In this document: piece after piece, positions 1 to 64,000 of the stretch
Numbering within the stretch: the stretch's first letter is position 1
Layout: the number at the start of each line of letters is the position of its first letter
Assembly: GCF_030056735.1 (NCBI RefSeq)
Contig: NZ_JASHKN010000003.1
Span: forward strand, 310,001 to 374,000
Direction: 5' to 3'
Source: Rhodococcus sp. IEGM 1409
Lineage (GTDB): Bacteria; Actinomycetota; Actinomycetes; Mycobacteriales; Mycobacteriaceae
Length of the DNA stretch: 64,000 bases
Notes under the pieces: generated by a model
What the model saw: only the letters and a program-made list of their open reading frames with translations
The model's database searches: none
Told to the model about the DNA's origin: nothing
Position numbers and translations under genes: made by a program

Positions 1-2703
1 GTTGAAGTAGCGACGTGCCGCAGTGCGTGTGTCGGAGAAACCGAACCCGTCCGTGCCGAGCGTCGTGTAGTCGCCGGGAACCCACTGACGGATCTGATCA
101 GAGACCGCCCGCATCCAGTCCGAAGCTGCGACGACAGGGCCCTGAGCCGAGGACAACGCCGTGGTGACGAAGGGAACCGGAGCATCCTCGGACGGATTGA
201 GCAGCGCCTGACGTTCGCATTCGACGCCTTCGCGGCGCAGCTCACCCCAGGACGTGACCGACCAGACGTCTGCAGAGACGCCCCACTCGTCGGCGAGCAA
301 CTTCTGCGCCCGCAGCCCCTCGGGCATCGCGACACCGGATACCAGGATCTGTGCCTTCGGGCCGGCTGCTTCGGACGTCTTGTAGAGGTAGATGCCCTTG
401 AGCAAGCCCTCGACGTCGAGACCTTCGGGCTCGGCCGGCTGAACGTACGGCTCGTTGTAGATGGTCAGGTAGTAGAAAATGTTCTCGCCACCGAAGCCGT
501 CGACACCCTCGGTGCCGCCGTACATACGGCGCAAGCCGTCCTTGACGATGTGCGCCAACTCGTACGAGAACGCGGCGTCGTAGGTGACAGCGGCGGGGTT
601 GGTGGATGCCAGGAGCAGGGAGTGTCCGTCGGCGTGCTGGAGACCTTCACCGGTCAGAGTCGTACGACCGGCAGTCGCGCCGAGGACGAATCCGCGAGCC
701 ATCTGGTCGGCGGCCGCCCACAGGCCGTCGCCGGTGCGCTGGAAACCGAACATCGAGTAGAAGATGTACAGCGGAATCATCGGTTCACCGTGCGTGGCGT
801 ACGACGTGCCGACCGCGGTGAACGATGCCGTCGAACCGGCCTCGTTGATGCCCTCGTGCAGGATCTGGCCGATCGGGCTCTCCTTGTAGGCGAGCATCAG
901 TTCGGCGTCGACGGACGTGTACAGCTGTCCGTTGCGGTTGTAGATCTTCAGCGACGGGAACCACGAGTCCATACCGAACGTGCGAGCCTCGTCCGGGATG
1001 ATCGGCACGATGCGCTTGCCGATTTCCTTGTCGCGCAACAGTTCCTTGAGGATGCGCACGATCGCCATGGTGGTGGCGACTTCCTGCTTGCCCGAACCCT
1101 TGCGGATTACGTCGTACGTCTTGTCCTCGGGGAGCTTCAGCGGCGCCGCATCCGTGTTGCGTGAAGGCAGGAACCCGCCCAGTGCTTTACGGCGATCGAG
1201 CATGTACTTGATTTCGGGTGCGTCGGCGCCCGGGTGGTAGTACGGAGGCAGATACGGATCCTTCTCGAGCTCGGCATCCGAGATCGGAATGTGCTGCATG
1301 TCGCGGAACGCCTTGAGATCGTCCAGCGTCAGCTTCTTCATCTGGTGCGTGGCATTGCGGCCCTCGAAGTGCTTACCCAGGGTGTAGCCCTTGATGGTGT
1401 GCGCGAGGATGACCGTCGGCTGGCCCTTGTGTGCCATGGCGGCTGCGTATGCGGCGTGGACCTTGCGGTAGTCGTGGCCACCGCGCTTGAGGTTCCAGAT
1501 CTCCTGGTCGGTGAGGTCCTTGACCAGTTCCTTGGTGCGGGGGTCACGTCCGAAGAAGTGATCGCGCACGAACGCGCCGTCGTTGGCCTTGTACGTCTGG
1601 TAATCACCGTCCGGCGTCACGTTCATCAGGTTGACGAGTGCGCCGTCGCGGTCGGCGTGCAGCAGCGCATCCCACTCGCGACCCCAGACGACCTTGATGA
1701 CGTTCCAGCCGGCACCACGGAAGAACGATTCCAGTTCCTGGATGATCTTCCCGTTACCGCGGACCGGGCCGTCGAGGCGTTGGAGGTTGCAGTTCACGAC
1801 GAACGTCAGGTTGTCGAGGCCTTCGGTTGCCGCGACGTGAGCCAAGCCGCGTGATTCCGGCTCGTCCATTTCGCCGTCACCGAGGAACGCCCACACATGC
1901 TGATCGGTGGTGTCCTTGATGCCTCGGTCGTTGAGGTAGTGGTTGAACCGGGCCTGGTAGATGGCGTTCATCGGGCCGAGGCCCATCGAGACCGTCGGGA
2001 ACTCCCAGAAGTCGGGGAGCAGTCGTGGGTGAGGGTAGGACGGCAGTGCGCCACCGAAGTCGGCGTGCGACTTCTCCTGGCGGAATCCGTCGAGCTGTTC
2101 CGCGGGGATGCGGCCCTCGAGGAAGGCGCGCGCGTAGATACCGGGGGAGGCGTGACCTTGGATGAAGATGTGGTCGCCGCCGCCCGGGTGATCCTTGCCG
2201 CGGAAGAAGTGGTTGAAGCCCACCTCGTACAAGGCTGCGGAAGACGCGTAGGTCGAGATGTGGCCGCCGACGCCGACGCCCGGTCGCTGAGCGCGGTGGA
2301 CCATGATCGCGGCGTTCCAACGGATCCAGGCGCGATAGCGGCGCTCGACCTCTTCGTCGCCGGGGAACCACGGCTCGTTTTCGGTCGGGATCGTGTTGAC
2401 GTAGTCGGTCGAGGTGAGCGCGGGGAGTGCGACGTGCTTCTCACCGGCGCGTTCGAGCATGCGGAGCATGAGGTAGCGGGCACGCGTGGGTCCCGATCGA
2501 TCCAGAAGTCCGTCGAATGATTCGAGCCATTCGGTGGTCTCGTCCGGATCGATGTCCGGCAGGTACGACGCAACACCCTCGCGAATGACGCGAACGCGAC
2601 CGTCGGTTCCCCCCGGCGTATTCGATGCGGGCGGACCCGACTCGCCGGCGGCGCCGGAATCGGCCTTCTGCCCGGACGCGGGACCCTGGATCAGGTCAGA
2701 CAA
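1..2703 (-). CDS. aceE: Pyruvate dehydrogenase E1 component, homodimeric (AceE), 3' end outside window
   Basis: This is the thiamine-diphosphate-dependent E1 subunit that decarboxylates pyruvate and acetylates the lipoyl domain of E2. The frame is open across all 901 codons in the window. It begins [11 protein letters not shown], has the [20 protein letters not shown] stretch near the N-terminus, and is still reading [19 protein letters not shown] at base 1. The family has roughly 920-930 residues, so only the last few tens of residues are missing. The start is TTG at 2703, chosen because GAGGAG lies about seven bases upstream. The next gene is divergent, as around Rv2241 in M. tuberculosis. 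Confidence 0.95.
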
Positions 2704-2936
2704 CGTGTGCTCCTCATTGGTTTGGGGACGCGTGGTGGGGCGTCCTTACATAGGTGATCGAGGCCTTGTTAGGTCCGACGCACTTCCATCGTGAATATGG
2801 CGCGTACCTCATCTTTCACCATCCCGGTCGGTCCGGCACACCTCGCCTCTGGTTACTCTCGGGTAGCGTTTTTCGGCGTGACGCAGGGGCGCGATGGTTC
2901 CCCGTAGTCACAGGCTTGGGGGACGGATCGGAACGT

Positions 2937-3497
2937 ATGAAGGGGTGGGGAAAAATAATCAAAGAAATCAATTACGGCAGGGTCGGGGCGTGGGTCTCGA
3001 TCGGATCGATCGCAGTGGGGCTGTCGGTGATCGTGGGGTGCTCCGCGGCGGTCACCGGATCGGCAGTTCCGAACGAATCGCAAGCCGCTGCATATCAATC
3101 CGAGGTGAGCATTTCGGTGGCCGCGGCGTCTTCGTCGAAAGCAGCAGCAGATGCTGCCGAAGCGGCGTTCACGATCTGTGAGGAAGCGGTCTCTCGATCG
3201 AAAAACGACGTGGTCGCGTTCAACGCTTACGTCGACGCCGGAAATCAAGGCGCGACGGACCTGAGGGCCGAAGCAAGCACTGCTGCGTCGTCTGCACGGG
3301 ACACGGCCTCGTGGTTCGACGCGGTCTCGAGTGAACTTCCAGCGGAACTTTCCGGACTGTTCGACGAATTGGCCGCGAACCTACGTTCGTCTGCTGCCGT
3401 GATCGAGAGTGATCATTCAGCGGATGAAATCAATTCGATCAGCGATGCGAGCAATTCGATTCGCAATTCGATCTTCGAAGAATGTGGATCCCTGTGA
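2937..3497 (+). CDS. Small secreted lipoprotein, Rv2240c position
   Basis: Predicted 186-residue lipoprotein of unknown function. A basic N-terminus (MKGWGKIIKEINYGR) is followed by a hydrophobic segment and a lipobox-like VIVGC, so the cysteine is probably acylated after cleavage. The mature part is Ala/Ser-rich and largely helical (SVAAASSSKAAADAAEAAF), with a second Cys pair near the middle and the end. The ATG at 2937 was chosen over the in-frame start at 2754 because it puts the signal peptide at the N-terminus. The place between aceE and the DUF3052 gene matches Rv2240c; sequence homology was not tested. Confidence 0.7.
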   Translation: MKGWGKIIKEINYGRVGAWVSIGSIAVGLSVIVGCSAAVTGSAVPNESQAAAYQSEVSISVAAASSSKAAADAAEAAFTICEEAVSRSKNDVVAFNAYVDAGNQGATDLRAEASTAASSARDTASWFDAVSSELPAELSGLFDELAANLRSSAAVIESDHSADEINSISDASNSIRNSIFEECGSL

Positions 3498-3674
3498 CCT
3501 GCGGTAATCCGCAGGCGTATGGTTCGGCGTGTGTCAGAAGACGATCTTTGGCGAAAGTTTTCGGCGTGGTCGGCTTGCGCTAACGCCTCAGACCATGTTC
3601 GCTTTCCCTAATTGATCGTCAAACGGTAGGTGTGCGGGGTCGCCACACACCATCAACAAAAGGAGGACCCCACC

Positions 3675-4100
3675 GTGGTCGCCGCGGCGGATGCCCAGAA
3701 CTACGCTCAGAAACTCGGGATTACCACTGACATGGTGGTGCAGGAACTGGGCTGGGATGAGGATACCGACGACGGCATTCGTGCCGCGGTTGAGGAAACC
3801 ATCGGCGGGGAAATGCTCGACGAGGAATCCGACGAGGTCATCGACGTCGTGCTGCTGTGGTGGCGCGACGAGGACGGTGACCTGGTGGATGCTCTGATGG
3901 ATGCCATCGGGCCGCTCGCCGACGAAGGCTTTGTGTGGGTCCTCACCCCGAAGACCGGTTTCGACGGTCACGTCGAGCCCAGCGAGATCGCCGAATCGGC
4001 GCCGACTGCCGGCCTGACCCAGACATCGGCAGCCAACCTCGGTGACTGGTCGGGAAGTCGATTGGTTCAGCCGAAGGCTCGTCCGGCCAACAAGCGCTGA
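3675..4100 (+). CDS. DUF3052 family protein (Rv2239c-like)
   Basis: Conserved actinobacterial protein of 141 residues and unknown biochemical function. It is acidic in the first half (QELGWDEDTDDGIRAAVEET) and contains EVIDVVLLWWRDEDGDLVD, which is typical of the DUF3052 family. The start is GTG at 3675, with AGGAGG ten bases upstream. It is followed after 36 bases by ahpE on the same strand, the order seen in mycobacteria, which suggests co-expression and perhaps a role linked to peroxide stress or aceE expression; that link is inference. Confidence 0.85.
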   Translation: MVAAADAQNYAQKLGITTDMVVQELGWDEDTDDGIRAAVEETIGGEMLDEESDEVIDVVLLWWRDEDGDLVDALMDAIGPLADEGFVWVLTPKTGFDGHVEPSEIAESAPTAGLTQTSAANLGDWSGSRLVQPKARPANKR

Positions 4101-4136
4101 CCCGGTCCTTTTCCGTACTTTCCCAAGGAATCGCAC

Positions 4137-4601
4137 ATGCCCCTCGATGTTGGTGCCCAGGCACCGGATTTCACTTTGAAGGACCAGAACAACCAGGAAG
4201 TTTCGCTCGCAGATTTCCGTGGTAAGAAGAATGTTCTGTTGGTCTTCTATCCGTTGGCCTTCACCGGAACTTGTCAGGGTGAACTCTGCAAGGTCCGTGA
4301 CGAGCTTCCGAAGTTCGAGAACGACGAGACTGCCATTCTTGCGATTTCTGTCGGTGCTTCGCCGACCCACAAGATCTGGTCGGCGGAGCAGGGCTACACC
4401 TTTCCCTTGCTGTCGGACTTCTGGCCGCACGGTGAAGTCGCTCAGAGGTACGGAGTGTTCAACGACAAGTTGGGCTTCGCGAATCGCGGCACTTTTGTCA
4501 TCGACAAAGACGGAATCATTCGCTTTGCCGAGATGAACGGCCCCGGAGAAGCCCGTGACCACGGACTTTGGGCAAACGCGCTTGCCGCGCTAGAGTCTTA
4601 G
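4137..4601 (+). CDS. ahpE: Peroxiredoxin AhpE
   Basis: Cytosolic thiol peroxidase that reduces hydroperoxides and peroxynitrite. It has 154 residues. The thioredoxin fold begins DVGAQAPDFTLKDQNNQEV, and the peroxidatic motif PLAFTGTCQGEL places the peroxidatic Cys at residue 46. FPLLSDFWPHGEVAQRYGVF and NRGTFVIDKDGIIRFAEM match AhpE closely. A second cysteine, Cys51, lies five residues after Cys46. The M. tuberculosis AhpE I remember has Asp there and works as a 1-Cys enzyme. The ATG at 4137 follows AAGGAATCGCAC. Confidence 0.92.
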   Translation: MPLDVGAQAPDFTLKDQNNQEVSLADFRGKKNVLLVFYPLAFTGTCQGELCKVRDELPKFENDETAILAISVGASPTHKIWSAEQGYTFPLLSDFWPHGEVAQRYGVFNDKLGFANRGTFVIDKDGIIRFAEMNGPGEARDHGLWANALAALES

Positions 4602-4604
4602 AGC

Positions 4605-4631
4605 ACTCCCGGTGAGGGTCTCACCGGGAGT
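4605..4631 (+). terminator. Hairpin after ahpE
   Basis: An 11-base stem (ACTCCCGGTGA pairing with TCACCGGGAGT) with a GGGTC loop, directly after the ahpE stop and three bases before the tRNA. There is almost no T tract, so it could be an RNA-processing or stability hairpin rather than an intrinsic terminator. Confidence 0.5.
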
Positions 4632-4633
4632 TC

Positions 4634-4705
4634 GGGCGTGTAGCTCAGTGGTAGAGCTCTGGTTTTACACACCAGCGGTCGGGGGTTCGAAACCCTCCGC
4701 GCCCA
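4634..4705 (+). tRNA. tRNA-Val (anticodon UAC)
   Basis: Full cloverleaf. The acceptor stem GGGCGTG pairs with CGCGCCC. The D arm contains TAGCTCAGTGGTAGA. The anticodon stem CTGGT/ACCAG encloses loop TTTACAC with anticodon TAC. The T arm is GGGGG-TTCGAAA-CCCTC, with discriminator A at 4705. The 3' CCA is not fully encoded (ACC then G). An intrinsic terminator follows at once. Confidence 0.96.
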
Positions 4706-4717
4706 CCGAAGAATTCA

Positions 4718-4757
4718 AACCTCGATCTGCATTTCGATGCAGGTCGGGGTTTTTTAT
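4718..4757 (+). terminator. Intrinsic terminator after tRNA-Val
   Basis: A 15-base stem (AACCTCGATCTGCAT with ATGCAGGTCGGGGTT, using G-U pairs), a TTCG tetraloop and a T-rich tail. Its position right behind the tRNA fits a transcript terminator. Confidence 0.85.
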
Positions 4758-4797
4758 TTTCGACAAGAAATGTCCCGCGATACGTCATTATGGACGC

Positions 4798-5022
4798 ATG
4801 TCCAGTTCTGTTGTCGAAGTAGCCGTCGACCCGAAGCGTGTGCATCCCACTCGTCCGCACATACATATCGCAGAGATGCCCAGTTCGAGTGTTGCGTTGT
4901 TCCCGGGGCAGACGATCCGGGTTTGCTCCCAAGGCGACGCACCGGCGACTGGGGTTGCCCGTGTCTGGGAGATCAACCGAATGTACCGCTTGATCTATCT
5001 GACGATCGACTGGGACGGGTAG
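4798..5022 (+). CDS. Small hypothetical protein, 74 aa
   Basis: Predicted protein MSSSVVEVAVDPKRVHPTR... ending LIYLTIDWDG. I do not recognise the family. It has one Cys and no membrane segment. Two starts fit loosely; ATG at 4798 was chosen because everything upstream in this frame runs through the tRNA and its terminator. No clear ribosome site precedes it. Codon use looks coding, and it sits alone between the tRNA terminator and a 12-bp repeat array before cobD. Confidence 0.5.
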   Translation: MSSSVVEVAVDPKRVHPTRPHIHIAEMPSSSVALFPGQTIRVCSQGDAPATGVARVWEINRMYRLIYLTIDWDG

Positions 5023-5050
5023 AGATCGGCTCGGGCGAAGGGTGGGCCAG

Positions 5051-5098
5051 TTCGCCCCTGTATTCGCCCCTGTATTCGCCCCTGTATTCGCCACTGAA
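5051..5098. repeat. Four tandem 12-bp repeats upstream of cobD
   Basis: Three identical copies of TTCGCCCCTGTA at 5051, 5063 and 5075 and a fourth variant TTCGCCACTGAA at 5087, in the 102-base gap before cobD. The unit is a multiple of three bases but lies outside any convincing gene. It may be polymorphic or affect the cobD leader. Confidence 0.85.
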
Positions 5099-5124
5099 CG
5101 AGCGTCGCTGCTACAACTACGCTC

Positions 5125-6144
5125 GTGCAAATTTCGGTTCGTTCGTCCCAATCTCGATTCAGTGCGCGAGCCGCCGGCCTTCTCCTCGGCTTCGCTGCGG
5201 ATCGGGTGTTCGCCGATCCGGGGCGGTTCCATCCGGTTGCCGGCTTCGGAACCGCAGCTAACGCGCTGGAGAAGATTTCCTACCGAGACTCGCGGATGGC
5301 CGGAGCGCTACATGTTGCCGTGCTCGTGGCCGGCACCGCGGGACTCGGCCTCGCAGCCGAAATAGCGTCGCGCCGGGCAGGTTGGGTGGCCGTGACGGGT
5401 ACGACGGCGGTAGCCACCTGGGCCGTGCTCGGCGGGACGTCGCTTGCACGCACCGGCAACGACATGGCCGCGCGGTTGGAGGCCTCACGCATCGATGGCG
5501 ACCTGACGGAAGCGCGTGAGCTTCTCCATTCACTGTGTGGACGTGATCCCTCGGTGTTGGGCGAAGAGGGCCTCACACGTGCAGCGTTGGAGTCGGTTGC
5601 CGAGAACACCTCCGACGCCAGCGTCGGCGCAGTGTTCTGGGGTGCAATTGCGGGCGTGCCAGGTCTGTTCGTCTACCGCGCTGCCAACACCCTCGACGCG
5701 ATGATCGGCTACCGCTCGGAGAAGTACCTCAGATTCGGGTGGGCAGCAGCGAGGTTCGACGACCTGGTCAACATCGTCCCCGCTCGGCTGACGGGTGCGC
5801 TGACGGCTGCGTGTGCACCAGTGGTGGGCGGCTCGGTTCAGGAATCGCTGACAGCGTGGAAACGCGACGCAGCGGCTCATCCAAGCCCCAATGCGGGCGT
5901 CGCGGAAGCGTCGGCGGCAGGGGCATTGGGCATTTCGTTGGGAGGCCGGACCGAGTACGCGCACGGTGTGGAGATGCGGCCCGTCCTCGGCGGTGGGCCT
6001 GCGCCGGCGCCGAACGATCTGCGCCGCGCGTCGAGGCTTTCGTCGGCGGTGCAGATCAGTGCAGCAGTGGTGGCTGCGGGTATTTCAGCGGGTATTGCCG
6101 TATCGATCGGCAAGTTTGGCTTCTTGCGCCGTCAGCGGCACTGA
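5125..6144 (+). CDS. cobD: Adenosylcobinamide-phosphate synthase CobD/CbiB
   Basis: Membrane enzyme of cobalamin synthesis that attaches the aminopropanol arm to adenosylcobyric acid. It has 339 residues. Family signatures include LLLGFAADRVFADPGRFHPVAGFG at the N-terminus, ESVAENTSDASVGAVFWGAIAGVPG in the middle, and YRAANTLDAMIGYRSEKY with DDLVNIVPARLTG after it. Several hydrophobic stretches fit a multi-pass membrane protein. The GTG at 5125 fits the family N-terminus. The last 60 bases overlap the 3' end of the convergent SURF1 gene. cobC lies about 2 kb further on. Confidence 0.92.
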   Translation: MQISVRSSQSRFSARAAGLLLGFAADRVFADPGRFHPVAGFGTAANALEKISYRDSRMAGALHVAVLVAGTAGLGLAAEIASRRAGWVAVTGTTAVATWAVLGGTSLARTGNDMAARLEASRIDGDLTEARELLHSLCGRDPSVLGEEGLTRAALESVAENTSDASVGAVFWGAIAGVPGLFVYRAANTLDAMIGYRSEKYLRFGWAAARFDDLVNIVPARLTGALTAACAPVVGGSVQESLTAWKRDAAAHPSPNAGVAEASAAGALGISLGGRTEYAHGVEMRPVLGGGPAPAPNDLRRASRLSSAVQISAAVVAAGISAGIAVSIGKFGFLRRQRH

Positions 6145-7023
6145 CTCCGGTTCCGGCTTCTTACGGCGGCTGAAGGTACGAGCCGGTTCAGCGGGGGGCG
6201 CGGCAGGCGCGGACGCGGCCGCATCCGGGGTCTTCTCGGTAGCGGCGTCGTCGACTGCAAAGCCCTCCACAGCTGCTTGAGCTGCCTTTTCTTTGCGACG
6301 TTCGCGCCATTCCGCACGAATGAAGTAGGCCAGTCCGAGTGGTGCCATGATGCCGAAAGCCAACCATTGGAACCCGTACGAGAGGTAGGGACCCGCGTCG
6401 AGTTGGGGGAGCGGAATCGTGCCGAGACCGCCAGGCTGGTCGGGTTCGAGCTGGATGTACGCGTTGATCAGGTCCGTTCCTATGAACTCGCCGATGGGGC
6501 GTGCGTCGATGGAGTAGACCTGCTTCGCGCCGTCCTCGAACATCGGAACTCTGCCGGGCGCAGTGCCTTCCGACAGGCGCACGCGGCCGTTGAGCGTCAC
6601 CGGATCGGTCGGCGGCGCAGCGATGGGCGGTGCCTCGGCGCCGTTGATCGGCCGAACATATCCGCGATTGACGAGGATCGCGCGACCGTCGTCCAGGCGG
6701 AAAGGCGTCAGGATCTCGTACGACGGCGCGCCCTCGACGGACTGCAGTCGGACGAGGATGTCGGCGTCCGGCAGATAGGTACCTGCTGCGGTGATGTTTC
6801 GCCATTCGTCGTCCGGTGCGACCGTCGAATCGGACACGACATCACCGATCGGCACGGTCTCCGCGTTGATCGAGTTCGAGATCAGATCATTGCGGTGCTC
6901 GGTCTTCGTGTTCTTGCCGAGCTGCCACGGAGCGAGCACGGTGAAGCACAGGTAGGCGAAGAGCCCGACCACAGCTGCCAGTACCAACCAACCGGGCCGC
7001 AACAGGAATTTCAGTCTTCGCAC
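6085..7023 (-). CDS. SURF1-like cytochrome oxidase assembly protein
   Basis: Integral membrane protein of the SURF1 family, involved in maturation of haem-copper cytochrome c oxidase. It has 312 residues. A first membrane segment lies at about residues 11-31 (WLVLAAVVGLFAYLCFTVL), an extracytoplasmic SURF1 domain follows (YEILTPFRLDDGRAILVNRG, VTLNGRVRL), and a second membrane segment lies near YGFQWLAFGIMAPLGLAYF. The C-terminal tail is Ala/Pro/Lys-rich and low in complexity. GTG start at 7023. Same place as Rv2235; it converges on and overlaps cobD. Confidence 0.9.
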   Translation of the reverse strand: MRRLKFLLRPGWLVLAAVVGLFAYLCFTVLAPWQLGKNTKTEHRNDLISNSINAETVPIGDVVSDSTVAPDDEWRNITAAGTYLPDADILVRLQSVEGAPSYEILTPFRLDDGRAILVNRGYVRPINGAEAPPIAAPPTDPVTLNGRVRLSEGTAPGRVPMFEDGAKQVYSIDARPIGEFIGTDLINAYIQLEPDQPGGLGTIPLPQLDAGPYLSYGFQWLAFGIMAPLGLAYFIRAEWRERRKEKAAQAAVEGFAVDDAATEKTPDAAASAPAAPPAEPARTFSRRKKPEPESVPLTAQEAKLADRYGNTR

Positions 7024-7071
7024 ACGTCCACGGTATCCGTTGCCCGAACGGGAGTGAATTTTGCTACTGGT

Positions 7072-7545
7072 TCAGGCCCGCGCACGGATCCAGTCGAGTA
7101 TGTCGGGAATAGCCGCTTCGATCTGGTCTCGAACCAGTTCGAAGTCCTCCTGATCCCCGTAGTACGGGTCTGGGACAGATTCTCCGTCCGCCTCGGGGTC
7201 GAACGATCGCAGTAGCCGCCGCCGCTCGGTGGGCACGCCGAGATGAGCAAGCTCACGTTCATGGCCGGTGTCGAGGGCGACGACCAGATCGGCCGCCAGA
7301 TGATCTGCATTGACCTGCGCGGCGCTGTGGCCCGTCGGATATCCGGCCGCTCGGAGCACGAGGTTGGTCCGCTCGTCGGCTTCGCTACCGGTGTGAAACC
7401 CCTCGGTGCCGGCGCTGCTCACGCGCACCCTGTCGGCGAGGCCTTCGCGGCCTAGATGCGCGAGCAAGATCTTCTCGGCCATCGGTGACCGGCAGATATT
7501 GCCGGTGCACACAAAAGTCACATGGAGCGGTTCAGACGCGGCCAT
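7072..7545 (-). CDS. ptpA: Low-molecular-weight protein tyrosine phosphatase PtpA
   Basis: Cytosolic or secreted phosphotyrosine phosphatase of 157 residues. The P-loop FVCTGNICRSPMAE gives the CX5R motif near the N-terminus, and the general-acid loop is VPDPYYGD near the C-terminus. The start ATG at 7545 has GGAGG about eight bases upstream. Its first 14 bases overlap the end of the upstream HAD gene, so the two are translationally coupled. In M. tuberculosis the neighbouring HAD protein PtkA phosphorylates PtpA. Confidence 0.92.
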   Translation of the reverse strand: MAASEPLHVTFVCTGNICRSPMAEKILLAHLGREGLADRVRVSSAGTEGFHTGSEADERTNLVLRAAGYPTGHSAAQVNADHLAADLVVALDTGHERELAHLGVPTERRRLLRSFDPEADGESVPDPYYGDQEDFELVRDQIEAAIPDILDWIRARA

Positions 7546-8227
7546 CGAGTAGTCCTCCCAGTTCGGATGCCGACGATACGGAGCGAAGTGCTTGTTGCGC
7601 TTCGTCGGCGGAACCGTAGCCCCATTCGACGACGACGGTGGGAATGCCGTACTTCGCGGCGCCGAGCACGTCGTGATCACGATCGCCGACCATGAGCACG
7701 TCAGGGGTTCCGCCGTCGGCGGCGAGGACGGGAGTGATCCCGAGGGAGGTCAGCGAGTGCGCGATCACATCCGGTTTAGCCCGGCGGGTTCCGTCGTCGC
7801 TCGCCCCGCCGATGAACTCGAAGTGCTCGGCCAGGCCGAAATGCTCGAGGATGCGAATGGCGAACCGCTCCGACTTCGAGGTGGCGACGGCCAGTCGGGT
7901 CCCGTTCGCACGAGCCTTGCCCAGGACGACGTCCATACCCTCGTACACCGAGTTCTCCTGCCACCCGGTCGCGTCGTATCGCTCGATGTACGCAGCAATC
8001 GCCCGGTCGACGTCGGCCGGGGTCATGCCGAGTGATCTGAAGGTGTCGACCATCGGCGGGCCGATGACCGATGCCAGCATCGCCTCCGTCGGTTCCGGTT
8101 GGCCGACGGTGGCCAATGCATGTCGGAAGCCGCCGTGAATGCCGGGCGCGGAATCGGTGATGGTTCCGTCCAGATCGAACAGAACTACGGGAAAACAGTC
8201 GAGCGGTGGTGTCGTCACGGCTCTCAT
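7532..8227 (-). CDS. HAD-superfamily phosphatase, PtkA (Rv2232) position
   Basis: HAD hydrolase of about 231 residues. Motif I is VVLFDLDGTITDS near residue 15, motif II TSKSE, motif III Lys in RAKPDVI, and motif IV MVGDRDHDVLGA. By sequence it is a phosphoglycolate-phosphatase-like enzyme. Its orthologue by position, Rv2232/PtkA, was reported to act as an atypical tyrosine kinase on PtpA. ATG 8227 is preferred; an in-frame GTG at 8257 is also possible. It overlaps ptpA and is divergent from cobC. Confidence 0.88.
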   Translation of the reverse strand: MRAVTTPPLDCFPVVLFDLDGTITDSAPGIHGGFRHALATVGQPEPTEAMLASVIGPPMVDTFRSLGMTPADVDRAIAAYIERYDATGWQENSVYEGMDVVLGKARANGTRLAVATSKSERFAIRILEHFGLAEHFEFIGGASDDGTRRAKPDVIAHSLTSLGITPVLAADGGTPDVLMVGDRDHDVLGAAKYGIPTVVVEWGYGSADEAQQALRSVSSASELGGLLDGRV

Positions 8228-8283
8228 TGTCCCGGACGGCAGGGGCGATGTCCGCACACAGTGCTCGACCGTAGGCTGGCCGG

Positions 8284-9318
8284 GTGAGTACCGGAACGGT
8301 TGACCTGGAGAGCTTGCGACATCACGGAGATGTCGAAGCCGAACCCGGGTTGCTCGATTTTGCCGTCAACGTTCAAGGCGCCGGCCCACCGCGGTGGCTG
8401 CGGGATCGGCTGGCAACGCGGCTGTCGACGCTCGGTTCGTATCCGTCGGCCGCAGCGGAATTGAACGCCCGCGAGACCGTCGCGCGGCGGCACGGGCGTC
8501 GACCCGAAGAGGTCTTGCTGCTCTCTGGCGGTGCCGAGGGTTTTGCGATGTTGCCGCGCCTGGACTCTCGCTCGGCAGCACTGATCCATCCGTCCTTCAC
8601 CGAGCCGGAACTGGCGCTGCGAGAGGCCGGTGTACCGGTGACGCAGGTGATTCTGGAGCCGCCTTTCGAGCTTCGGGCTGCGCAGGTACCGGAATCCGCG
8701 GACCTTGTCGTTCTGGGTAATCCGACCAATCCGACGTCCGTGCTTCACCCCAAGGCCGATGTGTTGGCACTGCGTCGGCCGGGCCGGATCCTGGTGGTGG
8801 ACGAAGCCTTCGGCGATGCGGTCCCCGGCGAAACGGAGAACGTCGCGGGTGTCGAGTCAGCGGATGTACTGGTGCTTCGCAGCCTGACCAAGACGTGGGC
8901 GCTCGCCGGATTGCGCTGCGGGTACGCGATCGGCTCGCCGGATCTTCTGGCTCGATTGGCTCACGGCCGAGCGCATTGGCCACTGGGCAGTCTGCAGATC
9001 GAGGCCATCACGGCGTGTTGCGAACCGTTCGCGGTCGAGCAGTCGAGGATCAAAGCCGAAGCGATTGCCGCAGACCGCCAAGATATGTCCCGGCGGCTGA
9101 GCGAGATCGGGATTACCGTGCACGAACCCGCTGCGGGGCCGTTCGTGCTCATCGACCTCCGCGACGGCGCCGCGATGCGAGAGCATCTGCGTGCCCGCGG
9201 TATCGCCGTCCGCCGGTGCGACACCTTCCCAGGACTCGGGCCGGATCAGTTACGTGTGGCGGTCCGTCCAGCCGAGCAGGTCTCGGTTCTGATCGAAGCG
9301 ATGGAGGAGATCTTGTGA
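8284..9318 (+). CDS. cobC: CobC-type PLP aminotransferase (threonine-phosphate decarboxylase-like)
   Basis: Fold-type I PLP enzyme of 344 residues. Family members make aminopropanol phosphate for the cobalamin nucleotide loop; the mycobacterial orthologue Rv2231c is annotated CobC. The PLP lysine lies in [19 protein letters not shown], and VVDEAF and LGNPTNPT are cofactor-binding motifs. [14 protein letters not shown] is the family N-terminus. The GTG at 8284 is close to the divergent HAD start. Its stop overlaps the GTG of the next gene (GTGA). Confidence 0.85.
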
Positions 9319-10448
9319 GCGGCCCAACTCTTGCGGACGTCATAGCCGTGCTGGAATCCGCCTATCCGCCTGCCCTGGCGGAATCGTGGGATTCGGTCGG
9401 CCTGGTCTGCGGCGACCCGGCCGACGCCGTGACGAGAGTGGTTTTCGCGGTGGATCCGACCGAGGCCGTCGTCGACGACGCCATCGCCTCCGGGGCCGAC
9501 CTTCTGGTTGTTCACCATCCATTGCTGTTGCGTGGGGTGGACACCGTCGGTGCTCACACCCCCAAGGGCGCGTTGGTCCACAAGCTCATCAAGGCAGGGT
9601 GTGCACTGTTCTCGGCGCACACCAATGCGGACTCCGCCGACCCCGGAGTATCCGACGCTCTGGCGCAGGCTCTGGGACTGACAGTGCTGCGCCCGATCGA
9701 ACCCAAGCCGACGCAGCCGCTCGACAAGTGGGTCGTCATGGTTCCGGTGGAGAATGCGTCGGTCGTGCAGGACGCACTTTTCGAGTCCGGGGCGGGACGG
9801 ATCGGTGACTACAGCCAGTGCAGCTGGACCGTCACGGGTACGGGTCAGTTCCTTCCGGCCGACGGTGCGAATCCGACGATCGGGATCGTCGGCGCTGTGG
9901 AGCAGGTTCGCGAGGCCCGTGTGGAAGTGATTGCCCCGCGCGGAAAGCGAAGCGCGGTGCTCGACGCATTGCGCGGCGCCCACCCGTACGAGGAACCGGC
10001 CTTCGACGTCTTCGAACTCGCTGCGTTCCCCAGCTCGCTCGGTCTGGGTCGGGTAGGTGAGCTCGAGCACCCCGAAACCTTGCGGGAGTTCACTGCGCGA
10101 GTGGCGCGCTCACTGCCCTCGACCGAATGGGGCGTTCGCGCTGCTGGAGATCCAGACGCGACCGTTCAAAGGGTGGCGGTCTGCGGCGGCTCCGGCGACT
10201 CGTATCTGGACGTGGTGGCGGCACTGGGCGCCGACGTCTACGTCACTGCGGACCTGCGGCATCATCCCGCGGACGAGCATCTTCGCGCCGGTGGCCCGGC
10301 ACTGGTCGACGTCGCACACTGGGCGAGCGAATACCCGTGGTGTGCGCAGGCGAAATCTGTGCTCGACGCCGCGTTTGCCGACAATCCGGGGTGGGAAAGC
10401 CGGGTTTCGACAATTCGCACCGATCCGTGGTGTTTGAGTGCGCATTAG
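9315..10448 (+). CDS. NIF3-like dinuclear metal center protein (Rv2230c-like, YbgI family)
   Basis: Protein of 377 residues of the NIF3/GTP cyclohydrolase I type 2-like family; its function is poorly known. Metal-binding motifs are visible: [23 protein letters not shown] and, near the C-terminus, [12 protein letters not shown] and DVAHWASE. The middle part holds a PII-like insert ([13 protein letters not shown]). The true start is GTG 9315, overlapping the cobC stop. It lies in an operon with the zinc-ribbon and RNase H genes downstream. Confidence 0.9.
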
Positions 10449-10556
10449 TGCAGGGCTGTGCAAGGTACGGTTGCACGAACAATTCAAGAGCAGTTCTTCG
10501 AGAGCCGTCCTTCGCGAGCACTGCCGACATCGGACTTACAGCAGGAGTTATACAGC

Positions 10557-11294
10557 GTGAACGTCGAACCACAGGTGCAATCCAAGCTTCTCGACCTCGC
10601 CGGGGTGGATGCTGAGCTCACTCGGATCACCCACCGACGCGGAGCGCTTCCCGAGCAGCAGGAAGTCGAACGTCTCGAGGCCGAGCGAATCAGCCGTAAG
10701 GATGCGTCCGTAGCCGTCGAAATCCAGATCGACGACATCGATCGCGACATCCGCAAGCTCGAGGGCGAGGTCGACGCTGTTCGTCAGCGCGAGGATCGTG
10801 ACCGCACACTTTTGCAGAGCGGGTCGGTCGGGGCGAAGCAGCTCACCGAACTCGAACACGAACTCGGCAGCCTGGTTCGGCGCCAAGGACTCCTCGAAGA
10901 CGAGTTGCTCGAAGTGATGGAGCAGCGTGAGGCGTTGCAGGCCGATCACGACCACGCCGGTGCCCAGCTGTCCCAGGCCGAAGAAGAACTGATCGACGCC
11001 AAGCGCCGCCGCGACGATGCCGTCGCTGATCTGGACAAGGCACAGGAGCGTTGCGCCGCCGATCGTGAACGACTCGTCGGCGAATTCCCCGCCGATTTCC
11101 TTGCGGTGTACGAGAAGCAGCGCAGCCTGGGCGGACCGGGCGCAGCGCTTCTGCAGGCCCGCCGATGTGGCGCTTGCCGGATCGAGATCGACCGCGGTGA
11201 GATCTCCCGAATCGCCGCGACGCCGGCCGACGTCGTCGTTCGTTGCCCTGAGTGCAGTGCAATCATGGTGCGTACCAAGGAGTCCGGTCTGTGA
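10557..11294 (+). CDS. Coiled-coil zinc-ribbon protein (Rv2229c-like)
   Basis: Protein of 245 residues. Residues roughly 20-180 form a long charged coiled coil (EQQEVERLEAERISRKDASV, QLTELEHELGSLVRRQGLLE). A C-terminal zinc ribbon is built from CGAC and CPEC, about 30 residues apart. It belongs to the C4-type zinc ribbon family found in most actinobacteria and proposed to bind nucleic acid. GTG at 10557 has GCAGGAG upstream. Its stop overlaps the GTG of the RNase H fusion, which suggests a shared role in RNA metabolism. Confidence 0.88.
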   Translation: MNVEPQVQSKLLDLAGVDAELTRITHRRGALPEQQEVERLEAERISRKDASVAVEIQIDDIDRDIRKLEGEVDAVRQREDRDRTLLQSGSVGAKQLTELEHELGSLVRRQGLLEDELLEVMEQREALQADHDHAGAQLSQAEEELIDAKRRRDDAVADLDKAQERCAADRERLVGEFPADFLAVYEKQRSLGGPGAALLQARRCGACRIEIDRGEISRIAATPADVVVRCPECSAIMVRTKESGL

Positions 11295-12433
11295 GTCTCT
11301 CGCAGGTCATCGTCGAGGCCGACGGTGGATCGCGGGGTAATCCCGGTCCGGCGGGCTACGGAGCCGTGGTGTTCGACGCCTCTCGCTCGGTGTTGGCCGA
11401 ACGCAAGGAGAGCATTGGTATTGCGACCAACAACGTCGCCGAGTACCGCGGACTGATCGCAGGGTTGACCGCTGCCGGTGAACTCGGTGCGTCGACGGTC
11501 GACGTCCGCATGGACTCCAAGTTGGTCGTCGAGCAGATGTCCGGGCGCTGGAAGGTCAAGCACCCGGACATGATTCCGCTGCAGCGACGCGCGGCCGAGT
11601 TGGCCACGCAGTTCTCGCGAGTGACCTACGCGTGGATTCCGCGCGGCGAGAATTCTCATGCCGACCGTCTCGCCAATGAGGCGATGGACGCTGCTGCCGG
11701 TATCGAATCCGCGCCAGTCGCACCTTCTGCACCCGCCGCACCTGTTGCACCGGCCGCCCCGTCCGAGGAGACGTCGGAGCCGCAGATCGCCGGCTCGCCG
11801 GGATGGATCGCTACTACCGGCAAGCCCACACGATTGTTGTTGCTTCGTCACGGCCAGACAGCGATGTCGGTCGATCGTCGCTACTCCGGTCGCGGCAATC
11901 CGGAGCTCACGGAACTGGGCCGAGCGCAGGCCGCCGGCGCTGCCGGACGCTTCGGAAACCGCGGCGGTATCGACGCCATTGTCTGCTCACCTCTCGGCAG
12001 AACCCGCGAGACGGCAGAGACATCGGCCCGCGTGCTTGGCCTACCCGTCGTCGAGCACAAGGGATTGATCGAAACCGATTTCGGCGACTGGGACGGACTC
12101 ACGTTCCGCGAGGCAGCCGAGCGTGACCCGGAGCTGCATCGTGAATGGCTCTCGGACACTTCGGTGCGTCCCCCCGGCGGCGAGAGCTTCGACGAGGTTC
12201 GAGAACGAGTCGTCGCCGCGCGCGACGACCTGATCTCAACCTACGGCGGCGCAACGCTGTTGGTCGTCTCTCACGTCACCCCGATCAAGACTTTGGTGCA
12301 GTTGGCTCTCGATGCCGGGCCGTCGTTGCTGTACCGGTTGCATCTGGATCTGGCGTCGCTGAGTATCACCGAGTTCTATCCCGACGGGGGAGCATCGGTG
12401 CGGTTGGTCAACGACACGTCACATCTTCGCTGA
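11291..12433 (+). CDS. Bifunctional RNase HI / histidine phosphatase (Rv2228c-like)
   Basis: A 380-residue fusion. Residues about 1-135 are an RNase HI domain (VEADGGSRGNPGPAGYGAVV, NNVAEYRGLIAGL with the catalytic Glu, MDSKLVVEQMSGRWKVKH, ENSHADRLANEAMD). An Ala/Pro-rich linker follows, and residues about 180-380 are a histidine phosphatase domain (LLLRHGQTAMSVDRRYSGRG, VVSHVTPIKTL). The mycobacterial homologue hydrolyses RNA in RNA-DNA hybrids and has alpha-ribazole phosphatase activity, linking it to CobD and CobC nearby. GTG start overlaps the preceding stop. Confidence 0.93.
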   Translation: MSLSQVIVEADGGSRGNPGPAGYGAVVFDASRSVLAERKESIGIATNNVAEYRGLIAGLTAAGELGASTVDVRMDSKLVVEQMSGRWKVKHPDMIPLQRRAAELATQFSRVTYAWIPRGENSHADRLANEAMDAAAGIESAPVAPSAPAAPVAPAAPSEETSEPQIAGSPGWIATTGKPTRLLLLRHGQTAMSVDRRYSGRGNPELTELGRAQAAGAAGRFGNRGGIDAIVCSPLGRTRETAETSARVLGLPVVEHKGLIETDFGDWDGLTFREAAERDPELHREWLSDTSVRPPGGESFDEVRERVVAARDDLISTYGGATLLVVSHVTPIKTLVQLALDAGPSLLYRLHLDLASLSITEFYPDGGASVRLVNDTSHLR

Positions 12434-12444
12434 AGGAGCCCCTA

Positions 12445-12458
12445 CGGCTGATCAGCCG
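12445..12458. terminator. 14-bp perfect palindrome between convergent genes
   Basis: CGGCTGATCAGCCG lies in the 29-base gap between the RNase H fusion and the convergent transporter gene. It can fold as a hairpin from either strand but has no T tract, so a bidirectional terminator role is tentative. Confidence 0.4.
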
Positions 12459-12462
12459 CTGA

Positions 12463-13698
12463 TCAGATCACCAACCACAGGGCACTCACCGCAGCGAGCA
12501 GCGTCAGCGGCGTCGTGATGACCCCGAGGAGCGTGAATGTCGCCAGCGTGGGCTGTGCACCCGCGCTGGTGGCAACTCGTCGCCAGAGCATCGTCGCGAG
12601 AGAACCGACGTAGGTGAGGTTGGGGCCGAGGTTGACGCCGATCAACATCGCCAGCACCAGGCCCGGAGGTGCGGTCGTCCCGAGCGCCGCGATCATCAGC
12701 AGCGTTGCCGGCAGGTTGTTGACGAGGTTGGATGCGACCGCGGCAACTGTGGCGACAAAAAGTAGTGAGCCGTAGCTGGTGTCGCCTGGCAGGATCTGCG
12801 CAATCCATTCGCCCACGGGCCCGTTCGCGACTCCGGCGACGACGATTCCGAGAACGAGGACAAACGCGCAGAACCAGAGGTCGGCAGCGTAGATCATCTT
12901 GGCGGCGGTCGTACGGTGCCGTGCCAGAGCGATCGCTCCCAGAACACTTGCACCCACCACAGCGATCCAGGCGGGTTCGATCCCGAAGAAACCCGAAACC
13001 GCGAAACCGAGAAGCGTCATAGCGATCACCGTCAGCGGCAGAATCGGCGCGGGCGAGGAACTCTTACGTGCCGCTGGCTCTGTGTTTTCCGAGCGGACGA
13101 GTTCGGATCGGAAGAACAGTCGGAAGATCAGATATTCGACAGCGATCGTCACGACCCACGGCAACGCCATCAACGCGGTGAAGTGCAAGAACGTCAAACC
13201 TGTTGCAGCAAAAGCGATGAGGTTGGTCAGGTTGGACACCGGCAGCAGGGTCGACGCCGAATTCGACAGGTGCGCACTGGCATAGGAATGCGGCCGGGGA
13301 CTTGCTCCGATGGATCGTGCGGCCGCGATCACCGCGGGTGTCAGCAGCACGACGGTGGCGTCGAGGCTCAGGACCGCCGTGGTCAGGGCAGCGGCGCCGA
13401 ACACATAGATCAGCAGCCGATGCGGATCGGCGAGGGATCGTTGCTGCAGGATCTGGCTGACCCAGCGGAAGACGCCGAGAGCGTCCGCGGCATGAGCGAG
13501 AACCAGCACGGCAACCAGAAACACGACGGTAGGCGCCATGCTCGTCAGTTCTTCGCGGGCTTCTTCGAGAGTGACGACACCGGTCAGGAGCACGATCACG
13601 GCCGCCGGCCCGGCAACGGTGATTTCGGGAAGTCCGCGTGGACGCACTATCGCAAAGACGAGGACGGCGGCGACGAGCAGGATAGGAAGAAGAGTCAC
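12463..13698 (-). CDS. SLC13/ArsB-type ion transporter permease
   Basis: Polytopic inner-membrane protein of 411 residues with about eleven hydrophobic segments (for example TVVFLVAVLVLAHAADALGV). The internally repeated signatures TAVLSLDATVVLLTPAVIAA and SNLVNNLPATLLMIAA, plus LLPVSNLTNLIAFA, are characteristic of the ArsB/NhaD/SLC13 superfamily. The substrate cannot be read from sequence: arsenite, citrate or Na+/H+ exchange are all possible, and no ars genes are nearby. ATG at 13698. Confidence 0.82.
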   Translation of the reverse strand: MTLLPILLVAAVLVFAIVRPRGLPEITVAGPAAVIVLLTGVVTLEEAREELTSMAPTVVFLVAVLVLAHAADALGVFRWVSQILQQRSLADPHRLLIYVFGAAALTTAVLSLDATVVLLTPAVIAAARSIGASPRPHSYASAHLSNSASTLLPVSNLTNLIAFAATGLTFLHFTALMALPWVVTIAVEYLIFRLFFRSELVRSENTEPAARKSSSPAPILPLTVIAMTLLGFAVSGFFGIEPAWIAVVGASVLGAIALARHRTTAAKMIYAADLWFCAFVLVLGIVVAGVANGPVGEWIAQILPGDTSYGSLLFVATVAAVASNLVNNLPATLLMIAALGTTAPPGLVLAMLIGVNLGPNLTYVGSLATMLWRRVATSAGAQPTLATFTLLGVITTPLTLLAAVSALWLVI

Positions 13699-13726
13699 GC
13701 GTTTGTGCTCCGCGTCGGGGCGACCG

Positions 13727-14254
13727 TCATTTGAGCAGTTTGTAGAGCGTGTTCAGGTTTCGGGTTGTCGTGAACACCTTGAACTTCGGTTTTCCGGTGT
13801 TCTTGCCGAACGCGCTCTTGACAGTCTGGCCCTTCTCGACCTCCCAATACAGGACCCCGTCGCCGGCCGCGACTCGTTCGACCGAGGCATCGAGTTGCGC
13901 TGCCGCAGCGCTCAATTCCTCGAGCACTGCAGGCTCGGAGGCAACCATCGCATAAGCATGCCAACCTTCGCGTTCGCGGTCGAACGGATAGTTGTCCACG
14001 ATCGCCTGCAGCGCCGGAATGTCGAGGACGAATACCCAAGCCTCGTAGCCGAACTCACGGGCCAGGGCGGATTCGATCTGCTTCTTCAACGAAGGTATGT
14101 CGGTGCTCGGACTGTCGAACAGAACGTTGCCGGAGGCCAGGACGGTTTTCACGCCTTCGAACCCGAGGTCAGCGAAGACTCTCGACAGGTCCACCATCTT
14201 GATGTTGATGCCGCCCACGTTGATACCGCGAAGCAGGGCCACGTACCGAGTCAT
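13727..14254 (-). CDS. DUF1697 family protein
   Basis: Protein of about 175 residues that begins MTRYVALLRGINVGGINIKM, the hallmark of DUF1697, followed by ADLGFEGVKTVLASGNVLF. It ends in KPKFKVFTTTRNLNTLYKLLK. Function unknown. The start near 14254 is fixed by the family N-terminus; upstream in-frame sequence is RNase P RNA read backwards. It is divergent from rnpB with about 47 bases between. Confidence 0.88.
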   Translation of the reverse strand: MTRYVALLRGINVGGINIKMVDLSRVFADLGFEGVKTVLASGNVLFDSPSTDIPSLKKQIESALAREFGYEAWVFVLDIPALQAIVDNYPFDREREGWHAYAMVASEPAVLEELSAAAAQLDASVERVAAGDGVLYWEVEKGQTVKSAFGKNTGKPKFKVFTTTRNLNTLYKLLK

Positions 14255-14301
14255 AAGGTGACCATAGTGCCGGCCACCGACAGGCGCCCGGTAGCATACG
14301 G

Positions 14302-14726
<425 letters not shown>

Positions 14727-14748
14727 GCGATCTGCACAGTGAGAAAAA

Positions 14749-14784
14749 GAAGACCCCCACCGGATCGGTGGGGGTCTTCTTTTG
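14749..14784. terminator. Strong bidirectional terminator after rnpB
   Basis: A 14-base perfect stem (GAAGACCCCCACCG with CGGTGGGGGTCTTC), loop GAT, a T4 run on the + strand and an A-rich stretch on the other side. It can end rnpB from the left and the small minus-strand gene from the right. Confidence 0.9.
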
Positions 14785-14795
14785 TTCGAAAGCTG

Positions 14796-14888
14796 TCAGA
14801 CAGGCTTGATGACCAGCAGCGTAGCCCAGTACGTTGCCGCGTCATGGCCCATGAGCGGGAGGAGGTAATCGTAAAGAATTGCGGACAT
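14796..14888 (-). CDS. Small hydrophobic protein, 30 aa
   Basis: Reading ATG at 14888 to TGA at 14796 gives a 30-residue peptide that starts MSAILYDYLLPLMGHDAATY and ends with a hydrophobic run and KPV. GGAG lies six bases before the ATG, and the gene ends eleven bases before the bidirectional terminator. The central and C-terminal parts could span or lie on a membrane. I do not recognise a family. Small size makes the call uncertain, but ribosome site, composition and terminator placement agree. Confidence 0.5.
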   Translation of the reverse strand: MSAILYDYLLPLMGHDAATYWATLLVIKPV

Positions 14889-15042
14889 GCGCACTCCATT
14901 TTCTGTTCGTAGCTTGTGTTGGGCATTCAAGCAGAACTCACCGTTCGAATGTCCGGTTCTCACCTGCCAGGCCAAGTAGAAAGAATATCAGTCTCACAGC
15001 GATCTACAAGCTTCTATCTCACTCTGATGTCACACTGTGGAT

Positions 15043-15228
15043 ATGACTGATGAAGATCGACTCTGGTACTTCGACGTGTCCGACGGGTCCGTCACGCAGG
15101 GAAAGGGTGCGTCCTCGCTGACGAGGATGGGGCCGTACCCTGATCGGGACTCTGCCGAGCACGCATTGAAGATCGCTGCCGAACGCAACAAGGCGGCCGA
15201 TCGGGCAGACGAAGACTGGAACAACTGA
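15043..15228 (+). CDS. Small conserved actinobacterial protein, 61 aa
   Basis: MTDEDRLWYFDVSDGSVTQG followed by RMGPYPDRDSAEHALKIA. This short protein type, with a DLWYFDxxxGxVxQG opening and a helix of EHAL/ERN residues, is common in actinobacteria and sometimes described as SPOR-like; its function is unknown. It ends DEDWNN, typical of the group. ATG 15043 is preferred over an in-frame GTG six bases upstream. Confidence 0.75.
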   Translation: MTDEDRLWYFDVSDGSVTQGKGASSLTRMGPYPDRDSAEHALKIAAERNKAADRADEDWNN

Positions 15229-15276
15229 GACTTGGAACCACTGGGACTTGGGACCACTGGGACTTGGAACCACTGG
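15229..15276. repeat. Three tandem 16-bp repeats
   Basis: GACTTGGAACCACTGG repeated at 15229, 15245 (one base changed) and 15261, beginning right at the stop of the 61-aa gene and ending 47 bases before the ribonuclease start. The end of the upstream gene (GACTGGAACAACTGA) resembles the unit, so the array may have grown from it. Confidence 0.85.
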
Positions 15277-15322
15277 GACCGGTACAGCTGCTACACCGGC
15301 CCGAACCGATCATGGAGGACGC

Positions 15323-16747
15323 GTGCCCGCAAGTCGAATGATGGTGCAGGGAATCGACTTCGGAGTGGTTCGGGCGGAGTTCGACCTGCCAGGAGCATTC
15401 TCGGCCCCGGCGCAAGCCGAAGCCGAGAATGCCGTAGATCGTGTCGGTGACGGGCGTGTCGACGAAACGGCAATTGCCTTCGTGACCATCGACCCGCCCG
15501 GATCGATGGATCTCGACCAGGCAGTGCACATCGAGAAGACTTCGACGGGTTTTGTGGTGCACTACGCGATCGCGGATGTCGCGGCGGTAGTGACGCCGGG
15601 CGGCGCTCTCGACATCGAAACACGCAAGCGGGGCCAAACTTTCTATCTCCCGGACGGTTCCGTTCCGCTGCATCCTCGTGCGTTGTCCGAGGGTTCGGCG
15701 AGTCTGCTGCCGGACGTGGTTCGCCCCGCCGCGCTGTGGCGTATCGAACTCGACCCACAGGCCGAGCCGACGTCGTGGCAGGTGAGACGCGCGTTGGTGA
15801 AGTCGGTGGCACGTCTGGACTATTCGACCGTGCAACGTGACGCCGGCGCGGGAACCTTGCATCCGTCGATCACGGCATTGCCGGAGTTCGGCCGTCTCCG
15901 TAGTGCCTCCGCGATTGCCAGGGGAGCCATCGAGCTGAAATTGCCCGAGCAGTCAGTGGTTCGGGAGCAGCCCGAGGACGAGTCTTCGGGCCGCTGGCGG
16001 ATCGAGTTGGAGCCACGCACCGAAGCTGACGACTGGAACGCAGAAGTCTCGCTGCTCACGGGGATGTGTGCCGGACGCATGATGATCGACGCAGGTATCG
16101 GGTTGCTTCGCACCCTTCCTCCGGCCGAGACGTCTGCCGTGCAGACCCTGCGGAGAACTGCAGTGGCGCTGGGTATCATGTGGCCGGAGGGGCAAAACGT
16201 CGGGCAGATTCTTGCCGGCCTCGATTCCAGCGAGCCGTCGACGATGGCCCTTATGTCGGTTGCGCCGTCGTTGCTACGCGGCGCAGACTACGCGGCCTTC
16301 GACGGCCGACTGCCGGAGTTGACGGTGCATGCGGGGATCGGAGCGCCCTACGCTCACGTGACGGCTCCGCTGCGCCGCTTGTCCGATCGTTTCAGCACCG
16401 AGGTGTGTCTGGCGATTACAGCTGGTACACCGGTACCGGAATGGGTGCGCAACGCCCTTCCCGAGTTGCCCGACATCATGAGTGGATCCGATTCACTGGC
16501 TAACAAGGTCGACCGCGCGTGCATCGATCTGACCGAGTCCACCTTGCTCGACGGCCGGGTCGGCGAGGTTTTCGACGCGGTAGTGATGCGCGCCAAGGAC
16601 GGAAAGCGGTCGGCGGAAGTATTTGTCCCGTCGGTCGCGGTGATCGCGAAATGCGTCGGAACGCCCGACGACGGTGAGCGTGCAAAGGTGCGGCTCACCG
16701 CCGTCGACACCGTCAAACGGACGGTGGAATTCACGTTCCCGGCGTAG
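15323..16747 (+). CDS. RNB-domain ribonuclease (RNase II/R type)
   Basis: 3'-5' exoribonuclease of 474 residues. The RNB catalytic signature is seen at AFVTIDPPGSMDLDQAVHIE, where the Asp cluster binds Mg2+, with VHYAIADVAAVV and PLHPRALSEGSASLLPD after it. APYAHVTAPLRRLSDRFSTE is the conserved RNB C-terminal motif. No obvious cold-shock or S1 domain is visible, so it is a short stand-alone RNB form. GTG 15323 is preceded by GGAGG; ATG at 15338 is an alternative. Convergent with the iminopeptidase gene, four bases apart. Confidence 0.9.
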   Translation: MPASRMMVQGIDFGVVRAEFDLPGAFSAPAQAEAENAVDRVGDGRVDETAIAFVTIDPPGSMDLDQAVHIEKTSTGFVVHYAIADVAAVVTPGGALDIETRKRGQTFYLPDGSVPLHPRALSEGSASLLPDVVRPAALWRIELDPQAEPTSWQVRRALVKSVARLDYSTVQRDAGAGTLHPSITALPEFGRLRSASAIARGAIELKLPEQSVVREQPEDESSGRWRIELEPRTEADDWNAEVSLLTGMCAGRMMIDAGIGLLRTLPPAETSAVQTLRRTAVALGIMWPEGQNVGQILAGLDSSEPSTMALMSVAPSLLRGADYAAFDGRLPELTVHAGIGAPYAHVTAPLRRLSDRFSTEVCLAITAGTPVPEWVRNALPELPDIMSGSDSLANKVDRACIDLTESTLLDGRVGEVFDAVVMRAKDGKRSAEVFVPSVAVIAKCVGTPDDGERAKVRLTAVDTVKRTVEFTFPA

Positions 16748-16751
16748 GGAG

Positions 16752-17735
16752 CTACCGGTAAGAATCGGTGGCTTCAACCAGGTGATGCACGATGCCGGGC
16801 TCCATGGCGGAGTGTCCGGCGTCGTCGACGATCACGAGCTTGGATTCGGGCCATGCCTTGTGCAGCGCCCAGGCGCTGGTGGCCGGGCAGACGACGTCGT
16901 AGCGGCCCTGGACGATCGTCCCCGGAATGCCCTGTAGTGCGGAGCTTTTGCGTAGGAGTTGGTTCTCGTCGAAGAACCCGCCGTTGACGAAGTAGTGGTT
17001 CTCGATGCGGGCGAAGGCCAAGGCGAACCTGGTCTCGGAGTTCTGTTCGATCTTGTCGGCCTGTGGGTACAGGTAGCTTGTCGATCCTTCCCAGGCCGAC
17101 CAGGCGATGGCTGCCCGGGCCGCGACGTCGTGGTCTTCGGAATGGAGCAGTTGGTGATAGACCGCGACGAGGTCTTCGCCGCGCTGCGCCTCGGGCACGG
17201 GTTCGAGGAATTTGTCCCAGCGCTCCGGGAAGATGTTTCCCGCGCCGCCGTTGTAATACCAGTCGATCTCGCTGCGACGCAGGAGGAAGATCCCGCGCAG
17301 AACCAGTTCGGTGACTCGCGTGGGAAACGCCTCGGCGTAGGCGATGGACAGTGTGGAACCCCAGGATCCGCCAAAGACCATCCATTTGCCGATCGAAAGA
17401 TGTTCGCGCAGCGCTTCGATGTCGGCCAGGAGTTTGCCCGTCGTGTTCACCGACAGATCGGCGCCGTCGGCTACGTGCGGGGTGGATCGACCGCAGCCGC
17501 GCTGGTCGAGCAGAACGATGCGGTAGGCGGCCGGATCGAAGAATTGCCGCACCGCCGGTTGTGCACCGCCACCGGGGCCGCCGTGTAGGAATACCACCGG
17601 CTTGCCGTCAGGATTTCCGCTGACTTCCCAGTACATGCTCTGGCCGTCACCGACGTCGAGGAAGCCGGTGACGAAAGGCTCGATCGGGGGATAGAGGCTG
17701 CGAAGAGCAGATTGCTGTGCTGATGTTTCGGTCAT
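16752..17735 (-). CDS. pip: Proline iminopeptidase
   Basis: Cytosolic serine peptidase of the alpha/beta-hydrolase fold (family S33) that removes N-terminal proline. It has 327 residues. VVFLHGGPGGGAQP forms the oxyanion region, the nucleophile motif is FGGSWGSTLSIAYAE, LDQRGCGRSTPH is family-typical, and the catalytic His is in DDAGHSAMEPG. IVQGRYDVVCPATSAW holds the Asp. Its ATG overlaps the stop of the upstream lipoprotein gene (ATGA). Confidence 0.93.
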   Translation of the reverse strand: MTETSAQQSALRSLYPPIEPFVTGFLDVGDGQSMYWEVSGNPDGKPVVFLHGGPGGGAQPAVRQFFDPAAYRIVLLDQRGCGRSTPHVADGADLSVNTTGKLLADIEALREHLSIGKWMVFGGSWGSTLSIAYAEAFPTRVTELVLRGIFLLRRSEIDWYYNGGAGNIFPERWDKFLEPVPEAQRGEDLVAVYHQLLHSEDHDVAARAAIAWSAWEGSTSYLYPQADKIEQNSETRFALAFARIENHYFVNGGFFDENQLLRKSSALQGIPGTIVQGRYDVVCPATSAWALHKAWPESKLVIVDDAGHSAMEPGIVHHLVEATDSYR

Positions 17736-18175
17736 CAGAAGCCCACCAGGCCGGAGGCGAGATCGGGGATCTCGAGTGCGGAAATCGCGCCGCCCCGGAC
17801 GTCGGGGCACGCGGTCGAGGTTGCTGCGTCGATGCTTTCGCGGTTCTGGGCGAGATCGAGCAGGTTGATGCCGTTCTGCGTCGCCCACGTGATGACGATC
17901 GTGTTCAGTCCGCCCTTCCCGAGCGTCGGGGTGACGGTACGCCAGTTCTGCAGCTGCCCTTCCATATCCGAGCACAATTGCTGGACCTGAGCGTCGCTGA
18001 AGGTAGTGCCGGACGCGGACGTTGTTGCCGGCGCCGTCGTGGTGGAACTCGCGGGCGTCGTGCTGCTGGGCGCGGGAGAGTTGGTGGACCCTCCCGCGCA
18101 TCCGCTCAGCACCGTGACGAGAGCTGCCGCGCCGACTACAGCTGCGGCAGTAGAACTTCGACGGTTACCGATCAT
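17735..18175 (-). CDS. Small secreted lipoprotein
   Basis: Predicted 146-residue lipoprotein of unknown role. A basic start is followed by AAAVVGAAALVTVLSGCAGG with a good lipobox (LSGC), then a Ser/Thr/Pro-rich linker and a globular part with two cysteines (LCSDMEGQ and TACPDVRGG) that could form a disulfide. ATG 18175 has AGGGG upstream; an in-frame GTG nine bases earlier is possible. Translation is coupled to pip. Confidence 0.7.
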   Translation of the reverse strand: MIGNRRSSTAAAVVGAAALVTVLSGCAGGSTNSPAPSSTTPASSTTTAPATTSASGTTFSDAQVQQLCSDMEGQLQNWRTVTPTLGKGGLNTIVITWATQNGINLLDLAQNRESIDAATSTACPDVRGGAISALEIPDLASGLVGF

Positions 18176-18226
18176 TGAACGCACCCCTGGCTGGTTGAGA
18201 GACAGGCGGCGTTCGCCGGTCTCGGA

Positions 18227-19087
18227 TCAGAAACTGTGTTCTGCGGCCGGGAATGCGCCTGTGCGAACTTCTGACGCATAGGCTGCGGCTGCGGAACGCA
18301 GTTCGTCACCGACGTTACCGAAACGCTTGACGAACTTAGCCGTCTTACCGCTCGTGTAACCCGCCATGTCCTGCCAGACGAGTACCTGAGCGTCGCATTC
18401 GGAACCAGCCCCGATGCCGACGGTGGGGATGGTGAGTTTGCGGCTGACCTGGCCCGCGATCTCGGCCGGGACCATTTCCATGACGACGGAGAACGCCCCA
18501 GCTTCCTGGACTGCAATGGCGTCCGCCACAAGCTGCTCGGCCGTGTCGCCGCGTCCCTGGACACGGAAACCGCCGAGCGAGTTCACACTCTGCGGGGTGA
18601 ATCCGACGTGAGCCATGACGGGGATGCCGGCTGAGGTGATAGCCGCGATCTGCTTGGTCATCCGTTCGCCGCCCTCGAGCTTGACGGCGTGTGCGAGGCC
18701 TTCCTTCATGAATCGCGTCGCAGTCGCCAGGGCTTGCTCGGCAGAACCTTCGTACGTGCCGAACGGGAGATCGGCGACGACGAGTGCGTGCGGGGCGCCG
18801 CGAACGACGCCGCGTACGAGCGGGAGCAGTTCGTCGACGGTGATCGGCACGGTGGTGTCGTAGCCGTAGACGACGTTGGCGGCCGAGTCGCCGACGAGCA
18901 GAACCGGGATGCCTGCGTCTTCGAAGATGCGTGCCGTTGAGTAGTCGTAGGCGGTGAGCATCGACCAGCGTTCACCGTTCTGCTTCATCTCGGCGAGGTG
19001 GTGAATGCGCGTCTTGCGCTTGGGTGCATCGGTCGCGCTTGCAGTGGGTACAGAAGTTGCAGAACCGTAGAGAGGTGTTTCGGACAT
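18227..19087 (-). CDS. panB: 3-methyl-2-oxobutanoate hydroxymethyltransferase PanB
   Basis: First enzyme of pantothenate synthesis; it transfers a hydroxymethyl group from methylene-THF to 2-oxoisovalerate. It has 286 residues. [18 protein letters not shown] and [19 protein letters not shown] carry the Mg2+-binding Asp residues, VKLEGGERM the Lys/Glu pair, and [19 protein letters not shown] and [20 protein letters not shown] are family motifs. AAAGGGACAACG precedes the ATG at 19087. Same position as Rv2225. Confidence 0.95.
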
Positions 19088-19294
19088 CGTTGTCCCTTTC
19101 TGGCCTCGAGGCCCTGAGCGTTGATCGCCTTCGGGTCCCCGGGTGTGGGTGATGACGTGTTCAGTCTGCCACCGGACGTCGCCGACACGAATAGTTGACG
19201 GGGTGCAATGGGTCACATCACCGCGCGCGTATCAGGTACGTGCCGAAACGAGGCGAACCGCTGGCTATCGCGGTTTCCTGGCACCATCGAGGGC

Positions 19295-20866
19295 ATGTCG
19301 AAGTTCGTTCGCCTCTCCGGTGCCCTCGCCGGAAGCGCCGCAGTGCTCGTGTTGGTTGTCGGTTGCACTAGTTCGGAAGGCACTCCCGAATCAGTGGAAC
19401 CCGCTGGTTCCGCCGCGTCCGCGGTGCCGTCCGGCCTGGAGAAATTCTACGAGCAGACGCTCGACTGGGGTTCGTGCGACCAGTTCGTCGAAGAAGGAAC
19501 TGCGCCGCTGGGGCGTGGGATCGACTGCGCCGAGGTGAGCGTTCCCGTCGACTACGCGAATCCGAGCGGCGACACCGCGAAGGTGGTGATCTCGCGTTCG
19601 AAGGCAACTGGTGACCGCATCGGTTCGCTGTTGCTGAACCCGGGCGGGCCGGGTGGGTCCGGGCTGTCGATGGCGACGTCGGGTTCGGGCACCGAATTGC
19701 AGGAACGCTTCGACATGATCGGCTTCGATCCGCGGGGAATCGGTGCGTCGACCCCGCAGGTGCGGTGTCTGACGCCAGAGGAGATCGATGCGGAGCGTGC
19801 AGAGGTCAACGTCGACATGACGCCGGAAGGTATCGCCCTCGCCGAGGCGGACAGCAAGGACTACGCCGCCAAGTGTGCCGAGCGGACGGGTACGGAGTTC
19901 CTCGCCCACGTCGGTACCTACGAGGTAGTGCGAGACATGGACGTCATTCGGGGCGTTCTCGGCGATCCGAAGATGAATTACCTCGGATTCTCGTACGGCA
20001 CCCGGCTCGGATCCACTTACGCCGAGACCTTTCCGCAGAATGTTCGAGCGATGGTCCTCGACGGAGCGCTCGACCCCGAGCAGGATCCGATCGACGAAGT
20101 GGTCTTGCAAGGTCAGGGTTTCCAGGGCGCATTCGACGCCTTTGTCGCCGACTGTGTCACGCGAACGGACTGCCCGTTGGGTGACGATCCGGCGCAGGCG
20201 CGGGCACGTTTCCAGGCACTCGTCGATCCGCTGATCGAGAAGCCGGCGGAGACCACCGACCCACGGGGACTCAGTTATTCCGATGCGATCACAGGTGTCC
20301 AACAGGCCCTGTATTCGCCGCAGTTGTGGACTCCGTTGCGTGGGGGTCTGTCGAGTCTGGCCGACGGACGCGGGGACTCGCTGCTCAATCTCGCCGACAT
20401 GTACGAGGGCCGTGAGGACGACGGCAGCTACTCCAACATCAACGACGCGTTCAACGCCATTCGCTGCGTGGACGATCCGGCAACTACCGACCGCGCCGAG
20501 GCAGGCGAATCCGATACCCGGTACCGCGAGGCTGCGCCGTTCCTCGACGACGGACGCGGGACCGGTCAAGCGCCGCTCGACCTGTGCGCGTTCTGGCCGG
20601 TTCCGGCAACCGGCAGCCCCCACGCGCTCGACCCCCAGGCGCTCGCTCAAGCCGGTCTGCCGCAGTTGGTCGTCGTATCGACGACGCAGGATCCGGCGAC
20701 CCCGTATCAGGCCGGAGTGGATCTCGCGAAGCAGTTGGGCGCCGCCCTCATCACGTTCGACGGAACCCAGCACACGGTGGTCCTGGACGGAAACTCCTGC
20801 GTCGACGATGCCGTCGTCGACTACTTCGTTTACCTGAAGGCTCCGGAAGAAGGTCTGACATGTTAG
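19295..20866 (+). CDS. Secreted alpha/beta-hydrolase lipoprotein protease (CaeA/TAP-like)
   Basis: Exported serine hydrolase of 523 residues, of the Rv2223c/Rv2224c (CaeA, Hip1) type of cell-envelope protease or esterase. The signal peptide ends in a lipobox (VLVVGC). LLLNPGGPGGSGLSMA is the oxyanion region, the nucleophile is in YLGFSYGTRLGSTYAETFP, the TAP-like C-terminal domain includes VVVSTTQDPATPYQAG with the Asp, and the His is in FDGTQHTVVLDGNSC. ATG 19295 has GAGGGC upstream. Divergent from panB, as in mycobacteria. Confidence 0.9.
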   Translation: MSKFVRLSGALAGSAAVLVLVVGCTSSEGTPESVEPAGSAASAVPSGLEKFYEQTLDWGSCDQFVEEGTAPLGRGIDCAEVSVPVDYANPSGDTAKVVISRSKATGDRIGSLLLNPGGPGGSGLSMATSGSGTELQERFDMIGFDPRGIGASTPQVRCLTPEEIDAERAEVNVDMTPEGIALAEADSKDYAAKCAERTGTEFLAHVGTYEVVRDMDVIRGVLGDPKMNYLGFSYGTRLGSTYAETFPQNVRAMVLDGALDPEQDPIDEVVLQGQGFQGAFDAFVADCVTRTDCPLGDDPAQARARFQALVDPLIEKPAETTDPRGLSYSDAITGVQQALYSPQLWTPLRGGLSSLADGRGDSLLNLADMYEGREDDGSYSNINDAFNAIRCVDDPATTDRAEAGESDTRYREAAPFLDDGRGTGQAPLDLCAFWPVPATGSPHALDPQALAQAGLPQLVVVSTTQDPATPYQAGVDLAKQLGAALITFDGTQHTVVLDGNSCVDDAVVDYFVYLKAPEEGLTC

Positions 20867-20934
20867 CCGGCGCGACGCCATACGCTGCGCCTATTCGATG
20901 GTGACCAATCACTCTGTTAACCGGGACCACTGAT

Positions 20935-20950
20935 GTAACACAGATTTAAC
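20935..20950 (+). promoter_or_regulatory. Possible GlnR-like box upstream of glnA2
   Basis: GTAAC-n6-TTAAC ends 24 bases before the glnA2 start. Actinobacterial GlnR boxes follow GTnAC-n6-GaAAC, so the left half fits and the right half only partly. A second GTTAAC lies at about 20916. Tentative. Confidence 0.3.
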
Positions 20951-20973
20951 GTGGCTTGCTTAGTCTCGCGTGC

Positions 20974-22314
20974 ATGGATCGCCAAAAAGAATTCGTGCTT
21001 CGTACCCTGGAAGAGCGCGACATTCGGTTTGTCCGCTTGTGGTTCACCGATGTTCTCGGGTACCTCAAATCGGTGGCGATCGCCCCCGCCGAACTCGAAG
21101 GTGCCTTCGAGGAGGGAATCGGTTTCGACGGTTCCGCCATCGAGGGATTCTCGCGAGTCTCCGAAGCCGACACCGTCGCTCGGCCCGACGCTTCGACATT
21201 CCAGATCCTGCCGTGGGCCCACAAGGACGGTGCGCAGCACTCCGCACGCATGTTCTGTGACATCACGATGCCCGACGGTTCACCGTCATGGGCAGATCCG
21301 CGCCACGTCCTGCGTCGCCAGTTGAGCAAGGCCAGCGATTTGGGCTTCAGCTGCTACGTCCACCCGGAAATCGAGTTCTTCCTGCTGGAGAACGGTCCGA
21401 TCGACGGCACTCCGCCGATCCCAGCCGACTCGGGCGGATACTTCGACCAGGCCGTCCACGATTCGGCTCCGAACTTCCGCCGCCATGCCATCGACGCACT
21501 CGAGTCGATGGGCATCTCGGTCGAGTTCAGCCACCACGAGGCCGCGCCGGGTCAGCAGGAGATCGATCTGCGCTACGCCGACGCACTCTCGATGGCCGAC
21601 AACGTCATGACGTTCCGGTACGTCGTGAAGGAGGTCGCGATCGGTGAAGGCGTTCGGGCGAGCTTCATGCCCAAGCCGTTCAGCGATCAGGCCGGCTCCG
21701 CGATGCACACCCACATGAGCCTGTTCGAGGGCGATACCAACGCCTTCCACAATCCTGACGATCCGATGCAGCTCTCCGAGACCGGCAAGGCATTCATCGC
21801 CGGCATCCTCGAGCACGCCAACGAGATCAGTGCGGTCACGAACCAGTGGGTCAACTCGTACAAGCGGCTCGTTCACGGGGGAGAGGCTCCTACCGCCGCG
21901 TCGTGGGGCCCGTCCAACCGATCGGCCCTCATCCGTGTCCCGATGTACACGCCTAACAAGGCGTCGTCGCGCCGCGTCGAGATCCGCAGCCCAGACTCGG
22001 CCTGCAACCCGTACCTGACCTTCGCGGTTCTTCTTGCTGCCGGCCTGCGTGGCATCGAGAAGGGCTACACCTTGCCGCCCGAGGCAGAAGACGACGTGTG
22101 GTCGTTGACCTCCGCCGAGCGTCGCGCCATGGGCTACAAGGAACTGCCGAGCAACTTGGACAGCGCTCTGCGCGAGATGGAGAAGTCGGAACTGGTGGCC
22201 GAAGCACTGGGCGAGCACGTCTTCGATTTCTTCCTGCGCAACAAGCGTCGTGAGTGGGAGGAATACCGCAGTCACGTGACGCCGTTCGAGCTCAAGACCT
22301 ACCTCGGTCTGTGA
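20974..22314 (+). CDS. glnA2: Type I glutamine synthetase GlnA2
   Basis: Class I-type glutamine synthetase of 446 residues, the same length as M. tuberculosis GlnA2 (Rv2222c). It starts [40 protein letters not shown] and the metal-binding [24 protein letters not shown] and [20 protein letters not shown] regions are present. ATG 20974 was chosen over an upstream in-frame TTG by match with GlnA2. The stop overlaps the GTG of glnE, so synthetase and its modifying enzyme are co-translated. Confidence 0.94.
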
Positions 22315-25300
22315 CGGTGAAACCGCCCGCTGCGAGATCAGCAGTTCCAGGACCGGGTCGACTCGGGCTGGTCGAGCCCACCGCTGCCGACGAGTTGCGT
22401 CAGCTCGGTTGGGTCGACGCCGAGAGCATCGAACTCTTGTGGTCGCTTTCGCGTGCCGCGAATGCCGATCTAGCTCTGCGCACCCTTGTGCGGATCAAGG
22501 ACGGGCTCGGCGACGGGTGGCGCGAACTCGATCAGGCATTGCGCACGGACAAGGGCCTGCGCGGCCGTTTGTTCGCGCTGGTGGGTTCGTCGTCGGCATT
22601 CGGTGATCACCTGGCCGCGGATCCGATCGGCTGGAAACTGCTCGACGGCAAGGCTCTGCCGACCAAGGACGAGGCGACTGCAGCCTTGCTCGAGGCCGTA
22701 GGTGCCACCCTCGACGAGGGTGCTACCGAAGGCTCACTGACCTACCGCGCCACCGTGACCGGACCGGAAGCTGTTGTTGCTCTGCGTAAGAGCTACAAGG
22801 ACCAGCTGATGCTCCTGGCCGCGGCTGATCTTGCGGCGATCGTCGAGAACGAACCGGTGGTGCCGTATCAGACTGTGGGGCATCAGCTCTCCGACCTGGC
22901 TGACGCTGCACTGACCGCTGCACTCGCGGTAGCCATCGCAACGGTGTGCCCTGAGGGCAGTTGTCCGATCCGGCTCGCAGTGATCGCCATGGGCAAATGT
23001 GGTGCGCGCGAGCTGAACTACGTCTCCGACGTCGACGTCGTGTTCGTCGCCGAACCGGCGGACGCGACGGCAAGCCGCGTTGCCGGTGAGATGATGCGTA
23101 TCGGAACCTCCGCATTCTTCGAGGTCGATGCTGCGCTGCGTCCCGAAGGTAAGCGCGGAGAACTGGTTCGCTCGCTCGAATCCCACGTCACGTACTACAA
23201 GCGTTGGGCCAAGACCTGGGAGTTCCAGGCACTGCTCAAGGCTCGTCCGATGACGGGCGACATGGAGCTGGGTCGCCAGTACTCCGAGGCGATGAGCCCG
23301 ATGGTATGGATCGCCTCCGAGCGCGAGGACTTCGTCCCGGAAGTTCAAGCCATGCGTCGACGCGTCGAAGAAATGGTTCCTCCCGAACTGCGCGAGCGTG
23401 AACTCAAACTCGGCCGCGGAAGCTTGCGCGACGTCGAATTTGCCGTCCAGCTCCTGCAATTGGTGCACGGGCGGGCCGACAGTTCGTTGCACGTGCAGAG
23501 CACTGTCGATGCGTTGACCGCATTGGCCGCGGGAGGGTACGTCGGCCGCGACGACGCCGCCAACCTGACTGCGTCGTACGAATTCCTGCGTCTGCTCGAG
23601 CATCGTCTGCAGTTGCAGAAGCTCAAGCGCACGCACACCCTGCCACCGCCGGACGACGAGGAAGCGCTGCGCTGGTTGGCCCGCGCCGCACACATGCGAC
23701 CCGACGGTCGCCTTGATTCCCTCGGAGTCCTGCGCGCCGAGATCAAGCGGAACTCGCATCGTATTCGCCGCCTGCACGCCAAATTGTTCTACCGCCCGCT
23801 TCTCGAATCGGTGGCGCGGATGGACAAGGAAGCGCTGGTCCTGGGGCCCGAAGCCGCGGTTCGGCAGTTGGCCGCTCTCGGTTACACGGCGCCCGAGCAT
23901 GCACTCGGACATCTGACGGCACTGACCAGTGGCGCTTCGCGCAAGGGTCGTATTCAAGCGCTCCTGCTGCCGACTCTGCTCGAATCCCTCGCGGACACAC
24001 CGGATCCAGACGCCGGTCTGCTCGCCTACCGCAGGCTTTCGGATGCGCTCGTCGATCAGACGTGGTTCCTGCGCTTGCTCCGTGACGAGGCTGCGGTCGC
24101 CGAGCGTCTGATGACCGTGCTGGGGTCGTCCGCGTACCTACCCGACCTGCTCATCAAGGCTCCCGACGTGATCCGCTTGTTCGCGGATTCACCGAGTGGA
24201 CCGCGCCTGGTCGAGCCGAAGCCCGAGGACGTCGCTCGCGGGATCCTCACCGCCTCCGGGCGACACAGTGATCCGAATCGTGCTGTTGCCGCGGCCCGTT
24301 CGCTGCGGCGACACGAACTTGCACGCATCGCTTCGGCCGACATCCTCGGCATGCTCGATGTTCCCGCCGTCTGCAAGGCGCTGTCCTCGGTCTGGGCGGC
24401 GGTGCTCAACGCGTCGCTCTCCGCTGTGATCAAGGCCAGCGTCACCGAACTCGGGACCGAGGCTCCCGCCAGTTTCTCCGTCATCGGCATGGGCCGATTG
24501 GGTGGTGGCGAACTCGGTTACGGTTCCGATGCGGACGTGCTGTTCGTGTGCGAACCCCGCGAGGGCGCCGACGAGACCGTTGCGGTCAAGTGGGCCAACA
24601 GCATTGCCGACAAGGTGCGTAAGCTTCTCGGGGCTCCGAGTACGGATCCGCCGCTCGAGGTCGACACCGGACTGCGCCCGGAAGGCCGCAACGGACCGAT
24701 GGTGCGCACCCTCGAGTCCTACGACGCGTACTACGCGAAGTGGGCTCAGGCGTGGGAGATTCAAGCGCTACTTCGTGCGCACCCGGTGGCCGGTGATCCT
24801 GAATTGGGACTGCGGTTCCTGCACATGATCGACAAGACCCGCTACCCCGAAGGCGGAGTCAGCGATGCTGCGGTGCGCGAGATTCGACGCATCAAGGCGC
24901 GCGTCGATTCCGAAAGGCTGCCGCGCGGAGCCGATCCGGCGACGCACACCAAATTGGGTCGCGGCGGTCTGGCCGACATCGAGTGGACCGTGCAACTGCT
25001 GCAGCTGCGCCATGCCGACAGGATCGAGTCGCTGCACAATACGTCGACGCTGGAAACTCTCGACGCGATCGGCGCCGCGGAACTGCTCAGCGAAGGTGAC
25101 GTCGAACTGCTACGTGACGCCTGGATCACCGCAACGAAGGCACGCAACTGCCTCGTTCTGGTCCGCGGCAAGCCGACGGACCAGTTGCCCGGGCCTGGAC
25201 GCGTCCTCGCGGCGGTGGCGCAGGTCGCCGGATACGGCGACGACGCAGGGGAGTTCCTCGACAACTATCTGCGCATCACGCGTCGAGCAAAAGCTGTGGT

Positions 25301-25325
25301 GGAGAGGGTCTTCGGCGGCGAGTAG
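22311..25325 (+). CDS. glnE: Glutamine synthetase adenylyltransferase/deadenylase GlnE
   Basis: Bifunctional regulator of glutamine synthetase, 1004 residues. The N-terminal nucleotidyltransferase domain (removase) has [20 protein letters not shown]. The C-terminal one (transferase) has [20 protein letters not shown]. Both keep the G-GS/NxSDxD signature. Repeated motifs [19 protein letters not shown] and [19 protein letters not shown] show the internal duplication. GTG at 22311 overlaps the glnA2 stop. Convergent with the next gene. Confidence 0.95.
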
Positions 25326-25334
25326 CGCTCTCGC

Positions 25335-26195
25335 TCAGTCCTGCCGAATCGACGCGTTCGCGGCGAACTTACGCACTTCGGTGTCCTGCCACACGTGGGC
25401 GGGAACGCCGCCGCCGAGTAGTTCGCGCGCGAGCGCGGGTTGCCCGCCGATCGGAACGTCGCTGCCCGCGATGATCATGTTGCCGTAGCGGCGACCCTTG
25501 AGCATTGCGGGATCAGCGATGATCGCCATGTGTTCGAACTGTGCGCCGATGGTCGCAGCCTCGCTCCGTGCGCCCTGGAGATCCGGGGTGTCGCCGCAGT
25601 TGACGATGTAGATACCGCCCGGTGCGAGTATGCGTCGTACGTGGGTGGTGAATTGTGCCGTGGTCAACGGGGTCGGAGTTGTGCTGCCGGCGAACACATC
25701 TCGAATCACGATGTCCCGGGTGGCCTCGGTGAGAGTTTCCGTGACGGCGCGGGCTTCGCCGACACGAATGCGCAGCAGTGGTGCGCGCGGAAGGTCGAAC
25801 CAATCGCGCACGAGTTCTGCCAGAGCGCCGTCGATTTCGACCACCACCTGACGTGCGTCGGGGTAAGTGGCGGCGAAGTACCTGGCCATGGAGCAGGCAC
25901 CGCCGCCGAGATGCAGGACCCGCAGACGCTCGGCCTTGTCACGTTCGGAATCGACCAGATGCGCGATCCACCGCATGTATTCGAAATCGAGCACCGTGGG
26001 ATCCGCGACGTTCACGTGGGAACTGGGCACTCCGTTGATCTGGATGATCCAACCGTCGTCGGAGTACTGATCGCGGACAAGCTCACACGTCCCGGTGTCG
26101 ATCGGGAAAGTGCCGGCAACGGGACCGGACTCGCCTCGCTCGGGAGTACTGCTGCGAGTTCTGGTCTTGCGCGTTCCCTTGGCCACTGTATCCAT
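25335..26195 (-). CDS. Spermidine-synthase-like methyltransferase-fold protein
   Basis: Protein of 286 residues with a Rossmann-like SAM-binding core: RVLHLGGGACSMARYFAATY is the glycine motif, QVVVEIDGALAELVRDWF the acidic ribose-binding strand, and DIVIRDVFAGSTTP a following strand. This is the polyamine-synthase (PF01564-like) fold; many actinobacterial members lack proven aminopropyltransferase activity, so the reaction is open. The N-terminus is Lys/Arg-rich. ATG 26195 was used; a GTG three codons in (VAKGTRKT) is possible. A perfect inverted repeat lies eight bases upstream. Confidence 0.8.
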   Translation of the reverse strand: MDTVAKGTRKTRTRSSTPERGESGPVAGTFPIDTGTCELVRDQYSDDGWIIQINGVPSSHVNVADPTVLDFEYMRWIAHLVDSERDKAERLRVLHLGGGACSMARYFAATYPDARQVVVEIDGALAELVRDWFDLPRAPLLRIRVGEARAVTETLTEATRDIVIRDVFAGSTTPTPLTTAQFTTHVRRILAPGGIYIVNCGDTPDLQGARSEAATIGAQFEHMAIIADPAMLKGRRYGNMIIAGSDVPIGGQPALARELLGGGVPAHVWQDTEVRKFAANASIRQD

Positions 26196-26202
26196 CTTAG
26201 CC

Positions 26203-26242
26203 GTGCGCCTTTTTGGTAGCGCCCACTACCAAAAAGGCGCAC
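26203..26242. repeat. Perfect 17-bp inverted repeat between divergent genes
   Basis: GTGCGCCTTTTTGGTAG and its exact complement are separated by the six bases CGCCCA. The repeat sits between the start of the spermidine-synthase-like gene and the alcohol dehydrogenase gene. Each arm contains a five-T or five-A block. It could be an operator, a leader hairpin or a dispersed repeat. Confidence 0.8.
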
Positions 26243-26361
26243 AGACCGGCGGTATTCTCGAGCTATTTCAGGCACACTCGTACTTGGAGTGTGATCGGTG
26301 ACACAAATTCCGGCGCGTTCTTTCGTCGTCCGTGCATCACGAAGAATTTCGAGGAGTGCAG

Positions 26362-27489
26362 GTGAAGGTCAAGGCAGCGGTAGTCAAGGCGCCAGGTCAG
26401 GCGTGGGAGATCGAAGAGGTCGAGCTGGGGGACCCGGTCTCGGGTGAGGTGCAGGTCCGACTCGCCGCATCGGGACTGTGCCATTCGGACGAACATTTGC
26501 GTACGGGCGCCAGCCCGCTGCCCTTCTTCCCGGCACTGGGCGGGCACGAAGGTGCCGGAGTGGTGACGAAGGTCGGGCCGGGAGTTACGAGCGTCGAAGA
26601 AGGCGACCACGTTGTTCTCGCGTTCATCCCGGCGTGCGGACGTTGTCCCTCTTGCGCGAAGGGTCTGCAGAACATCTGCGACGAGGGAGCCGGCCTGTTG
26701 ACCGGGCAGGCGATCTCCGACAAGACGTACCGCGTCACCCTCAACGACGAGCCGGTCATCCAGATGTGCCTGCTCGGAACATTCTCGCCGTACGTGACCG
26801 TCAACGAGGCGTCGGTGATCAAAATCGAGAAGGATATCCCGCTCGACAAGGCGGCCTTGCTCGGCTGCGGTGTTGCCACCGGTTGGGGATCGGCCACCGC
26901 GATCGGCGGAGCCAAGGTCGGTGACACGGTGGTGGTCGTCGGCGTCGGCGGTGTCGGAATCAACTCGGTACAGGGTGCGGCGTCCGCCGGAGCGCGGTTT
27001 GTGATCGCGATCGATCCCGTCGAGTTCAAGCGCGACAAGGCAAAGGAATTCGGCGCCACACACACGTTTGCCTCACTCGAGGAAGCGCTACCGGCGATCG
27101 GCGAGATCACCTGGGGCAAGATGGCCGACGTCACCGTGATCACCGTGGGTGAAATTCACGGTGACATCATTCAGCCCGCGCTCAGTGCGACGGGTAAGGG
27201 TGGCCAGGTAGTGGTCGTCGGAATGGGGCATTACGCGGATTCGCAGGTGACGCTCAGCCTCTTCGAGCTGACCCTTCTGCAGAAGCGTTTGCAGGGAGCC
27301 ATCTTCGGTGGGGTCGGGCCACGGTCCCAGATTCCCAAGTTGCTCGATCACTACCGAAGTGGCGCACTCAAACTCGACGAGTTGGTGACCAAGACCTACA
27401 AGCTCGAGGAGATCAACGAGGGTTACGCCGACATGCTGGAGGGAAAGAACCTGCGCGGCATGATCGTCTACACCGAGGACGATTACTGA
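26362..27489 (+). CDS. NDMA-type zinc-dependent alcohol dehydrogenase
   Basis: Medium-chain dehydrogenase of 375 residues. The catalytic zinc site has SGLCHSDEH and GGHEGAG; the structural zinc has CGRCPSCAKGLQNIC. The Rossmann motif is VVVVGVGGVGINSVQGA. The overall form (LLGCGVATGWGSA, KRLQGAIFGGVGPRSQIPKL) fits the actinobacterial NDMA-dependent alcohol/methanol dehydrogenase group, whose NAD(H) stays bound and which relies on an outside electron acceptor such as mycofactocin. GTG 26362 has GAGGAG upstream. No mycofactocin genes are in the window. Confidence 0.88.
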   Translation: MKVKAAVVKAPGQAWEIEEVELGDPVSGEVQVRLAASGLCHSDEHLRTGASPLPFFPALGGHEGAGVVTKVGPGVTSVEEGDHVVLAFIPACGRCPSCAKGLQNICDEGAGLLTGQAISDKTYRVTLNDEPVIQMCLLGTFSPYVTVNEASVIKIEKDIPLDKAALLGCGVATGWGSATAIGGAKVGDTVVVVGVGGVGINSVQGAASAGARFVIAIDPVEFKRDKAKEFGATHTFASLEEALPAIGEITWGKMADVTVITVGEIHGDIIQPALSATGKGGQVVVVGMGHYADSQVTLSLFELTLLQKRLQGAIFGGVGPRSQIPKLLDHYRSGALKLDELVTKTYKLEEINEGYADMLEGKNLRGMIVYTEDDY

Positions 27490-27508
27490 TCGTTTGCATC
27501 TGACAAAA

Positions 27509-27555
27509 CAGTCCGGCCCGACATCGCACTCCGCGGTGTCGGGCCGGACTGCTTT
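27509..27555 (+). terminator. Intrinsic terminator after alcohol dehydrogenase gene
   Basis: A 15-base perfect stem (CAGTCCGGCCCGACA with TGTCGGGCCGGACTG), a 13-base loop and CTTTG after it, starting 20 bases after the stop codon. Confidence 0.82.
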
Positions 27556-27679
27556 GCCCAGCGCTGGTGATTTCCGTCGATCGATGCGTCGATTGCGCCC
27601 GTAGTGGGCACACGCAGGGTGAGGGAGTCGGACAGTGTGTCCGGGCCCCACTCCACGACTCGACAGAGAAGAGCAGAGC

Positions 27680-28501
27680 ATGCCCGACGTCACCACCTCC
27701 GACGGAACCGAGATCTACTACACCGAGCACGGCACCGGCCGGCCGATCGTCCTGAGTCACGGGTGGCCGCTGAGTTCCGACGCGTGGCAAGTCGAGATGA
27801 AGCTCTTCGCCGACGCCGGATACCGGACCATCGCGCACGATCGTCGAGGGCACGGTCGCTCGTCGAAGACGTACACCGGCAACGACATGGATACATATGC
27901 CAAGGACCTGGCTGAGCTGATCGACACACTCGACCTGAAAGACCTGATCCTGGTGGGCCATTCGACCGGCGGCGGGGAAGTGGTCCGTTACGCGGCGCAG
28001 CACGGCAAAGGGCGCGTTGCCAAGGTGATCACTGCCGGCGCCGTTCCACCGATCATGGTCAAGTCGGACAGCAACCCCGAAGGCACACCGATCGAGGTGT
28101 TCGACGGCATTCGTGAGGGAGTTCTGCGAGACCGATCGCAGTTCTACAAAGATCTCAGCGAGAGCTTCTACGGCGCGAACCGCGAAGGGGCCGACGTCTC
28201 GCAAGGGGCGAAGGACGACTTCTGGCGACAGGGGATGTTGGTCAACCTCGCCGCGGCCTACGACTGCGTCAAGGCATTCTCTGAGACAGACCAGACTTCC
28301 GATCTCGAAGCCATCGACGTTCCGGTCCTCATAGCTCAGGGTGACGACGATCAGATCGTACCGATCGGCGCAGCGGCGGAGAAGGCGATCAAGCTGGTGA
28401 AGAAGGGCACGCTGAAGGTGTATCCGGGCGCACCGCATGGAATTTACGGCTCATATCAAGAGACACTCGACCAGGACATTCTCGCGTTCATCGAGGACTG
28501 A
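27680..28501 (+). CDS. Alpha/beta hydrolase, cofactor-free haloperoxidase/esterase type
   Basis: Protein of 273 residues. HGWPLSSDAWQ forms the oxyanion hole, RRGHGRSSKTYTGNDMDTYA is family-typical, the nucleophile is in LVGHSTGGGEVVRYAAQHG, the Asp in IAQGDDDQIVP, and the His in GAPHGIYGSY. The GHSTGGGE form marks the non-haem chloroperoxidase/perhydrolase group, which are mostly esterases in vivo. ATG 27680 follows AGAAGAGCAGAGC. First gene of a run with a bicupin and an FmdE-like protein. Confidence 0.88.
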   Translation: MPDVTTSDGTEIYYTEHGTGRPIVLSHGWPLSSDAWQVEMKLFADAGYRTIAHDRRGHGRSSKTYTGNDMDTYAKDLAELIDTLDLKDLILVGHSTGGGEVVRYAAQHGKGRVAKVITAGAVPPIMVKSDSNPEGTPIEVFDGIREGVLRDRSQFYKDLSESFYGANREGADVSQGAKDDFWRQGMLVNLAAAYDCVKAFSETDQTSDLEAIDVPVLIAQGDDDQIVPIGAAAEKAIKLVKKGTLKVYPGAPHGIYGSYQETLDQDILAFIED

Positions 28502-28544
28502 CGTCAGCGAGGCGGAAGGACCAGAGTCGAAAGGACCAAAGGCC

Positions 28545-29576
28545 ATGTCTACACACGTTGCCTCACTACGTAATGGTCCCAGCGTCTTCGAGAACGAACT
28601 CGGATCGATCTCGCAGCTCGACTCGAGTTCGTTGGCGATCCTGTCCGGTCTGTCGATCAAGCGAATTGTTCTCGGCCCCGGCGCGATCCGCGAACCACAA
28701 TGGAACGTCAACGCGAACCAGATCGCCTACGTCACCAGCGGAACCGTGCTTGTCTCGATGTTGGGTAATGCCGACGAGTTCGCCAGTTTCGTGGTGCGAA
28801 CGGGGCAGATGTATCACGTCGAATCCGGGGCGATTTATCACATCGAAAACGTCGGAGAGGGGGAGGCGGAGATCATCGCTGCCTTGCGAACTTCTCTCCC
28901 GCAGCACTTCTCGTTGCATAGTAGCGTCAGCGCAATGTCGAACGCGGTACTCGGCAACACCTACGATCTCGCCGCATCAGCCTTCGATGTCTTCGGTAGA
29001 GCCGATGCGTCCCAGATTGTGCGGCGGGACGGCGCCGCCGTCGTTCCCGATACCGCCGGCTTTCCCAACGCGCATCTCTTCGATCTCGAAGGGCAGATCG
29101 CCCCTCTCGCTTATCCGTACGGACAGGCGAAGGTGGCGCGCAGGCAGTATTGGGCAGCGCTGGAGGATCTTTCGATGTACTCGTTGACTATTCGCGAGAG
29201 CGGAATGCGTGAGCCACATTGGCATCCCGTCACTGCCGAGATGGGATACGTGCATCGGGGTCGCGGGCGGATGACAGTTCTCGATCCCGACGGGTCACTC
29301 GACACCTACCAGCTCGAACCGGGCCAGGTGTACTTCGTTCCACGTGCCTATCCTCATCACATCGAGGTTATGGGCGACGAGAACATCAACTTCCTGATCT
29401 TCTTCGACCAGCCGACGCCAGGCGACATAGGCTACCGTGCAACGGCTTCCGCGTTCTCACGTGGCGTTCTCTCGGCCTCGTTCGGTGTTCCGGAACGCGA
29501 TCTGCCACAATTTCCTACCACCCCGATCGATCCGCTCATCGTCTCGCGGAACAACCCGATCGACCACCAGGACTGA
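28545..29576 (+). CDS. Bicupin protein, oxalate decarboxylase-like
   Basis: Protein of 343 residues with two cupin barrels. The second barrel keeps a full metal site (EPHWHPVTAEMGYVHRGRG and YPHHIEV). In the first barrel the matching positions read EPQWNVNANQIAYVTSG, so its His ligands are gone and only one metal site should work. Fold and order resemble oxalate decarboxylase/oxidase, but the substrate is not certain. AAAGGACC precedes the ATG at 28545. Likely co-transcribed with its neighbours. Confidence 0.82.
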   Translation: MSTHVASLRNGPSVFENELGSISQLDSSSLAILSGLSIKRIVLGPGAIREPQWNVNANQIAYVTSGTVLVSMLGNADEFASFVVRTGQMYHVESGAIYHIENVGEGEAEIIAALRTSLPQHFSLHSSVSAMSNAVLGNTYDLAASAFDVFGRADASQIVRRDGAAVVPDTAGFPNAHLFDLEGQIAPLAYPYGQAKVARRQYWAALEDLSMYSLTIRESGMREPHWHPVTAEMGYVHRGRGRMTVLDPDGSLDTYQLEPGQVYFVPRAYPHHIEVMGDENINFLIFFDQPTPGDIGYRATASAFSRGVLSASFGVPERDLPQFPTTPIDPLIVSRNNPIDHQD

Positions 29577-29594
29577 CCGGCAAGGACGCCCATC

Positions 29595-30116
29595 ATGACC
29601 AGCACGCTCACCGTGACCGATCGCGGGACGACGCTCGACTTCACGTACGAGGATGCCCTCCGTTATCACGGTCCGCAGGCCCCGGGAGGCGTGGCGCATG
29701 CCTACAAGGTTCTCGAGCGCGCACTCGGCGTGCTCCGCGGGGAGGGCTCCGTCGAGCGTCGTGACCTGGTCGTGGCCACCGCACATGGCGGACCAGGAGT
29801 GCGCGATGCGTTCGAGCTGGTCACGCGCGCGGTGACAGAAGGGCGGTACACCGTCGACAGTTCTCTGGCCAGGCTTGAACGAGGAAATACGCTCGCACTG
29901 TATGTATTTCGGGTCCACTATCGTGATGCGAGCGTCACGCTGACTATTCGTGAGGGATTTGTCGTCGACGAGTTCATCACTCTCTCTCGTAAAGGTGACC
30001 GGACGGCCGAAGACGAGGCGCGGCTGACGGTGCTCAAGCAGGAGATGGCGGACCGAGTGATGTCGAGCCCGGCCGAGAGCGTCTACGACGTCGAGGTCGG
30101 CAGGCTCTCGGCCTGA
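29595..30116 (+). CDS. Hypothetical protein, possibly FmdE-like, 173 aa
   Basis: The N-terminal part (FTYEDALRYHGPQAPGGVAHAY) resembles the opening of the FmdE family (formylmethanofuran dehydrogenase subunit E), including the conserved His-Gly. The usual Cys residues are missing, so the match is weak. The C-terminal part (RKGDRTAEDEARLTVLKQEM) is helical. It lies 18 bases after the bicupin gene and is probably in the same operon. Function unknown. Confidence 0.6.
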   Translation: MTSTLTVTDRGTTLDFTYEDALRYHGPQAPGGVAHAYKVLERALGVLRGEGSVERRDLVVATAHGGPGVRDAFELVTRAVTEGRYTVDSSLARLERGNTLALYVFRVHYRDASVTLTIREGFVVDEFITLSRKGDRTAEDEARLTVLKQEMADRVMSSPAESVYDVEVGRLSA

Positions 30117-30146
30117 CTGACGGCGGCGTTGGCGTCGGTGTGCCGA

Positions 30147-30194
30147 ACTCTGGGCTGTCCGGAGTCAGCGACTCTGGGCTGTCTGGAGTCAGCG
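30147..30194. repeat. Two tandem 24-bp hairpin-forming repeats at convergent gene ends
   Basis: ACTCTGGGCTGTCCGGAGTCAGCG and a copy with one base changed lie at 30147-30170 and 30171-30194. Each can form a short hairpin (GACTCTGG/CCGGAGTC with loop GCTGT). The second copy contains the stop codon of the GntR gene. Together they may stop transcription from both sides. Confidence 0.7.
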
Positions 30195-30875
30195 GCTTGC
30201 GAACATCTTTATCCGCTGGTCACGGCTGCGCTCGAGATGGTTGCGCATGTGGCCACGCGCCGACGATTCGTCCCGTGCGCGGATAGCGTTCAGGATCTCT
30301 TGATGCTCCGAATTGAGCAGGTCCGGTTCGCCGTAGTTCGACGGCGGTCCGCTGTCGTAGATTCGCAATTGGGTGGTGAGGCGGATCAGCAGTGAGGTGA
30401 TCGTGGAATTGTGGGCGGCTTGCCAGAGTGCCTCGTGGAACTTGAAGTTCCCAGAACGAACCTCGGTGCCTTCCGTTGCAGTGCAGCAGAATTCGTGTAA
30501 TCCGCCCAGTCGAGCAAGGTCGAGATCGCTGTGACGGAGTGCGGCGGCGCCGGCCGCTTCCGATTCGAGGGCAACCCGCGCCGCGTAGATTTCGATCACG
30601 TCCTCCGGCGTGCCCGAACGGACCCGAAAACCGCGGGCGGCTCGTTCGAGTAGGCCGTCGTGGGCGAGCCAGTTGAGTGCTTCCCGGATGGGGGTGCGGG
30701 ATGCGCCGTACGATTCGCACAATTGGGTCTCGTGCAGCGGGGCGCCCTGGGGAAACTTGCCGGCCAGGATGTCGGCTCGCAGGCGCAGGTACTGCCTGGA
30801 GGTCTGATCGGACCGGCCGAGCGCAGCCTCCGGCACCAGTAGAGCGGTGGTGCTCGTATCGGCGTCGAGATCCAT
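30189..30875 (-). CDS. GntR-family regulator, FCD (FadR-like) subgroup
   Basis: Transcription factor of about 228 residues. The winged helix has LRADILAGKFPQGAPLHETQ, then SYGASRTPIREALNWLAHDG, the recognition helix typical of GntR. The C-terminal FCD domain shows ALESEAAGAAALRHSD and metal-ligand His residues in FHEALWQAAHN and SEHQEIL. ATG 30875 has GGGGACAT upstream; an in-frame start at 30914 exists. Divergent from the rhodanese-thiM-monooxygenase operon, which it may control. Confidence 0.88.
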   Translation of the reverse strand: MDLDADTSTTALLVPEAALGRSDQTSRQYLRLRADILAGKFPQGAPLHETQLCESYGASRTPIREALNWLAHDGLLERAARGFRVRSGTPEDVIEIYAARVALESEAAGAAALRHSDLDLARLGGLHEFCCTATEGTEVRSGNFKFHEALWQAAHNSTITSLLIRLTTQLRIYDSGPPSNYGEPDLLNSEHQEILNAIRARDESSARGHMRNHLERSRDQRIKMFASR

Positions 30876-31003
30876 ATGTCCCCATTCCTGTGCGTGCAAG
30901 CAGAGCGCGTTCAATTATGCCATCGGCGACGAGTGAGTACTTGCGTATACGCTAGTACTCATTTAGGTTCGTGGTTGTTCGTTTCCGAGGGAGAGGGTCC
31001 GAA

Positions 31004-31924
31004 GTGGCTGGAGAAGCCGCGTCGCCGCTGGTAAGTGCCGCTGAACTCGACGCAATGGTGCGTCAGGGAGGCGTCGCTGTGCTCGACGCGACGGTTCATT
31101 TTCCTCCCGCACGATTCGACGGCGATTACCGACCGGAATCCGGGTACGCCGACTGGGTCTCCTCGCACATCCCGGGTTCTCGACACGTCGACCTCATGGA
31201 CGTCTTCTCCGAAAGGGGAGCGGCGCTGCATTTCACGCGTCCGTCACCGGAGCAGTTGGTTACCGATCTTCAATCCAGCGGTATCGAACCGGGTGCGACA
31301 ATCGTGATCTACGACCAGGGATCGACCACCTGGGCATCACGGCTCTGGTGGGTGTTTCTCAACGCCGGCATCGAAGCAAGAGTTCTCGACGGCGGCCTCG
31401 CCGAGTGGACTCGACTCGGCTTCGATCTCGCGAGCGGCGACGACGTAACCCGCACGTCGGCTTCGACGCGGTGGAGCGTGACCGACCTCGGCCTGTGGGT
31501 CGATCTACCGCGCGTTGCCTCACTGTCCTCCGGAGAAGAAGCCGGAACGCTCGTGTGCGCCCTGGCGCCCGAGCAGTACGAGGGAACGGAGAGGACGCGG
31601 TATTCGCGACGCGGACATATTCCGTCAAGTGTGAATCTGTCCGCGAAGAGTCTTCTCGACGCCGATGCCCGGATGCTTCCGGCGGATGAAGTTCTGTCGA
31701 GATCTGCTGACGTTCTACCAGCCGTCGCCGAACCTGTCGTGATCTATTGCGGCGGTGGAGTTTCGGCGTGCTTGACCGCACTTGCACTGATCCGCAGCGG
31801 CCACGAGGATGTCAAAGTCTACGACGGCTCGTTGGAGGAATGGGCTGCAGATCCGACTCTGTCGATGGTTGTCGGCAGTGCGCCTGGTGGCGCGATTGCT
31901 GATGTTCGATGTCCGCGGTCCTGA
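31004..31924 (+). CDS. Tandem-rhodanese sulfurtransferase
   Basis: Two-domain thiosulfate/3-mercaptopyruvate-type sulfurtransferase of 306 residues. The first rhodanese domain covers about 10-140 (HIPGSRHVDLMDVFSE, VIYDQGSTTWASRLWWVF). The second covers about 160-290 (GHIPSSVNLSAKSLLD) with the active-site loop VIYCGGGVSACLTALALI, where Cys receives sulfane sulfur. GTG 31004 has GAGAGGG upstream. It heads an operon with thiM and a flavin monooxygenase, pointing to sulfur or thiazole metabolism. Confidence 0.88.
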   Translation: MAGEAASPLVSAAELDAMVRQGGVAVLDATVHFPPARFDGDYRPESGYADWVSSHIPGSRHVDLMDVFSERGAALHFTRPSPEQLVTDLQSSGIEPGATIVIYDQGSTTWASRLWWVFLNAGIEARVLDGGLAEWTRLGFDLASGDDVTRTSASTRWSVTDLGLWVDLPRVASLSSGEEAGTLVCALAPEQYEGTERTRYSRRGHIPSSVNLSAKSLLDADARMLPADEVLSRSADVLPAVAEPVVIYCGGGVSACLTALALIRSGHEDVKVYDGSLEEWAADPTLSMVVGSAPGGAIADVRCPRS

Positions 31925-31967
31925 ATCGCCGCAGTCCCCGAATGCCTCCCGTCCTGAAGGAATTCTC

Positions 31968-32813
31968 ATGTCTGACACTGTCTCTGTCGAAACCGTCGCG
32001 TCGGCGATCGACGCGCTCCGCGATCAGGTACCGCTCGTTCAATCGCTGACGAACATCGTTTCGGCAAACTTCTTGACCAACGTCCTGCTCGCTGCCGGCG
32101 CAAGCAATGCTCACATCGACAATGTCCACGAAGCGGGTGGGTTCGCTGCCATCGCCGGGGGAGTGCTGGTCAACCTCGGAACACCGGACGACGTAACGGC
32201 CGAAGCCTTCCTGGTTGCTGCTGAAGCGGCCCGAACTGCCGGTACGCCATGGGTTTTGGATCCCGTCGGTGTCGGCGGACTGCCCTGGCGTAAAGGTATC
32301 GCAGTGGACCTGTTGCGCTTTCACCCCAGCGCAATCCGCGGAAATGCTTCGGAGATCATCGCTCTGGCCGGACTCGGTGGCGACACCCGCGGCGTAGACA
32401 GTGCCTCCGACTCCGTCGACGCAGTGCCGGCCGCTTTGTCTCTCCTGAAGCATGCGGACGCAGTTTCGGCATCAGGACCGGTCGACTACATCGTCGGCCG
32501 CGATGCGGGCGGTGACACCCGGGGCATCCGAGTCTCCGGTGGCAGCGCAATGTTGCCGCGCGTGACCAGTACCGGTTGCTCTCTCGGCGGCCTTGTCGCC
32601 GCCTACCTCGCCGTGACGCCGACCGCACTGGACGGATTGGTTGCTGCGCACACGCATGTTGCCGTGGCATCGGAGATCGCCGAGGAAAATGCCTCAGGCC
32701 CAGGGTCTTTTGCAGTCGCATACCTCGATGCGCTCTACAACGTGAATGCCGACACCATCCGCTCGCGTGCCCGAATCGAATCGTTCGACCTGCCGGCTGG
32801 AGTGCAGAACTGA
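31968..32813 (+). CDS. thiM: Hydroxyethylthiazole kinase ThiM
   Basis: Ribokinase-fold salvage enzyme that phosphorylates 4-methyl-5-(2-hydroxyethyl)thiazole for thiamine synthesis. It has 281 residues. VPLVQSLTNIVSANFLTNVL is the substrate-binding start, WVLDPVGVGGLPWR and RGNASEIIALAG are family motifs, and LPRVTSTGCSLGGLVAAYLA holds the catalytic Cys/anion hole. GAAGGA precedes ATG 31968. It is translationally coupled to the next gene (TGATG). No TPP riboswitch is visible upstream. Confidence 0.93.
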   Translation: MSDTVSVETVASAIDALRDQVPLVQSLTNIVSANFLTNVLLAAGASNAHIDNVHEAGGFAAIAGGVLVNLGTPDDVTAEAFLVAAEAARTAGTPWVLDPVGVGGLPWRKGIAVDLLRFHPSAIRGNASEIIALAGLGGDTRGVDSASDSVDAVPAALSLLKHADAVSASGPVDYIVGRDAGGDTRGIRVSGGSAMLPRVTSTGCSLGGLVAAYLAVTPTALDGLVAAHTHVAVASEIAEENASGPGSFAVAYLDALYNVNADTIRSRARIESFDLPAGVQN

Positions 32814-33922
32814 TGGGCGTCAAGACTTTTTGGTATCTCACCCAGGCCGACGGGGATTACCCGTGGAGCCCTGGCGGACTGTATCCCGTGGACGGGGCCA
32901 GGCAGATCGAGCTCGCAAAGACCATCGACGACGGTGGATTCGACGGTGCTCTGGTTGCCACCTGGCCGAACGATCCCTTCATCTCGGTGACCTGGGCGGC
33001 AGCGCACACCACGCGGATGAAGTTCCTCGTCGCCGTCTACGCGAACATGACGCCGGCTCGACTGCTGGCGGAGAAGGCATTGACCTTCGACGCCTTCAGC
33101 GGTGGCCGATTGTTGATCAACTCGGTCAACGGACGCGAGAACATCCTGACCAAGTACGACATGAACGTGCCCCACGACGAGCGTTACGAGTTGGGGGAGC
33201 AGTACTGGGCAGACTTCCGCCGCATCTACTCCGAAGGGACCGAGTCGAACTTCCCCAACACGCCGCTGCGAATCGACGCGCCCACGGGGCATCAGGTTCC
33301 ACTGTGGGGTACCGGTGATTCGCCTGCCGGCCTGGCAAATTCAGGCAAGGTGCTCGACACCTACTTGGTGATGCTGCGCGAAACTTCGTTCATCGAAGAC
33401 AAGTTCTCTGCCGCACGGGCGGCGGCGGAGGCAGCCGGACGTGAGTTCACCGACTTCGGTGCGCTCACCGGAGTGATCGTTCGCCCCACCAAGGCGCAGG
33501 CGCACGACCGGTTCCGCTCCTTGTTCGAGAAGACAGGCGTCGAGCAGATCGCTGATGTCTTGGACAATGCAGTTCGTCGTCGTACTCAGGGGAAACAGGA
33601 CCTCAAAACCTTCACTGCTCGCGACGCACAGCGGCAGGGCTGGGCGGACAAGATCGCGTCGGGCCGACTTCCGGAACCGGAGGAGTTGTACGTCGGTGAC
33701 GGGCTGTACGCGGGTGTCACGGCGTGGTCGCCGCTCGACATCTTCGGCACCGGGTCATCGGCGGTGTACTACGTCGGCGATCCGGATTCGATCACGGACT
33801 CGGTACGCACGCTTCGCAGCCGAACCGGTTTGACTGCACTGATTCTGGCGGGCTGGCCGCTGATCGAGGAAGCGAAGTGGGTTTCGGAGTATCTTGTTCC
33901 GCGATTCGACGAACTCAGCTGA
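32813..33922 (+). CDS. LLM-class flavin-dependent monooxygenase (SsuD-like)
   Basis: Bacterial-luciferase-family enzyme of 369 residues using reduced FMN. TFWYLTQADGDYPWSPGG, FDGALVATWPNDPFISVTW, MKFLVAVYANMTPARLLAEKA, FSGGRLLINSVNGRE and VPLWGTGDSPAGLANSGKV match the alkanesulfonate monooxygenase type. In the operon with a sulfurtransferase and ThiM it may desulfonate or oxidise a sulfur compound. Start ATG overlaps the thiM stop. Its last eight bases overlap the convergent gene. Confidence 0.88.
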   Translation: MGVKTFWYLTQADGDYPWSPGGLYPVDGARQIELAKTIDDGGFDGALVATWPNDPFISVTWAAAHTTRMKFLVAVYANMTPARLLAEKALTFDAFSGGRLLINSVNGRENILTKYDMNVPHDERYELGEQYWADFRRIYSEGTESNFPNTPLRIDAPTGHQVPLWGTGDSPAGLANSGKVLDTYLVMLRETSFIEDKFSAARAAAEAAGREFTDFGALTGVIVRPTKAQAHDRFRSLFEKTGVEQIADVLDNAVRRRTQGKQDLKTFTARDAQRQGWADKIASGRLPEPEELYVGDGLYAGVTAWSPLDIFGTGSSAVYYVGDPDSITDSVRTLRSRTGLTALILAGWPLIEEAKWVSEYLVPRFDELS

Positions 33923-34265
33923 CTTCGCGCCGCAGGATCGTGGCACCGAGACCTAAAGTGTCGCGGAGAAATGCTGCAGCAGTGTCGATTTCATCCGCAG
34001 TGCATTCGAGAAGGATTTTGACTTCCACGTCCTTCTTTACGAGGTCGGCAATAACAGCCACGGCAACAACGCCGGTGCCGACGGCCGAGCCTCGGAACAG
34101 ATCGATCCCGTCGCCGTCCGCGCTGACCGTGCCGTCGAGATAGCCGTAATCGAGCGGATAGAGCGCAGCGTGGTACCGCGGGTGTGCCGACCCGCGGGGC
34201 CGATCGATCACGACGGTCGACGTGGCAGCCAGGTGATCGAGGGCTGAGAACAGATCTTCGTTCAT
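33915..34265 (-). CDS. Inorganic-pyrophosphatase-like protein, short form
   Basis: Protein of 116 residues. STVVIDRPRGSAHPRYHAAL and YPLDYGYLDGTVSADGDGID resemble the family I pyrophosphatase signature (YPxDYGF..GDG.D). The second half is replaced by a short alpha/beta tail (VEVKILLECTADEIDTAAAF), and it is clearly shorter than a true PPase of about 160-170 residues, so the activity is doubtful. Adjacent to and probably co-transcribed with the AraC-type gene. Confidence 0.7.
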   Translation of the reverse strand: MNEDLFSALDHLAATSTVVIDRPRGSAHPRYHAALYPLDYGYLDGTVSADGDGIDLFRGSAVGTGVVAVAVIADLVKKDVEVKILLECTADEIDTAAAFLRDTLGLGATILRREVS

Positions 34266-34267
34266 GC

Positions 34268-35047
34268 TTACCGGTGCTCGCGCAATAGCTGAGTCGGTGT
34301 CAGGCCTGCCAGCGCTCGCGTATCGCGCGCGAGGTGGGCTTGGTCGGCATAGCCGGCGCGACCGGCCAGAGATGACAACGACAGATCTGCGCCGCGGCTG
34401 AGAGTCAACACATCCTGCATACGTTGCACCTTCTGAATCAGCTTGGGGGACAGCCCGACCGCGGACGTGATCGAGCGTCGAAAATGACGTTCGGAAACAC
34501 CGAGGTCTGCGGCGATGTCCTGTACCGCGGTAGTGGGTGAGGAGATGAGCGCGGAGTAACCACGTTCGATTCCGTGGTCGGGTTCCAGTCCACGCCACAA
34601 CTGGCCCAGTAGGCGAGCGTCGACTGCTTCGTGGCGAAGGGCGTCGGCAAGTACCCGCGCTTGTCGGGAAGTGAGGATGTCGTCGAAGGCGATTTTCGAA
34701 TCCTGCACCGCATCGGCCGCTGCGCCGAGCAGGCTCCGCAGAGCGGGTGGATTGATGCGGATGCCCCACATGGTTGTACCGGCGGCGACCGAAACCAGGT
34801 CTGCAGTGGTGGCTGGTCCGACGAGCCACGACTTTCCGGCGCTGTTGACGATGAAGTCGGCGCAGAGATCGGGAAGAATTCGCTTTGCCTGCGTGGACGT
34901 GTCGGATTCGGTAGTGCTTTTCCACGTGCAACTGAAGAGGCCGGCCGAACCGGTGATCCGAGTCTCGACATAGGTGTGGCCGTTTTGTTCAAGACTCGAC
35001 GTTACCGTCCGACTACCGTCAAGAGCGAGGGTGTCAGTGCCGGTCAT
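34268..35047 (-). CDS. AraC-family transcriptional regulator
   Basis: Regulator of 259 residues with a C-terminal double helix-turn-helix: AVQDIAADLGVSERHFRRSI and LSSLAGRAGYADQAHLARDTRALAGLTPTQLL. The N-terminal part (about 1-150) is a ligand-sensing region with WKSTTESDTSTQ and LPDLCADFIVNS. ATG 35047. Divergent from a glyoxalase-fold gene 57 bases away, which is a probable target. Confidence 0.88.
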   Translation of the reverse strand: MTGTDTLALDGSRTVTSSLEQNGHTYVETRITGSAGLFSCTWKSTTESDTSTQAKRILPDLCADFIVNSAGKSWLVGPATTADLVSVAAGTTMWGIRINPPALRSLLGAAADAVQDSKIAFDDILTSRQARVLADALRHEAVDARLLGQLWRGLEPDHGIERGYSALISSPTTAVQDIAADLGVSERHFRRSITSAVGLSPKLIQKVQRMQDVLTLSRGADLSLSSLAGRAGYADQAHLARDTRALAGLTPTQLLREHR

Positions 35048-35103
35048 CAGATCATCGTCACACACTCGCCGATCACTTCTCGACCCGAAACAGGAGAAAT
35101 ACC

Positions 35104-35496
35104 GTGTCCGTCTCTCCGAGACTCGATCTCGTCGGAATCGTCACCAACGATCTCGCTCGTTCCCTCGCGTTCTACCGAACCCTCGGGCTCGACATTCCGG
35201 AAACACCGGCTGATGCTCCGCACGTGGAGTTCACTTTTGACAGCGGGCTTCGGCTGGCGTGGGACGCGCTGTCCACCATTGCGAGCTTCGATCCTGACTT
35301 CGTTGTCGGGGAAGGTCGACACCCCGTCGCGTTGGCCTTCGATTTCGGGACACCCGCCGCAGTCGACCGGGCGTATCAGCGCATCACAGCCGACTTCCCC
35401 GGACACAAGGCGCCGTTCGATGCCGTGTGGGGCCAGCGCTACGCCGTTCTTCTCGATCCTGATGGCAATACCGTGGATCTCTTTGCCGCGCTCTGA
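35104..35496 (+). CDS. VOC/glyoxalase-fold protein
   Basis: Protein of 130 residues from GTG 35104: RLDLVGIVTNDLARSLAFYRTLGLDIPE, the usual VOC opening. It ends AVLLDPDGNTVDLFAAL, carrying the last acidic ligand position. Members include glyoxalases, dioxygenases and resistance proteins; the substrate is unknown. Probably regulated by the divergent AraC-type protein. Confidence 0.85.
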   Translation: MSVSPRLDLVGIVTNDLARSLAFYRTLGLDIPETPADAPHVEFTFDSGLRLAWDALSTIASFDPDFVVGEGRHPVALAFDFGTPAAVDRAYQRITADFPGHKAPFDAVWGQRYAVLLDPDGNTVDLFAAL

Positions 35497-35535
35497 TTTC
35501 GAACGACGCCGGCCTCGACCGAATGTCGGTCGAGG

Positions 35536-35763
35536 CAGCCGTACAACGTCTTCGCCGAACTCGACGCACCGTTCGACGAGGAAACCGTCGAGCAGCTGAT
35601 CGACCCCATCGCCGACTACGGCGGAGGAGTAGGACGCTCCGAACTCGGCCGCACCGAAATCGTGTTCACCCTGCCCGCAGACTCCGTCCGCCAGGCCAAC
35701 ACCACCGCATTGGCGATCCTCGACCATTCTCGGCGGCGACAACCGCCGCCTGAACCCAAGTAG
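35536..35763 (+). pseudogene. 5'-truncated hypothetical gene fragment
   Basis: An open frame reads QPYNVFAELDAPFDEETVEQ, then IDPIADYGGGVGRSELGRTE and ALAILDH before TAG at 35763. It has strong coding character but no start codon or upstream continuation; the frame breaks just before 35536. It is probably the 3' part of a gene cut at the edge of the accessory patch. Family not recognised. Confidence 0.55.
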
Positions 35764-35943
35764 TCGATGCCAGTTGATCGGGGGTAATGGCATGTCCTCC
35801 TCGCGTGTGGCTGCGGTACTGACCGCGGCGGTGTAGTGCTGTTCGGTGTCGTTGCCGGCGCGGCGGGGGCTGCTCATCGCGTCGCGGCCCGCGACGAGCA
35901 GGGCGGTCAGCGCGTGGCCGCATACGGGATCGTCGGTGACTGT

Positions 35944-36085
35944 CATGGAGACATCGCGAATTCGGGGGGTGCGGAAGCGGATCGACATGGAAGACGCCGC
36001 CGACGGCACCGATTTCCACACGCGCATCAAGCAGGACGGTCAGTGGAAGGTCATCGCCAAGGGTTTCCATCAGTACGGCATCTGA
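35944..36085 (+). pseudogene. 3' remnant of an NTF2/SnoaL-like gene
   Basis: The last ~33 codons (RIDMEDAADGTDFHTRIKQD, then GQWKVIAKGFHQYGI) closely match the C-terminus of the intact paralogue at 36391-36777 (VDMENDAIGADYTDFHTLLK, then QDGQWKIIAKVYHQYEG). The N-terminal 90 or so residues are missing. It lies in opposite orientation to the intact copy, which fits a duplication followed by deletion. Confidence 0.7.
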
Positions 36086-36390
36086 CGACCACATTCTCGG
36101 TCGGGCAGCACACACAACATCCGCGCTGCCCGACCGATGCCGACGGAGTGTGAACCTCTGATGCACTCCCGGTTACGCTCGCTCTCGGCAGTTTTCGCCC
36201 AGGCTGGGGTCCATCACTTTTGAGGAAACCGAGTTCTTCCACAAACTATCAATCATTGTGCGCTCACGATATTTTCGCCGGGGTAGCACCGTGCGGGGTG
36301 AGACGTCACGGACCAGCCCGATCACATCGCGTGGCCGGGCGTACTCGAGATACTGAAGACGAGGGATCATGAGCACGCCCGACGAGATTG
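36086..36390. other. Intergenic stretch, no supported gene
   Basis: About 300 bases between the NTF2 remnant and the intact NTF2-fold gene. A minus-strand frame of 66 codons (36173-36370) is open but has no recognisable family or ribosome site. I see no clear regulatory motif. Confidence 0.5.
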
Positions 36391-36777
36391 TCAGCCTTCG
36401 TACTGGTGATAGACCTTGGCGATGATTTTCCACTGACCGTCTTGCTTGAGGAGAGTGTGGAAATCGGTGTAGTCGGCGCCGATCGCGTCGTTTTCCATAT
36501 CGACCTTCACTACGGCCGTGGTGGGTGTGATCCCGATGATGTCGACTCGGGTGGCGATTTCCGGAGCGGTGCCGTTGTCGTTGACGAAGTCGTAGAGGTT
36601 GGAGATCGGGCCTGCCATGGGCACTCCGTCGGTGAATCCGTACATCACGGCATCGTCGCTGAAGGCTTGTGCCAGTTCGTCTGCCTTGCCGGTCCGAAGG
36701 CCGTCGATGTAGGCCTGAACCGTGGCGATGACGGCGTCGTACTCGGCGGTCGGAATGATCTTGATGTTCGTTGTCAT
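36391..36777 (-). CDS. NTF2-fold (SnoaL/lumazine-binding-like) protein
   Basis: Protein of 128 residues: EYDAVIATVQAYIDGLRTGK, then DELAQAFSDDAVMYGFTDGV and DFHTLLKQDGQWKIIAKVYH. This is the cone-shaped NTF2 fold used by many small isomerases, hydratases and ligand-binding proteins. CAGGAGAACCC precedes the ATG at 36777. A truncated copy lies 300 bases away, and a third paralogue is at 41891. Role unknown; neighbours are flavin and NAD(P)H oxidoreductases. Confidence 0.8.
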   Translation of the reverse strand: MTTNIKIIPTAEYDAVIATVQAYIDGLRTGKADELAQAFSDDAVMYGFTDGVPMAGPISNLYDFVNDNGTAPEIATRVDIIGITPTTAVVKVDMENDAIGADYTDFHTLLKQDGQWKIIAKVYHQYEG

Positions 36778-37047
36778 GGGTTCTCCTGATGTGTTGGGCG
36801 ATCTGTTATGTCGGCGTTCGTGCCGACGAGCGCTGAGGGGTGTGGGGTGTGGGGTTTTGCGTCGTCTTCATCGATGTTGCTGGCCAGGATGCCGTTCAGG
36901 CACTCCTCGGACAGGCTGGATGTCAGGCCGGTAATTCGAGCGCGGAGTCAAAAAGAAGAAGGTCAACTAGGCCTCGGCAATCTGGAGGTGTGGTGGCGGG
37001 CCCGCTGAAGGCCATTCGCCACACATGCCCTGATCAGAGCCCAATTC

Positions 37048-37790
37048 CTACCAGTTCTGGCGGGTGGGGGAGATGACCAGGTCGTTGACTGTGACGTCGG
37101 CGGGTTGATCGAGTGCGTAGACGAGGGCGTCGGAGATGGACTCGGGGCTATAGCCATGGCGTTGAGCTCCTGTGCGGCTTGCCGTCCGGCAGGGTCGGTC
37201 ACCTGGTCGGCCCAGCCGGTGTCGATGACGCCGGGGCTGATCGTGGATGCCTTGATGCCCGCGTGGACGCTGAGTTCTTTGCGCATGGATTCGGTCATGG
37301 CCTGCACGAAGAACTTCGTCGCGCTGTAGACACCGGCACCGGCACCGACCTGGTGCCCGGCAACCGAGTCCATGTTCAAGATGTGGCCGGACTTCTGGCG
37401 GAGCATGACGGGCAGGACGGCGTGGACGCCGGTGAGATAGCCGCGGATATTCACGTCTAACATCCGGTTCCAATCGTCGAGCGCGAGGTCCTTCCGGTAC
37501 GAGAACAGCATCAGGCCCGCGTTGTTGACGAGGACGTCGATACGCCCGTAGGCGTCGACGGTGAAGTCAGCCAGCGATTGCATGTCTGCGGCATCGGTGA
37601 CGTCGGCGAGCCTGGCGACGGCGGTGCCGCCGGCGTTCTCGATGTCGGCGACCAACTGGTCCAGGTCTTACTGTCCGCGGGCGGCGGCGACAACTTTGGC
37701 GCCGCGCGCGGCGAGGGCCTTCGCGCTGACAGCGCCGATACCGGACGATGCGCCGGTGATGACGACGACCTTGTCCAGAAGATGGTTCAT
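37048..37790 (-). pseudogene. Short-chain dehydrogenase/reductase pseudogene
   Basis: Reads as an SDR from MNHLLDKVVVITGASSGIG through LVNNAGLMLFSYRKD and the catalytic GVYSATKFFVQAM. Two lesions break it. A TAA codon follows KVVAAARGQ at about 37667-37669, in frame with the following DLDQLVADI. A one-base frameshift near 37154 is needed to reach the natural end ESISDALVYALDQPADVTVN and SPTRQNW. A complete SDR would be about 247 residues. Sequencing error is possible for each lesion but less so for both. Confidence 0.85.
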
Positions 37791-37872
37791 TGGGGGATCT
37801 CCTCGCGTGCTGGTTGAGTGCGTCTTCCCTGGCGAGGGCTGCGTGGCAAAAGTTGCCTGGAGAGGCGCGAGG

Positions 37873-38982
37873 TCAGTGCTTGCGGCGCTTGACGACGTAG
37901 GCGTACTGGTCGGGCCAGCGAGGCTCGGCGTCGAGTTCGAGCGCGGCATGCTGAGCCCAATAGGGGTTGCGGAGCAATTCACGGCCGAGGAAAACCGCGT
38001 CGGATTGTTCAGCGGCGATGATCTCCTCTGCCTGCCGCGGCTCGGTGATGATGCCGACGGACGCCGTGGGGATGTCGGTGGACTGGCGAACTTGGGCAGC
38101 GAAAGGCACCTGATAGCTCGGTCCGGGGGCGATCTTGGCGTCGCGGACCATGCCTCCGGTGGACACGTCGAGCAGGTCTACACCGCGGGCCTGGAGTTCC
38201 TTGGCGAGGCGGACGGTGTCATCCCCCGTCCATCCTTCGCGCTCGTCCTCGGAATTTTCCGTCAGCCAGTCGGTGGCCGAGGTGCGGAAGAAGACCGGCA
38301 AGTCCTCGGGCCACACGGCACGGACGGCTTCAACGACCTCGAGTGCGAAGCGGATCCGGTTCTCGAAGCTGCCGCCATAGGCGTCGGTGCGGTGGTTGGA
38401 CACCGGGGAGAGGAAGGAGTTGATCAGGTATCCGTGGGCGCCGTGCACCTCGGCGATCTGGAATCCGGCGTCCAGTGCGCGCCGGGCGGCGTCGGCGAAG
38501 TCCTCTACGAGTTGCCCGATCTCGTCCACGGTCAGCTCGCGCGGGACAGCGAGTCCGTCGTACGCAATTGGGCTGGGCGCCACGGGTTGCCAGCCGCCGT
38601 CAGTCTCGGGCACGTATCGATCGGACAGCCAGGGCTTGTCCGCGGACGCCTTGCGCCCGGCGTGCGCGAGCTGGATGGCCGGGACGGCACCATGCCCCTT
38701 GATGGCTTCGGTGATGCGGGTGAACGCCTCTTGCTGGCGGTCGTTCCACAGGCCCAGGTCCCAGGGGCTGATACGCCCGTCGGGCCGGACGCCGGTGGCT
38801 TCCGCCATGACCAGGCCGGCGCCGCCGGCGGCGCGGGAGGCCAGGTGGGCGAAGTGGAAGTCGGTCGGCGCGCCGGTATTCGGGCCGTCGGCGTCGGCGG
38901 AGTACATGCACATGGGGGACATCCAGACCCGATTGGGTATTTCAAGGGATCGAAGGGTGAGGGGGGTGAACAACTTGCTCAC
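37873..38982 (-). CDS. Old Yellow Enzyme family NADH:flavin oxidoreductase (YqjM-like)
   Basis: FMN-dependent ene-reductase of 369 residues. NRVWMSPMCMYSADADG matches the YqjM/thermophilic-like class with its Cys near FMN. IQLAHAGRKAS holds the His, VHGAHGYLINSFLSPVSNHRTDAYGGS is the core strand-loop, and VGIITEPRQAEEII and AVFLGRELLRNPYW bind phosphate. It reduces activated C=C bonds of enones or nitro compounds. GTG start at 38982. A second OYE of the same class is at 42460. Confidence 0.93.
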   Translation of the reverse strand: MSKLFTPLTLRSLEIPNRVWMSPMCMYSADADGPNTGAPTDFHFAHLASRAAGGAGLVMAEATGVRPDGRISPWDLGLWNDRQQEAFTRITEAIKGHGAVPAIQLAHAGRKASADKPWLSDRYVPETDGGWQPVAPSPIAYDGLAVPRELTVDEIGQLVEDFADAARRALDAGFQIAEVHGAHGYLINSFLSPVSNHRTDAYGGSFENRIRFALEVVEAVRAVWPEDLPVFFRTSATDWLTENSEDEREGWTGDDTVRLAKELQARGVDLLDVSTGGMVRDAKIAPGPSYQVPFAAQVRQSTDIPTASVGIITEPRQAEEIIAAEQSDAVFLGRELLRNPYWAQHAALELDAEPRWPDQYAYVVKRRKH

Positions 38983-39051
38983 GATATTTCTCTCTCGGTT
39001 GGGGAAGGGCGAGCCGCAGGAAAGCCGGACGTTGGGGTAGCTGGGAAGCGT

Positions 39052-39705
39052 TCAGCGGGCTGTGAGGGTAGCCGCGGCGTCGCCGACGGGGGTGTCGCCG
39101 GAGGTGAGCTCTAGGATCACGCGGTTCAGGGTGGGCTCGTGGAGGGCGGCGTCGATGAACGCGGCGACGTCGTCGCGGTGCACGTCCCCGTACTCGACGG
39201 CGGGGCCCGCCGTGACCCGACCGCTGCCGGGGGTGTCCAGGAGGGTTCCGGGACGGACGATCAGCCAGTCGAGGTCGGTGCGCGTCAGGTACACGTCGGC
39301 GGTCTTCTTGACTTTGACGTAGTGCTCGAAACCCTCGCTGCTCTCTCCTCCGCGAAGTGCGTCGGGGAAGACCGAGACGAGGATGAACCGAGACACCCCT
39401 GCGGCGGCAGCGGCATCGGCGGCCTTCTCCAGGCCCTTGCCGTCGATGAGCGTTGTCTTGTCCATGCCGGTGCCGTGCGCGCCGGCAGTGAAGACCACGG
39501 CGTCGTGGCCCCGCATCTTCTGGGCCAAGTCGTCGACCGAGTCGGCGATGAGATCACCGATCACCGGTGTTCCGCCGGCCTTCCTCACAGTCTCGCCCTG
39601 AGCGGGCCCGCGATGCATGCCGGTCACCGAGTCGCCGCGGGCGGTGAGGAGTTGGGTGAGGCGGCGGCCGACTCCTCCGGCCGCACCGATCTGGAATACC
39701 TTCAT
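39052..39705 (-). CDS. NAD(P)-binding atypical SDR (YwnB/YtfG-like)
   Basis: Protein of 217 residues with an N-terminal dinucleotide fold (MKVFQIGAAGGVGRRLTQLL) and family motifs DAVVFTAGAHGTGMDKTTLI, FILVSVFPDALRGG, DWLIVRPGTLLDTPGSG and VHRDDVAAFIDAAL. It belongs to the NAD(P)H-binding proteins with weak or no known enzyme role, often next to quinone or flavin reductases. ATG 39705. Same strand as the VOC and OYE genes. Confidence 0.88.
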   Translation of the reverse strand: MKVFQIGAAGGVGRRLTQLLTARGDSVTGMHRGPAQGETVRKAGGTPVIGDLIADSVDDLAQKMRGHDAVVFTAGAHGTGMDKTTLIDGKGLEKAADAAAAAGVSRFILVSVFPDALRGGESSEGFEHYVKVKKTADVYLTRTDLDWLIVRPGTLLDTPGSGRVTAGPAVEYGDVHRDDVAAFIDAALHEPTLNRVILELTSGDTPVGDAAATLTAR

Positions 39706-39758
39706 GAGTTTGTCCTTGTCTGTCGAGTGGTGAGAGGGAGCGCTGTAGCGTCCGCCGG

Positions 39759-40190
39759 TCAGGAAGTGAACACCTGGGAGTCGTCGGCAAATGCCTTGAA
39801 CTCCAGTGCGTTGCCGGCCGGATCGAGGAGGAACATCGTCCACTGCTCGCCCTTCTGGCCCGCGAAGCGCACGTAAGGCTCGATGACGAATTCGGTATCC
39901 GCCGCGCGCAGTCGCTCGGCAAGCTGCTGGAAAGTCGGGATTGTGAGGATCAGCCCGAAATGTGGCACCGGGACGTCGTGACCGTCTACCGCGTTGCGTA
40001 TGCGCGGGGCGCGTTCCGGTGCCAGATGCGCGACAAACTGGTGGCCGTGCAAGTTCCAGTCCACCCAGGTCTCCGCGCTGCGCCCCTCGTCCAGGCCTAG
40101 TACGTCGCCGTAGAAACGGCGCGCTGCGGCGAGGTCGTCGACGGGCATGGCCAGGTGGAAGCGAGGGATAGGGGAATCGAGAACAGTCAC
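39759..40190 (-). CDS. VOC-family glyoxalase/dioxygenase-like protein
   Basis: Protein of 143 residues: [20 protein letters not shown] and a C-terminal [15 protein letters not shown] with the metal-ligand Glu. First His is in FHLAMPV and others in [12 protein letters not shown] 40190. First gene of the leftward run controlled from the palindromic operator beside the divergent GntR gene. Confidence 0.87.
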
Positions 40191-40240
40191 GGCATCGCCT
40201 TTCTGTGTATGTGTGGCGGACCCAGAAGGCCCAGTGACTC

Positions 40241-40290
40241 ATTGTCCCAATGTTAACATTGGGACAATGGTGAAATGTTAACATTAGGAC
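40241..40290. promoter_or_regulatory. 28-bp perfect palindrome plus second half-size copy, GntR operator
   Basis: 40241-40268 is a perfect 28-base palindrome whose core is AATGTTAACATT flanked by TTGTCCC and its complement. The same 12-base core, followed by AGGAC, occurs again at 40274-40285. Both lie between the divergent VOC gene and the GntR-family gene, the expected place for an autoregulatory operator. Confidence 0.8.
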
Positions 40291-40315
40291 GTTCAAAGAG
40301 GAAGGCACGCCAGAC

Positions 40316-40984
40316 ATGAGTGATCAAGGCAAAGTGTCCCCGGCTCGCCGTCGCGGACTGTCGGATGAGGTCGCCGACCGGATTCGGGAGGCCGTCTTCA
40401 ATGGGGCCTACGCGCCCGGTGCCCAACTGCGCGAGGTGGAGCTGTCCGCTGCGATGGACGTCAGTCGTGGCCCGGTGCGTGAAGCACTGCGGGTACTCGA
40501 GCGCGAGGGCCTGGTCCACTGCGAGTGGCATCGGGGAACGACAGTGACGGCACTCTCTCCCGAAGATGTCGCCGAACTAGACAGCCTGCGTGGGGCACTC
40601 GAAGATCTGGCTGTCCGCCGAGTGATTGCGCGCGCCTCGGACGAAGATCTTGCTTCCCTCGCCAAGGCAGCCGAGATGATGAAGTACGTCACCGACGCTT
40701 ACGAGATGGTGCGGCTGGATATTGCTTTCCATGACGCCGTTTTCGCGGCCGCCGGCCATCAGCGTCTCGCGGATGCGTGGGATGGCATACGGTGCCAGGT
40801 TCATCTGTTCTTGCTCACTCGGATCAATTTCAGTACCGAGGGTTACCTCGGTTGCATTCCGCGTGAGCACGAGGAGCTCGTCACTGCGCTGCGCTCCCGT
40901 GACACCGACGCCGCGCTCCACCTCTTCGCTGTGCATCGTCGCCACGCCGTCGACGTAGTGGCCGGAAACACTAGCGTCAACTGA
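40316..40984 (+). CDS. GntR-family regulator, FCD subgroup
   Basis: Regulator of 222 residues. Winged helix: LSDEVADRIREAVFNGAYAP, then MDVSRGPVREALRVLEREGL. The FCD ligand domain follows with LDIAFHDAVFAAAGHQRLAD (metal-ligand His) and PREHEELVTALRSRDTDAAL. ATG 40316. The palindromes just upstream make it the likely local regulator of the VOC, NAD(P)-binding and OYE genes. Confidence 0.9.
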   Translation: MSDQGKVSPARRRGLSDEVADRIREAVFNGAYAPGAQLREVELSAAMDVSRGPVREALRVLEREGLVHCEWHRGTTVTALSPEDVAELDSLRGALEDLAVRRVIARASDEDLASLAKAAEMMKYVTDAYEMVRLDIAFHDAVFAAAGHQRLADAWDGIRCQVHLFLLTRINFSTEGYLGCIPREHEELVTALRSRDTDAALHLFAVHRRHAVDVVAGNTSVN

Positions 40985-41172
40985 CGTCGCCCAGAGCAAA
41001 ATCGCCTGCCCAGTGAGTGCGATGGCCGATCGGCGCCGAAGATCGTCTGCGTGCTGAACGAGTTATCGGGCTTGTGAAATCTCCGTGCCCAAGCAAGGTC
41101 GGTCAGCCTCAAATGGAGGAGCGTTGTGGGCCGGCCTGCGGGCAGTCTTCCCGCGCCCGCCCTGTCGTTGCC

Positions 41173-41793
41173 CTATTCGGTTTCTGGGATCATCGGCATC
41201 CCCGCGGCGACCAGTCGCCGCAACATGTCCGGTGGGACTCCGTCGTGCGCCCGGATTGCGAGACCGTCGACGACCACACTGACGGTGTGTGCGAGTGCGA
41301 GCGTGTCGGTGCCGGCGGGGATCTGCCCGTCTCGAATGCCGAAGTCGAGTTTGGCTTGGATGCGGCGTACCCCGTTCTCGCCGATAGCCGTAAGCGCGCG
41401 TGCGACGTCGGTGTCGCGGTCTTCCAAGCTGACAGAGGAGAGGGTGACCAGGCATCCGAGATGGGTCCCTGGTTCGGAGACCACGTCCACGGTGTCATTG
41501 AAGAATCGGCGGAATGCATCATGGACTTGCGGTTCCCGCTCGAAGGCGTCCCATACGGGTTGCCAGAAGGTGCGCTCGTAGTAGTCGACGACGTCGAGGA
41601 ACAGCTGTGCTTTGCTGCCGAACGCCGCGTACAGGCTCGGGGGGTTGATCCCGATGCCTGCGCACAGTTGGCTCACCGATGTCGCCTCGTAGCCGTGCTT
41701 CCAGAACATGTCCATTGCGGTCTCAATGGCCTGTTGTTGGTCGAAGCCGCGGCGTCGCCCGCGCGTGGTGTCTCGCGGCATCGCGTTCGACAT
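41173..41793 (-). CDS. TetR-family transcriptional regulator
   Basis: Regulator of 206 residues. HTH: FDQQQAIETAMDMFWKHGYE, then ATSVSQLCAGIGINPPSLYAAFGSKAQLF, classic TetR. The C-terminal domain resembles those of quinone- or aldehyde-sensing members (THLGCLVTLSSVSLEDRDTD). ATG 41793 has GGGAGG upstream. Two operator-like palindromes lie in the gap to the divergent NTF2-fold and OYE genes. Confidence 0.9.
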   Translation of the reverse strand: MSNAMPRDTTRGRRRGFDQQQAIETAMDMFWKHGYEATSVSQLCAGIGINPPSLYAAFGSKAQLFLDVVDYYERTFWQPVWDAFEREPQVHDAFRRFFNDTVDVVSEPGTHLGCLVTLSSVSLEDRDTDVARALTAIGENGVRRIQAKLDFGIRDGQIPAGTDTLALAHTVSVVVDGLAIRAHDGVPPDMLRRLVAAGMPMIPETE

Positions 41794-41822
41794 GGGCAGC
41801 CTCCCGGCGAGTTGACGTTTCA

Positions 41823-41864
41823 CTGTAGTGGTCACTAAAGTACCATCTGTAGTGACCACTACAG
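41823..41864. promoter_or_regulatory. Two TetR-type operator sites
   Basis: CTGTAGTGACCACTACAG at 41847-41864 is a near-perfect 18-base palindrome. CTGTAGTGGTCACTAAAG at 41823-41840 is the same site with two changes in the right arm. They are spaced 24 bases apart between the TetR gene and the divergent NTF2-fold gene. Confidence 0.8.
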
Positions 41865-41890
41865 AAAACCGTTGAACTCAAGGAGTGCAG

Positions 41891-42277
41891 ATGCCCGAGA
41901 AGACCTACGTCGAGGAATACAACGCGGTGCTGGAAACGCTGGCCAAGTACATCGAGGGCTGCGCGAAGGCCGACAGCTCGATCATGCGGCCAGCCTTCCA
42001 CGCTGACGCGGTCATGTTCACCACCGCTGACTCCGCGGTGACCCGTGTACCCGCGCACAATGCGCTGTTCGATGGGATCGACAACGACTTCAAGCCATCG
42101 AACCCGAACTCGGCGGTCGTGACCGTGGACCTCGTGGGTGATGTCGCCAGCGCGCGGATCGACACCGACGACCTCGACGGGTTCAGCTTCACTGACTTTT
42201 TCCACCTGCTCAAGGCGGGCGGCGAGTGGAAGATCGTGGCGAAGACCTTCTACACGCACTCCACTCCCGCGAGCTGA
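41891..42277 (+). CDS. NTF2-fold (SnoaL/lumazine-binding-like) protein
   Basis: Protein of 128 residues: TYVEEYNAVLETLAKYIEGC and FTDFFHLLKAGGEWKIVAKT. It is a diverged paralogue of the protein at 36391. AAGGAG lies before the ATG at 41891. It directly follows the TetR operators and precedes an OYE gene by about 180 bases, so it is probably TetR-controlled. Confidence 0.8.
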   Translation: MPEKTYVEEYNAVLETLAKYIEGCAKADSSIMRPAFHADAVMFTTADSAVTRVPAHNALFDGIDNDFKPSNPNSAVVTVDLVGDVASARIDTDDLDGFSFTDFFHLLKAGGEWKIVAKTFYTHSTPAS

Positions 42278-42459
42278 TGCACGCCGGTACCGGGACCGTC
42301 GCTTTCGGCGCCGCCCCGGTGTCCTCCCGACGTGGACCCCGCTCGACTCGTCCACCCGAAAGCAGTACTGATAACCACAACATGACCGTGCTGTCGGGAT
42401 CTGTGATTCGACGCACGCTCGATCCACTAGCTTGTCGCTAGCAGTCTCTAGGAGCCTTC

Positions 42460-43539
42460 TTGTCTGCAATATTGTTGGAGCCCTACTCGATTCGTGGAGT
42501 GTCATTTCGGAATCGCATCGTGATGTCGCCGATGTGTATGCACTCCGCGACCGCGGCGGGCGTCGCTACCGACTTCCATGTCATGCACTACGGCGCTCGT
42601 GCGCTTGGCGGCGCCGGCCTGGTAATGACCGAGACGGCAGCAGTTCTCCGGAACGGCCCGATCGGCCCCGGTGACCTAGGGATCTGGGATGACATGCATA
42701 TTCCGGCGCTCCGGCGCATTGTCGACGCCGTCCACCTGGTCGGCGGCCGGATCGGTGTGCAGATCGGCCACGCCGGTCGTCAGTTGGGTCTCCCCGAGTT
42801 GACTGCGGTTGCCCCGTCGCCGCTGGCCTGGGGCCCAGATTCCCGGACCCCCCTAGAGCTCACTCAGGACGGTATTGCTGAGGTCGTCGGCGCGTTCGCC
42901 GCTGGCGCCCGGCGCGCGAAAGAGGCGGGGTTCGACGTAGTTGAGGTGCATGCTGCCCACGGTTTCCTTCTCAACCAGTTCCTTTCCTCGCTGTCGAACA
43001 AGCGTACCGACGAGTACGGCGGAGACCATGCCGGCCGGTACCGTATCGTCCGCGAAGTCCTCAACGCAGTCCGCTCCGAATGGAACGGACCCTTGTTCGT
43101 GCGGATCTCCTCGACCGACTACGTGGGGGGCGGCAACACCCCGGAGGACTTCATCGTCTTCGGCGGGTGGATGAAGGAGCAGGGCGTCGACCTCGTCGAT
43201 GCGTCTTCCGGCGGCAGCGCGCCGGTCAAGGTTTCGCCATTCCCCGGCTATCAGGTCCCCGCAGCAGAGCTCATCCGCCGGAAGGTCGGCATACTCACCG
43301 GCGCCGTTGGACTTATCGAGACCGGCCGGCAGGCGGAAGAGATCCTCCGAAACGGCCGCGCCGACCTGGTCTTCGTCGGGCGCGAGATGCTCAAGGATCC
43401 GTTCTGGGCCCGCACCGCCGCGGACGAGCTACGGCATCCGATCCAACCACCGGCGCAGTACACCCGGTACGGGTCCGCGTGGCAGCGCGCCTTGCCGCCG
43501 GTGCCGGCCTCCCCGTTGGTCGACACCGTCGCCGCCTAG
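42460..43539 (+). CDS. Old Yellow Enzyme family NADH:flavin oxidoreductase
   Basis: Ene-reductase of 359 residues, similar in class to the one at 37873: NRIVMSPMCMHSATAAGVAT, IGVQIGHAGRQLGLPE, VHAAHGFLLNQFLSSLSNKRTDEYGGD, VGLIETGRQAEEIL and LVFVGREMLKDPFWA. TTG start at 42460 with GGAG seven bases upstream; no better start lies within the family-aligned N-terminus. Probably under the TetR regulator upstream. Codon use is G/C-rich like the rest of the patch. Confidence 0.92.
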   Translation: MSAILLEPYSIRGVSFRNRIVMSPMCMHSATAAGVATDFHVMHYGARALGGAGLVMTETAAVLRNGPIGPGDLGIWDDMHIPALRRIVDAVHLVGGRIGVQIGHAGRQLGLPELTAVAPSPLAWGPDSRTPLELTQDGIAEVVGAFAAGARRAKEAGFDVVEVHAAHGFLLNQFLSSLSNKRTDEYGGDHAGRYRIVREVLNAVRSEWNGPLFVRISSTDYVGGGNTPEDFIVFGGWMKEQGVDLVDASSGGSAPVKVSPFPGYQVPAAELIRRKVGILTGAVGLIETGRQAEEILRNGRADLVFVGREMLKDPFWARTAADELRHPIQPPAQYTRYGSAWQRALPPVPASPLVDTVAA

Positions 43540-43591
43540 GCGCGGCACTCGCCTCATTTCGCACGGCCGAACGGCAGATTCGAAGTCAGAA

Positions 43592-43777
43592 TCAGTGAGG
43601 CATGCTCGTAACGAGCCGTAGTCCCGCCAACTCTGCAGGTAGCTTTCCTCCGGCGTGCGCGGCCTTGAGTCTGGCCATCCAATCGACGGCGGTAGCGAAT
43701 GCAACCCGATGTCCGGACTGAGCCGCTTTGATCCCCAGCCCGATCGCCAGATGCGCCGCGGTGTCGACGGACACCAA
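43592..43777 (-). pseudogene. IS21-type IstB helper ATPase fragment
   Basis: HLAIGLGIKAAQSGHRVAFATAVDWMARLK and then AGGKLPAELAGLRL match the region of IstB just after the Walker A loop. The P-loop itself and both ends are missing, and the frame opens into unrelated sequence on either side. It is a decayed transposon relic of a different subtype from the element at 62703-64000, marking the right edge of the accessory patch. Confidence 0.75.
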
Positions 43778-43841
43778 ATCTATTGAGTGACCGCCGATCC
43801 AGCGGACAACTGCGGTTGTCGGTGATCCAATAGTTGTCAGT

Positions 43842-44870
43842 TCACCAAGCGTTGAGGGTGTCGAGGATCTGGCCTCGGGCCTTCCACAGTTCCGCGCCCC
43901 AGTACGGCCACGAATGAGTGCCGTTGGCCGGGAAGCTGTACGTTGCCGGAATCCCCAGGGAGTTCATGCGCAGCTGGAATGCCCGCGAGTTCATGAGGGC
44001 AAGGGCTTCGAGGCCGATAGCACTACCGGTATTCACGAAGTCGACGGGCCGACGCGGTTGATCGAACTGCCCGGGTAGTCCGCTCGCGGCGGCGATGTAC
44101 AGCGAGAGCCCATTCAGTTCGGGTGCAAACACGAACGGGTCGTTGCGGAGCCAAGCGGGGTTCCATGGCGGTCCCCACATTGCATCGACATTGAAGGACC
44201 CGGCGCTGACCATGGCCACGCGGATCGCTTCACGCATGCCTGGAGCTGAGATGTTGAGGTATCCCGAGAGCGATCCGGCGAACTTGAACTGATCGCGGTG
44301 ATAGGCGGCGAGCGTCAGTGCCGCGCTGCCACCCATGGACAATCCGAGCACACCGTTGTTGGTTCGGGAGACGCCGCGCGATTCCAGATAGGCGGGAAGT
44401 TCCTGGGTGAGGAAGGTTTCCCATTTGTACGTGACCGGCTGGCGATTCAAATTGCTGTTCGCGTACCAGTCGGAGTAGAAGCTGGACTGCCCGCCGACCG
44501 GCATGACCAGGGTGACGTTGTCGCCGCGATACTGCTCGAGAGCGTTGGTTTCGAAACTCCACGCGTTTCGGTCGTCGCGTGCTCGTAAACCGTCGAGAAG
44601 ATAGAGCGCCGCGTTGCCGCCGCGCGAAGCCCATTGGATCTGAACCTTGATCGGACCCATCGAGGAGTCGACGAATACGTCCTCGTTACCACCGGCCGGG
44701 GCGGTGCGCGCAGGTGCTGCGGTTGCTACTGAACCGCTGATCAGACCTGCCGTCAGGGGGAGCGCGAGTGCTGTCGCTGCGAGGGTGAGGATCCGACGCT
44801 TGATTCGTTTCGAAATGCGCTTCTTCGAAGAATCTCGCTGGCTTGCAAGATTTGTGTGTACCTCGTGCAT
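43842..44870 (-). CDS. Antigen-85-type mycolyltransferase/esterase
   Basis: Exported alpha/beta-hydrolase of 342 residues that transfers mycolic acids to trehalose or arabinogalactan. A long Lys/Arg-rich N-terminus is followed by a signal segment ending near SGSVATAAPA. FVDSSMGPIKVQIQWASRGG, ALYLLDGLRARDDRNAWSFE, the nucleophile GVLGLSMGGSAALTLAA, and the His in FPANGTHSWPYWGAEL are Ag85 signatures. A start inside the long N-terminus is possible. Confidence 0.93.
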   Translation of the reverse strand: MHEVHTNLASQRDSSKKRISKRIKRRILTLAATALALPLTAGLISGSVATAAPARTAPAGGNEDVFVDSSMGPIKVQIQWASRGGNAALYLLDGLRARDDRNAWSFETNALEQYRGDNVTLVMPVGGQSSFYSDWYANSNLNRQPVTYKWETFLTQELPAYLESRGVSRTNNGVLGLSMGGSAALTLAAYHRDQFKFAGSLSGYLNISAPGMREAIRVAMVSAGSFNVDAMWGPPWNPAWLRNDPFVFAPELNGLSLYIAAASGLPGQFDQPRRPVDFVNTGSAIGLEALALMNSRAFQLRMNSLGIPATYSFPANGTHSWPYWGAELWKARGQILDTLNAW

Positions 44871-45020
44871 AAATCACTCCCGCCCCAAAGGTGCTTGCAC
44901 ACCGAAATTCGACCGAGCCCCCCGAGGCTCGGAATTTCTGATGACACTAAGTGGTCTGTATTGGCGCCGACGGCTCCGTTATCGGTTCGTTATCAAACTG
45001 GTCCGATTTACGAAGTGCCG

Positions 45021-45359
45021 TCAGGTGTCGTCGACCGGAGGTTGAGCGTCGATTTTCCAACCTCCACGAATCAAATGTTCACGTACCCGAGCGACATCCG
45101 ATTCGTGCGGCATGTCGTCGGTGACTTTGGTGATGAGGACGCCGATGTCGATCGGATCGACCGGAATCGGAAAGTCGATCGGATCGACCGGAACCGGAAA
45201 CTCGGCCACGAGATCGTCGGCAAGAACGGCGATCTCTGCGTCGGACAGCTGTCGCCGGAGCAGGGCCATCAAAGGGACGTAGTCCTGCTCCGGCACACCG
45301 TTCGGATATCCGGCACGCAGCCAGCCGAGTATCGAAGCCAGAAGTGGTGGAAGGCTCAA
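45021..45359 (-). CDS. DUF3349 protein with internal 9-residue duplication
   Basis: Protein of 112 residues. ILGWLRAGYPNGVPEQDYVP and LMALLRRQLSDAEIAVLADD are the DUF3349 core. FPVPVDPIDFPIPVDPID is a direct 9-residue duplication encoded by two 27-base repeats (45147-45173 and 45174-45200). Last gene of the pitA operon; paralogous to the gene just before it. Function unknown. Confidence 0.82.
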   Translation of the reverse strand: MSLPPLLASILGWLRAGYPNGVPEQDYVPLMALLRRQLSDAEIAVLADDLVAEFPVPVDPIDFPIPVDPIDIGVLITKVTDDMPHESDVARVREHLIRGGWKIDAQPPVDDT

Positions 45360-45370
45360 CGAATCGAGCT

Positions 45371-45697
45371 TCAGCCGTTGTCGAGATCAGCGAGTGGCCA
45401 CCCGGCGGCAGCCAGGACCGAGGCAACGCGCGCGATGTCCTCGTCCGAGGGCGTCTGGCTCGTCAGATCTGCGATCTGAGCGCTGATCTCGTCGCTAGAG
45501 ATTACCTGGTCGCTGTTGACATCGCTCAGTTCTGCGAGCGCAGCGCCGATGGCGATTTCTCGAATTTGCGCGTCCGAGAGCTTGCGTCGTAGCAATGCGA
45601 CCAGCGGAATGCGATCCTTGGGCGGTATGCCTTCGGGGTAGCCGGCGCGAAGCCATTCCAGTATGGACTGGGGTAGGGATGGAGTCGGTGCAGTCAC
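45371..45697 (-). CDS. DUF3349 family protein
   Basis: Protein of 108 residues, GTG start at 45697 with GGAAAG upstream. SILEWLRAGYPEGIPPKDRI and LVALLRRKLSDAQIREIAIG are the family core, and a small helical C-terminal part follows (DEDIARVASVLAAAGWPLAD). DUF3349 proteins such as Rv0543c occur beside pitA in mycobacteria. Eleven bases separate it from its paralogue downstream. Confidence 0.85.
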   Translation of the reverse strand: MTAPTPSLPQSILEWLRAGYPEGIPPKDRIPLVALLRRKLSDAQIREIAIGAALAELSDVNSDQVISSDEISAQIADLTSQTPSDEDIARVASVLAAAGWPLADLDNG

Positions 45698-45744
45698 GGT
45701 GATGTCTTTCCGCTCGTGAGGGCGCAGGGGAGCCGCGCCGGGGA

Positions 45745-46026
45745 TCAGAAGATCTCGATGCCGAAGGTGTGGCTGAGGAAGCCCTGCATGATGAAGAGGA
45801 TTCCGGTGACGATCGCGATGAGCACTACCGCGAAGCACACCACTGCGCCTGCCACGGCCAACGGACTTCGTGCCGCGACGGCAGTGCTCCCGCCCCCGCT
45901 GCCACGTTGGCCGGCATCGAGGGACTTCAGGCCGATTGCGAAGATCGCCGGGAGCCCGGCGCCCAGTAAGAGGCCGACCAGTACGACCTGCCAGAGCGAG
46001 TCGACGGTGTTTTTCAAGATATCCAT
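45745..46026 (-). CDS. Small membrane protein (Rv0544c-like)
   Basis: Protein of 93 residues with two membrane segments (SLWQVVLVGLLLGAGLPAIF and AVAGAVVCFAVVLIAIVTGI) joined by a Gly/Ser loop. It lies 14 bases after pitA and before the DUF3349 genes, the same order as Rv0545c-Rv0544c-Rv0543c. It may be a PitA accessory subunit; function unproven. Confidence 0.82.
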   Translation of the reverse strand: MDILKNTVDSLWQVVLVGLLLGAGLPAIFAIGLKSLDAGQRGSGGGSTAVAARSPLAVAGAVVCFAVVLIAIVTGILFIMQGFLSHTFGIEIF

Positions 46027-46040
46027 GTCGATTCCCGCTT

Positions 46041-47228
46041 TCAGGCTTTGACGTCGGTGGTGGCGCGGGCGTCCGGACCGGGGACCTCTGCGGGTACCAG
46101 GCCGCCGTCCCATTCGGCGTTGACGTTGCTCGGATCGATGGGCTCCTTGCGGGAGCGAAGGTACATCCAGCCGGCCAAGGCGATGAGCAGAGCGAAGACG
46201 ATCAGGACACCGGGCAGGCCGCCGACGATGTTGGCCAGGCCCCAGCACAGAGCGCCGACGATCGCAGCGGATGGGAGAGTGATCAACCAGGCGACCGCCA
46301 TACGTCCGGCGACGCCCCAACGGACCTCGGCGCCCTTGCGTCCCAGACCGGTTCCCATGATGGAACCCGTCGCCACATGGGTGGTCGAGAGCGGAAGGCC
46401 GAGGTGGCTGGAAGTGAGAATGATTGCAGCAGAGGATGCTTCGGCCGCCATGCCCTGCGGTGCGGCGATCTCGACAAGGCCTTTGCCGAGTGTGCGGATG
46501 ACTCGCCAACCGCCGAGGTAGGTTCCGGCAGCGATCGCGAGCGCGCACGTGAGCTTGACCCAGAACGGCATGTCCGCGTCGGCGGAGATTGTTCCGTGGG
46601 CGACCAGGGCGAGGAAGATGACGCCCATGGTCTTCTGAGCGTCGTTGGTGCCGTGGGCGAGGGAAACGAGTGAAGCCGAACCGATCTGGCCGAGTCGGAA
46701 ACCCTTGTCCTTGGTTTCCTCACCGACGTTGGAGGTGATGCGGTAGATGAGCCAGGTTCCGGCTGCTGCAACCACGCCGGCGACGACGGGAGCGAGAACT
46801 GCGGGGATGACAACCTTGCTGAGGACGCCGCTCCAGGCGACACCGCTCATTCCGAGGGACGCGATGGCGGCGCCGATCAGGCCACCGAACAGCGCGTGTG
46901 AGGAACTCGAGGGGATGCCGAGCAACCACGTTGCCAGGTTCCAGATGATGCCGCCGACAAGGCCGGCGAAGACGATGGTGAGCAGCGCTTGGCCACCCAC
47001 ATTTCCGAGGTTCACCACGCCCTTGGCCACGGTGGCAGCAACCTCTACCGAGAGGAAAGCTCCGACCAGGTTCAAGGAAGCAGATAGGGCGACTGCCACC
47101 TTGGGCTTGAGGGCGCCGGTTGCAATCGACGTGGCCATAGCGTTGCCAGTGTCATGAAAACCGTTGGTGAAGTCGAACCCCAGAGCGGTTACGACGACGA
47201 CGAGGAGAACGATGAGTTCCGCATTCAC
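46041..47228 (-). CDS. pitA: Low-affinity inorganic phosphate transporter PitA
   Basis: Multi-pass permease of 395 residues of the PiT (PHO-4) family, symporting metal-phosphate with protons. The duplicated signature is visible twice: GFDFTNGFHDTGNAMATSIA near the N-terminus and SLAHGTNDAQKTMGVIFLAL in the middle. GIPSSSSHALFGGLIGAAIA and LPLSTTHVATGSIMGTGLGR form the matching substrate loops. First gene of a four-gene operon. Confidence 0.94.
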   Translation of the reverse strand: MNAELIVLLVVVVTALGFDFTNGFHDTGNAMATSIATGALKPKVAVALSASLNLVGAFLSVEVAATVAKGVVNLGNVGGQALLTIVFAGLVGGIIWNLATWLLGIPSSSSHALFGGLIGAAIASLGMSGVAWSGVLSKVVIPAVLAPVVAGVVAAAGTWLIYRITSNVGEETKDKGFRLGQIGSASLVSLAHGTNDAQKTMGVIFLALVAHGTISADADMPFWVKLTCALAIAAGTYLGGWRVIRTLGKGLVEIAAPQGMAAEASSAAIILTSSHLGLPLSTTHVATGSIMGTGLGRKGAEVRWGVAGRMAVAWLITLPSAAIVGALCWGLANIVGGLPGVLIVFALLIALAGWMYLRSRKEPIDPSNVNAEWDGGLVPAEVPGPDARATTDVKA

Positions 47229-47415
47229 GAGAAGTCATGTTCCAACACCGGCAGGCCACAAATCGACCTGAGACGGGGTCGTTCCGCGACATTTCCACCA
47301 CTCGGCACCTGGTGTTCATCTTCGTCCGGATAATTGGCCGTTTTGAAACTCCTGGGGTAGCGAAAATTCATTCGCGTGCATGGTCGCGGAGTTTGTGGAG
47401 GCATACGCTCGTCTC

Positions 47416-47811
47416 ATGTCCCTTGGCGAAGAGAAGACGATCTCGGTCACCACCTTCCGTAAGAGTGGTGACGGCGTGGCCACGCCGACGTGGGTCGTGC
47501 CGCTGCCTGACGGATGCATCGGCTTCTGGACTTCCTCGCAATCGGGTAAGGCCAAGCGGCTACGGACCAACCCACGGGTCACCGTCGTGCCGTGCAACAA
47601 CCGCGGAAAGGTTGCCGACGGATCGTCGCCGGTTGCAGGGACCGCTCAATTGGTGAGTGGTGGAGCTGAATTCGACGAGATACAACGAAAAGTCAAGGCG
47701 AAATACGGTGTGATGGTGCCTATTTCAAGATTCTTCAATACCCTTGGTCATATCGGTAAGGGGCCGTTCCCGTACGGCGATACCGGCGTGATCATTTCCG
47801 TCGATGCGTAG
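47416..47811 (+). CDS. PPOX-class F420/flavin-dependent oxidoreductase
   Basis: Protein of 131 residues: EEKTISVTTFRKSGDGVATP, then TWVVPLPDGCIGFWTSSQSG and AKRLRTNPRVTVVPCNNRGK. This split-barrel form with KxKRLRxNPRVTV is typical of actinobacterial F420-dependent PPOX proteins. ATG 47416 fits the family start; an in-frame ATG at 47380 is less likely. Confidence 0.86.
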   Translation: MSLGEEKTISVTTFRKSGDGVATPTWVVPLPDGCIGFWTSSQSGKAKRLRTNPRVTVVPCNNRGKVADGSSPVAGTAQLVSGGAEFDEIQRKVKAKYGVMVPISRFFNTLGHIGKGPFPYGDTGVIISVDA

Positions 47812-47907
47812 ACGGCCTTGTGCATCGGCGTAGCCTGAAGGGATGGAACCCACGACCGGGCGCCTCTGCCTGACGGTTCCACGAATCCTCCGTTAAGGAG
47901 TCTCGTC

Positions 47908-48366
47908 ATGGCGCACATCAGCACTCTCGACTATGCAACGGAAGCGCCGCAGCGCCATGTCGGGCAACCTTTCCCGTCGCCGACGCGGACTCCGCGATTC
48001 CTGCTTCGTGGGCAAGGTGCCGTCAAGGCATCGGTGGACGGCGCGTGGTTCCCGTGGACCACGAACGTCACGGCGGAGCTTCACGATCTGATATCCGCAC
48101 TTTCGTTGCGGCTGGGGCCGATCGCGAGGGTTGCGTTCGACTGGAACACGATCAGTAGTGCGCAGCGACGTATCGACGAGGTCGACGGACTGGAAGTGCG
48201 GGGTCCGTACCCTGGCCAGCCTCACGATTTGATGTATCTCGACGACATCTACGGTCGTCAACTCGTTTTGATGATGATTCCGCCGTACACGGATCCGGAC
48301 CGTGCGTACGAGATCATGCGGCGGTTGGTGGATCCTGTCCGCAGCGAAACCTATCGGGTGCAGTGA
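47908..48366 (+). CDS. DUF5994 family protein
   Basis: Protein of 152 residues: RTPRFLLRGQGAVKASVDGA, then WFPWTTNVTAELHDLISALS and a predicted C-terminal domain with QLVLMMIPPYTDPDRAYEIM. The VDGAWWPWS-type motif marks DUF5994, a family of unknown function common in actinobacteria. AAGGAG lies ten bases before the ATG at 47908. Confidence 0.82.
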   Translation: MAHISTLDYATEAPQRHVGQPFPSPTRTPRFLLRGQGAVKASVDGAWFPWTTNVTAELHDLISALSLRLGPIARVAFDWNTISSAQRRIDEVDGLEVRGPYPGQPHDLMYLDDIYGRQLVLMMIPPYTDPDRAYEIMRRLVDPVRSETYRVQ

Positions 48367-49113
48367 GATCTTTCTGACGGGCGGGTCGAATCTTCGATTC
48401 CTGAACATGCGTCCAATTTGTCTGGTTTGATGGTTCTCGTAACCACAATCTCAGGCGCATTCCTTCCGATCAGCGCTTGGGCGCGGCAGCTTGACTCCCT
48501 GCTGTGTCGTCGGTCCGGCATGTCCACCACCCTCTCACCGTGCGTGAGCGCCAGTCTCCAAAGAAGTGCGAGACGACCAATCTGTATTGGCGCAGTGGAG
48601 CAAAACATAGCCTTGGCGATAATTGTCGCCGGAATTAATTGGAGGAAAGGCCGTTGGGGCGTCTCAGTGCGCTTTTGGACGTCAAGATCTAGTCGAAGTG
48701 CTAAGATATCGCGATCGAGCTCAGTTGGGCTTCAAAATCGACTGAGTGGCGCAGTAATGCGTGTGTGCTGTCGTGGTTCGATTCGATCTTTCGAGATTAC
48801 TGGCTGCCTGGTCTTGCAAACGAGGCCCCGGTCCGAAACGGGCCGACCTACATGCCGTCTAGCGGATCGGTTCCCGTGACCTGAGAAGAACCAAGTAGGT
48901 CAGCGCGGACTTGAAACTCCTTGATCTGAGGCTCAAGGGACTTGCCGATTTCGTACCAGGCGACACTCCAACAAGACCTAAGGGATAGCGCGCGCTGCGA
49001 TGATTCGTTTCATCGGAGTATCAAATGAGACAGACCGGTCGATGTAGATCAGGGATATTCGAGGCGTGCGGCGCACATTACCGCTACCACGTAGCCATTG
49101 TCCGTGAACGCGC
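48367..49113. other. Gene-poor stretch at island edge
   Basis: About 750 bases with visibly lower G+C and no convincing gene. A plus frame of 153 codons (48418-48879) has poor composition and no family. I see no rRNA or tRNA, and no clear inverted repeats. It separates the core pitA block from the acquired biosynthetic region. Confidence 0.55.
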
Positions 49114-50256
49114 TCACCCTTCAGGCTTGGTATCGTATCGGCTGTGGTCCGATGATTCAATCGGAACTCTCTCAATTTGGTTTTCGATCGATCGATCTCG
49201 GTTGGACGCATAGAGCTGTCTGAGGTGCTTTATAGCAAAGATTCCTGAGATTATAAATACACTTGCTGTATACCATCCGTCCGTAATGAAGTTTGTCAAA
49301 ACATCTGTCTTTGCGACTACAAGCTGGCGCGCCCACTCAGATTGTACGTCAGTGTATTCGAGTCCTTCGATAAGCTGAGTCAACACAGATTTCGGCGACG
49401 CCACCGAATTGGTGACCAGGGTCGCGATGCTGAGCAGTGCAGGGACAGCAAGAGTGCCAAGAATCGGAACATTCGTGGAACTGACAATATCGAATAGGAC
49501 TATAAAAAGGCCGGCGACGTATCCGATCACCGCACCCAAGATCGACAGATTGACGAATGCTGCAACTGTGGCTTGGCTGCTCGGGACAGCCGATGTCGCA
49601 ATGAAGTGTAGGTAGTAAAATGACAGGCAGCCCACAAAAAGACCGCCTGCAGTCCCTGCGCCGGCGCACTCTCCAAGGCGTTTCAGGCTGGCGAATACGC
49701 GGGGCCGTCCGGTTGCGAGCGCAAGCGCCGCCCATGTTGAAGTGGCAGGGACGCTGATCGCGAAAACAATCGATATGCCAAATATGGTTAATACGCTGCC
49801 AGCGTTCATGCCATCGAGTTCAGGTGTAACGATGGTCTGGATTCCTGCCGCGACCGCCAGGATGGCCGTGCCTAACCCGGTCATCGGGAGAAGGACCTTT
49901 CGTTGCCATCGACCGGTCAACCAGTCCCCAATGAGAAATTGAAGAATGTTTGAAATGGAATGACGTATCTCGTCGGTGAGTGTTTCTGTTGCTGGCAATA
50001 TGCTGCGCCCAAGCAAGTTCAGTGCCAAGTTTTTCAAGGGGCTGCGTGTTGGTTGGTTTTGTATTAGTTCGGATCTTGTAAGCAAATGCAAGATGAGGCT
50101 GGCGCAAAGTATTGCAATTGCAACAATTGCTGCGAAATTACTTCCCGTACGCGAGAGTTCGATGCGCGCGACCAACGATAAGAAGCTGACGAAGAAGACC
50201 ACGGCGATCCCGAGTCCGGCTAGAGCATCTCGTAGACTAGCGAACCGCTGCCCCAT
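49114..50256 (-). CDS. Multi-pass membrane protein of unknown family, 380 aa
   Basis: About seven or eight hydrophobic segments (LAGLGIAVVFFVSFLSLVAR, NFAAIVAIAILCASLILHLL, LLPMTGLGTAILAVAAGIQT, GSVLTIFGISIVFAISVPAT, VNLSILGAVIGYVAGLFIVL, ILGTLAVPALLSIATLVTNS, TASVFIISGIFAIKHLRQL). A soluble region with LTDEIRHSISNILQFLIGDW lies near the middle of the N-terminal half. I do not recognise it. G+C is lower than the core, matching the neighbouring cluster. ATG 50256 has no clear ribosome site. Same strand as the aurachin-like operon but 367 bases behind it. Confidence 0.65.
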   Translation of the reverse strand: MGQRFASLRDALAGLGIAVVFFVSFLSLVARIELSRTGSNFAAIVAIAILCASLILHLLTRSELIQNQPTRSPLKNLALNLLGRSILPATETLTDEIRHSISNILQFLIGDWLTGRWQRKVLLPMTGLGTAILAVAAGIQTIVTPELDGMNAGSVLTIFGISIVFAISVPATSTWAALALATGRPRVFASLKRLGECAGAGTAGGLFVGCLSFYYLHFIATSAVPSSQATVAAFVNLSILGAVIGYVAGLFIVLFDIVSSTNVPILGTLAVPALLSIATLVTNSVASPKSVLTQLIEGLEYTDVQSEWARQLVVAKTDVLTNFITDGWYTASVFIISGIFAIKHLRQLYASNRDRSIENQIERVPIESSDHSRYDTKPEG

Positions 50257-50623
50257 TTGATGCAGATCGCTGCGTTCCGGAACTTAAAGAAGGAGTAGAG
50301 AAGCGCAGACAGCAGTAGAATGGCTGTAAGTATCGTTCCCATCTATGGCGCACTTTGGTTTCGGGAAACACTTTCAGAAAGATCAGCCATGAAAGAAAAC
50401 CTGTCGTGTTATCGGTGATCGGATGACCGGCATCGGTAACCTCACTGCTTGAGATTTTGCCAAAGTAGGAGAAATTGCTGTTGAGGCTAAGGCGGATATA
50501 TTTGTTGGCAAGCCATTTACGATCGAGTAATCGGATTTTCTGAATGATCGGAAGATGTTAATTCTCCGGTTGGTTAGTTCCGTATTCTCTTCATTGCGTC
50601 AACAAAATTTATACCCGCAGCGG
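50257..50623. other. AT-rich gap after the biosynthetic operon
   Basis: About 370 bases rich in A and T without a supported gene. Several short A/T tracts are present but no strong hairpin terminator was seen. It follows the last gene of the nine-gene operon. Confidence 0.5.
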
Positions 50624-51574
50624 CTAGAGGCGGGTTGCTGTTTGAAGGGTTTCTTCCAGGTCTCGCAAGGATTCACGCGGATACAGATTGAGACGTAATG
50701 TTTCAAATCCAGAATTGAGGAGTTCTTTGATGGCCCGCTTGTTTGCGGGTGGGGTCTCGAAAAAGGTGGTGAATTCCGGGTTCAATCCCGCCGTAGTTCG
50801 TTTGTTGTTTGCGATGTCCAAGCCGTGGTCTTTGCCCGTAACTTCCGATGCTTGCTGATCTCGGAGGTCGTCCGCGAGTTGGAACGCGAGGCCGAAGTGT
50901 TCAGAGGCGTCCTCTACCTTGCTCAGATCCGCGTCACGGTCAATGACCAAGAGTCCCAGCGCAAGTGGGAGGAAGACCGAATATCGTCCAGACTTGAGGT
51001 TCGCGATGGATTGCAGCGTGGCGGGGTCTGTCTCGCCTGTTGCTGTGGCGTAGACATCGCCGAATTGCCCGATGATCATCTCTCGTCGCATCCTCGACCA
51101 CAATTGGTCGATTTTGCCGGTTTCGCGACGGACGAGGTCATCGGCGGTGGACAGGCATAGGTCGCCGGCAAGTACAGCCAGCGCGTCGCTGTGGCGGCGA
51201 AGGTTTACTTTCGAGGCGCCCTGAGCGACAAGCTCGGCCTCGACGAAACGCGATGCGGTCGAAATCCCTCGTCGCAGGTCGGCGTCGTCCATTACGTCGT
51301 CCTGCAGCAAACCGAAGAGATGCAACAATTCAATCGCGGCTGCCAATTGAACTCCGCGTTGATAGTCCCACTCATCTCGAATTCCGGTTAAGCGCATTCC
51401 TTCGAGAACGAGCATTGCGCGGAAACGCTTCCCTCCCGCACGGACGAGGCGTAGCGCGAGGTTAGATGGATCTACGGTTGCCTGAGGGTATACAGAGGAC
51501 TTGCTTTCCGGCGACAGCGCCAAGCACATCGAGTCTTCGACCTTCGCCAAGAATGATTGGGTATCGACAATCAT
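50624..51574 (-). CDS. Polyprenyl diphosphate synthase (likely farnesyl), RauI-type
   Basis: Trans-prenyltransferase of 316 residues. The first Asp-rich motif is LLQDDVMDDADLRRG, the second FQLADDLRD, and RAGGKRFRAMLVLEG binds IPP. It makes an allylic diphosphate by head-to-tail condensation; chain length is not clear from sequence. With a UbiA prenyltransferase and an IPP isomerase in the same operon it probably supplies farnesyl diphosphate for the product. ATG overlaps the idi stop (ATGA). Last gene of the operon. Confidence 0.88.
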   Translation of the reverse strand: MIVDTQSFLAKVEDSMCLALSPESKSSVYPQATVDPSNLALRLVRAGGKRFRAMLVLEGMRLTGIRDEWDYQRGVQLAAAIELLHLFGLLQDDVMDDADLRRGISTASRFVEAELVAQGASKVNLRRHSDALAVLAGDLCLSTADDLVRRETGKIDQLWSRMRREMIIGQFGDVYATATGETDPATLQSIANLKSGRYSVFLPLALGLLVIDRDADLSKVEDASEHFGLAFQLADDLRDQQASEVTGKDHGLDIANNKRTTAGLNPEFTTFFETPPANKRAIKELLNSGFETLRLNLYPRESLRDLEETLQTATRL

Positions 51575-52164
51575 TGCCTATCTCCTTGCGTTGGTTGCCA
51601 TTCCGATGAGAATCTGGATTCTAGAAACACCTCGCTGGTGAGGAGGGTATCCAGCACAGTCGAAAACCAAGCTGACACGTTCCGACCGGCGCATGCCTCC
51701 TGCAACTGTTGCGGGGTGACCAGTTCGGTCGCTGCGACTTCATCAGGGTTGGGTGCAACTGTGCTTCCGATGGTGCCGAAGAGCACATGGTTGAGTTCCC
51801 ACTCAGTGAGGTCGGACGCAGAGTCATCGAATCGGTACTCGACGGTGCCTGCCTCAGTGAGATCGATGACCTGCACGTTCAGTTCCTGCTGCAATCGAAG
51901 TGCGGCATCTCCCAGAACGGAAGACTTCGAAAGTGGATGTCCGCAACATGAATTCGACCAAACGAGAGGCCAATGGTATTTCGTTGCAGCCCGTTGCTGC
52001 AGCAGGAGACGGCCGTCAAGACTGAACATGAAGACTGAGAACGCACGATGCCGGACGCCTCCATCCTTGTGGGCGTGAAGTTTGTCCAGGATTCCCAGGT
52101 CCGAGCTGGCGTCGTCGACTAGGCGAACGTGACGGCGAATGTCCAAATCAGGCTCAAGCTTCAT
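51571..52164 (-). CDS. idi: Type I isopentenyl-diphosphate isomerase, RauH-type
   Basis: Nudix-fold enzyme of 197 residues converting IPP to DMAPP. HRAFSVFMFSLDGRLLLQQR opens the Nudix core, WSNSCCGHP contains the catalytic Cys, LRLQQELNV has the metal-binding Glu, and EWELNHVLFGTI follows the family pattern. ATG 52164 overlaps the end of the exporter gene by eleven bases. A pathway-dedicated copy that raises the allylic precursor supply. Confidence 0.9.
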   Translation of the reverse strand: MKLEPDLDIRRHVRLVDDASSDLGILDKLHAHKDGGVRHRAFSVFMFSLDGRLLLQQRAATKYHWPLVWSNSCCGHPLSKSSVLGDAALRLQQELNVQVIDLTEAGTVEYRFDDSASDLTEWELNHVLFGTIGSTVAPNPDEVAATELVTPQQLQEACAGRNVSAWFSTVLDTLLTSEVFLESRFSSEWQPTQGDRQ

Positions 52165-53638
52165 AGCGGAACAACCTCTCCTTTGCCGATACGAGCCATA
52201 CGACAAGTGCGACGATTACAACGGCAGCCGAGAGCGTCACTACGAGATCCCATGCTTCGACGAACGCTGTGGCGAGGGTGAGGCTGTTCGAAGGATCGGC
52301 TTCGGCGTTTGACTGCATTTGATCGATGTCGACGCCCAACGACGAGTTGAGGCGATGCAGGAAAACAGATCCGAGGAATGCGACTCCGCAAGCTACGCCG
52401 AGTTCTTGGAGTGTATTTCCTGTTCCTGAAGCCATGCCCGTGGTTTCTTCGGGGACCAATGCTGCGGTGCCTTCGGCCCGCAGGGGGCTGAATATCCCCA
52501 ACCCGACGCCGGCGACGACAAATCCTGCGATGAGAATCGTCCACGTGCTGTCGGGGGCGAGAAGTCGCAGTAGAGCTAACCCAGCCGCGAGCATGACGAG
52601 TGACAGCGTGACTGCATTCTTGCGACCGAGCGCGGTTTGCAGTGGCATCGCCAGGATGGATCCGACGAGAAGCGCACCAGTGAGCACCATCAGTCTGAGC
52701 CCGGTTGCGATCGGATCGAGGCCGTTGACGATTTCGAAGTACAAGACAGAGATCAGGATGAGTGGAAAGACGGCAAGGTACACAAGCAGTGTCACTATGT
52801 TGATGCCGACGAATGTGGGGTTGCGAAAGAGGCCCAGGTCGAGCAGTCGCATTGTGGGCTGTCGTTGCATCACGACGAACGCTGCGAAGACCGAAAGTGT
52901 GACGACGATCCCAGTAAGGATCGATGGGTGTGTAAGTCCCATGTCATAGGCATGCGTGAGAACGAATACGAGGGAGAACATCGATATACCCAGTACCGTC
53001 GCGGACAGTAGTCTTCGCGCAACCTGCTGTTGTGGGTCTCCGCTCGACTTGCATGGAATCAGCACGGCAGCAACGAGTATCATCGCAGGCACATTGATCC
53101 AGAAGATCCATTGCCAACTCCAACTCAGCAATACGCCACCAATGATCGGCCCAGCGGCAAGTGCGATACCAGAAGCGCCGCCGAAGATGCCGAACCCGAT
53201 CGTTCGTTTGTCCTGGGCAAAGTTTTGAACGATCAGAACTGGAATTGAGGCGAGTAGGGCAGCGGCGCCTATGCCCTGGCATCCGCGGGAAACGATCAAA
53301 GGCAGCACGCTGGTCGAGAGTGCTGCGAAGGTTGATGCCACCGCGAATATTGCTGCGCCAGTGATCATCACGGTCCGAGGACCGAATCGGTCGGCGCATA
53401 CTCCGAAGAAGAGCAGCACGCCGGCCATCGAGGTGGCGTAGGAGTCGAGTATCCATTGCAGATCGGTGAAGGTGGCGCCGAGGTCATTTTGCAGCGGTTC
53501 AAACGCCACATTGATGACGGTCAGATCAAGAATGAGAAAGAACGTCGCGACCAGGATTGCAACTCCTGCTGCTACCGGTCGTGGACCCGGATCAGTCTTT
53601 GACAATTCGGGGGTTCTGGAAGCTGGTTGCGTTGTCAT
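52154..53638 (-). CDS. MFS drug exporter, 14-TM DHA2 type, RauG-type
   Basis: Proton-driven exporter of 494 residues with about fourteen membrane segments. LDLTVINVAFEPLQNDLGAT (motif D1), WILDSYATSMAGVLLFFGVC, ADRFGPRTVMITGAAIF (motif A) and GIFGGASGIALAAGPIIGGVLL (motif C, antiporter) mark the EmrB/QacA group. Probably exports the antibiotic and gives self-protection. ATG 53638 overlaps the stop of the adenylation gene (ATGA). Confidence 0.9.
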   Translation of the reverse strand: MTTQPASRTPELSKTDPGPRPVAAGVAILVATFFLILDLTVINVAFEPLQNDLGATFTDLQWILDSYATSMAGVLLFFGVCADRFGPRTVMITGAAIFAVASTFAALSTSVLPLIVSRGCQGIGAAALLASIPVLIVQNFAQDKRTIGFGIFGGASGIALAAGPIIGGVLLSWSWQWIFWINVPAMILVAAVLIPCKSSGDPQQQVARRLLSATVLGISMFSLVFVLTHAYDMGLTHPSILTGIVVTLSVFAAFVVMQRQPTMRLLDLGLFRNPTFVGINIVTLLVYLAVFPLILISVLYFEIVNGLDPIATGLRLMVLTGALLVGSILAMPLQTALGRKNAVTLSLVMLAAGLALLRLLAPDSTWTILIAGFVVAGVGLGIFSPLRAEGTAALVPEETTGMASGTGNTLQELGVACGVAFLGSVFLHRLNSSLGVDIDQMQSNAEADPSNSLTLATAFVEAWDLVVTLSAAVVIVALVVWLVSAKERLFRYEA

Positions 53639-55758
53639 GATGCGTTCTCCTTCATGGCAGGAGTAGGTGCGTGAGCGATGAGGGCCGCAGCTTTTGCAGG
53701 GTCTGTGATCGGGAGGTAATGGCCACCGCGACTGACGATCTGTTGGCGGTGACACATCGTGACCGGGGCCACGGTTGAAATCGGATCGTCTTCCATGGTG
53801 ATTTCTAGATGAGTCTGCATGTTGGTCAGAGGCTTTCGCAGTTCGGTCATCAAGGAAGAAGCGAGTGTCAGGTCGTTCGTAACGCGGCGGCGCGCCCGGT
53901 TCAGAGCAGCGGGAGATGCGATGAGTCGGGACATCAGCATGTGCTCGGTATGTTGTATCAATTGTTCTTGATGGACGGAGGTAAGCGTGACTGGGGGCGG
54001 CGCACAGGCGATAACGATTCGATCGGCAAAGTGATCGGGATACTTGTCCTGAGCTAGACCGAGCAATGCAACTCCGAGGCTGTGGCCGAGCAAGATATCT
54101 CCGGCCTGTGTTTCCGACAGCACGTACTCGGTGATCGTTCGTGCGACTCTGTCCAGGTCGGACAGTTGCTGTAAGTCGTATTCGATCACTGCGACCCTCA
54201 TGTCCAGATGGTCCGCGAGACCGACATATGGTTCCGCGCTTGTGCCCGCGCAGGGCAGGACCACCAGAGTCGAGTCGAATCGTGAAGAGAGGTCGCGCCA
54301 CCGCAGACGAGAACCGACGCGGCGCTCCAACAAGCGATGGCAAGCACCACGATCGATCTTGCCGGTACTGGTGAGAGGAATTCGAGGCACAGAGACACAA
54401 ATATCTGGAACCAGGTGTGAATCGAGCGCAGTAGACAAGGCACTGCGGGTTGCTTTGCTCAGATTTGTGACCGGTTCGTTGGCGTTGTTGTCTGCGACTC
54501 CCATTACGAGACGAGGTGCCGATACTCCATCGAGAGTGATCTCTGCGACTACAGTTTCGATGGAAAGCACTTCTCTTGCAGCGTTTTCGACCTCAACAGG
54601 GGAGAAGAGTATCCCGCCACGATTCAGTAAGTCGTCAGCGCGGCCCAGTATGGCGAACCCTCGCCCCGATGGCTGGACTGCGTCGCCACTGATAAACGTG
54701 TTCTGTTGGAGGCGTGCATGGTCGGATTCTGGGGCGACGAGGTACCGAGAAGAAGCCATCGGCCCCAAGATGGTGAGTAGGGGACGGTCGGATCCACCTG
54801 GGTCGGTCGCGGTAGTGAGAGTTGTGGTGGGCAGGGCAGTAAACCCCGCATCGGTCGAGCGTCGCGTCGCAACTATGTGTAGAACTTCGGTCGCGCCGTA
54901 TCCGTCGATGACTTGACCACCGATGTGGGCTTCGAGTTCTTGCCGCAGATTGTCGGGCAGAGGTTCACCTGCAGAAACTGCGGTTGACAGTCCAGCGAGG
55001 TCATGGCTGGCGACTGTGTGTCGAGATCGCCGTGCAATGGCTGCCCAAATTCGCGGTGACAGTGCAGCAATGCCAACCTTGTGTGCGACGAGTGTCGATA
55101 TCAACTCATCGGTCGCTGTTGGCTGATTCCAAAGCACTGCCGTCGTGCCGGTGAGCAATGGAATCAGGACCGAGTTTCCAAATCCGTACCCGAAGCTCAG
55201 GTCTGCAGCGGTCAGAATACGGCTATTCGGTGTTGCGCCGTACAGTGCGGGGATGGTCTCGGCAAATGCACGGAGGCCGCTCTCGTAGTGGCCAACTACT
55301 TTCGGCTTCCCTGTACTCCCGGACGTTAATTGCCCGAACTTCAGACGGCGGTCTCGATCGAGCGGCGAAATCTGACCGTCTCCGATGTAACGGATGTCGG
55401 GATTGCCGTCCGTGAGTTGAAGCGTTGCGGCCGCGCCAATCGATTCCGCGAGCGTCGACAGCTTTCCCTCCGCCATGGGCCGGCCGACTATGGGCACCGC
55501 ACCGCACCTCCACAGCCCGCATAGTGCTTCGATCCACGCCATGGTGGTGTGCGCGGCGCATAAGACGAGATCACCGTTCTTGATGCCGGTGGAGGAAAGG
55601 GTGAGCTGCCACTGATCGACTCTCGCGACGAACTCGCCAGCTGAGATTTCACGTCCACACTCGTCGACGTACAGGATCGCCGAGTTGGATGTCGGGACTG
55701 TGGGCAATGACCATAGCCATAGAGCGAGATCAATTGTTCGGGAGCTGGATTCAGTCAT
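53635..55758 (-). CDS. Adenylation-thioesterase fusion, probable anthranilate-activating enzyme, RauF-type
   Basis: Protein of 707 residues. Residues about 1-470 are an ANL adenylation domain (LTSGSTGKPKVVGHYESG, IDGYGATEVLHIVATR, ISGDAVQPSGRGFAILGRAD, LTSTGKIDRGA). An alpha/beta-hydrolase domain follows with no carrier domain between: LVVLPCAGTSAEPYVGLADH, nucleophile ILLGHSLGVALLG, and His in VSRGGHYLPI. In aurachin synthesis anthranilate is activated and loaded on a separate ACP; this enzyme would do that, and the thioesterase may release or proof-read. Substrate is inferred from cluster type. Confidence 0.85.
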   Translation of the reverse strand: MTESSSRTIDLALWLWSLPTVPTSNSAILYVDECGREISAGEFVARVDQWQLTLSSTGIKNGDLVLCAAHTTMAWIEALCGLWRCGAVPIVGRPMAEGKLSTLAESIGAAATLQLTDGNPDIRYIGDGQISPLDRDRRLKFGQLTSGSTGKPKVVGHYESGLRAFAETIPALYGATPNSRILTAADLSFGYGFGNSVLIPLLTGTTAVLWNQPTATDELISTLVAHKVGIAALSPRIWAAIARRSRHTVASHDLAGLSTAVSAGEPLPDNLRQELEAHIGGQVIDGYGATEVLHIVATRRSTDAGFTALPTTTLTTATDPGGSDRPLLTILGPMASSRYLVAPESDHARLQQNTFISGDAVQPSGRGFAILGRADDLLNRGGILFSPVEVENAAREVLSIETVVAEITLDGVSAPRLVMGVADNNANEPVTNLSKATRSALSTALDSHLVPDICVSVPRIPLTSTGKIDRGACHRLLERRVGSRLRWRDLSSRFDSTLVVLPCAGTSAEPYVGLADHLDMRVAVIEYDLQQLSDLDRVARTITEYVLSETQAGDILLGHSLGVALLGLAQDKYPDHFADRIVIACAPPPVTLTSVHQEQLIQHTEHMLMSRLIASPAALNRARRRVTNDLTLASSLMTELRKPLTNMQTHLEITMEDDPISTVAPVTMCHRQQIVSRGGHYLPITDPAKAAALIAHAPTPAMKENAS

Positions 55759-55801
55759 TCTTGGCTTCTCTGATTGGAGTTTCCCATCGACGACATATTG
55801 C

Positions 55802-56332
55802 TCATTCAGACACCGCAAGTACTGAGACAGCGGCGACGACCTGGCTTTCTGTTGAATAGCTGTAGCCAGACAGCATGATGTCGGTGGTCGAACTTCGTAA
55901 GTACTGGTGTGCGAACCACACATGGTGGTCGTGGAACGGTCCGAAGATCGACAGACAAGGACCTGTCATCGCATGTTCGGTCGCCAAGTAAGCCAGAATG
56001 CCATTGGCCCCGCTCACAGGACCGGACGCGGCGATCGATCGTTTGCGCGAGGCGCCAAGTCTGCTAATTACATTGAGATAGTGATCGGAACCCGATGTCG
56101 AGGATGCCCACACAGCTCCTACTCGGAGCCCAGACGTGTTGACAACACTGAGCGCGGTTCTGACTGCAAGTGCTGCGACCGATTGCTCAGTGCGATCAGA
56201 TAATTCGCACACAGACCCAAAGTCCCCGTGCGGCTCAACTTCAATGTTCACACAGTCACTGTCCGGGTCGGTCACTGCAGTGACGTATCCGATGACAGCA
56301 ATCGGGACTTGCGCGATTGTGGTGACGTTCAT
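55802..56332 (-). CDS. Short ketosynthase-like protein (KS-beta/CLF position), RauE-type
   Basis: Protein of 176 residues that resembles only the N-terminal half of a ketosynthase fold: VRTALSVVNTSGLRVGAVWA and GANGILAYLATEHAMTGPCL. The usual TACSSS nucleophile region reads TGPCLSIFGPFHDHH and the C-terminal His motifs are absent. It sits where a chain-length factor is expected and overlaps the KS gene start-to-stop, so it probably pairs with that KS. Half the size of a normal CLF of about 400 residues. Confidence 0.72.
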   Translation of the reverse strand: MNVTTIAQVPIAVIGYVTAVTDPDSDCVNIEVEPHGDFGSVCELSDRTEQSVAALAVRTALSVVNTSGLRVGAVWASSTSGSDHYLNVISRLGASRKRSIAASGPVSGANGILAYLATEHAMTGPCLSIFGPFHDHHVWFAHQYLRSSTTDIMLSGYSYSTESQVVAAVSVLAVSE

Positions 56333-57492
56333 GGTGCTCCTATTACGACCGCTGCCACAGACCCGCCGAAACCGAATGAGGTTGACAGCACATAGTTATT
56401 GTCAGCGAGCGGTACAGCAGAGCAGGGAACTTGCACGTGGGCAAGCTTCTCAATACCGCTCTCCAGGGTGGAGATGGTCTTATTGGGAGGGGCAACACCC
56501 TCTCGAAGCGAGGTGACTGCGACGACGGTTTCGATCACCCCTGCCGCGCCCTGACCATGTCCTGTTGTTCCTTTGATCGATACCACTGGTACGCGATCGT
56601 GCCGCGCGGAGAATATTCGGTCGTACGCGCTAGCTTCGAGTGCGTCATTGGCGCGAGTTCCTGTGCCGTGGGCGCAGATCCACCCAATATCATCGACCGT
56701 GATAGAAGCGGACGCGAGTGCATCTGTGATTGCGATGGAAAGCCCCGTCGCGGTAGGCGAAGGGGCGACGAGGTTCCATCCGTCGCACGCTTCTCCATAC
56801 CCGGCAATGCTGGCGAGTGGTTCGTTCGCAAATTCTGGGGGTTCAACGACGACAACGCCGAACCCTTCACCGGGCATCATTCCTCGCCGGTCGGCGTCGA
56901 ATGGGCGAACCATGTCATCATCGCTCAAACCACCGAGGGCTAGGAACAGGGTCAGCACTTCATAAGAAAGAACCTCCGCACCAAGGCATATGACCATATC
57001 CGCCCGCCCAGATGAGATGAGGGACTGCGCGAGTCCGATGACGGTAGTTCCTGCAGCACAGCCAGATCCGATTCCGATCACGTCGACATGTCCGCCGAGG
57101 AACGCCGCTACTGCTGCGATATCAGAGTCAAGGGCGGTCCGCACTCCCTCAGCTGCCGAAGTCCGGTCGCTGCGGTCATGGTCCGGGCGAGAGCCCATGA
57201 CCGTGGACAGGAGAACTACAGGCCGATGGCGTTCCACATCTTCGTCTGCAGCGATGATCCTGTTACGGATCGGACCCAATGCCTCCTGCAGTAGGGACTC
57301 GAACAGATACTGATCGCCCTGTGCTTCGCGGGCGAGTACATAAGCGCGATAGTCGCTGTCGTGTCCGATCCCGGGAATGCGGCCCGCCTCGATAGGATCG
57401 CCGAAAAGCATTCGCTTCCAAAGCGTGTCGCGACTGTCGCAACCCGAGGTTCGACATTCTGCATAGGTAATCTTCGACGCCAAACTCAACAC
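56329..57492 (-). CDS. Beta-ketoacyl synthase (KS-alpha), RauD-type
   Basis: Type II ketosynthase of 387 residues. Nucleophile Cys145 in GIGSGCAAGTTVIG, His275 in CAHGTGTRANDALEA, Lys307 and His312 in SIKGTTGHGQGAAGVIE, and a C-terminal STSFGFGGSVAAVVIG. All four catalytic positions are kept. In the aurachin pathway it would extend anthraniloyl-ACP with two malonyl units to the quinolone. GTG at 57492 overlaps the ACP stop, and its end overlaps the KS-like gene. Confidence 0.9.
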   Translation of the reverse strand: MLSLASKITYAECRTSGCDSRDTLWKRMLFGDPIEAGRIPGIGHDSDYRAYVLAREAQGDQYLFESLLQEALGPIRNRIIAADEDVERHRPVVLLSTVMGSRPDHDRSDRTSAAEGVRTALDSDIAAVAAFLGGHVDVIGIGSGCAAGTTVIGLAQSLISSGRADMVICLGAEVLSYEVLTLFLALGGLSDDDMVRPFDADRRGMMPGEGFGVVVVEPPEFANEPLASIAGYGEACDGWNLVAPSPTATGLSIAITDALASASITVDDIGWICAHGTGTRANDALEASAYDRIFSARHDRVPVVSIKGTTGHGQGAAGVIETVVAVTSLREGVAPPNKTISTLESGIEKLAHVQVPCSAVPLADNNYVLSTSFGFGGSVAAVVIGAP

Positions 57493-57734
57493 TGCGAGCC
57501 TGCCGCGGCCTTGGATTGGATCAATTGCTGCAACTGCAGCAGCGTGAGGACTTCATCCGCCTCACTGTCGGATATAGAGATCTCGTACTTGTCCTCGAAG
57601 TATCCGTAGACTGCGATCAGATCGAGTGAGGAGAGCCCGAGATGGTCGTGTATGTGGTCCTCATCGGCAAGATCACTGGCTTGCAGACCCGTGGTTTTCG
57701 CTACGATCGCTCGGAGCTCATCGTCAATCGTCAT
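57486..57734 (-). CDS. Acyl carrier protein, RauC-type
   Basis: Discrete carrier of 82 residues: MTIDDELRAIVAKTTGLQ, then DHIHDHLGLSSLDLIAVYGY, where Ser36 in LGLSS is the phosphopantetheine site (the common motif is LGxDS; here Ser replaces Asp). Four-helix length is normal. ATG 57734. It would carry the starter and growing chain for the KS pair. Confidence 0.92.
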   Translation of the reverse strand: MTIDDELRAIVAKTTGLQASDLADEDHIHDHLGLSSLDLIAVYGYFEDKYEISISDSEADEVLTLLQLQQLIQSKAAAGSQC

Positions 57735-57747
57735 GGTGATCCTTTCA

Positions 57748-58809
57748 TCAGGCGAGGGAATCGACGGCGTCGTTGGTTGGGGAGTGACGAGGCCACAGAA
57801 GCGCCGACATATGAGACGCAGACTTGCGTGACAGGTGCTTATTCCAGTGCGCCAGAAGCGATATCAGGACCCACGCGATAACGCAGGCTCCTGCGACGAG
57901 AGCAAACCGCCAGGACTGGTTCACTGCAATGCCGATGCTCACCACGGACGCCATTGTGACTAGGTAAACGTGCTCGCGGACTGCGATTGCGTCGGCAGGA
58001 GTACGAGCGCGCCGTACACCGAGAATGACGGTGACCTCGCCTGCGGCTATGACGGAATATGCGAGAAATGCGGATAGTCCGACCTGCGTGACAGTAATTG
58101 CCGCGACCGTGAACTGCACTAGTGCCGTGATGAGAACGGTCCGCCCAGCGCCGTTCTCCACAGCAGTTAGCCAGACCGACCGATAGCCGATCAAGGTGTC
58201 ACCGCGGCGATCTGTGAGGTCTTTTGCTCCAGCGATTATGACTGAGACCGTCGCCAGCAACACCGCGACTGCGCCCGCTACCCGCCACTGTTCCGAGGAA
58301 AGCGTTCCGTTGCCGGCAGCGAGGCCAGTCACCCACGGCATGACGAGTGTTGCAGTCAATAGTGCGATAGTGGCACCCGGATATCGTTTGGTCATCCTGC
58401 CGAACGAATAACCGATACCAATAGTGATATTGACGACCAGAACGACAGCTAGGGCCGTCTTCGACGGTGCGTCGCTAGGGTTCAGTGTCACCATTGCAGT
58501 GGAAAGGAGCATGACCGCGAACCACGCTACGAATGTTGCTCGACGCAGACCACGGGTCCCGAAACTCAACGCCCATCGTGTACGCAGCGGTTGATTGATT
58601 CGATCAGCGGGAAGATCTACCAGTCGGTTGAGCCATTCTACGGAGACGCAGAACGTAATCCAGTAGATAATCCACAACAGAAGATGTGGTGGCGCTTCGT
58701 GCGCGACAAAGTAGCTGCCGGAAAGGAACCCGGCAATATACAGGGCAGAGAATCGGGGCGATCCGGTTCTGACGAACTGGGAAGCGCGACTCGCCAGCGG
58801 TGCGGACAT
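57748..58809 (-). CDS. UbiA-family membrane prenyltransferase, RauB-type
   Basis: Intramembrane aromatic prenyltransferase of 353 residues with about eight or nine membrane helices. The first Asp-rich motif is NRLVDLPADRINQPLR and the second AGAKDLTDRRGDTLIG; together they bind Mg2+-prenyl diphosphate. In the aurachin pathway the matching enzyme adds farnesyl to C-3 of 2-methyl-4-quinolone. Lies two bases after the P450 gene. Confidence 0.92.
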   Translation of the reverse strand: MSAPLASRASQFVRTGSPRFSALYIAGFLSGSYFVAHEAPPHLLLWIIYWITFCVSVEWLNRLVDLPADRINQPLRTRWALSFGTRGLRRATFVAWFAVMLLSTAMVTLNPSDAPSKTALAVVLVVNITIGIGYSFGRMTKRYPGATIALLTATLVMPWVTGLAAGNGTLSSEQWRVAGAVAVLLATVSVIIAGAKDLTDRRGDTLIGYRSVWLTAVENGAGRTVLITALVQFTVAAITVTQVGLSAFLAYSVIAAGEVTVILGVRRARTPADAIAVREHVYLVTMASVVSIGIAVNQSWRFALVAGACVIAWVLISLLAHWNKHLSRKSASHMSALLWPRHSPTNDAVDSLA

Positions 58810-58811
58810 TG

Positions 58812-60047
58812 CTATCGGCTTATCGCTACGGAAAGTGTCTCTGGACCGCGTAACCCCATGCCAGGCTTGTAATTGATTGGCTCTGCAACTTCGAGGGAGC
58901 GGTACCGTTGCGAGAGTTCGCGTAGAAAGTGCTGAAGCATCGAGTTTGCCAGTGCCGAGCCGAGGCAGTGATGGATTCCACGCCCGTAAGAAAGTGAAGA
59001 CACATCACGGCGCGTGACTGAGAATGTGTCTCCGCGCTCGACTGCTTCTCGATTTCCGGAGGCAAGAAGGACCATGACGGCGTCACCCTTAGTGATATTT
59101 GCGCCACTTACCTCGCAGTCCTCCAATGCGATTCGCCCAGCTTCGTGCGCCGGAGGCTCAAAACGGAGCACCTCTGCCACTGCATTCTCAATGAACTGTG
59201 GGTTGGCGCGTACCTGTTCGAACTGGTCCGCGTGACGGGAGAATGCGATCAGCATGTTGCCGATCGTGTTGGAGGTCGTTTCTTGTCCGGCAACCGTGAT
59301 CAGGAGACACGTCGCTGCGATCTCGTCAACGCTGAGCTGGTCACCGCCGTGACTGACTTCGGACAGCCGCCGGACAAGGCCCTCAGGCGCTTTGCCGGAT
59401 GTTGCGAGAGTTCGGAAGTAGTCGATTGATTCTTCGATCGCGGCAGAGCGGCGATCGGCGACTTCTTTTGGAATCGCGAAGTTGATATCAAGTACGCCGG
59501 CCACGAGATTTGACCATTCGGAGAATCGCCCGCGATCTTCGTCCGGAATACCCAATATTGATGAAAGTACCTCTACAGGAAACGGTTCCGCAACCTCGGA
59601 AACGGCGTCCTTGCAGTGTTCGAGATGTCGAACCGCTGATGAGGCCGCGGATAGGACGATGTCGTCCATGGAAGTTGTCGTACTACGGGTGAAGGCATCG
59701 GAGACGAGGCCCCGCAGCCGCGTGTGTTCGGGTGGATCTGTGAGCATGAAAGGGCGGGCGTCGCCGTCGATGCCGAGACCAAGGAATGGTGGCATGTCTT
59801 CGCCCATCATCGACACCAGATGGTCGAAGAAGGTGGAGTTGGCGAAATCCTTGCCGAATGATCTGCTTCGAAGCACCTTGTCGCACGACGCATAGTCAGC
59901 AACGATCCAGGCGCCAAGCGCTGACCGATGTATTGGAAGCTCGGCGCGCAATCTTGCATAGACCGGGTACGGGTCTGCCTTGAAGGTTGGATCGAAAGGA
60001 TTGACAGCGAGAGCGAGATCGCCCGTATCGTCGACTGTGTGTGTCAT
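58812..60047 (-). CDS. Cytochrome P450, probable quinolone N-hydroxylase, RauA-type
   Basis: Soluble bacterial P450 of 411 residues. I-helix VAGQETTSNTIGN, ExxR in AEVLRFEPP, and haem loop SYGRGIHHCLGSALA with Cys361; the usual first Phe of FGxGxHxCxG is Tyr. RauA of the aurachin RE cluster was reported to N-hydroxylate the quinolone, and this gene holds the same first place. ATG 60047 has a GGGGGAAAC ribosome site. Redox partners are not in the window. Confidence 0.9.
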   Translation of the reverse strand: MTHTVDDTGDLALAVNPFDPTFKADPYPVYARLRAELPIHRSALGAWIVADYASCDKVLRSRSFGKDFANSTFFDHLVSMMGEDMPPFLGLGIDGDARPFMLTDPPEHTRLRGLVSDAFTRSTTTSMDDIVLSAASSAVRHLEHCKDAVSEVAEPFPVEVLSSILGIPDEDRGRFSEWSNLVAGVLDINFAIPKEVADRRSAAIEESIDYFRTLATSGKAPEGLVRRLSEVSHGGDQLSVDEIAATCLLITVAGQETTSNTIGNMLIAFSRHADQFEQVRANPQFIENAVAEVLRFEPPAHEAGRIALEDCEVSGANITKGDAVMVLLASGNREAVERGDTFSVTRRDVSSLSYGRGIHHCLGSALANSMLQHFLRELSQRYRSLEVAEPINYKPGMGLRGPETLSVAISR

Positions 60048-60120
60048 GTTTCCCCCTGGGTGGATCAATGTGTGCCGTCGCGCTGCCGCGCGAGCCCGCG
60101 ATGACGAAAAGCGAAGGAAC

Positions 60121-60213
60121 TCAATCGGTTACAAGCCGGTAGATCACGTAAAAACCGAACCAGGCGATTGCAGCGCAAGCAGCGACAAGGAGGATGTCGA
60201 AGAAGATGACCAT
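60121..60213 (-). CDS. 30-residue single-pass membrane peptide ahead of the operon
   Basis: ATG 60213 to TGA 60121 gives a 30-residue peptide starting MVIFFDILLVAACAAIAWFG and ending with a short basic-acidic tail (YRLVTD). GGGGG lies eight bases before the ATG. An in-frame ATG at 60228 would add five residues. The central 20 residues are a clear membrane helix with an N-terminal Asp. It is 73 bases before the P450 gene and probably on the same transcript. Family not recognised. Confidence 0.6.
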   Translation of the reverse strand: MVIFFDILLVAACAAIAWFGFYVIYRLVTD

Positions 60214-60293
60214 GAAGCGAGCCCCCATCCGTTTAATTCATGGAGAACAAATCTCAGAATGAATCTGGTTGTGTGCCTGTGGATATAACCACA

Positions 60294-60311
60294 TCGCAAC
60301 ACGAGTTGCAA
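60294..60311. promoter_or_regulatory. Possible TetR operator in the divergent promoter region
   Basis: GCAAC-ACGA-GTTGC inside ATCGCAACACGAGTTGCAAT is a short inverted repeat about 80 bases before the TetR start and 80 after the membrane-peptide start. Placement fits a shared operator; the short arms make it tentative. Confidence 0.35.
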
Positions 60312-60384
60312 TAAATCCATTGCTTACCCCTGATCGACGAAGCAAGCTAGGACCAAAGTCCCGAGAGTGAGGAGAACGAACCCG

Positions 60385-60948
60385 TTGGTTAAACGCAGAG
60401 GAACGCACGTGACCACGGCGGTGCTCGATGCGGCCGCCAAGCTGATCGCCGAGGATGGCTACGACTCGGTTACGGTTGCTCGTATCAGCAAGCTCGCCGA
60501 TGTCCATCCGACCTCGATCTACCGTCGCTGGCAAACGCTCAACAACATCCTTGCCGAGGCCGTCTACAACATTGTCGAGGACGATGCCCCGATCCCCGAT
60601 ACGGGCGATGCTCGAACAGATCTCATACAGTTCTGTCAGACATTGAGAGACTTTATGGGGACTGCGGTTGGACAATCTCTGGCCCGCCAAGCCATCGAAC
60701 CGGTCGACAGTGACGATATGGCCGAACGGAGGCGGGAGTTTTGGCAGAAACGATTCACTGCGGCCGGTACGATCATCCACCGCGGAATAGAGAATGGTCA
60801 GATCAGGAGAGATATTGATCCAGGGCAGGTTCTCGGGTTAGTGACGGCGCCACTTCACCTTGAGGTTCTTCTGGATGAAGCTCAGGAGCCCGTCAATATT
60901 GAGGCGAATGTGGGTATCATTTGGAGGGCGATCGCGTCGAGTGAATGA
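60385..60948 (+). CDS. TetR-family regulator of the biosynthetic operon
   Basis: Regulator of about 187 residues. HTH: TTAVLDAAAKLIAEDGYDSV, then TVARISKLADVHPTSIYRRW. The C-terminal domain (MAERRREFWQKRFTAAGTII) is TetR_C-like with large ligand-pocket potential. TTG 60385 with GAGGAG ten bases upstream is preferred; in-frame GTG at 60367 is possible. Divergent from the operon, so probably its repressor, perhaps responsive to the product. Confidence 0.85.
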   Translation: MVKRRGTHVTTAVLDAAAKLIAEDGYDSVTVARISKLADVHPTSIYRRWQTLNNILAEAVYNIVEDDAPIPDTGDARTDLIQFCQTLRDFMGTAVGQSLARQAIEPVDSDDMAERRREFWQKRFTAAGTIIHRGIENGQIRRDIDPGQVLGLVTAPLHLEVLLDEAQEPVNIEANVGIIWRAIASSE

Positions 60949-61221
60949 TTCTGTTGACGGTGAGCTTGGTCCAGTTGGAACATATGGACTGATGGGGTTT
61001 CTGACCGTGGCAGTGAATCGATGAGCCGGATGCTGACGCGGCCGTGTGGCGTTCAATCGGGGAATGCCACACTGCCGCTCTCCGGGGCGACTCAGATAGG
61101 GCAGCTTTCTGCCTATCGATTGGTCTGTTCGTCAGTGCCCGGAATTCTCTAAACACTTGTCGCCCACTCCGCCGGGAACGAAAATTTCTTCAGGCTTAGG
61201 GCACAGCCCAGTTCGATAACA

Positions 61222-61851
61222 TTGCTGGTCAGGATAGTTTTCTCCCGGATACGCTCGAACGGTGACTTCTATACAAGACTTCATGATGCTCGCACGCATA
61301 TCGGCTTCAGTCAGCGAGAGGTTGCAGCGATATCGGGCGTCTCCGAATCAACCATCCGCCGCGCGGAGTTGGGCGAATCGAATGTCTCGATCGTTGTGTT
61401 CAATCAGTTGATGTATGCGGTCGGTGTCAAACATGCTGGCTTTTGCGACTACTCCGCGATGGTGGCGGCACATTTTGTTCTGGGGGACACAGCAGTACGG
61501 CTCAGTGATGCTGCCAGCGAGTGGATTACGCGTTGGCGGAAGATAGGAACCGCAGCGGACGATGTCTCAGGGTTCAGGACGATCCTTCGAACAGCCGGAT
61601 ATGCGGCAAGGATTTTGGATCGACCGCGGAGAGAGACGTATCGCGGTCCTTTGCGTCCAAGCCAGATCTTCTCCAGACTCCGCGAGTTGCAACAGTCTGA
61701 CAACCTGAATTGGGCGGTCACCGGTGCGGACGGCTTGCCGATGATCTACGTATCGGATCCTCCGCTGGCGTTGGAACGACTCAATGACGTTGGGGGCGGT
61801 AGTAATCGACGATCACGCTTCTGGGAGGGTGTGACGTTACTGGATGGGTGA
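61222..61851 (+). CDS. XRE-type helix-turn-helix protein, 209 aa
   Basis: The N-terminal Cro/CI HTH reads LHDARTHIGFSQREVAAISG, then VSESTIRRAELGESNVSIVV. The C-terminal ~130 residues (DAASEWITRWRKIGTAADDV, RGPLRPSQIFSRLRELQQSD) are of unknown fold. TTG at 61222 is the longest start; a shorter form is possible. Located between the biosynthetic cluster and the IS21 element, typical of mobile-region regulators. Confidence 0.65.
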   Translation: MLVRIVFSRIRSNGDFYTRLHDARTHIGFSQREVAAISGVSESTIRRAELGESNVSIVVFNQLMYAVGVKHAGFCDYSAMVAAHFVLGDTAVRLSDAASEWITRWRKIGTAADDVSGFRTILRTAGYAARILDRPRRETYRGPLRPSQIFSRLRELQQSDNLNWAVTGADGLPMIYVSDPPLALERLNDVGGGSNRRSRFWEGVTLLDG

Positions 61852-61900
61852 ATGCCAGTGTGCGTGGACGTATATCAGCAGTGGGGACAAGGTGCGGTCT

Positions 61901-62059
61901 ATGGACGAGATACAGACGGTGATCGACATGTACTCAGCCGGTCAGATAGACGCAGCAGATAGGCGTGCGAACACCATTCATGCGAGATCGTTCGCCCACT
62001 GGGAAGGACGCGGGTCAGGACTGGTTCGTCGTGCCCGCGAGACAGGAGAACAAGCGTGA
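61901..62059 (+). CDS. Small hypothetical protein, 52 aa
   Basis: MDEIQTVIDMYSAGQIDAAD followed by an Arg/His-rich end. ATG 61901 has GACAAGG upstream; an in-frame ATG at 61844 that overlaps the HTH gene stop would add 19 residues. Its stop overlaps a GTG (GTGA) of the next short frame. Family not recognised; could be part of a mobile-element remnant. Confidence 0.4.
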   Translation: MDEIQTVIDMYSAGQIDAADRRANTIHARSFAHWEGRGSGLVRRARETGEQA

Positions 62060-62260
62060 GTCGCAAGCGTCATGCAGAAATCGTCGACTGGGATAAACCT
62101 GATGGCAACATCGGGCAGTGGCTGGTCAGAGGAGAAACGTGCGTACCTCGCTGCGATCATCGAGGGTGAGGGCGGTGGCCTGGTGGATTTTCGAGATCAG
62201 GTTCCTCCGTCAGGCTCGGTGATTCATTCCCGGCAGATCGAACTGCAGGAGTGGACCTAG
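62056..62260 (+). pseudogene. Short frame-shifted gene remnant
   Basis: GTG 62056 opens VSRKRHAEIVDWDKPDGNIG and QWLVRGE, then hits a stop at 62169. A shift near 62130 joins it to EKRAYLAAIIEGEGGGLVDF and on to TAG at 62260. The two halves make one plausible protein of about 67 residues. Family not recognised. It may be a degraded mobile-element cargo gene. Confidence 0.35.
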
Positions 62261-62549
62261 GACTCGGCAGATATTGTTGCGCAGCTTCGGATCCCGAAGG
62301 AGCGGCCATGCCCTGAACGGCATGATCCTGTCTGATTTCGCCAATCACCCACTCACATACCTCTGGACAGTTCATCGATCGGATCGTTGCGACAACGTCT
62401 TCGTTCGAGATGCGACCTCTCGCGGTTCGGAGTTCTGGTCGGGCCACCCATTCGTCGGCGTAGTCGATCACGGCGTGCGTCATGTCTGCGACAGTTTCCG
62501 CAAGAGTTTGTTTACCCGACAAAAGGCCGAGATCTGGTGCGATGACCAC
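62157..62549 (-). CDS. Doubtful minus-strand reading frame
   Basis: An open frame of 130 codons starting GTG with VVIAPDLGLLSGKQTLAETV, then MTHAVIDYADEWVARPELRT. Composition of the first half looks coding, but the second half (SPRSTPAVRSAGNESPS) does not. It overlaps the remnant on the plus strand. No family recognised. Confidence 0.25.
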   Translation of the reverse strand: MVIAPDLGLLSGKQTLAETVADMTHAVIDYADEWVARPELRTARGRISNEDVVATIRSMNCPEVCEWVIGEIRQDHAVQGMAAPSGSEAAQQYLPSPRSTPAVRSAGNESPSLTEEPDLENPPGHRPHPR

Positions 62550-62702
62550 ACGCGCGCCGTTTTCATCGAGGAAGACCTCAAAGCCGGTGAACTGATAGCC
62601 GGCGGCAAGTGTAGTGAGAAATGTTCTCTGTCAATGGCCAAGATGAAGTCCACGCTGGTGGCCAAGTAGAAGTCTCCACCCCGTGTTGATGTTTTCGGTT
62701 GG

Positions 62703-63512
62703 TCAGGGGCGGTCCTTTCGGTGTTGTGCGTCTTTCATGCGGTAGGACTCGCCGTCGGTGACGACGACGGTGGCGTGATGGAGCGACCGGTCGAGGATCA
62801 TCGCCGCGGTGGTGTGCTTGGGCAGACATCGACCCCACTGCTCGAACGGCCAGTGCGAGGCAATCGCCAAGGATCGGCGCTCGTAGGCGCCGGCAACGAG
62901 CCGGAAGAGCAGTTGTGTTCCGGTGTCGTCGAGCGGCGCGAATCCCATCTCGTCGACGATGATGAGATCGACGCGCAGTAGCGATTCGATGATCTTGCCG
63001 ACGGTATTGTCGGCCAGACCGCGATACAATTTTTCGATGAGATCGGCGGCAGTGAAGCAGCGGACCTTGTACCCGGCGTGGATCGCTGCGACGCCGAGTC
63101 CGATCAGGGTGTGCGACTTCCCTGTTCCGGCGGGCCCGATGATCGCCAAGTTCGATTGCGTCCGAACCCATTCGAGACTCGACGGTAGTCGAAGACTTTT
63201 GGCTGAATCGACGACGCAGCGAGATTGAACGATTCCAGCGTCTTCGTCACCGGAAACGCCGCCGCTTTGAGTCGGTTGACGATGTTCGAGGCATCGCGGG
63301 CCGGGAGCTCGGATTCGATCAACGTCCGCAGGACCTCCGCCGGTGTCCACCGTTGGGTCTTGGCGGTGAGCAGCACTTCGGGTGCGGTCCTGCGGATCGT
63401 GGCGAGTTTGAGCCGCCGCAGCCCGCGTCGAGACCAACCGCCAGATCGGGAACCTGTTGCGGTCCAACGGTAGTAGGTCTGCTCGCTTGTCCTCGATTTT
63501 GGTGTCGGTCAT
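62703..63512 (-). pseudogene. istB: IS21-family IstB helper ATPase with two compensating frame changes
   Basis: The C-terminal part is a good IstB ATPase: Walker A AIIGPAGTGKSHTLIGLG, Walker B VDLIIVDEMGFAPLDDTG, and ASHWPFEQWGRCLP. The N-terminal IstB sequence (LRRLKLATIRRTAPEVLLTA, then KTQRWTPAEVLRTLIESELP, ASNIVNRLKAAAFPVTKTLE) is in a different frame between about 63190 and 63420, with the original frame on both sides. The main frame stays open for 269 codons but the middle is scrambled, so the protein is probably inactive unless these are read errors. ATG overlaps the istA stop. Confidence 0.8.
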
Positions 63513-64000
63513 GGCGGCACCTGCTGATCACCGGATGACGGGTGGATCGTGTAGGCATCCAGGAATCGGGTCGGAGCGGTCGGCAGATCCAGAATCAGCG
63601 CATCACCGGCAGGTCGGGGTTGGGTGTCCCGGCTCCTGCTGCGAGGATCGAGCGGACATCGGCTGCTTTGAACCGCCGAAAGGCCACCGCGTTTCGATGC
63701 ACTGACCAACGCCTCCTGGCCGTGGGCTGCGCCGAGCGCGAGGAGGATCTCGAGCTCGGACGAAAGTTGGGTGTTGCCGATCGCTGCGGCGCCGACGAGG
63801 AACTGCTCCGCGCTCGTTCCGAGTTCGCAGAACTGTTGCTCGACAGTCGTTCTCGGACGTGGTCCTCGGTTCGGGGCAGGTCGGGCGCCGGCGTAGTGTT
63901 TATCGAGTACCGATGCTGTTCCCGGTTGCGCGAGAGTATGTTCGTCGGGGATGGCGCAGGTTTCCGAGTGCACCCGTGCGTTGACTTCTGCGCACCAGGT
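63509..64000 (-). pseudogene. istA: IS21-family IstA transposase, C-terminal part, with frame changes
   Basis: Reads WCAEVNARVHSETCAIPDEH, then EQQFCELGTSAEQFLVGAAA and AAHGQEALVSA, the C-terminal region of IstA. Family-like sequence then moves to another frame (AFRRFKAADVRSILAAGAGT, about 63620-63690) before the original frame resumes with QPRPAGDALILDLPTAPTRF. The catalytic DDE core lies beyond base 64000. The stop overlaps the istB ATG, the normal IS21 arrangement. Confidence 0.75.

Follow-up and report, generated by a model that had tools for sequence, protein, structure and literature searches.

A probable rau-type aurachin operon in Rhodococcus sp. IEGM 1409, with a 30-codon reading frame and a divergent TetR gene ahead of it

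The window, a 64,000-nucleotide stretch of DNA from Rhodococcus sp. IEGM 1409, contains nine genes that very probably make up an aurachin operon of the rau type, equivalent to rauA-rauI of Rhodococcus JCM 6824, whose cluster was reportedly described by Kitagawa et al. in 2013. The system is known already, and the window adds a copy of it from a strain other than the published one. We base this reading on a P450 that shares 400 of 411 residues with PDB 3WEC (counted by hand on the printed alignment), an entry that the PDB table names merely Cytochrome P450 and that we take to be RauA, together with gene order and functions that agree with the published ones and family assignments for eight of the nine proteins by Pfam and NCBIfam. 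A second Rhodococcus genome, G012, whose P450 is identical to 3WEC (411/411), carries the same nine genes.

All nine open reading frames of the preliminary description were found on the minus strand (50624-60047), overlapping or closely spaced (Table 1), and their order and assigned functions are those tabulated for the rau cluster of JCM 6824 (BGC0001075) in PMC10295502. The coordinates leave gaps of 2, 13 and 43 nt (A-B, B-C and E-F) and overlaps of 7 (C-D), 4 (D-E), 4 (F-G), 11 (G-H) and 4 nt (H-I). The right edge, which had been placed at 60213, had to be moved, as the P450 starts at 60047 and position 60213 begins a separate 30-codon reading frame. Matches over cut-off within the operon were to the Pfam families p450, UbiA, PP-binding, ketoacyl-synt N and C, AMP-binding, MFS_1, NUDIX and polyprenyl_synt, so that eight of the nine families first proposed were recovered by Pfam or NCBIfam, but the "KS-like" assignment of rauE had no match over cut-off. 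The haem-binding stretch SYGRGIHHCLG is present in the rauA product, the rauB product scores 51.7 bits against UbiA (cut-off 34.2), and the top NCBIfam model for the rauG product, efflux_EmrB, stays under its cut-off. RauC is a discrete acyl carrier protein, and the Cys-His-His residues of RauD stand at positions aligned with those of solved PDB ketosynthases.

Table 1. Features of the rau locus in the window. Identities to G012 are given as identical residues, stop codons excluded.
Feature	Product	Coordinates	Strand	Identity to G012	Evidence
rauA	cytochrome P450, predicted quinolone N-hydroxylase, 411 aa	58812..60047	-	400/411	PDB 3WEC 400/411, Pfam p450
rauB	UbiA-type farnesyltransferase, 353 aa	57748..58809	-	328/353 (93%)	Pfam UbiA, NRLVDLPAD
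rauC	acyl carrier protein, 82 aa	57486..57734	-	81/82	Pfam PP-binding
rauD	ketosynthase (KS-alpha), 387 aa	56329..57492	-	367/387	Pfam ketoacyl-synt N and C; Cys145, His275, His312
rauE	at best a degenerate N-terminal ketosynthase half, 176 aa	55802..56332	-	171/176	no profile match; weak KS-profile score
rauF	AMP-forming aryl ligase with C-terminal alpha/beta-hydrolase-like domain, 707 aa	53635..55758	-	688/707	Pfam AMP-binding, PDB ligases, GHSLG
rauG	predicted MFS exporter (DHA2-like), 494 aa	52154..53638	-	485/494	Pfam MFS_1
rauH	isopentenyl-diphosphate isomerase, 197 aa	51571..52164	-	191/197	NCBIfam NF002995 and TIGR02150 over cut-off
rauI	polyprenyl diphosphate synthase, 316 aa	50624..51574	-	307/316	Pfam polyprenyl_synt
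tenth ORF	single-helix microprotein ahead of rauA, 30 aa	60121..60213	-		4 synonymous, 0 nonsynonymous differences from G012
TetR gene	TetR regulator, facing the operon	60367..60948	+		Pfam TetR_N and TetR_C_11 over cut-off

Low identity to RauA-RauI had been named as a sign against the aurachin reading; RauA is nearly identical to its published counterpart, and RauB-RauI were compared with G012 instead of with JCM 6824. Between the window and G012 the nine proteins are 93-99% identical, with frames intact in both genomes and dN/dS of 0.03-0.25, which further supports a rau-type operon. We infer that the remaining eight rau genes of G012 equal those of JCM 6824. Provided that 3WEC represents the JCM 6824 protein, the two RauA proteins differ by 11 substitutions; PMC4192391, which cites the paper on the RauA structure, gives 7.02 Mb for the JCM 6824 genome, compared with 6.10 Mb for that of the window strain. 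Since synonymous divergence from G012 is greater in rauA-rauD (0.145-0.178) than in rauE-rauI (0.052-0.085), recombination may have made the operon a mosaic. A second rau operon at this distance can help to tell which positions of the nine enzymes are essential and which are neutral.

The chemical steps and the product are carried over here from published work on the homologous cluster, in which RauF loads anthranilate, RauCDE perform two malonyl additions, RauB farnesylates and RauA hydroxylates nitrogen (scheme in PMC10295502). In the window, RauF would activate anthranilate and load it onto the carrier protein RauC, RauD with RauE would add two malonyl units, and the chain would cyclise to 2-methyl-4-quinolone. 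RauH and RauI, the latter listed as a farnesyl synthase in the rau table of PMC10295502, would supply farnesyl diphosphate for attachment by RauB, RauA would hydroxylate the ring nitrogen and RauG would export the product, with the divergent TetR protein as putative regulator of the operon. Aurachin RE would then require side-chain hydroxylation by an enzyme encoded outside the cluster, a further monooxygenase that the pathway account in PMC10295502 describes as unidentified. The product might instead be an analogue of aurachin RE that differs, say, in prenyl length or lacks the side-chain hydroxyl, which we regard as possible though rather doubtful. RauB and RauD are the most diverged of the enzymes relative to G012 (328/353 and 367/387), and PMC11433410 describes a marine Rhodococcus strain, carrying a similar cluster, whose mass spectra were annotated as showing many aurachin-like compounds; however, a prenyltransferase with 93% identity and a dN/dS of 0.21 gives no hint of altered function.

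PMC10295502 describes two related systems, which we compare with rau on the basis of that description. Like rau, the sau cluster of Streptomyces sp. NA04227 uses a single enzyme to activate and load anthranilate, relies on a P450 for N-hydroxylation and includes a prenyltransferase and a type II PKS, but it has a separate thioesterase gene, MEP-pathway genes and two P450 genes, and its product is aurachin SS (PMC10295502). The aua genes of Stigmatella aurantiaca Sg a15 likewise encode an anthranilate-primed type II PKS and a farnesyltransferase, whereas they occupy three loci and specify a Rieske N-hydroxylase and a separate ligase and acyltransferase (PMC10295502).

The aurachin reading also draws on RauF, which among solved structures is closest to benzoate-CoA ligases (2V7B, E 1.4e-32), followed by two anthranilate-CoA ligases (5OE3, E 6.5e-18; 4WV3, E 1.7e-16). 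On the 2V7B alignment SFGYGFGN falls on FFAYGLGN and ATEVLHI on STEMLHI, conserving the Tyr and His that we take to be the acid-pocket residues, so the pocket is compatible with anthranilate; an adenylation pocket unfit for this substrate had been raised as an argument against the assignment, and the alignment neither excludes anthranilate nor proves it. A non-quinolone prenylated aromatic built on a benzoate-type starter might be suggested by these closest solved relatives and by the closest NCBIfam profile, a benzoate-CoA ligase family under its cut-off, but such a product is extremely improbable given the rau order of the nine genes and a P450 that is all but identical to a quinoline N-hydroxylase. 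The description of RauF as an adenylation-thioesterase held for the AMP-binding part but not fully for the remainder: Pfam gave nothing over cut-off for the thioesterase half, and the 216-residue C-terminal stretch has a weak PDB alpha/beta-hydrolase match around GHSLG (best E 0.0033). We count this weakly matched transferase/thioesterase half against the rau-type reading, along with a RauE that has no significant ketosynthase match and an uninformative model.

RauE is annotated as a ketosynthase in the published cluster (rau table of PMC10295502) and has 176 residues in both the window and G012; a full-length KS-beta or chain length factor partner is absent from the operon. No match was found for it in Pfam or NCBIfam over cut-off or in the PDB at E<=10, and its comparison with RauD was not significant by BLASTP or by profile. 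A profile built from RauD and 19 ketosynthase-fold sequences of genomic loci (20 in all) gave RauE 5.4 bits, a value reached by 13 of 2000 shuffled sequences (of which 1803 appeared in the output), and hhalign placed residues 17-167 colinear with the N-terminal half of ketosynthases (P 0.0064, at a probability of just 5.9%). There, FGPFH of RauE, which has no Cys, stands opposite the template's active-site stretch SACASG. The AlphaFold model, built from two sequences, is uninformative (mean pLDDT 42.6). These comparisons weakly support RauE as the degenerate N-terminal half of a ketosynthase. For type II PKS biology the short RauE is an anomaly that can be tested, and catalogues that require a chain-length-factor match, like that of PMC10132072, might overlook clusters of this kind.

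The operon lies in a variable part of the genome. GC content is 0.50-0.59 across 48001-62000 (1-kb steps), against mostly 0.59-0.67 (lowest 0.570) in the rest of the window. The segment 48624-62627 matches G012 at 95.3%, and the left flank, up to 48552, matches G001, G002, G012 and G013 at 93-94%, which puts rau and the flank at nearly the same distance from G012. In G013, sequences matching 61222-62627 with 65008-65534 and a 70-bp piece (48551-48620) lie ~0.7 kb apart without the intervening 12.6 kb, which resembles a rau-free form of the site. Positions 62628-65007, which contain an IS21 IstB gene, are absent from the corresponding places in G012 and G013. Such a variable setting next to an IS21-type insertion would suit a silent or decayed cluster that makes nothing, but the nine open frames in both genomes and their dN/dS of 0.03-0.25 make this reading improbable.

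Aurachin RE, counted among the known rhodococcal antibiotics in PMC5550956, has its cluster reported in R. qingshengii JCM 6824, JCM 15477 and IGTS8 (PMC7358434), and PMC11433410, which also describes the marine strain, assigns four gene clusters among 616 Rhodococcus genomes to the aurachin family. In our searches, RauB occurred in 2 of 28 genomes of the genus (the window strain and G012) and in 2 of 394 of the class, the window strain included; the other class match is at 28%, and by eye no aurachin genes were recognised beside it. Full-length RauF was found in 2 of 401 family genomes, again counting the window strain, while 24 others match partially, among the matches listed none beyond residue 476. 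For RauE, 396 phylum genomes yielded its own genome and eight marginal matches (E 7.9e-4 to 7.4e-3). Pattern scans of genome contigs, from which near records were possibly left out, gave 39 stretches for RauE and 88 for the RauF alignment, none of which was confirmed. A plasmid origin was set aside, as the 10.2-kb region had no match in 72,556 plasmid records at megablast sensitivity, with near records possibly left out.

The cluster itself is ordinary, and it is the tenth reading frame, together with the short RauE, that deserves follow-up. It lies 73 nt ahead of rauA and differs from its G012 counterpart at four positions, all synonymous, for which the chance is ~0.3% given ~21 synonymous sites of 90 (back-calculated by hand). 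An earlier start is possible, as an alternative in-frame ATG lies 5 codons upstream in the window and 9 codons upstream in G012. These observations suggest that a tenth translated gene belongs to the rau operon and that a TetR gene faces it. We know of no function for the microprotein family. Pfam gave nothing over cut-off for the microprotein and four relatives (best DUF7248, E 0.0015, for one relative), and the single NCBIfam match to the family was far below cut-off. No paper was found for the peptide YRLVTD, none describing the family in titles and abstract starts, and none on aurachin self-resistance in titles. Neither the 30-codon frame nor the TetR gene is listed in the section of PMC10295502 that tabulates the rau cluster.

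Relatives of the microprotein are widespread. All 28 genomes of the genus contain them (E<=10), and in every genome the best relative reaches E<1e-4; a 16-row profile (E<=0.001) detects them in 183 of 201 family genomes and 29 of 31 genera; with this profile, 13 of 296 phylum genomes matched, 4 of the 13 outside the host's family. The 47 matches in the genus at E<=0.002 comprise one conserved copy in each of the 28 genomes and 19 others, of which 17 were examined (without G006:C6 and G012:C1:4670612). A divergent TetR gene lies within 160 nt of 11 of these 17 extra copies, the two rau copies included, and 6 are without one, as scored by tblastn with two TetR queries drawn from the same set of copies; the 11 group into roughly five sets whose loci are orthologous or nearly identical, and are hence not independent. 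Pfam confirms TetR for the gene in the window and six others tested. The rau operon thus seems to be preceded by a TetR-microprotein pair whose type is also found elsewhere in the genus, in the absence of rau.

Among 45 distinct loci of the conserved copies, neighbours within 1.5 kb include rhodanese and DUF1416 at 27, cydCD at 15, both kinds at 10 and neither at 13, counted with queries from the window strain's own genome, which may miss distant relatives. An early reading of the microprotein as a cytochrome bd subunit was set back by these mixed neighbourhoods. As an unlikely possibility, we speculate that the 30-aa protein was recruited as a paralogue of the copy conserved across the host's family and, paired with the divergent TetR, serves the maker of a respiratory-chain inhibitor as a movable unit of regulation or self-protection. 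Because cydCD of cytochrome bd lies near 15 of the 45 loci, with cydAB further along in the window strain's own genome, and cytochrome bd is inhibited by aurachins (PMC10295502), the protein might in that case target or protect respiratory complexes of the membrane. This is weakened by rhodanese and DUF1416 being commoner neighbours than cydCD, and by the lack of aurachin genes recognised by eye beside the TetR-linked copies elsewhere. Also counting against a self-protection module, in the window strain's own genome the conserved copy and cydCD are convergent and not one operon. As side observations by eye, L102, one of the six copies scored without TetR, has a TetR-like protein nearby, and the remaining ones have different neighbours, such as a metal-ATPase-like gene at L098 and L100.

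The microprotein encoded by the 30-codon ORF ahead of rauA belongs to a family with the consensus MVIFFEVLLVLAS..I.WF..YV.YRLVTD, which a profile search found in 183 of 201 genomes of the host's family; a Pfam search with the window copy and four relatives returned no family over the cut-off. Extra copies, that is, those beyond the one conserved in each genome, often have a divergent TetR gene (11 of the 17 examined in the genus, both rau copies being among the 11). A rhodanese gene and a DUF1416 gene precede the conserved copy in the window's own genome; convergent to this copy, ~0.9 kb away, lie ABC-transporter ORFs that we take as cydDC, adjoined by the cytochrome bd genes cydA and cydB.

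Features in and around the rau block
Feature	Position	Strand	Remark
Single-helix microprotein, 30 aa	60121-60213	-	relatives at loci L088-L104 and L106-L148
Conserved microprotein copy with its neighbours, own genome	L088 7254-15529 (G000:C11)		
380-aa ORF	49114-50256	-	downstream of rauI
70-bp piece	48551-48620		left edge of block that G013 is without
IS21-type insertion	62628-65007		runs from window end into own contig beyond

Between the window and G012, a second Rhodococcus genome with the same nine genes, rauA-D of the rau operon (50624-60047) have diverged more at synonymous sites (0.145-0.178) than rauE-I (0.052-0.085), which may reflect an exchange of one part of the operon. The 380-aa ORF, whose G012 counterpart has a broken frame, matched nothing over cut-off in Pfam or NCBIfam. 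ARAGORN found no tRNA at the 70-bp piece, of which G013, lacking the rau block, holds two copies on two contigs (96-97% identity). The IS21-type insertion, with its IstB gene at 62703-63512, is absent at the corresponding places of G012 and G013.
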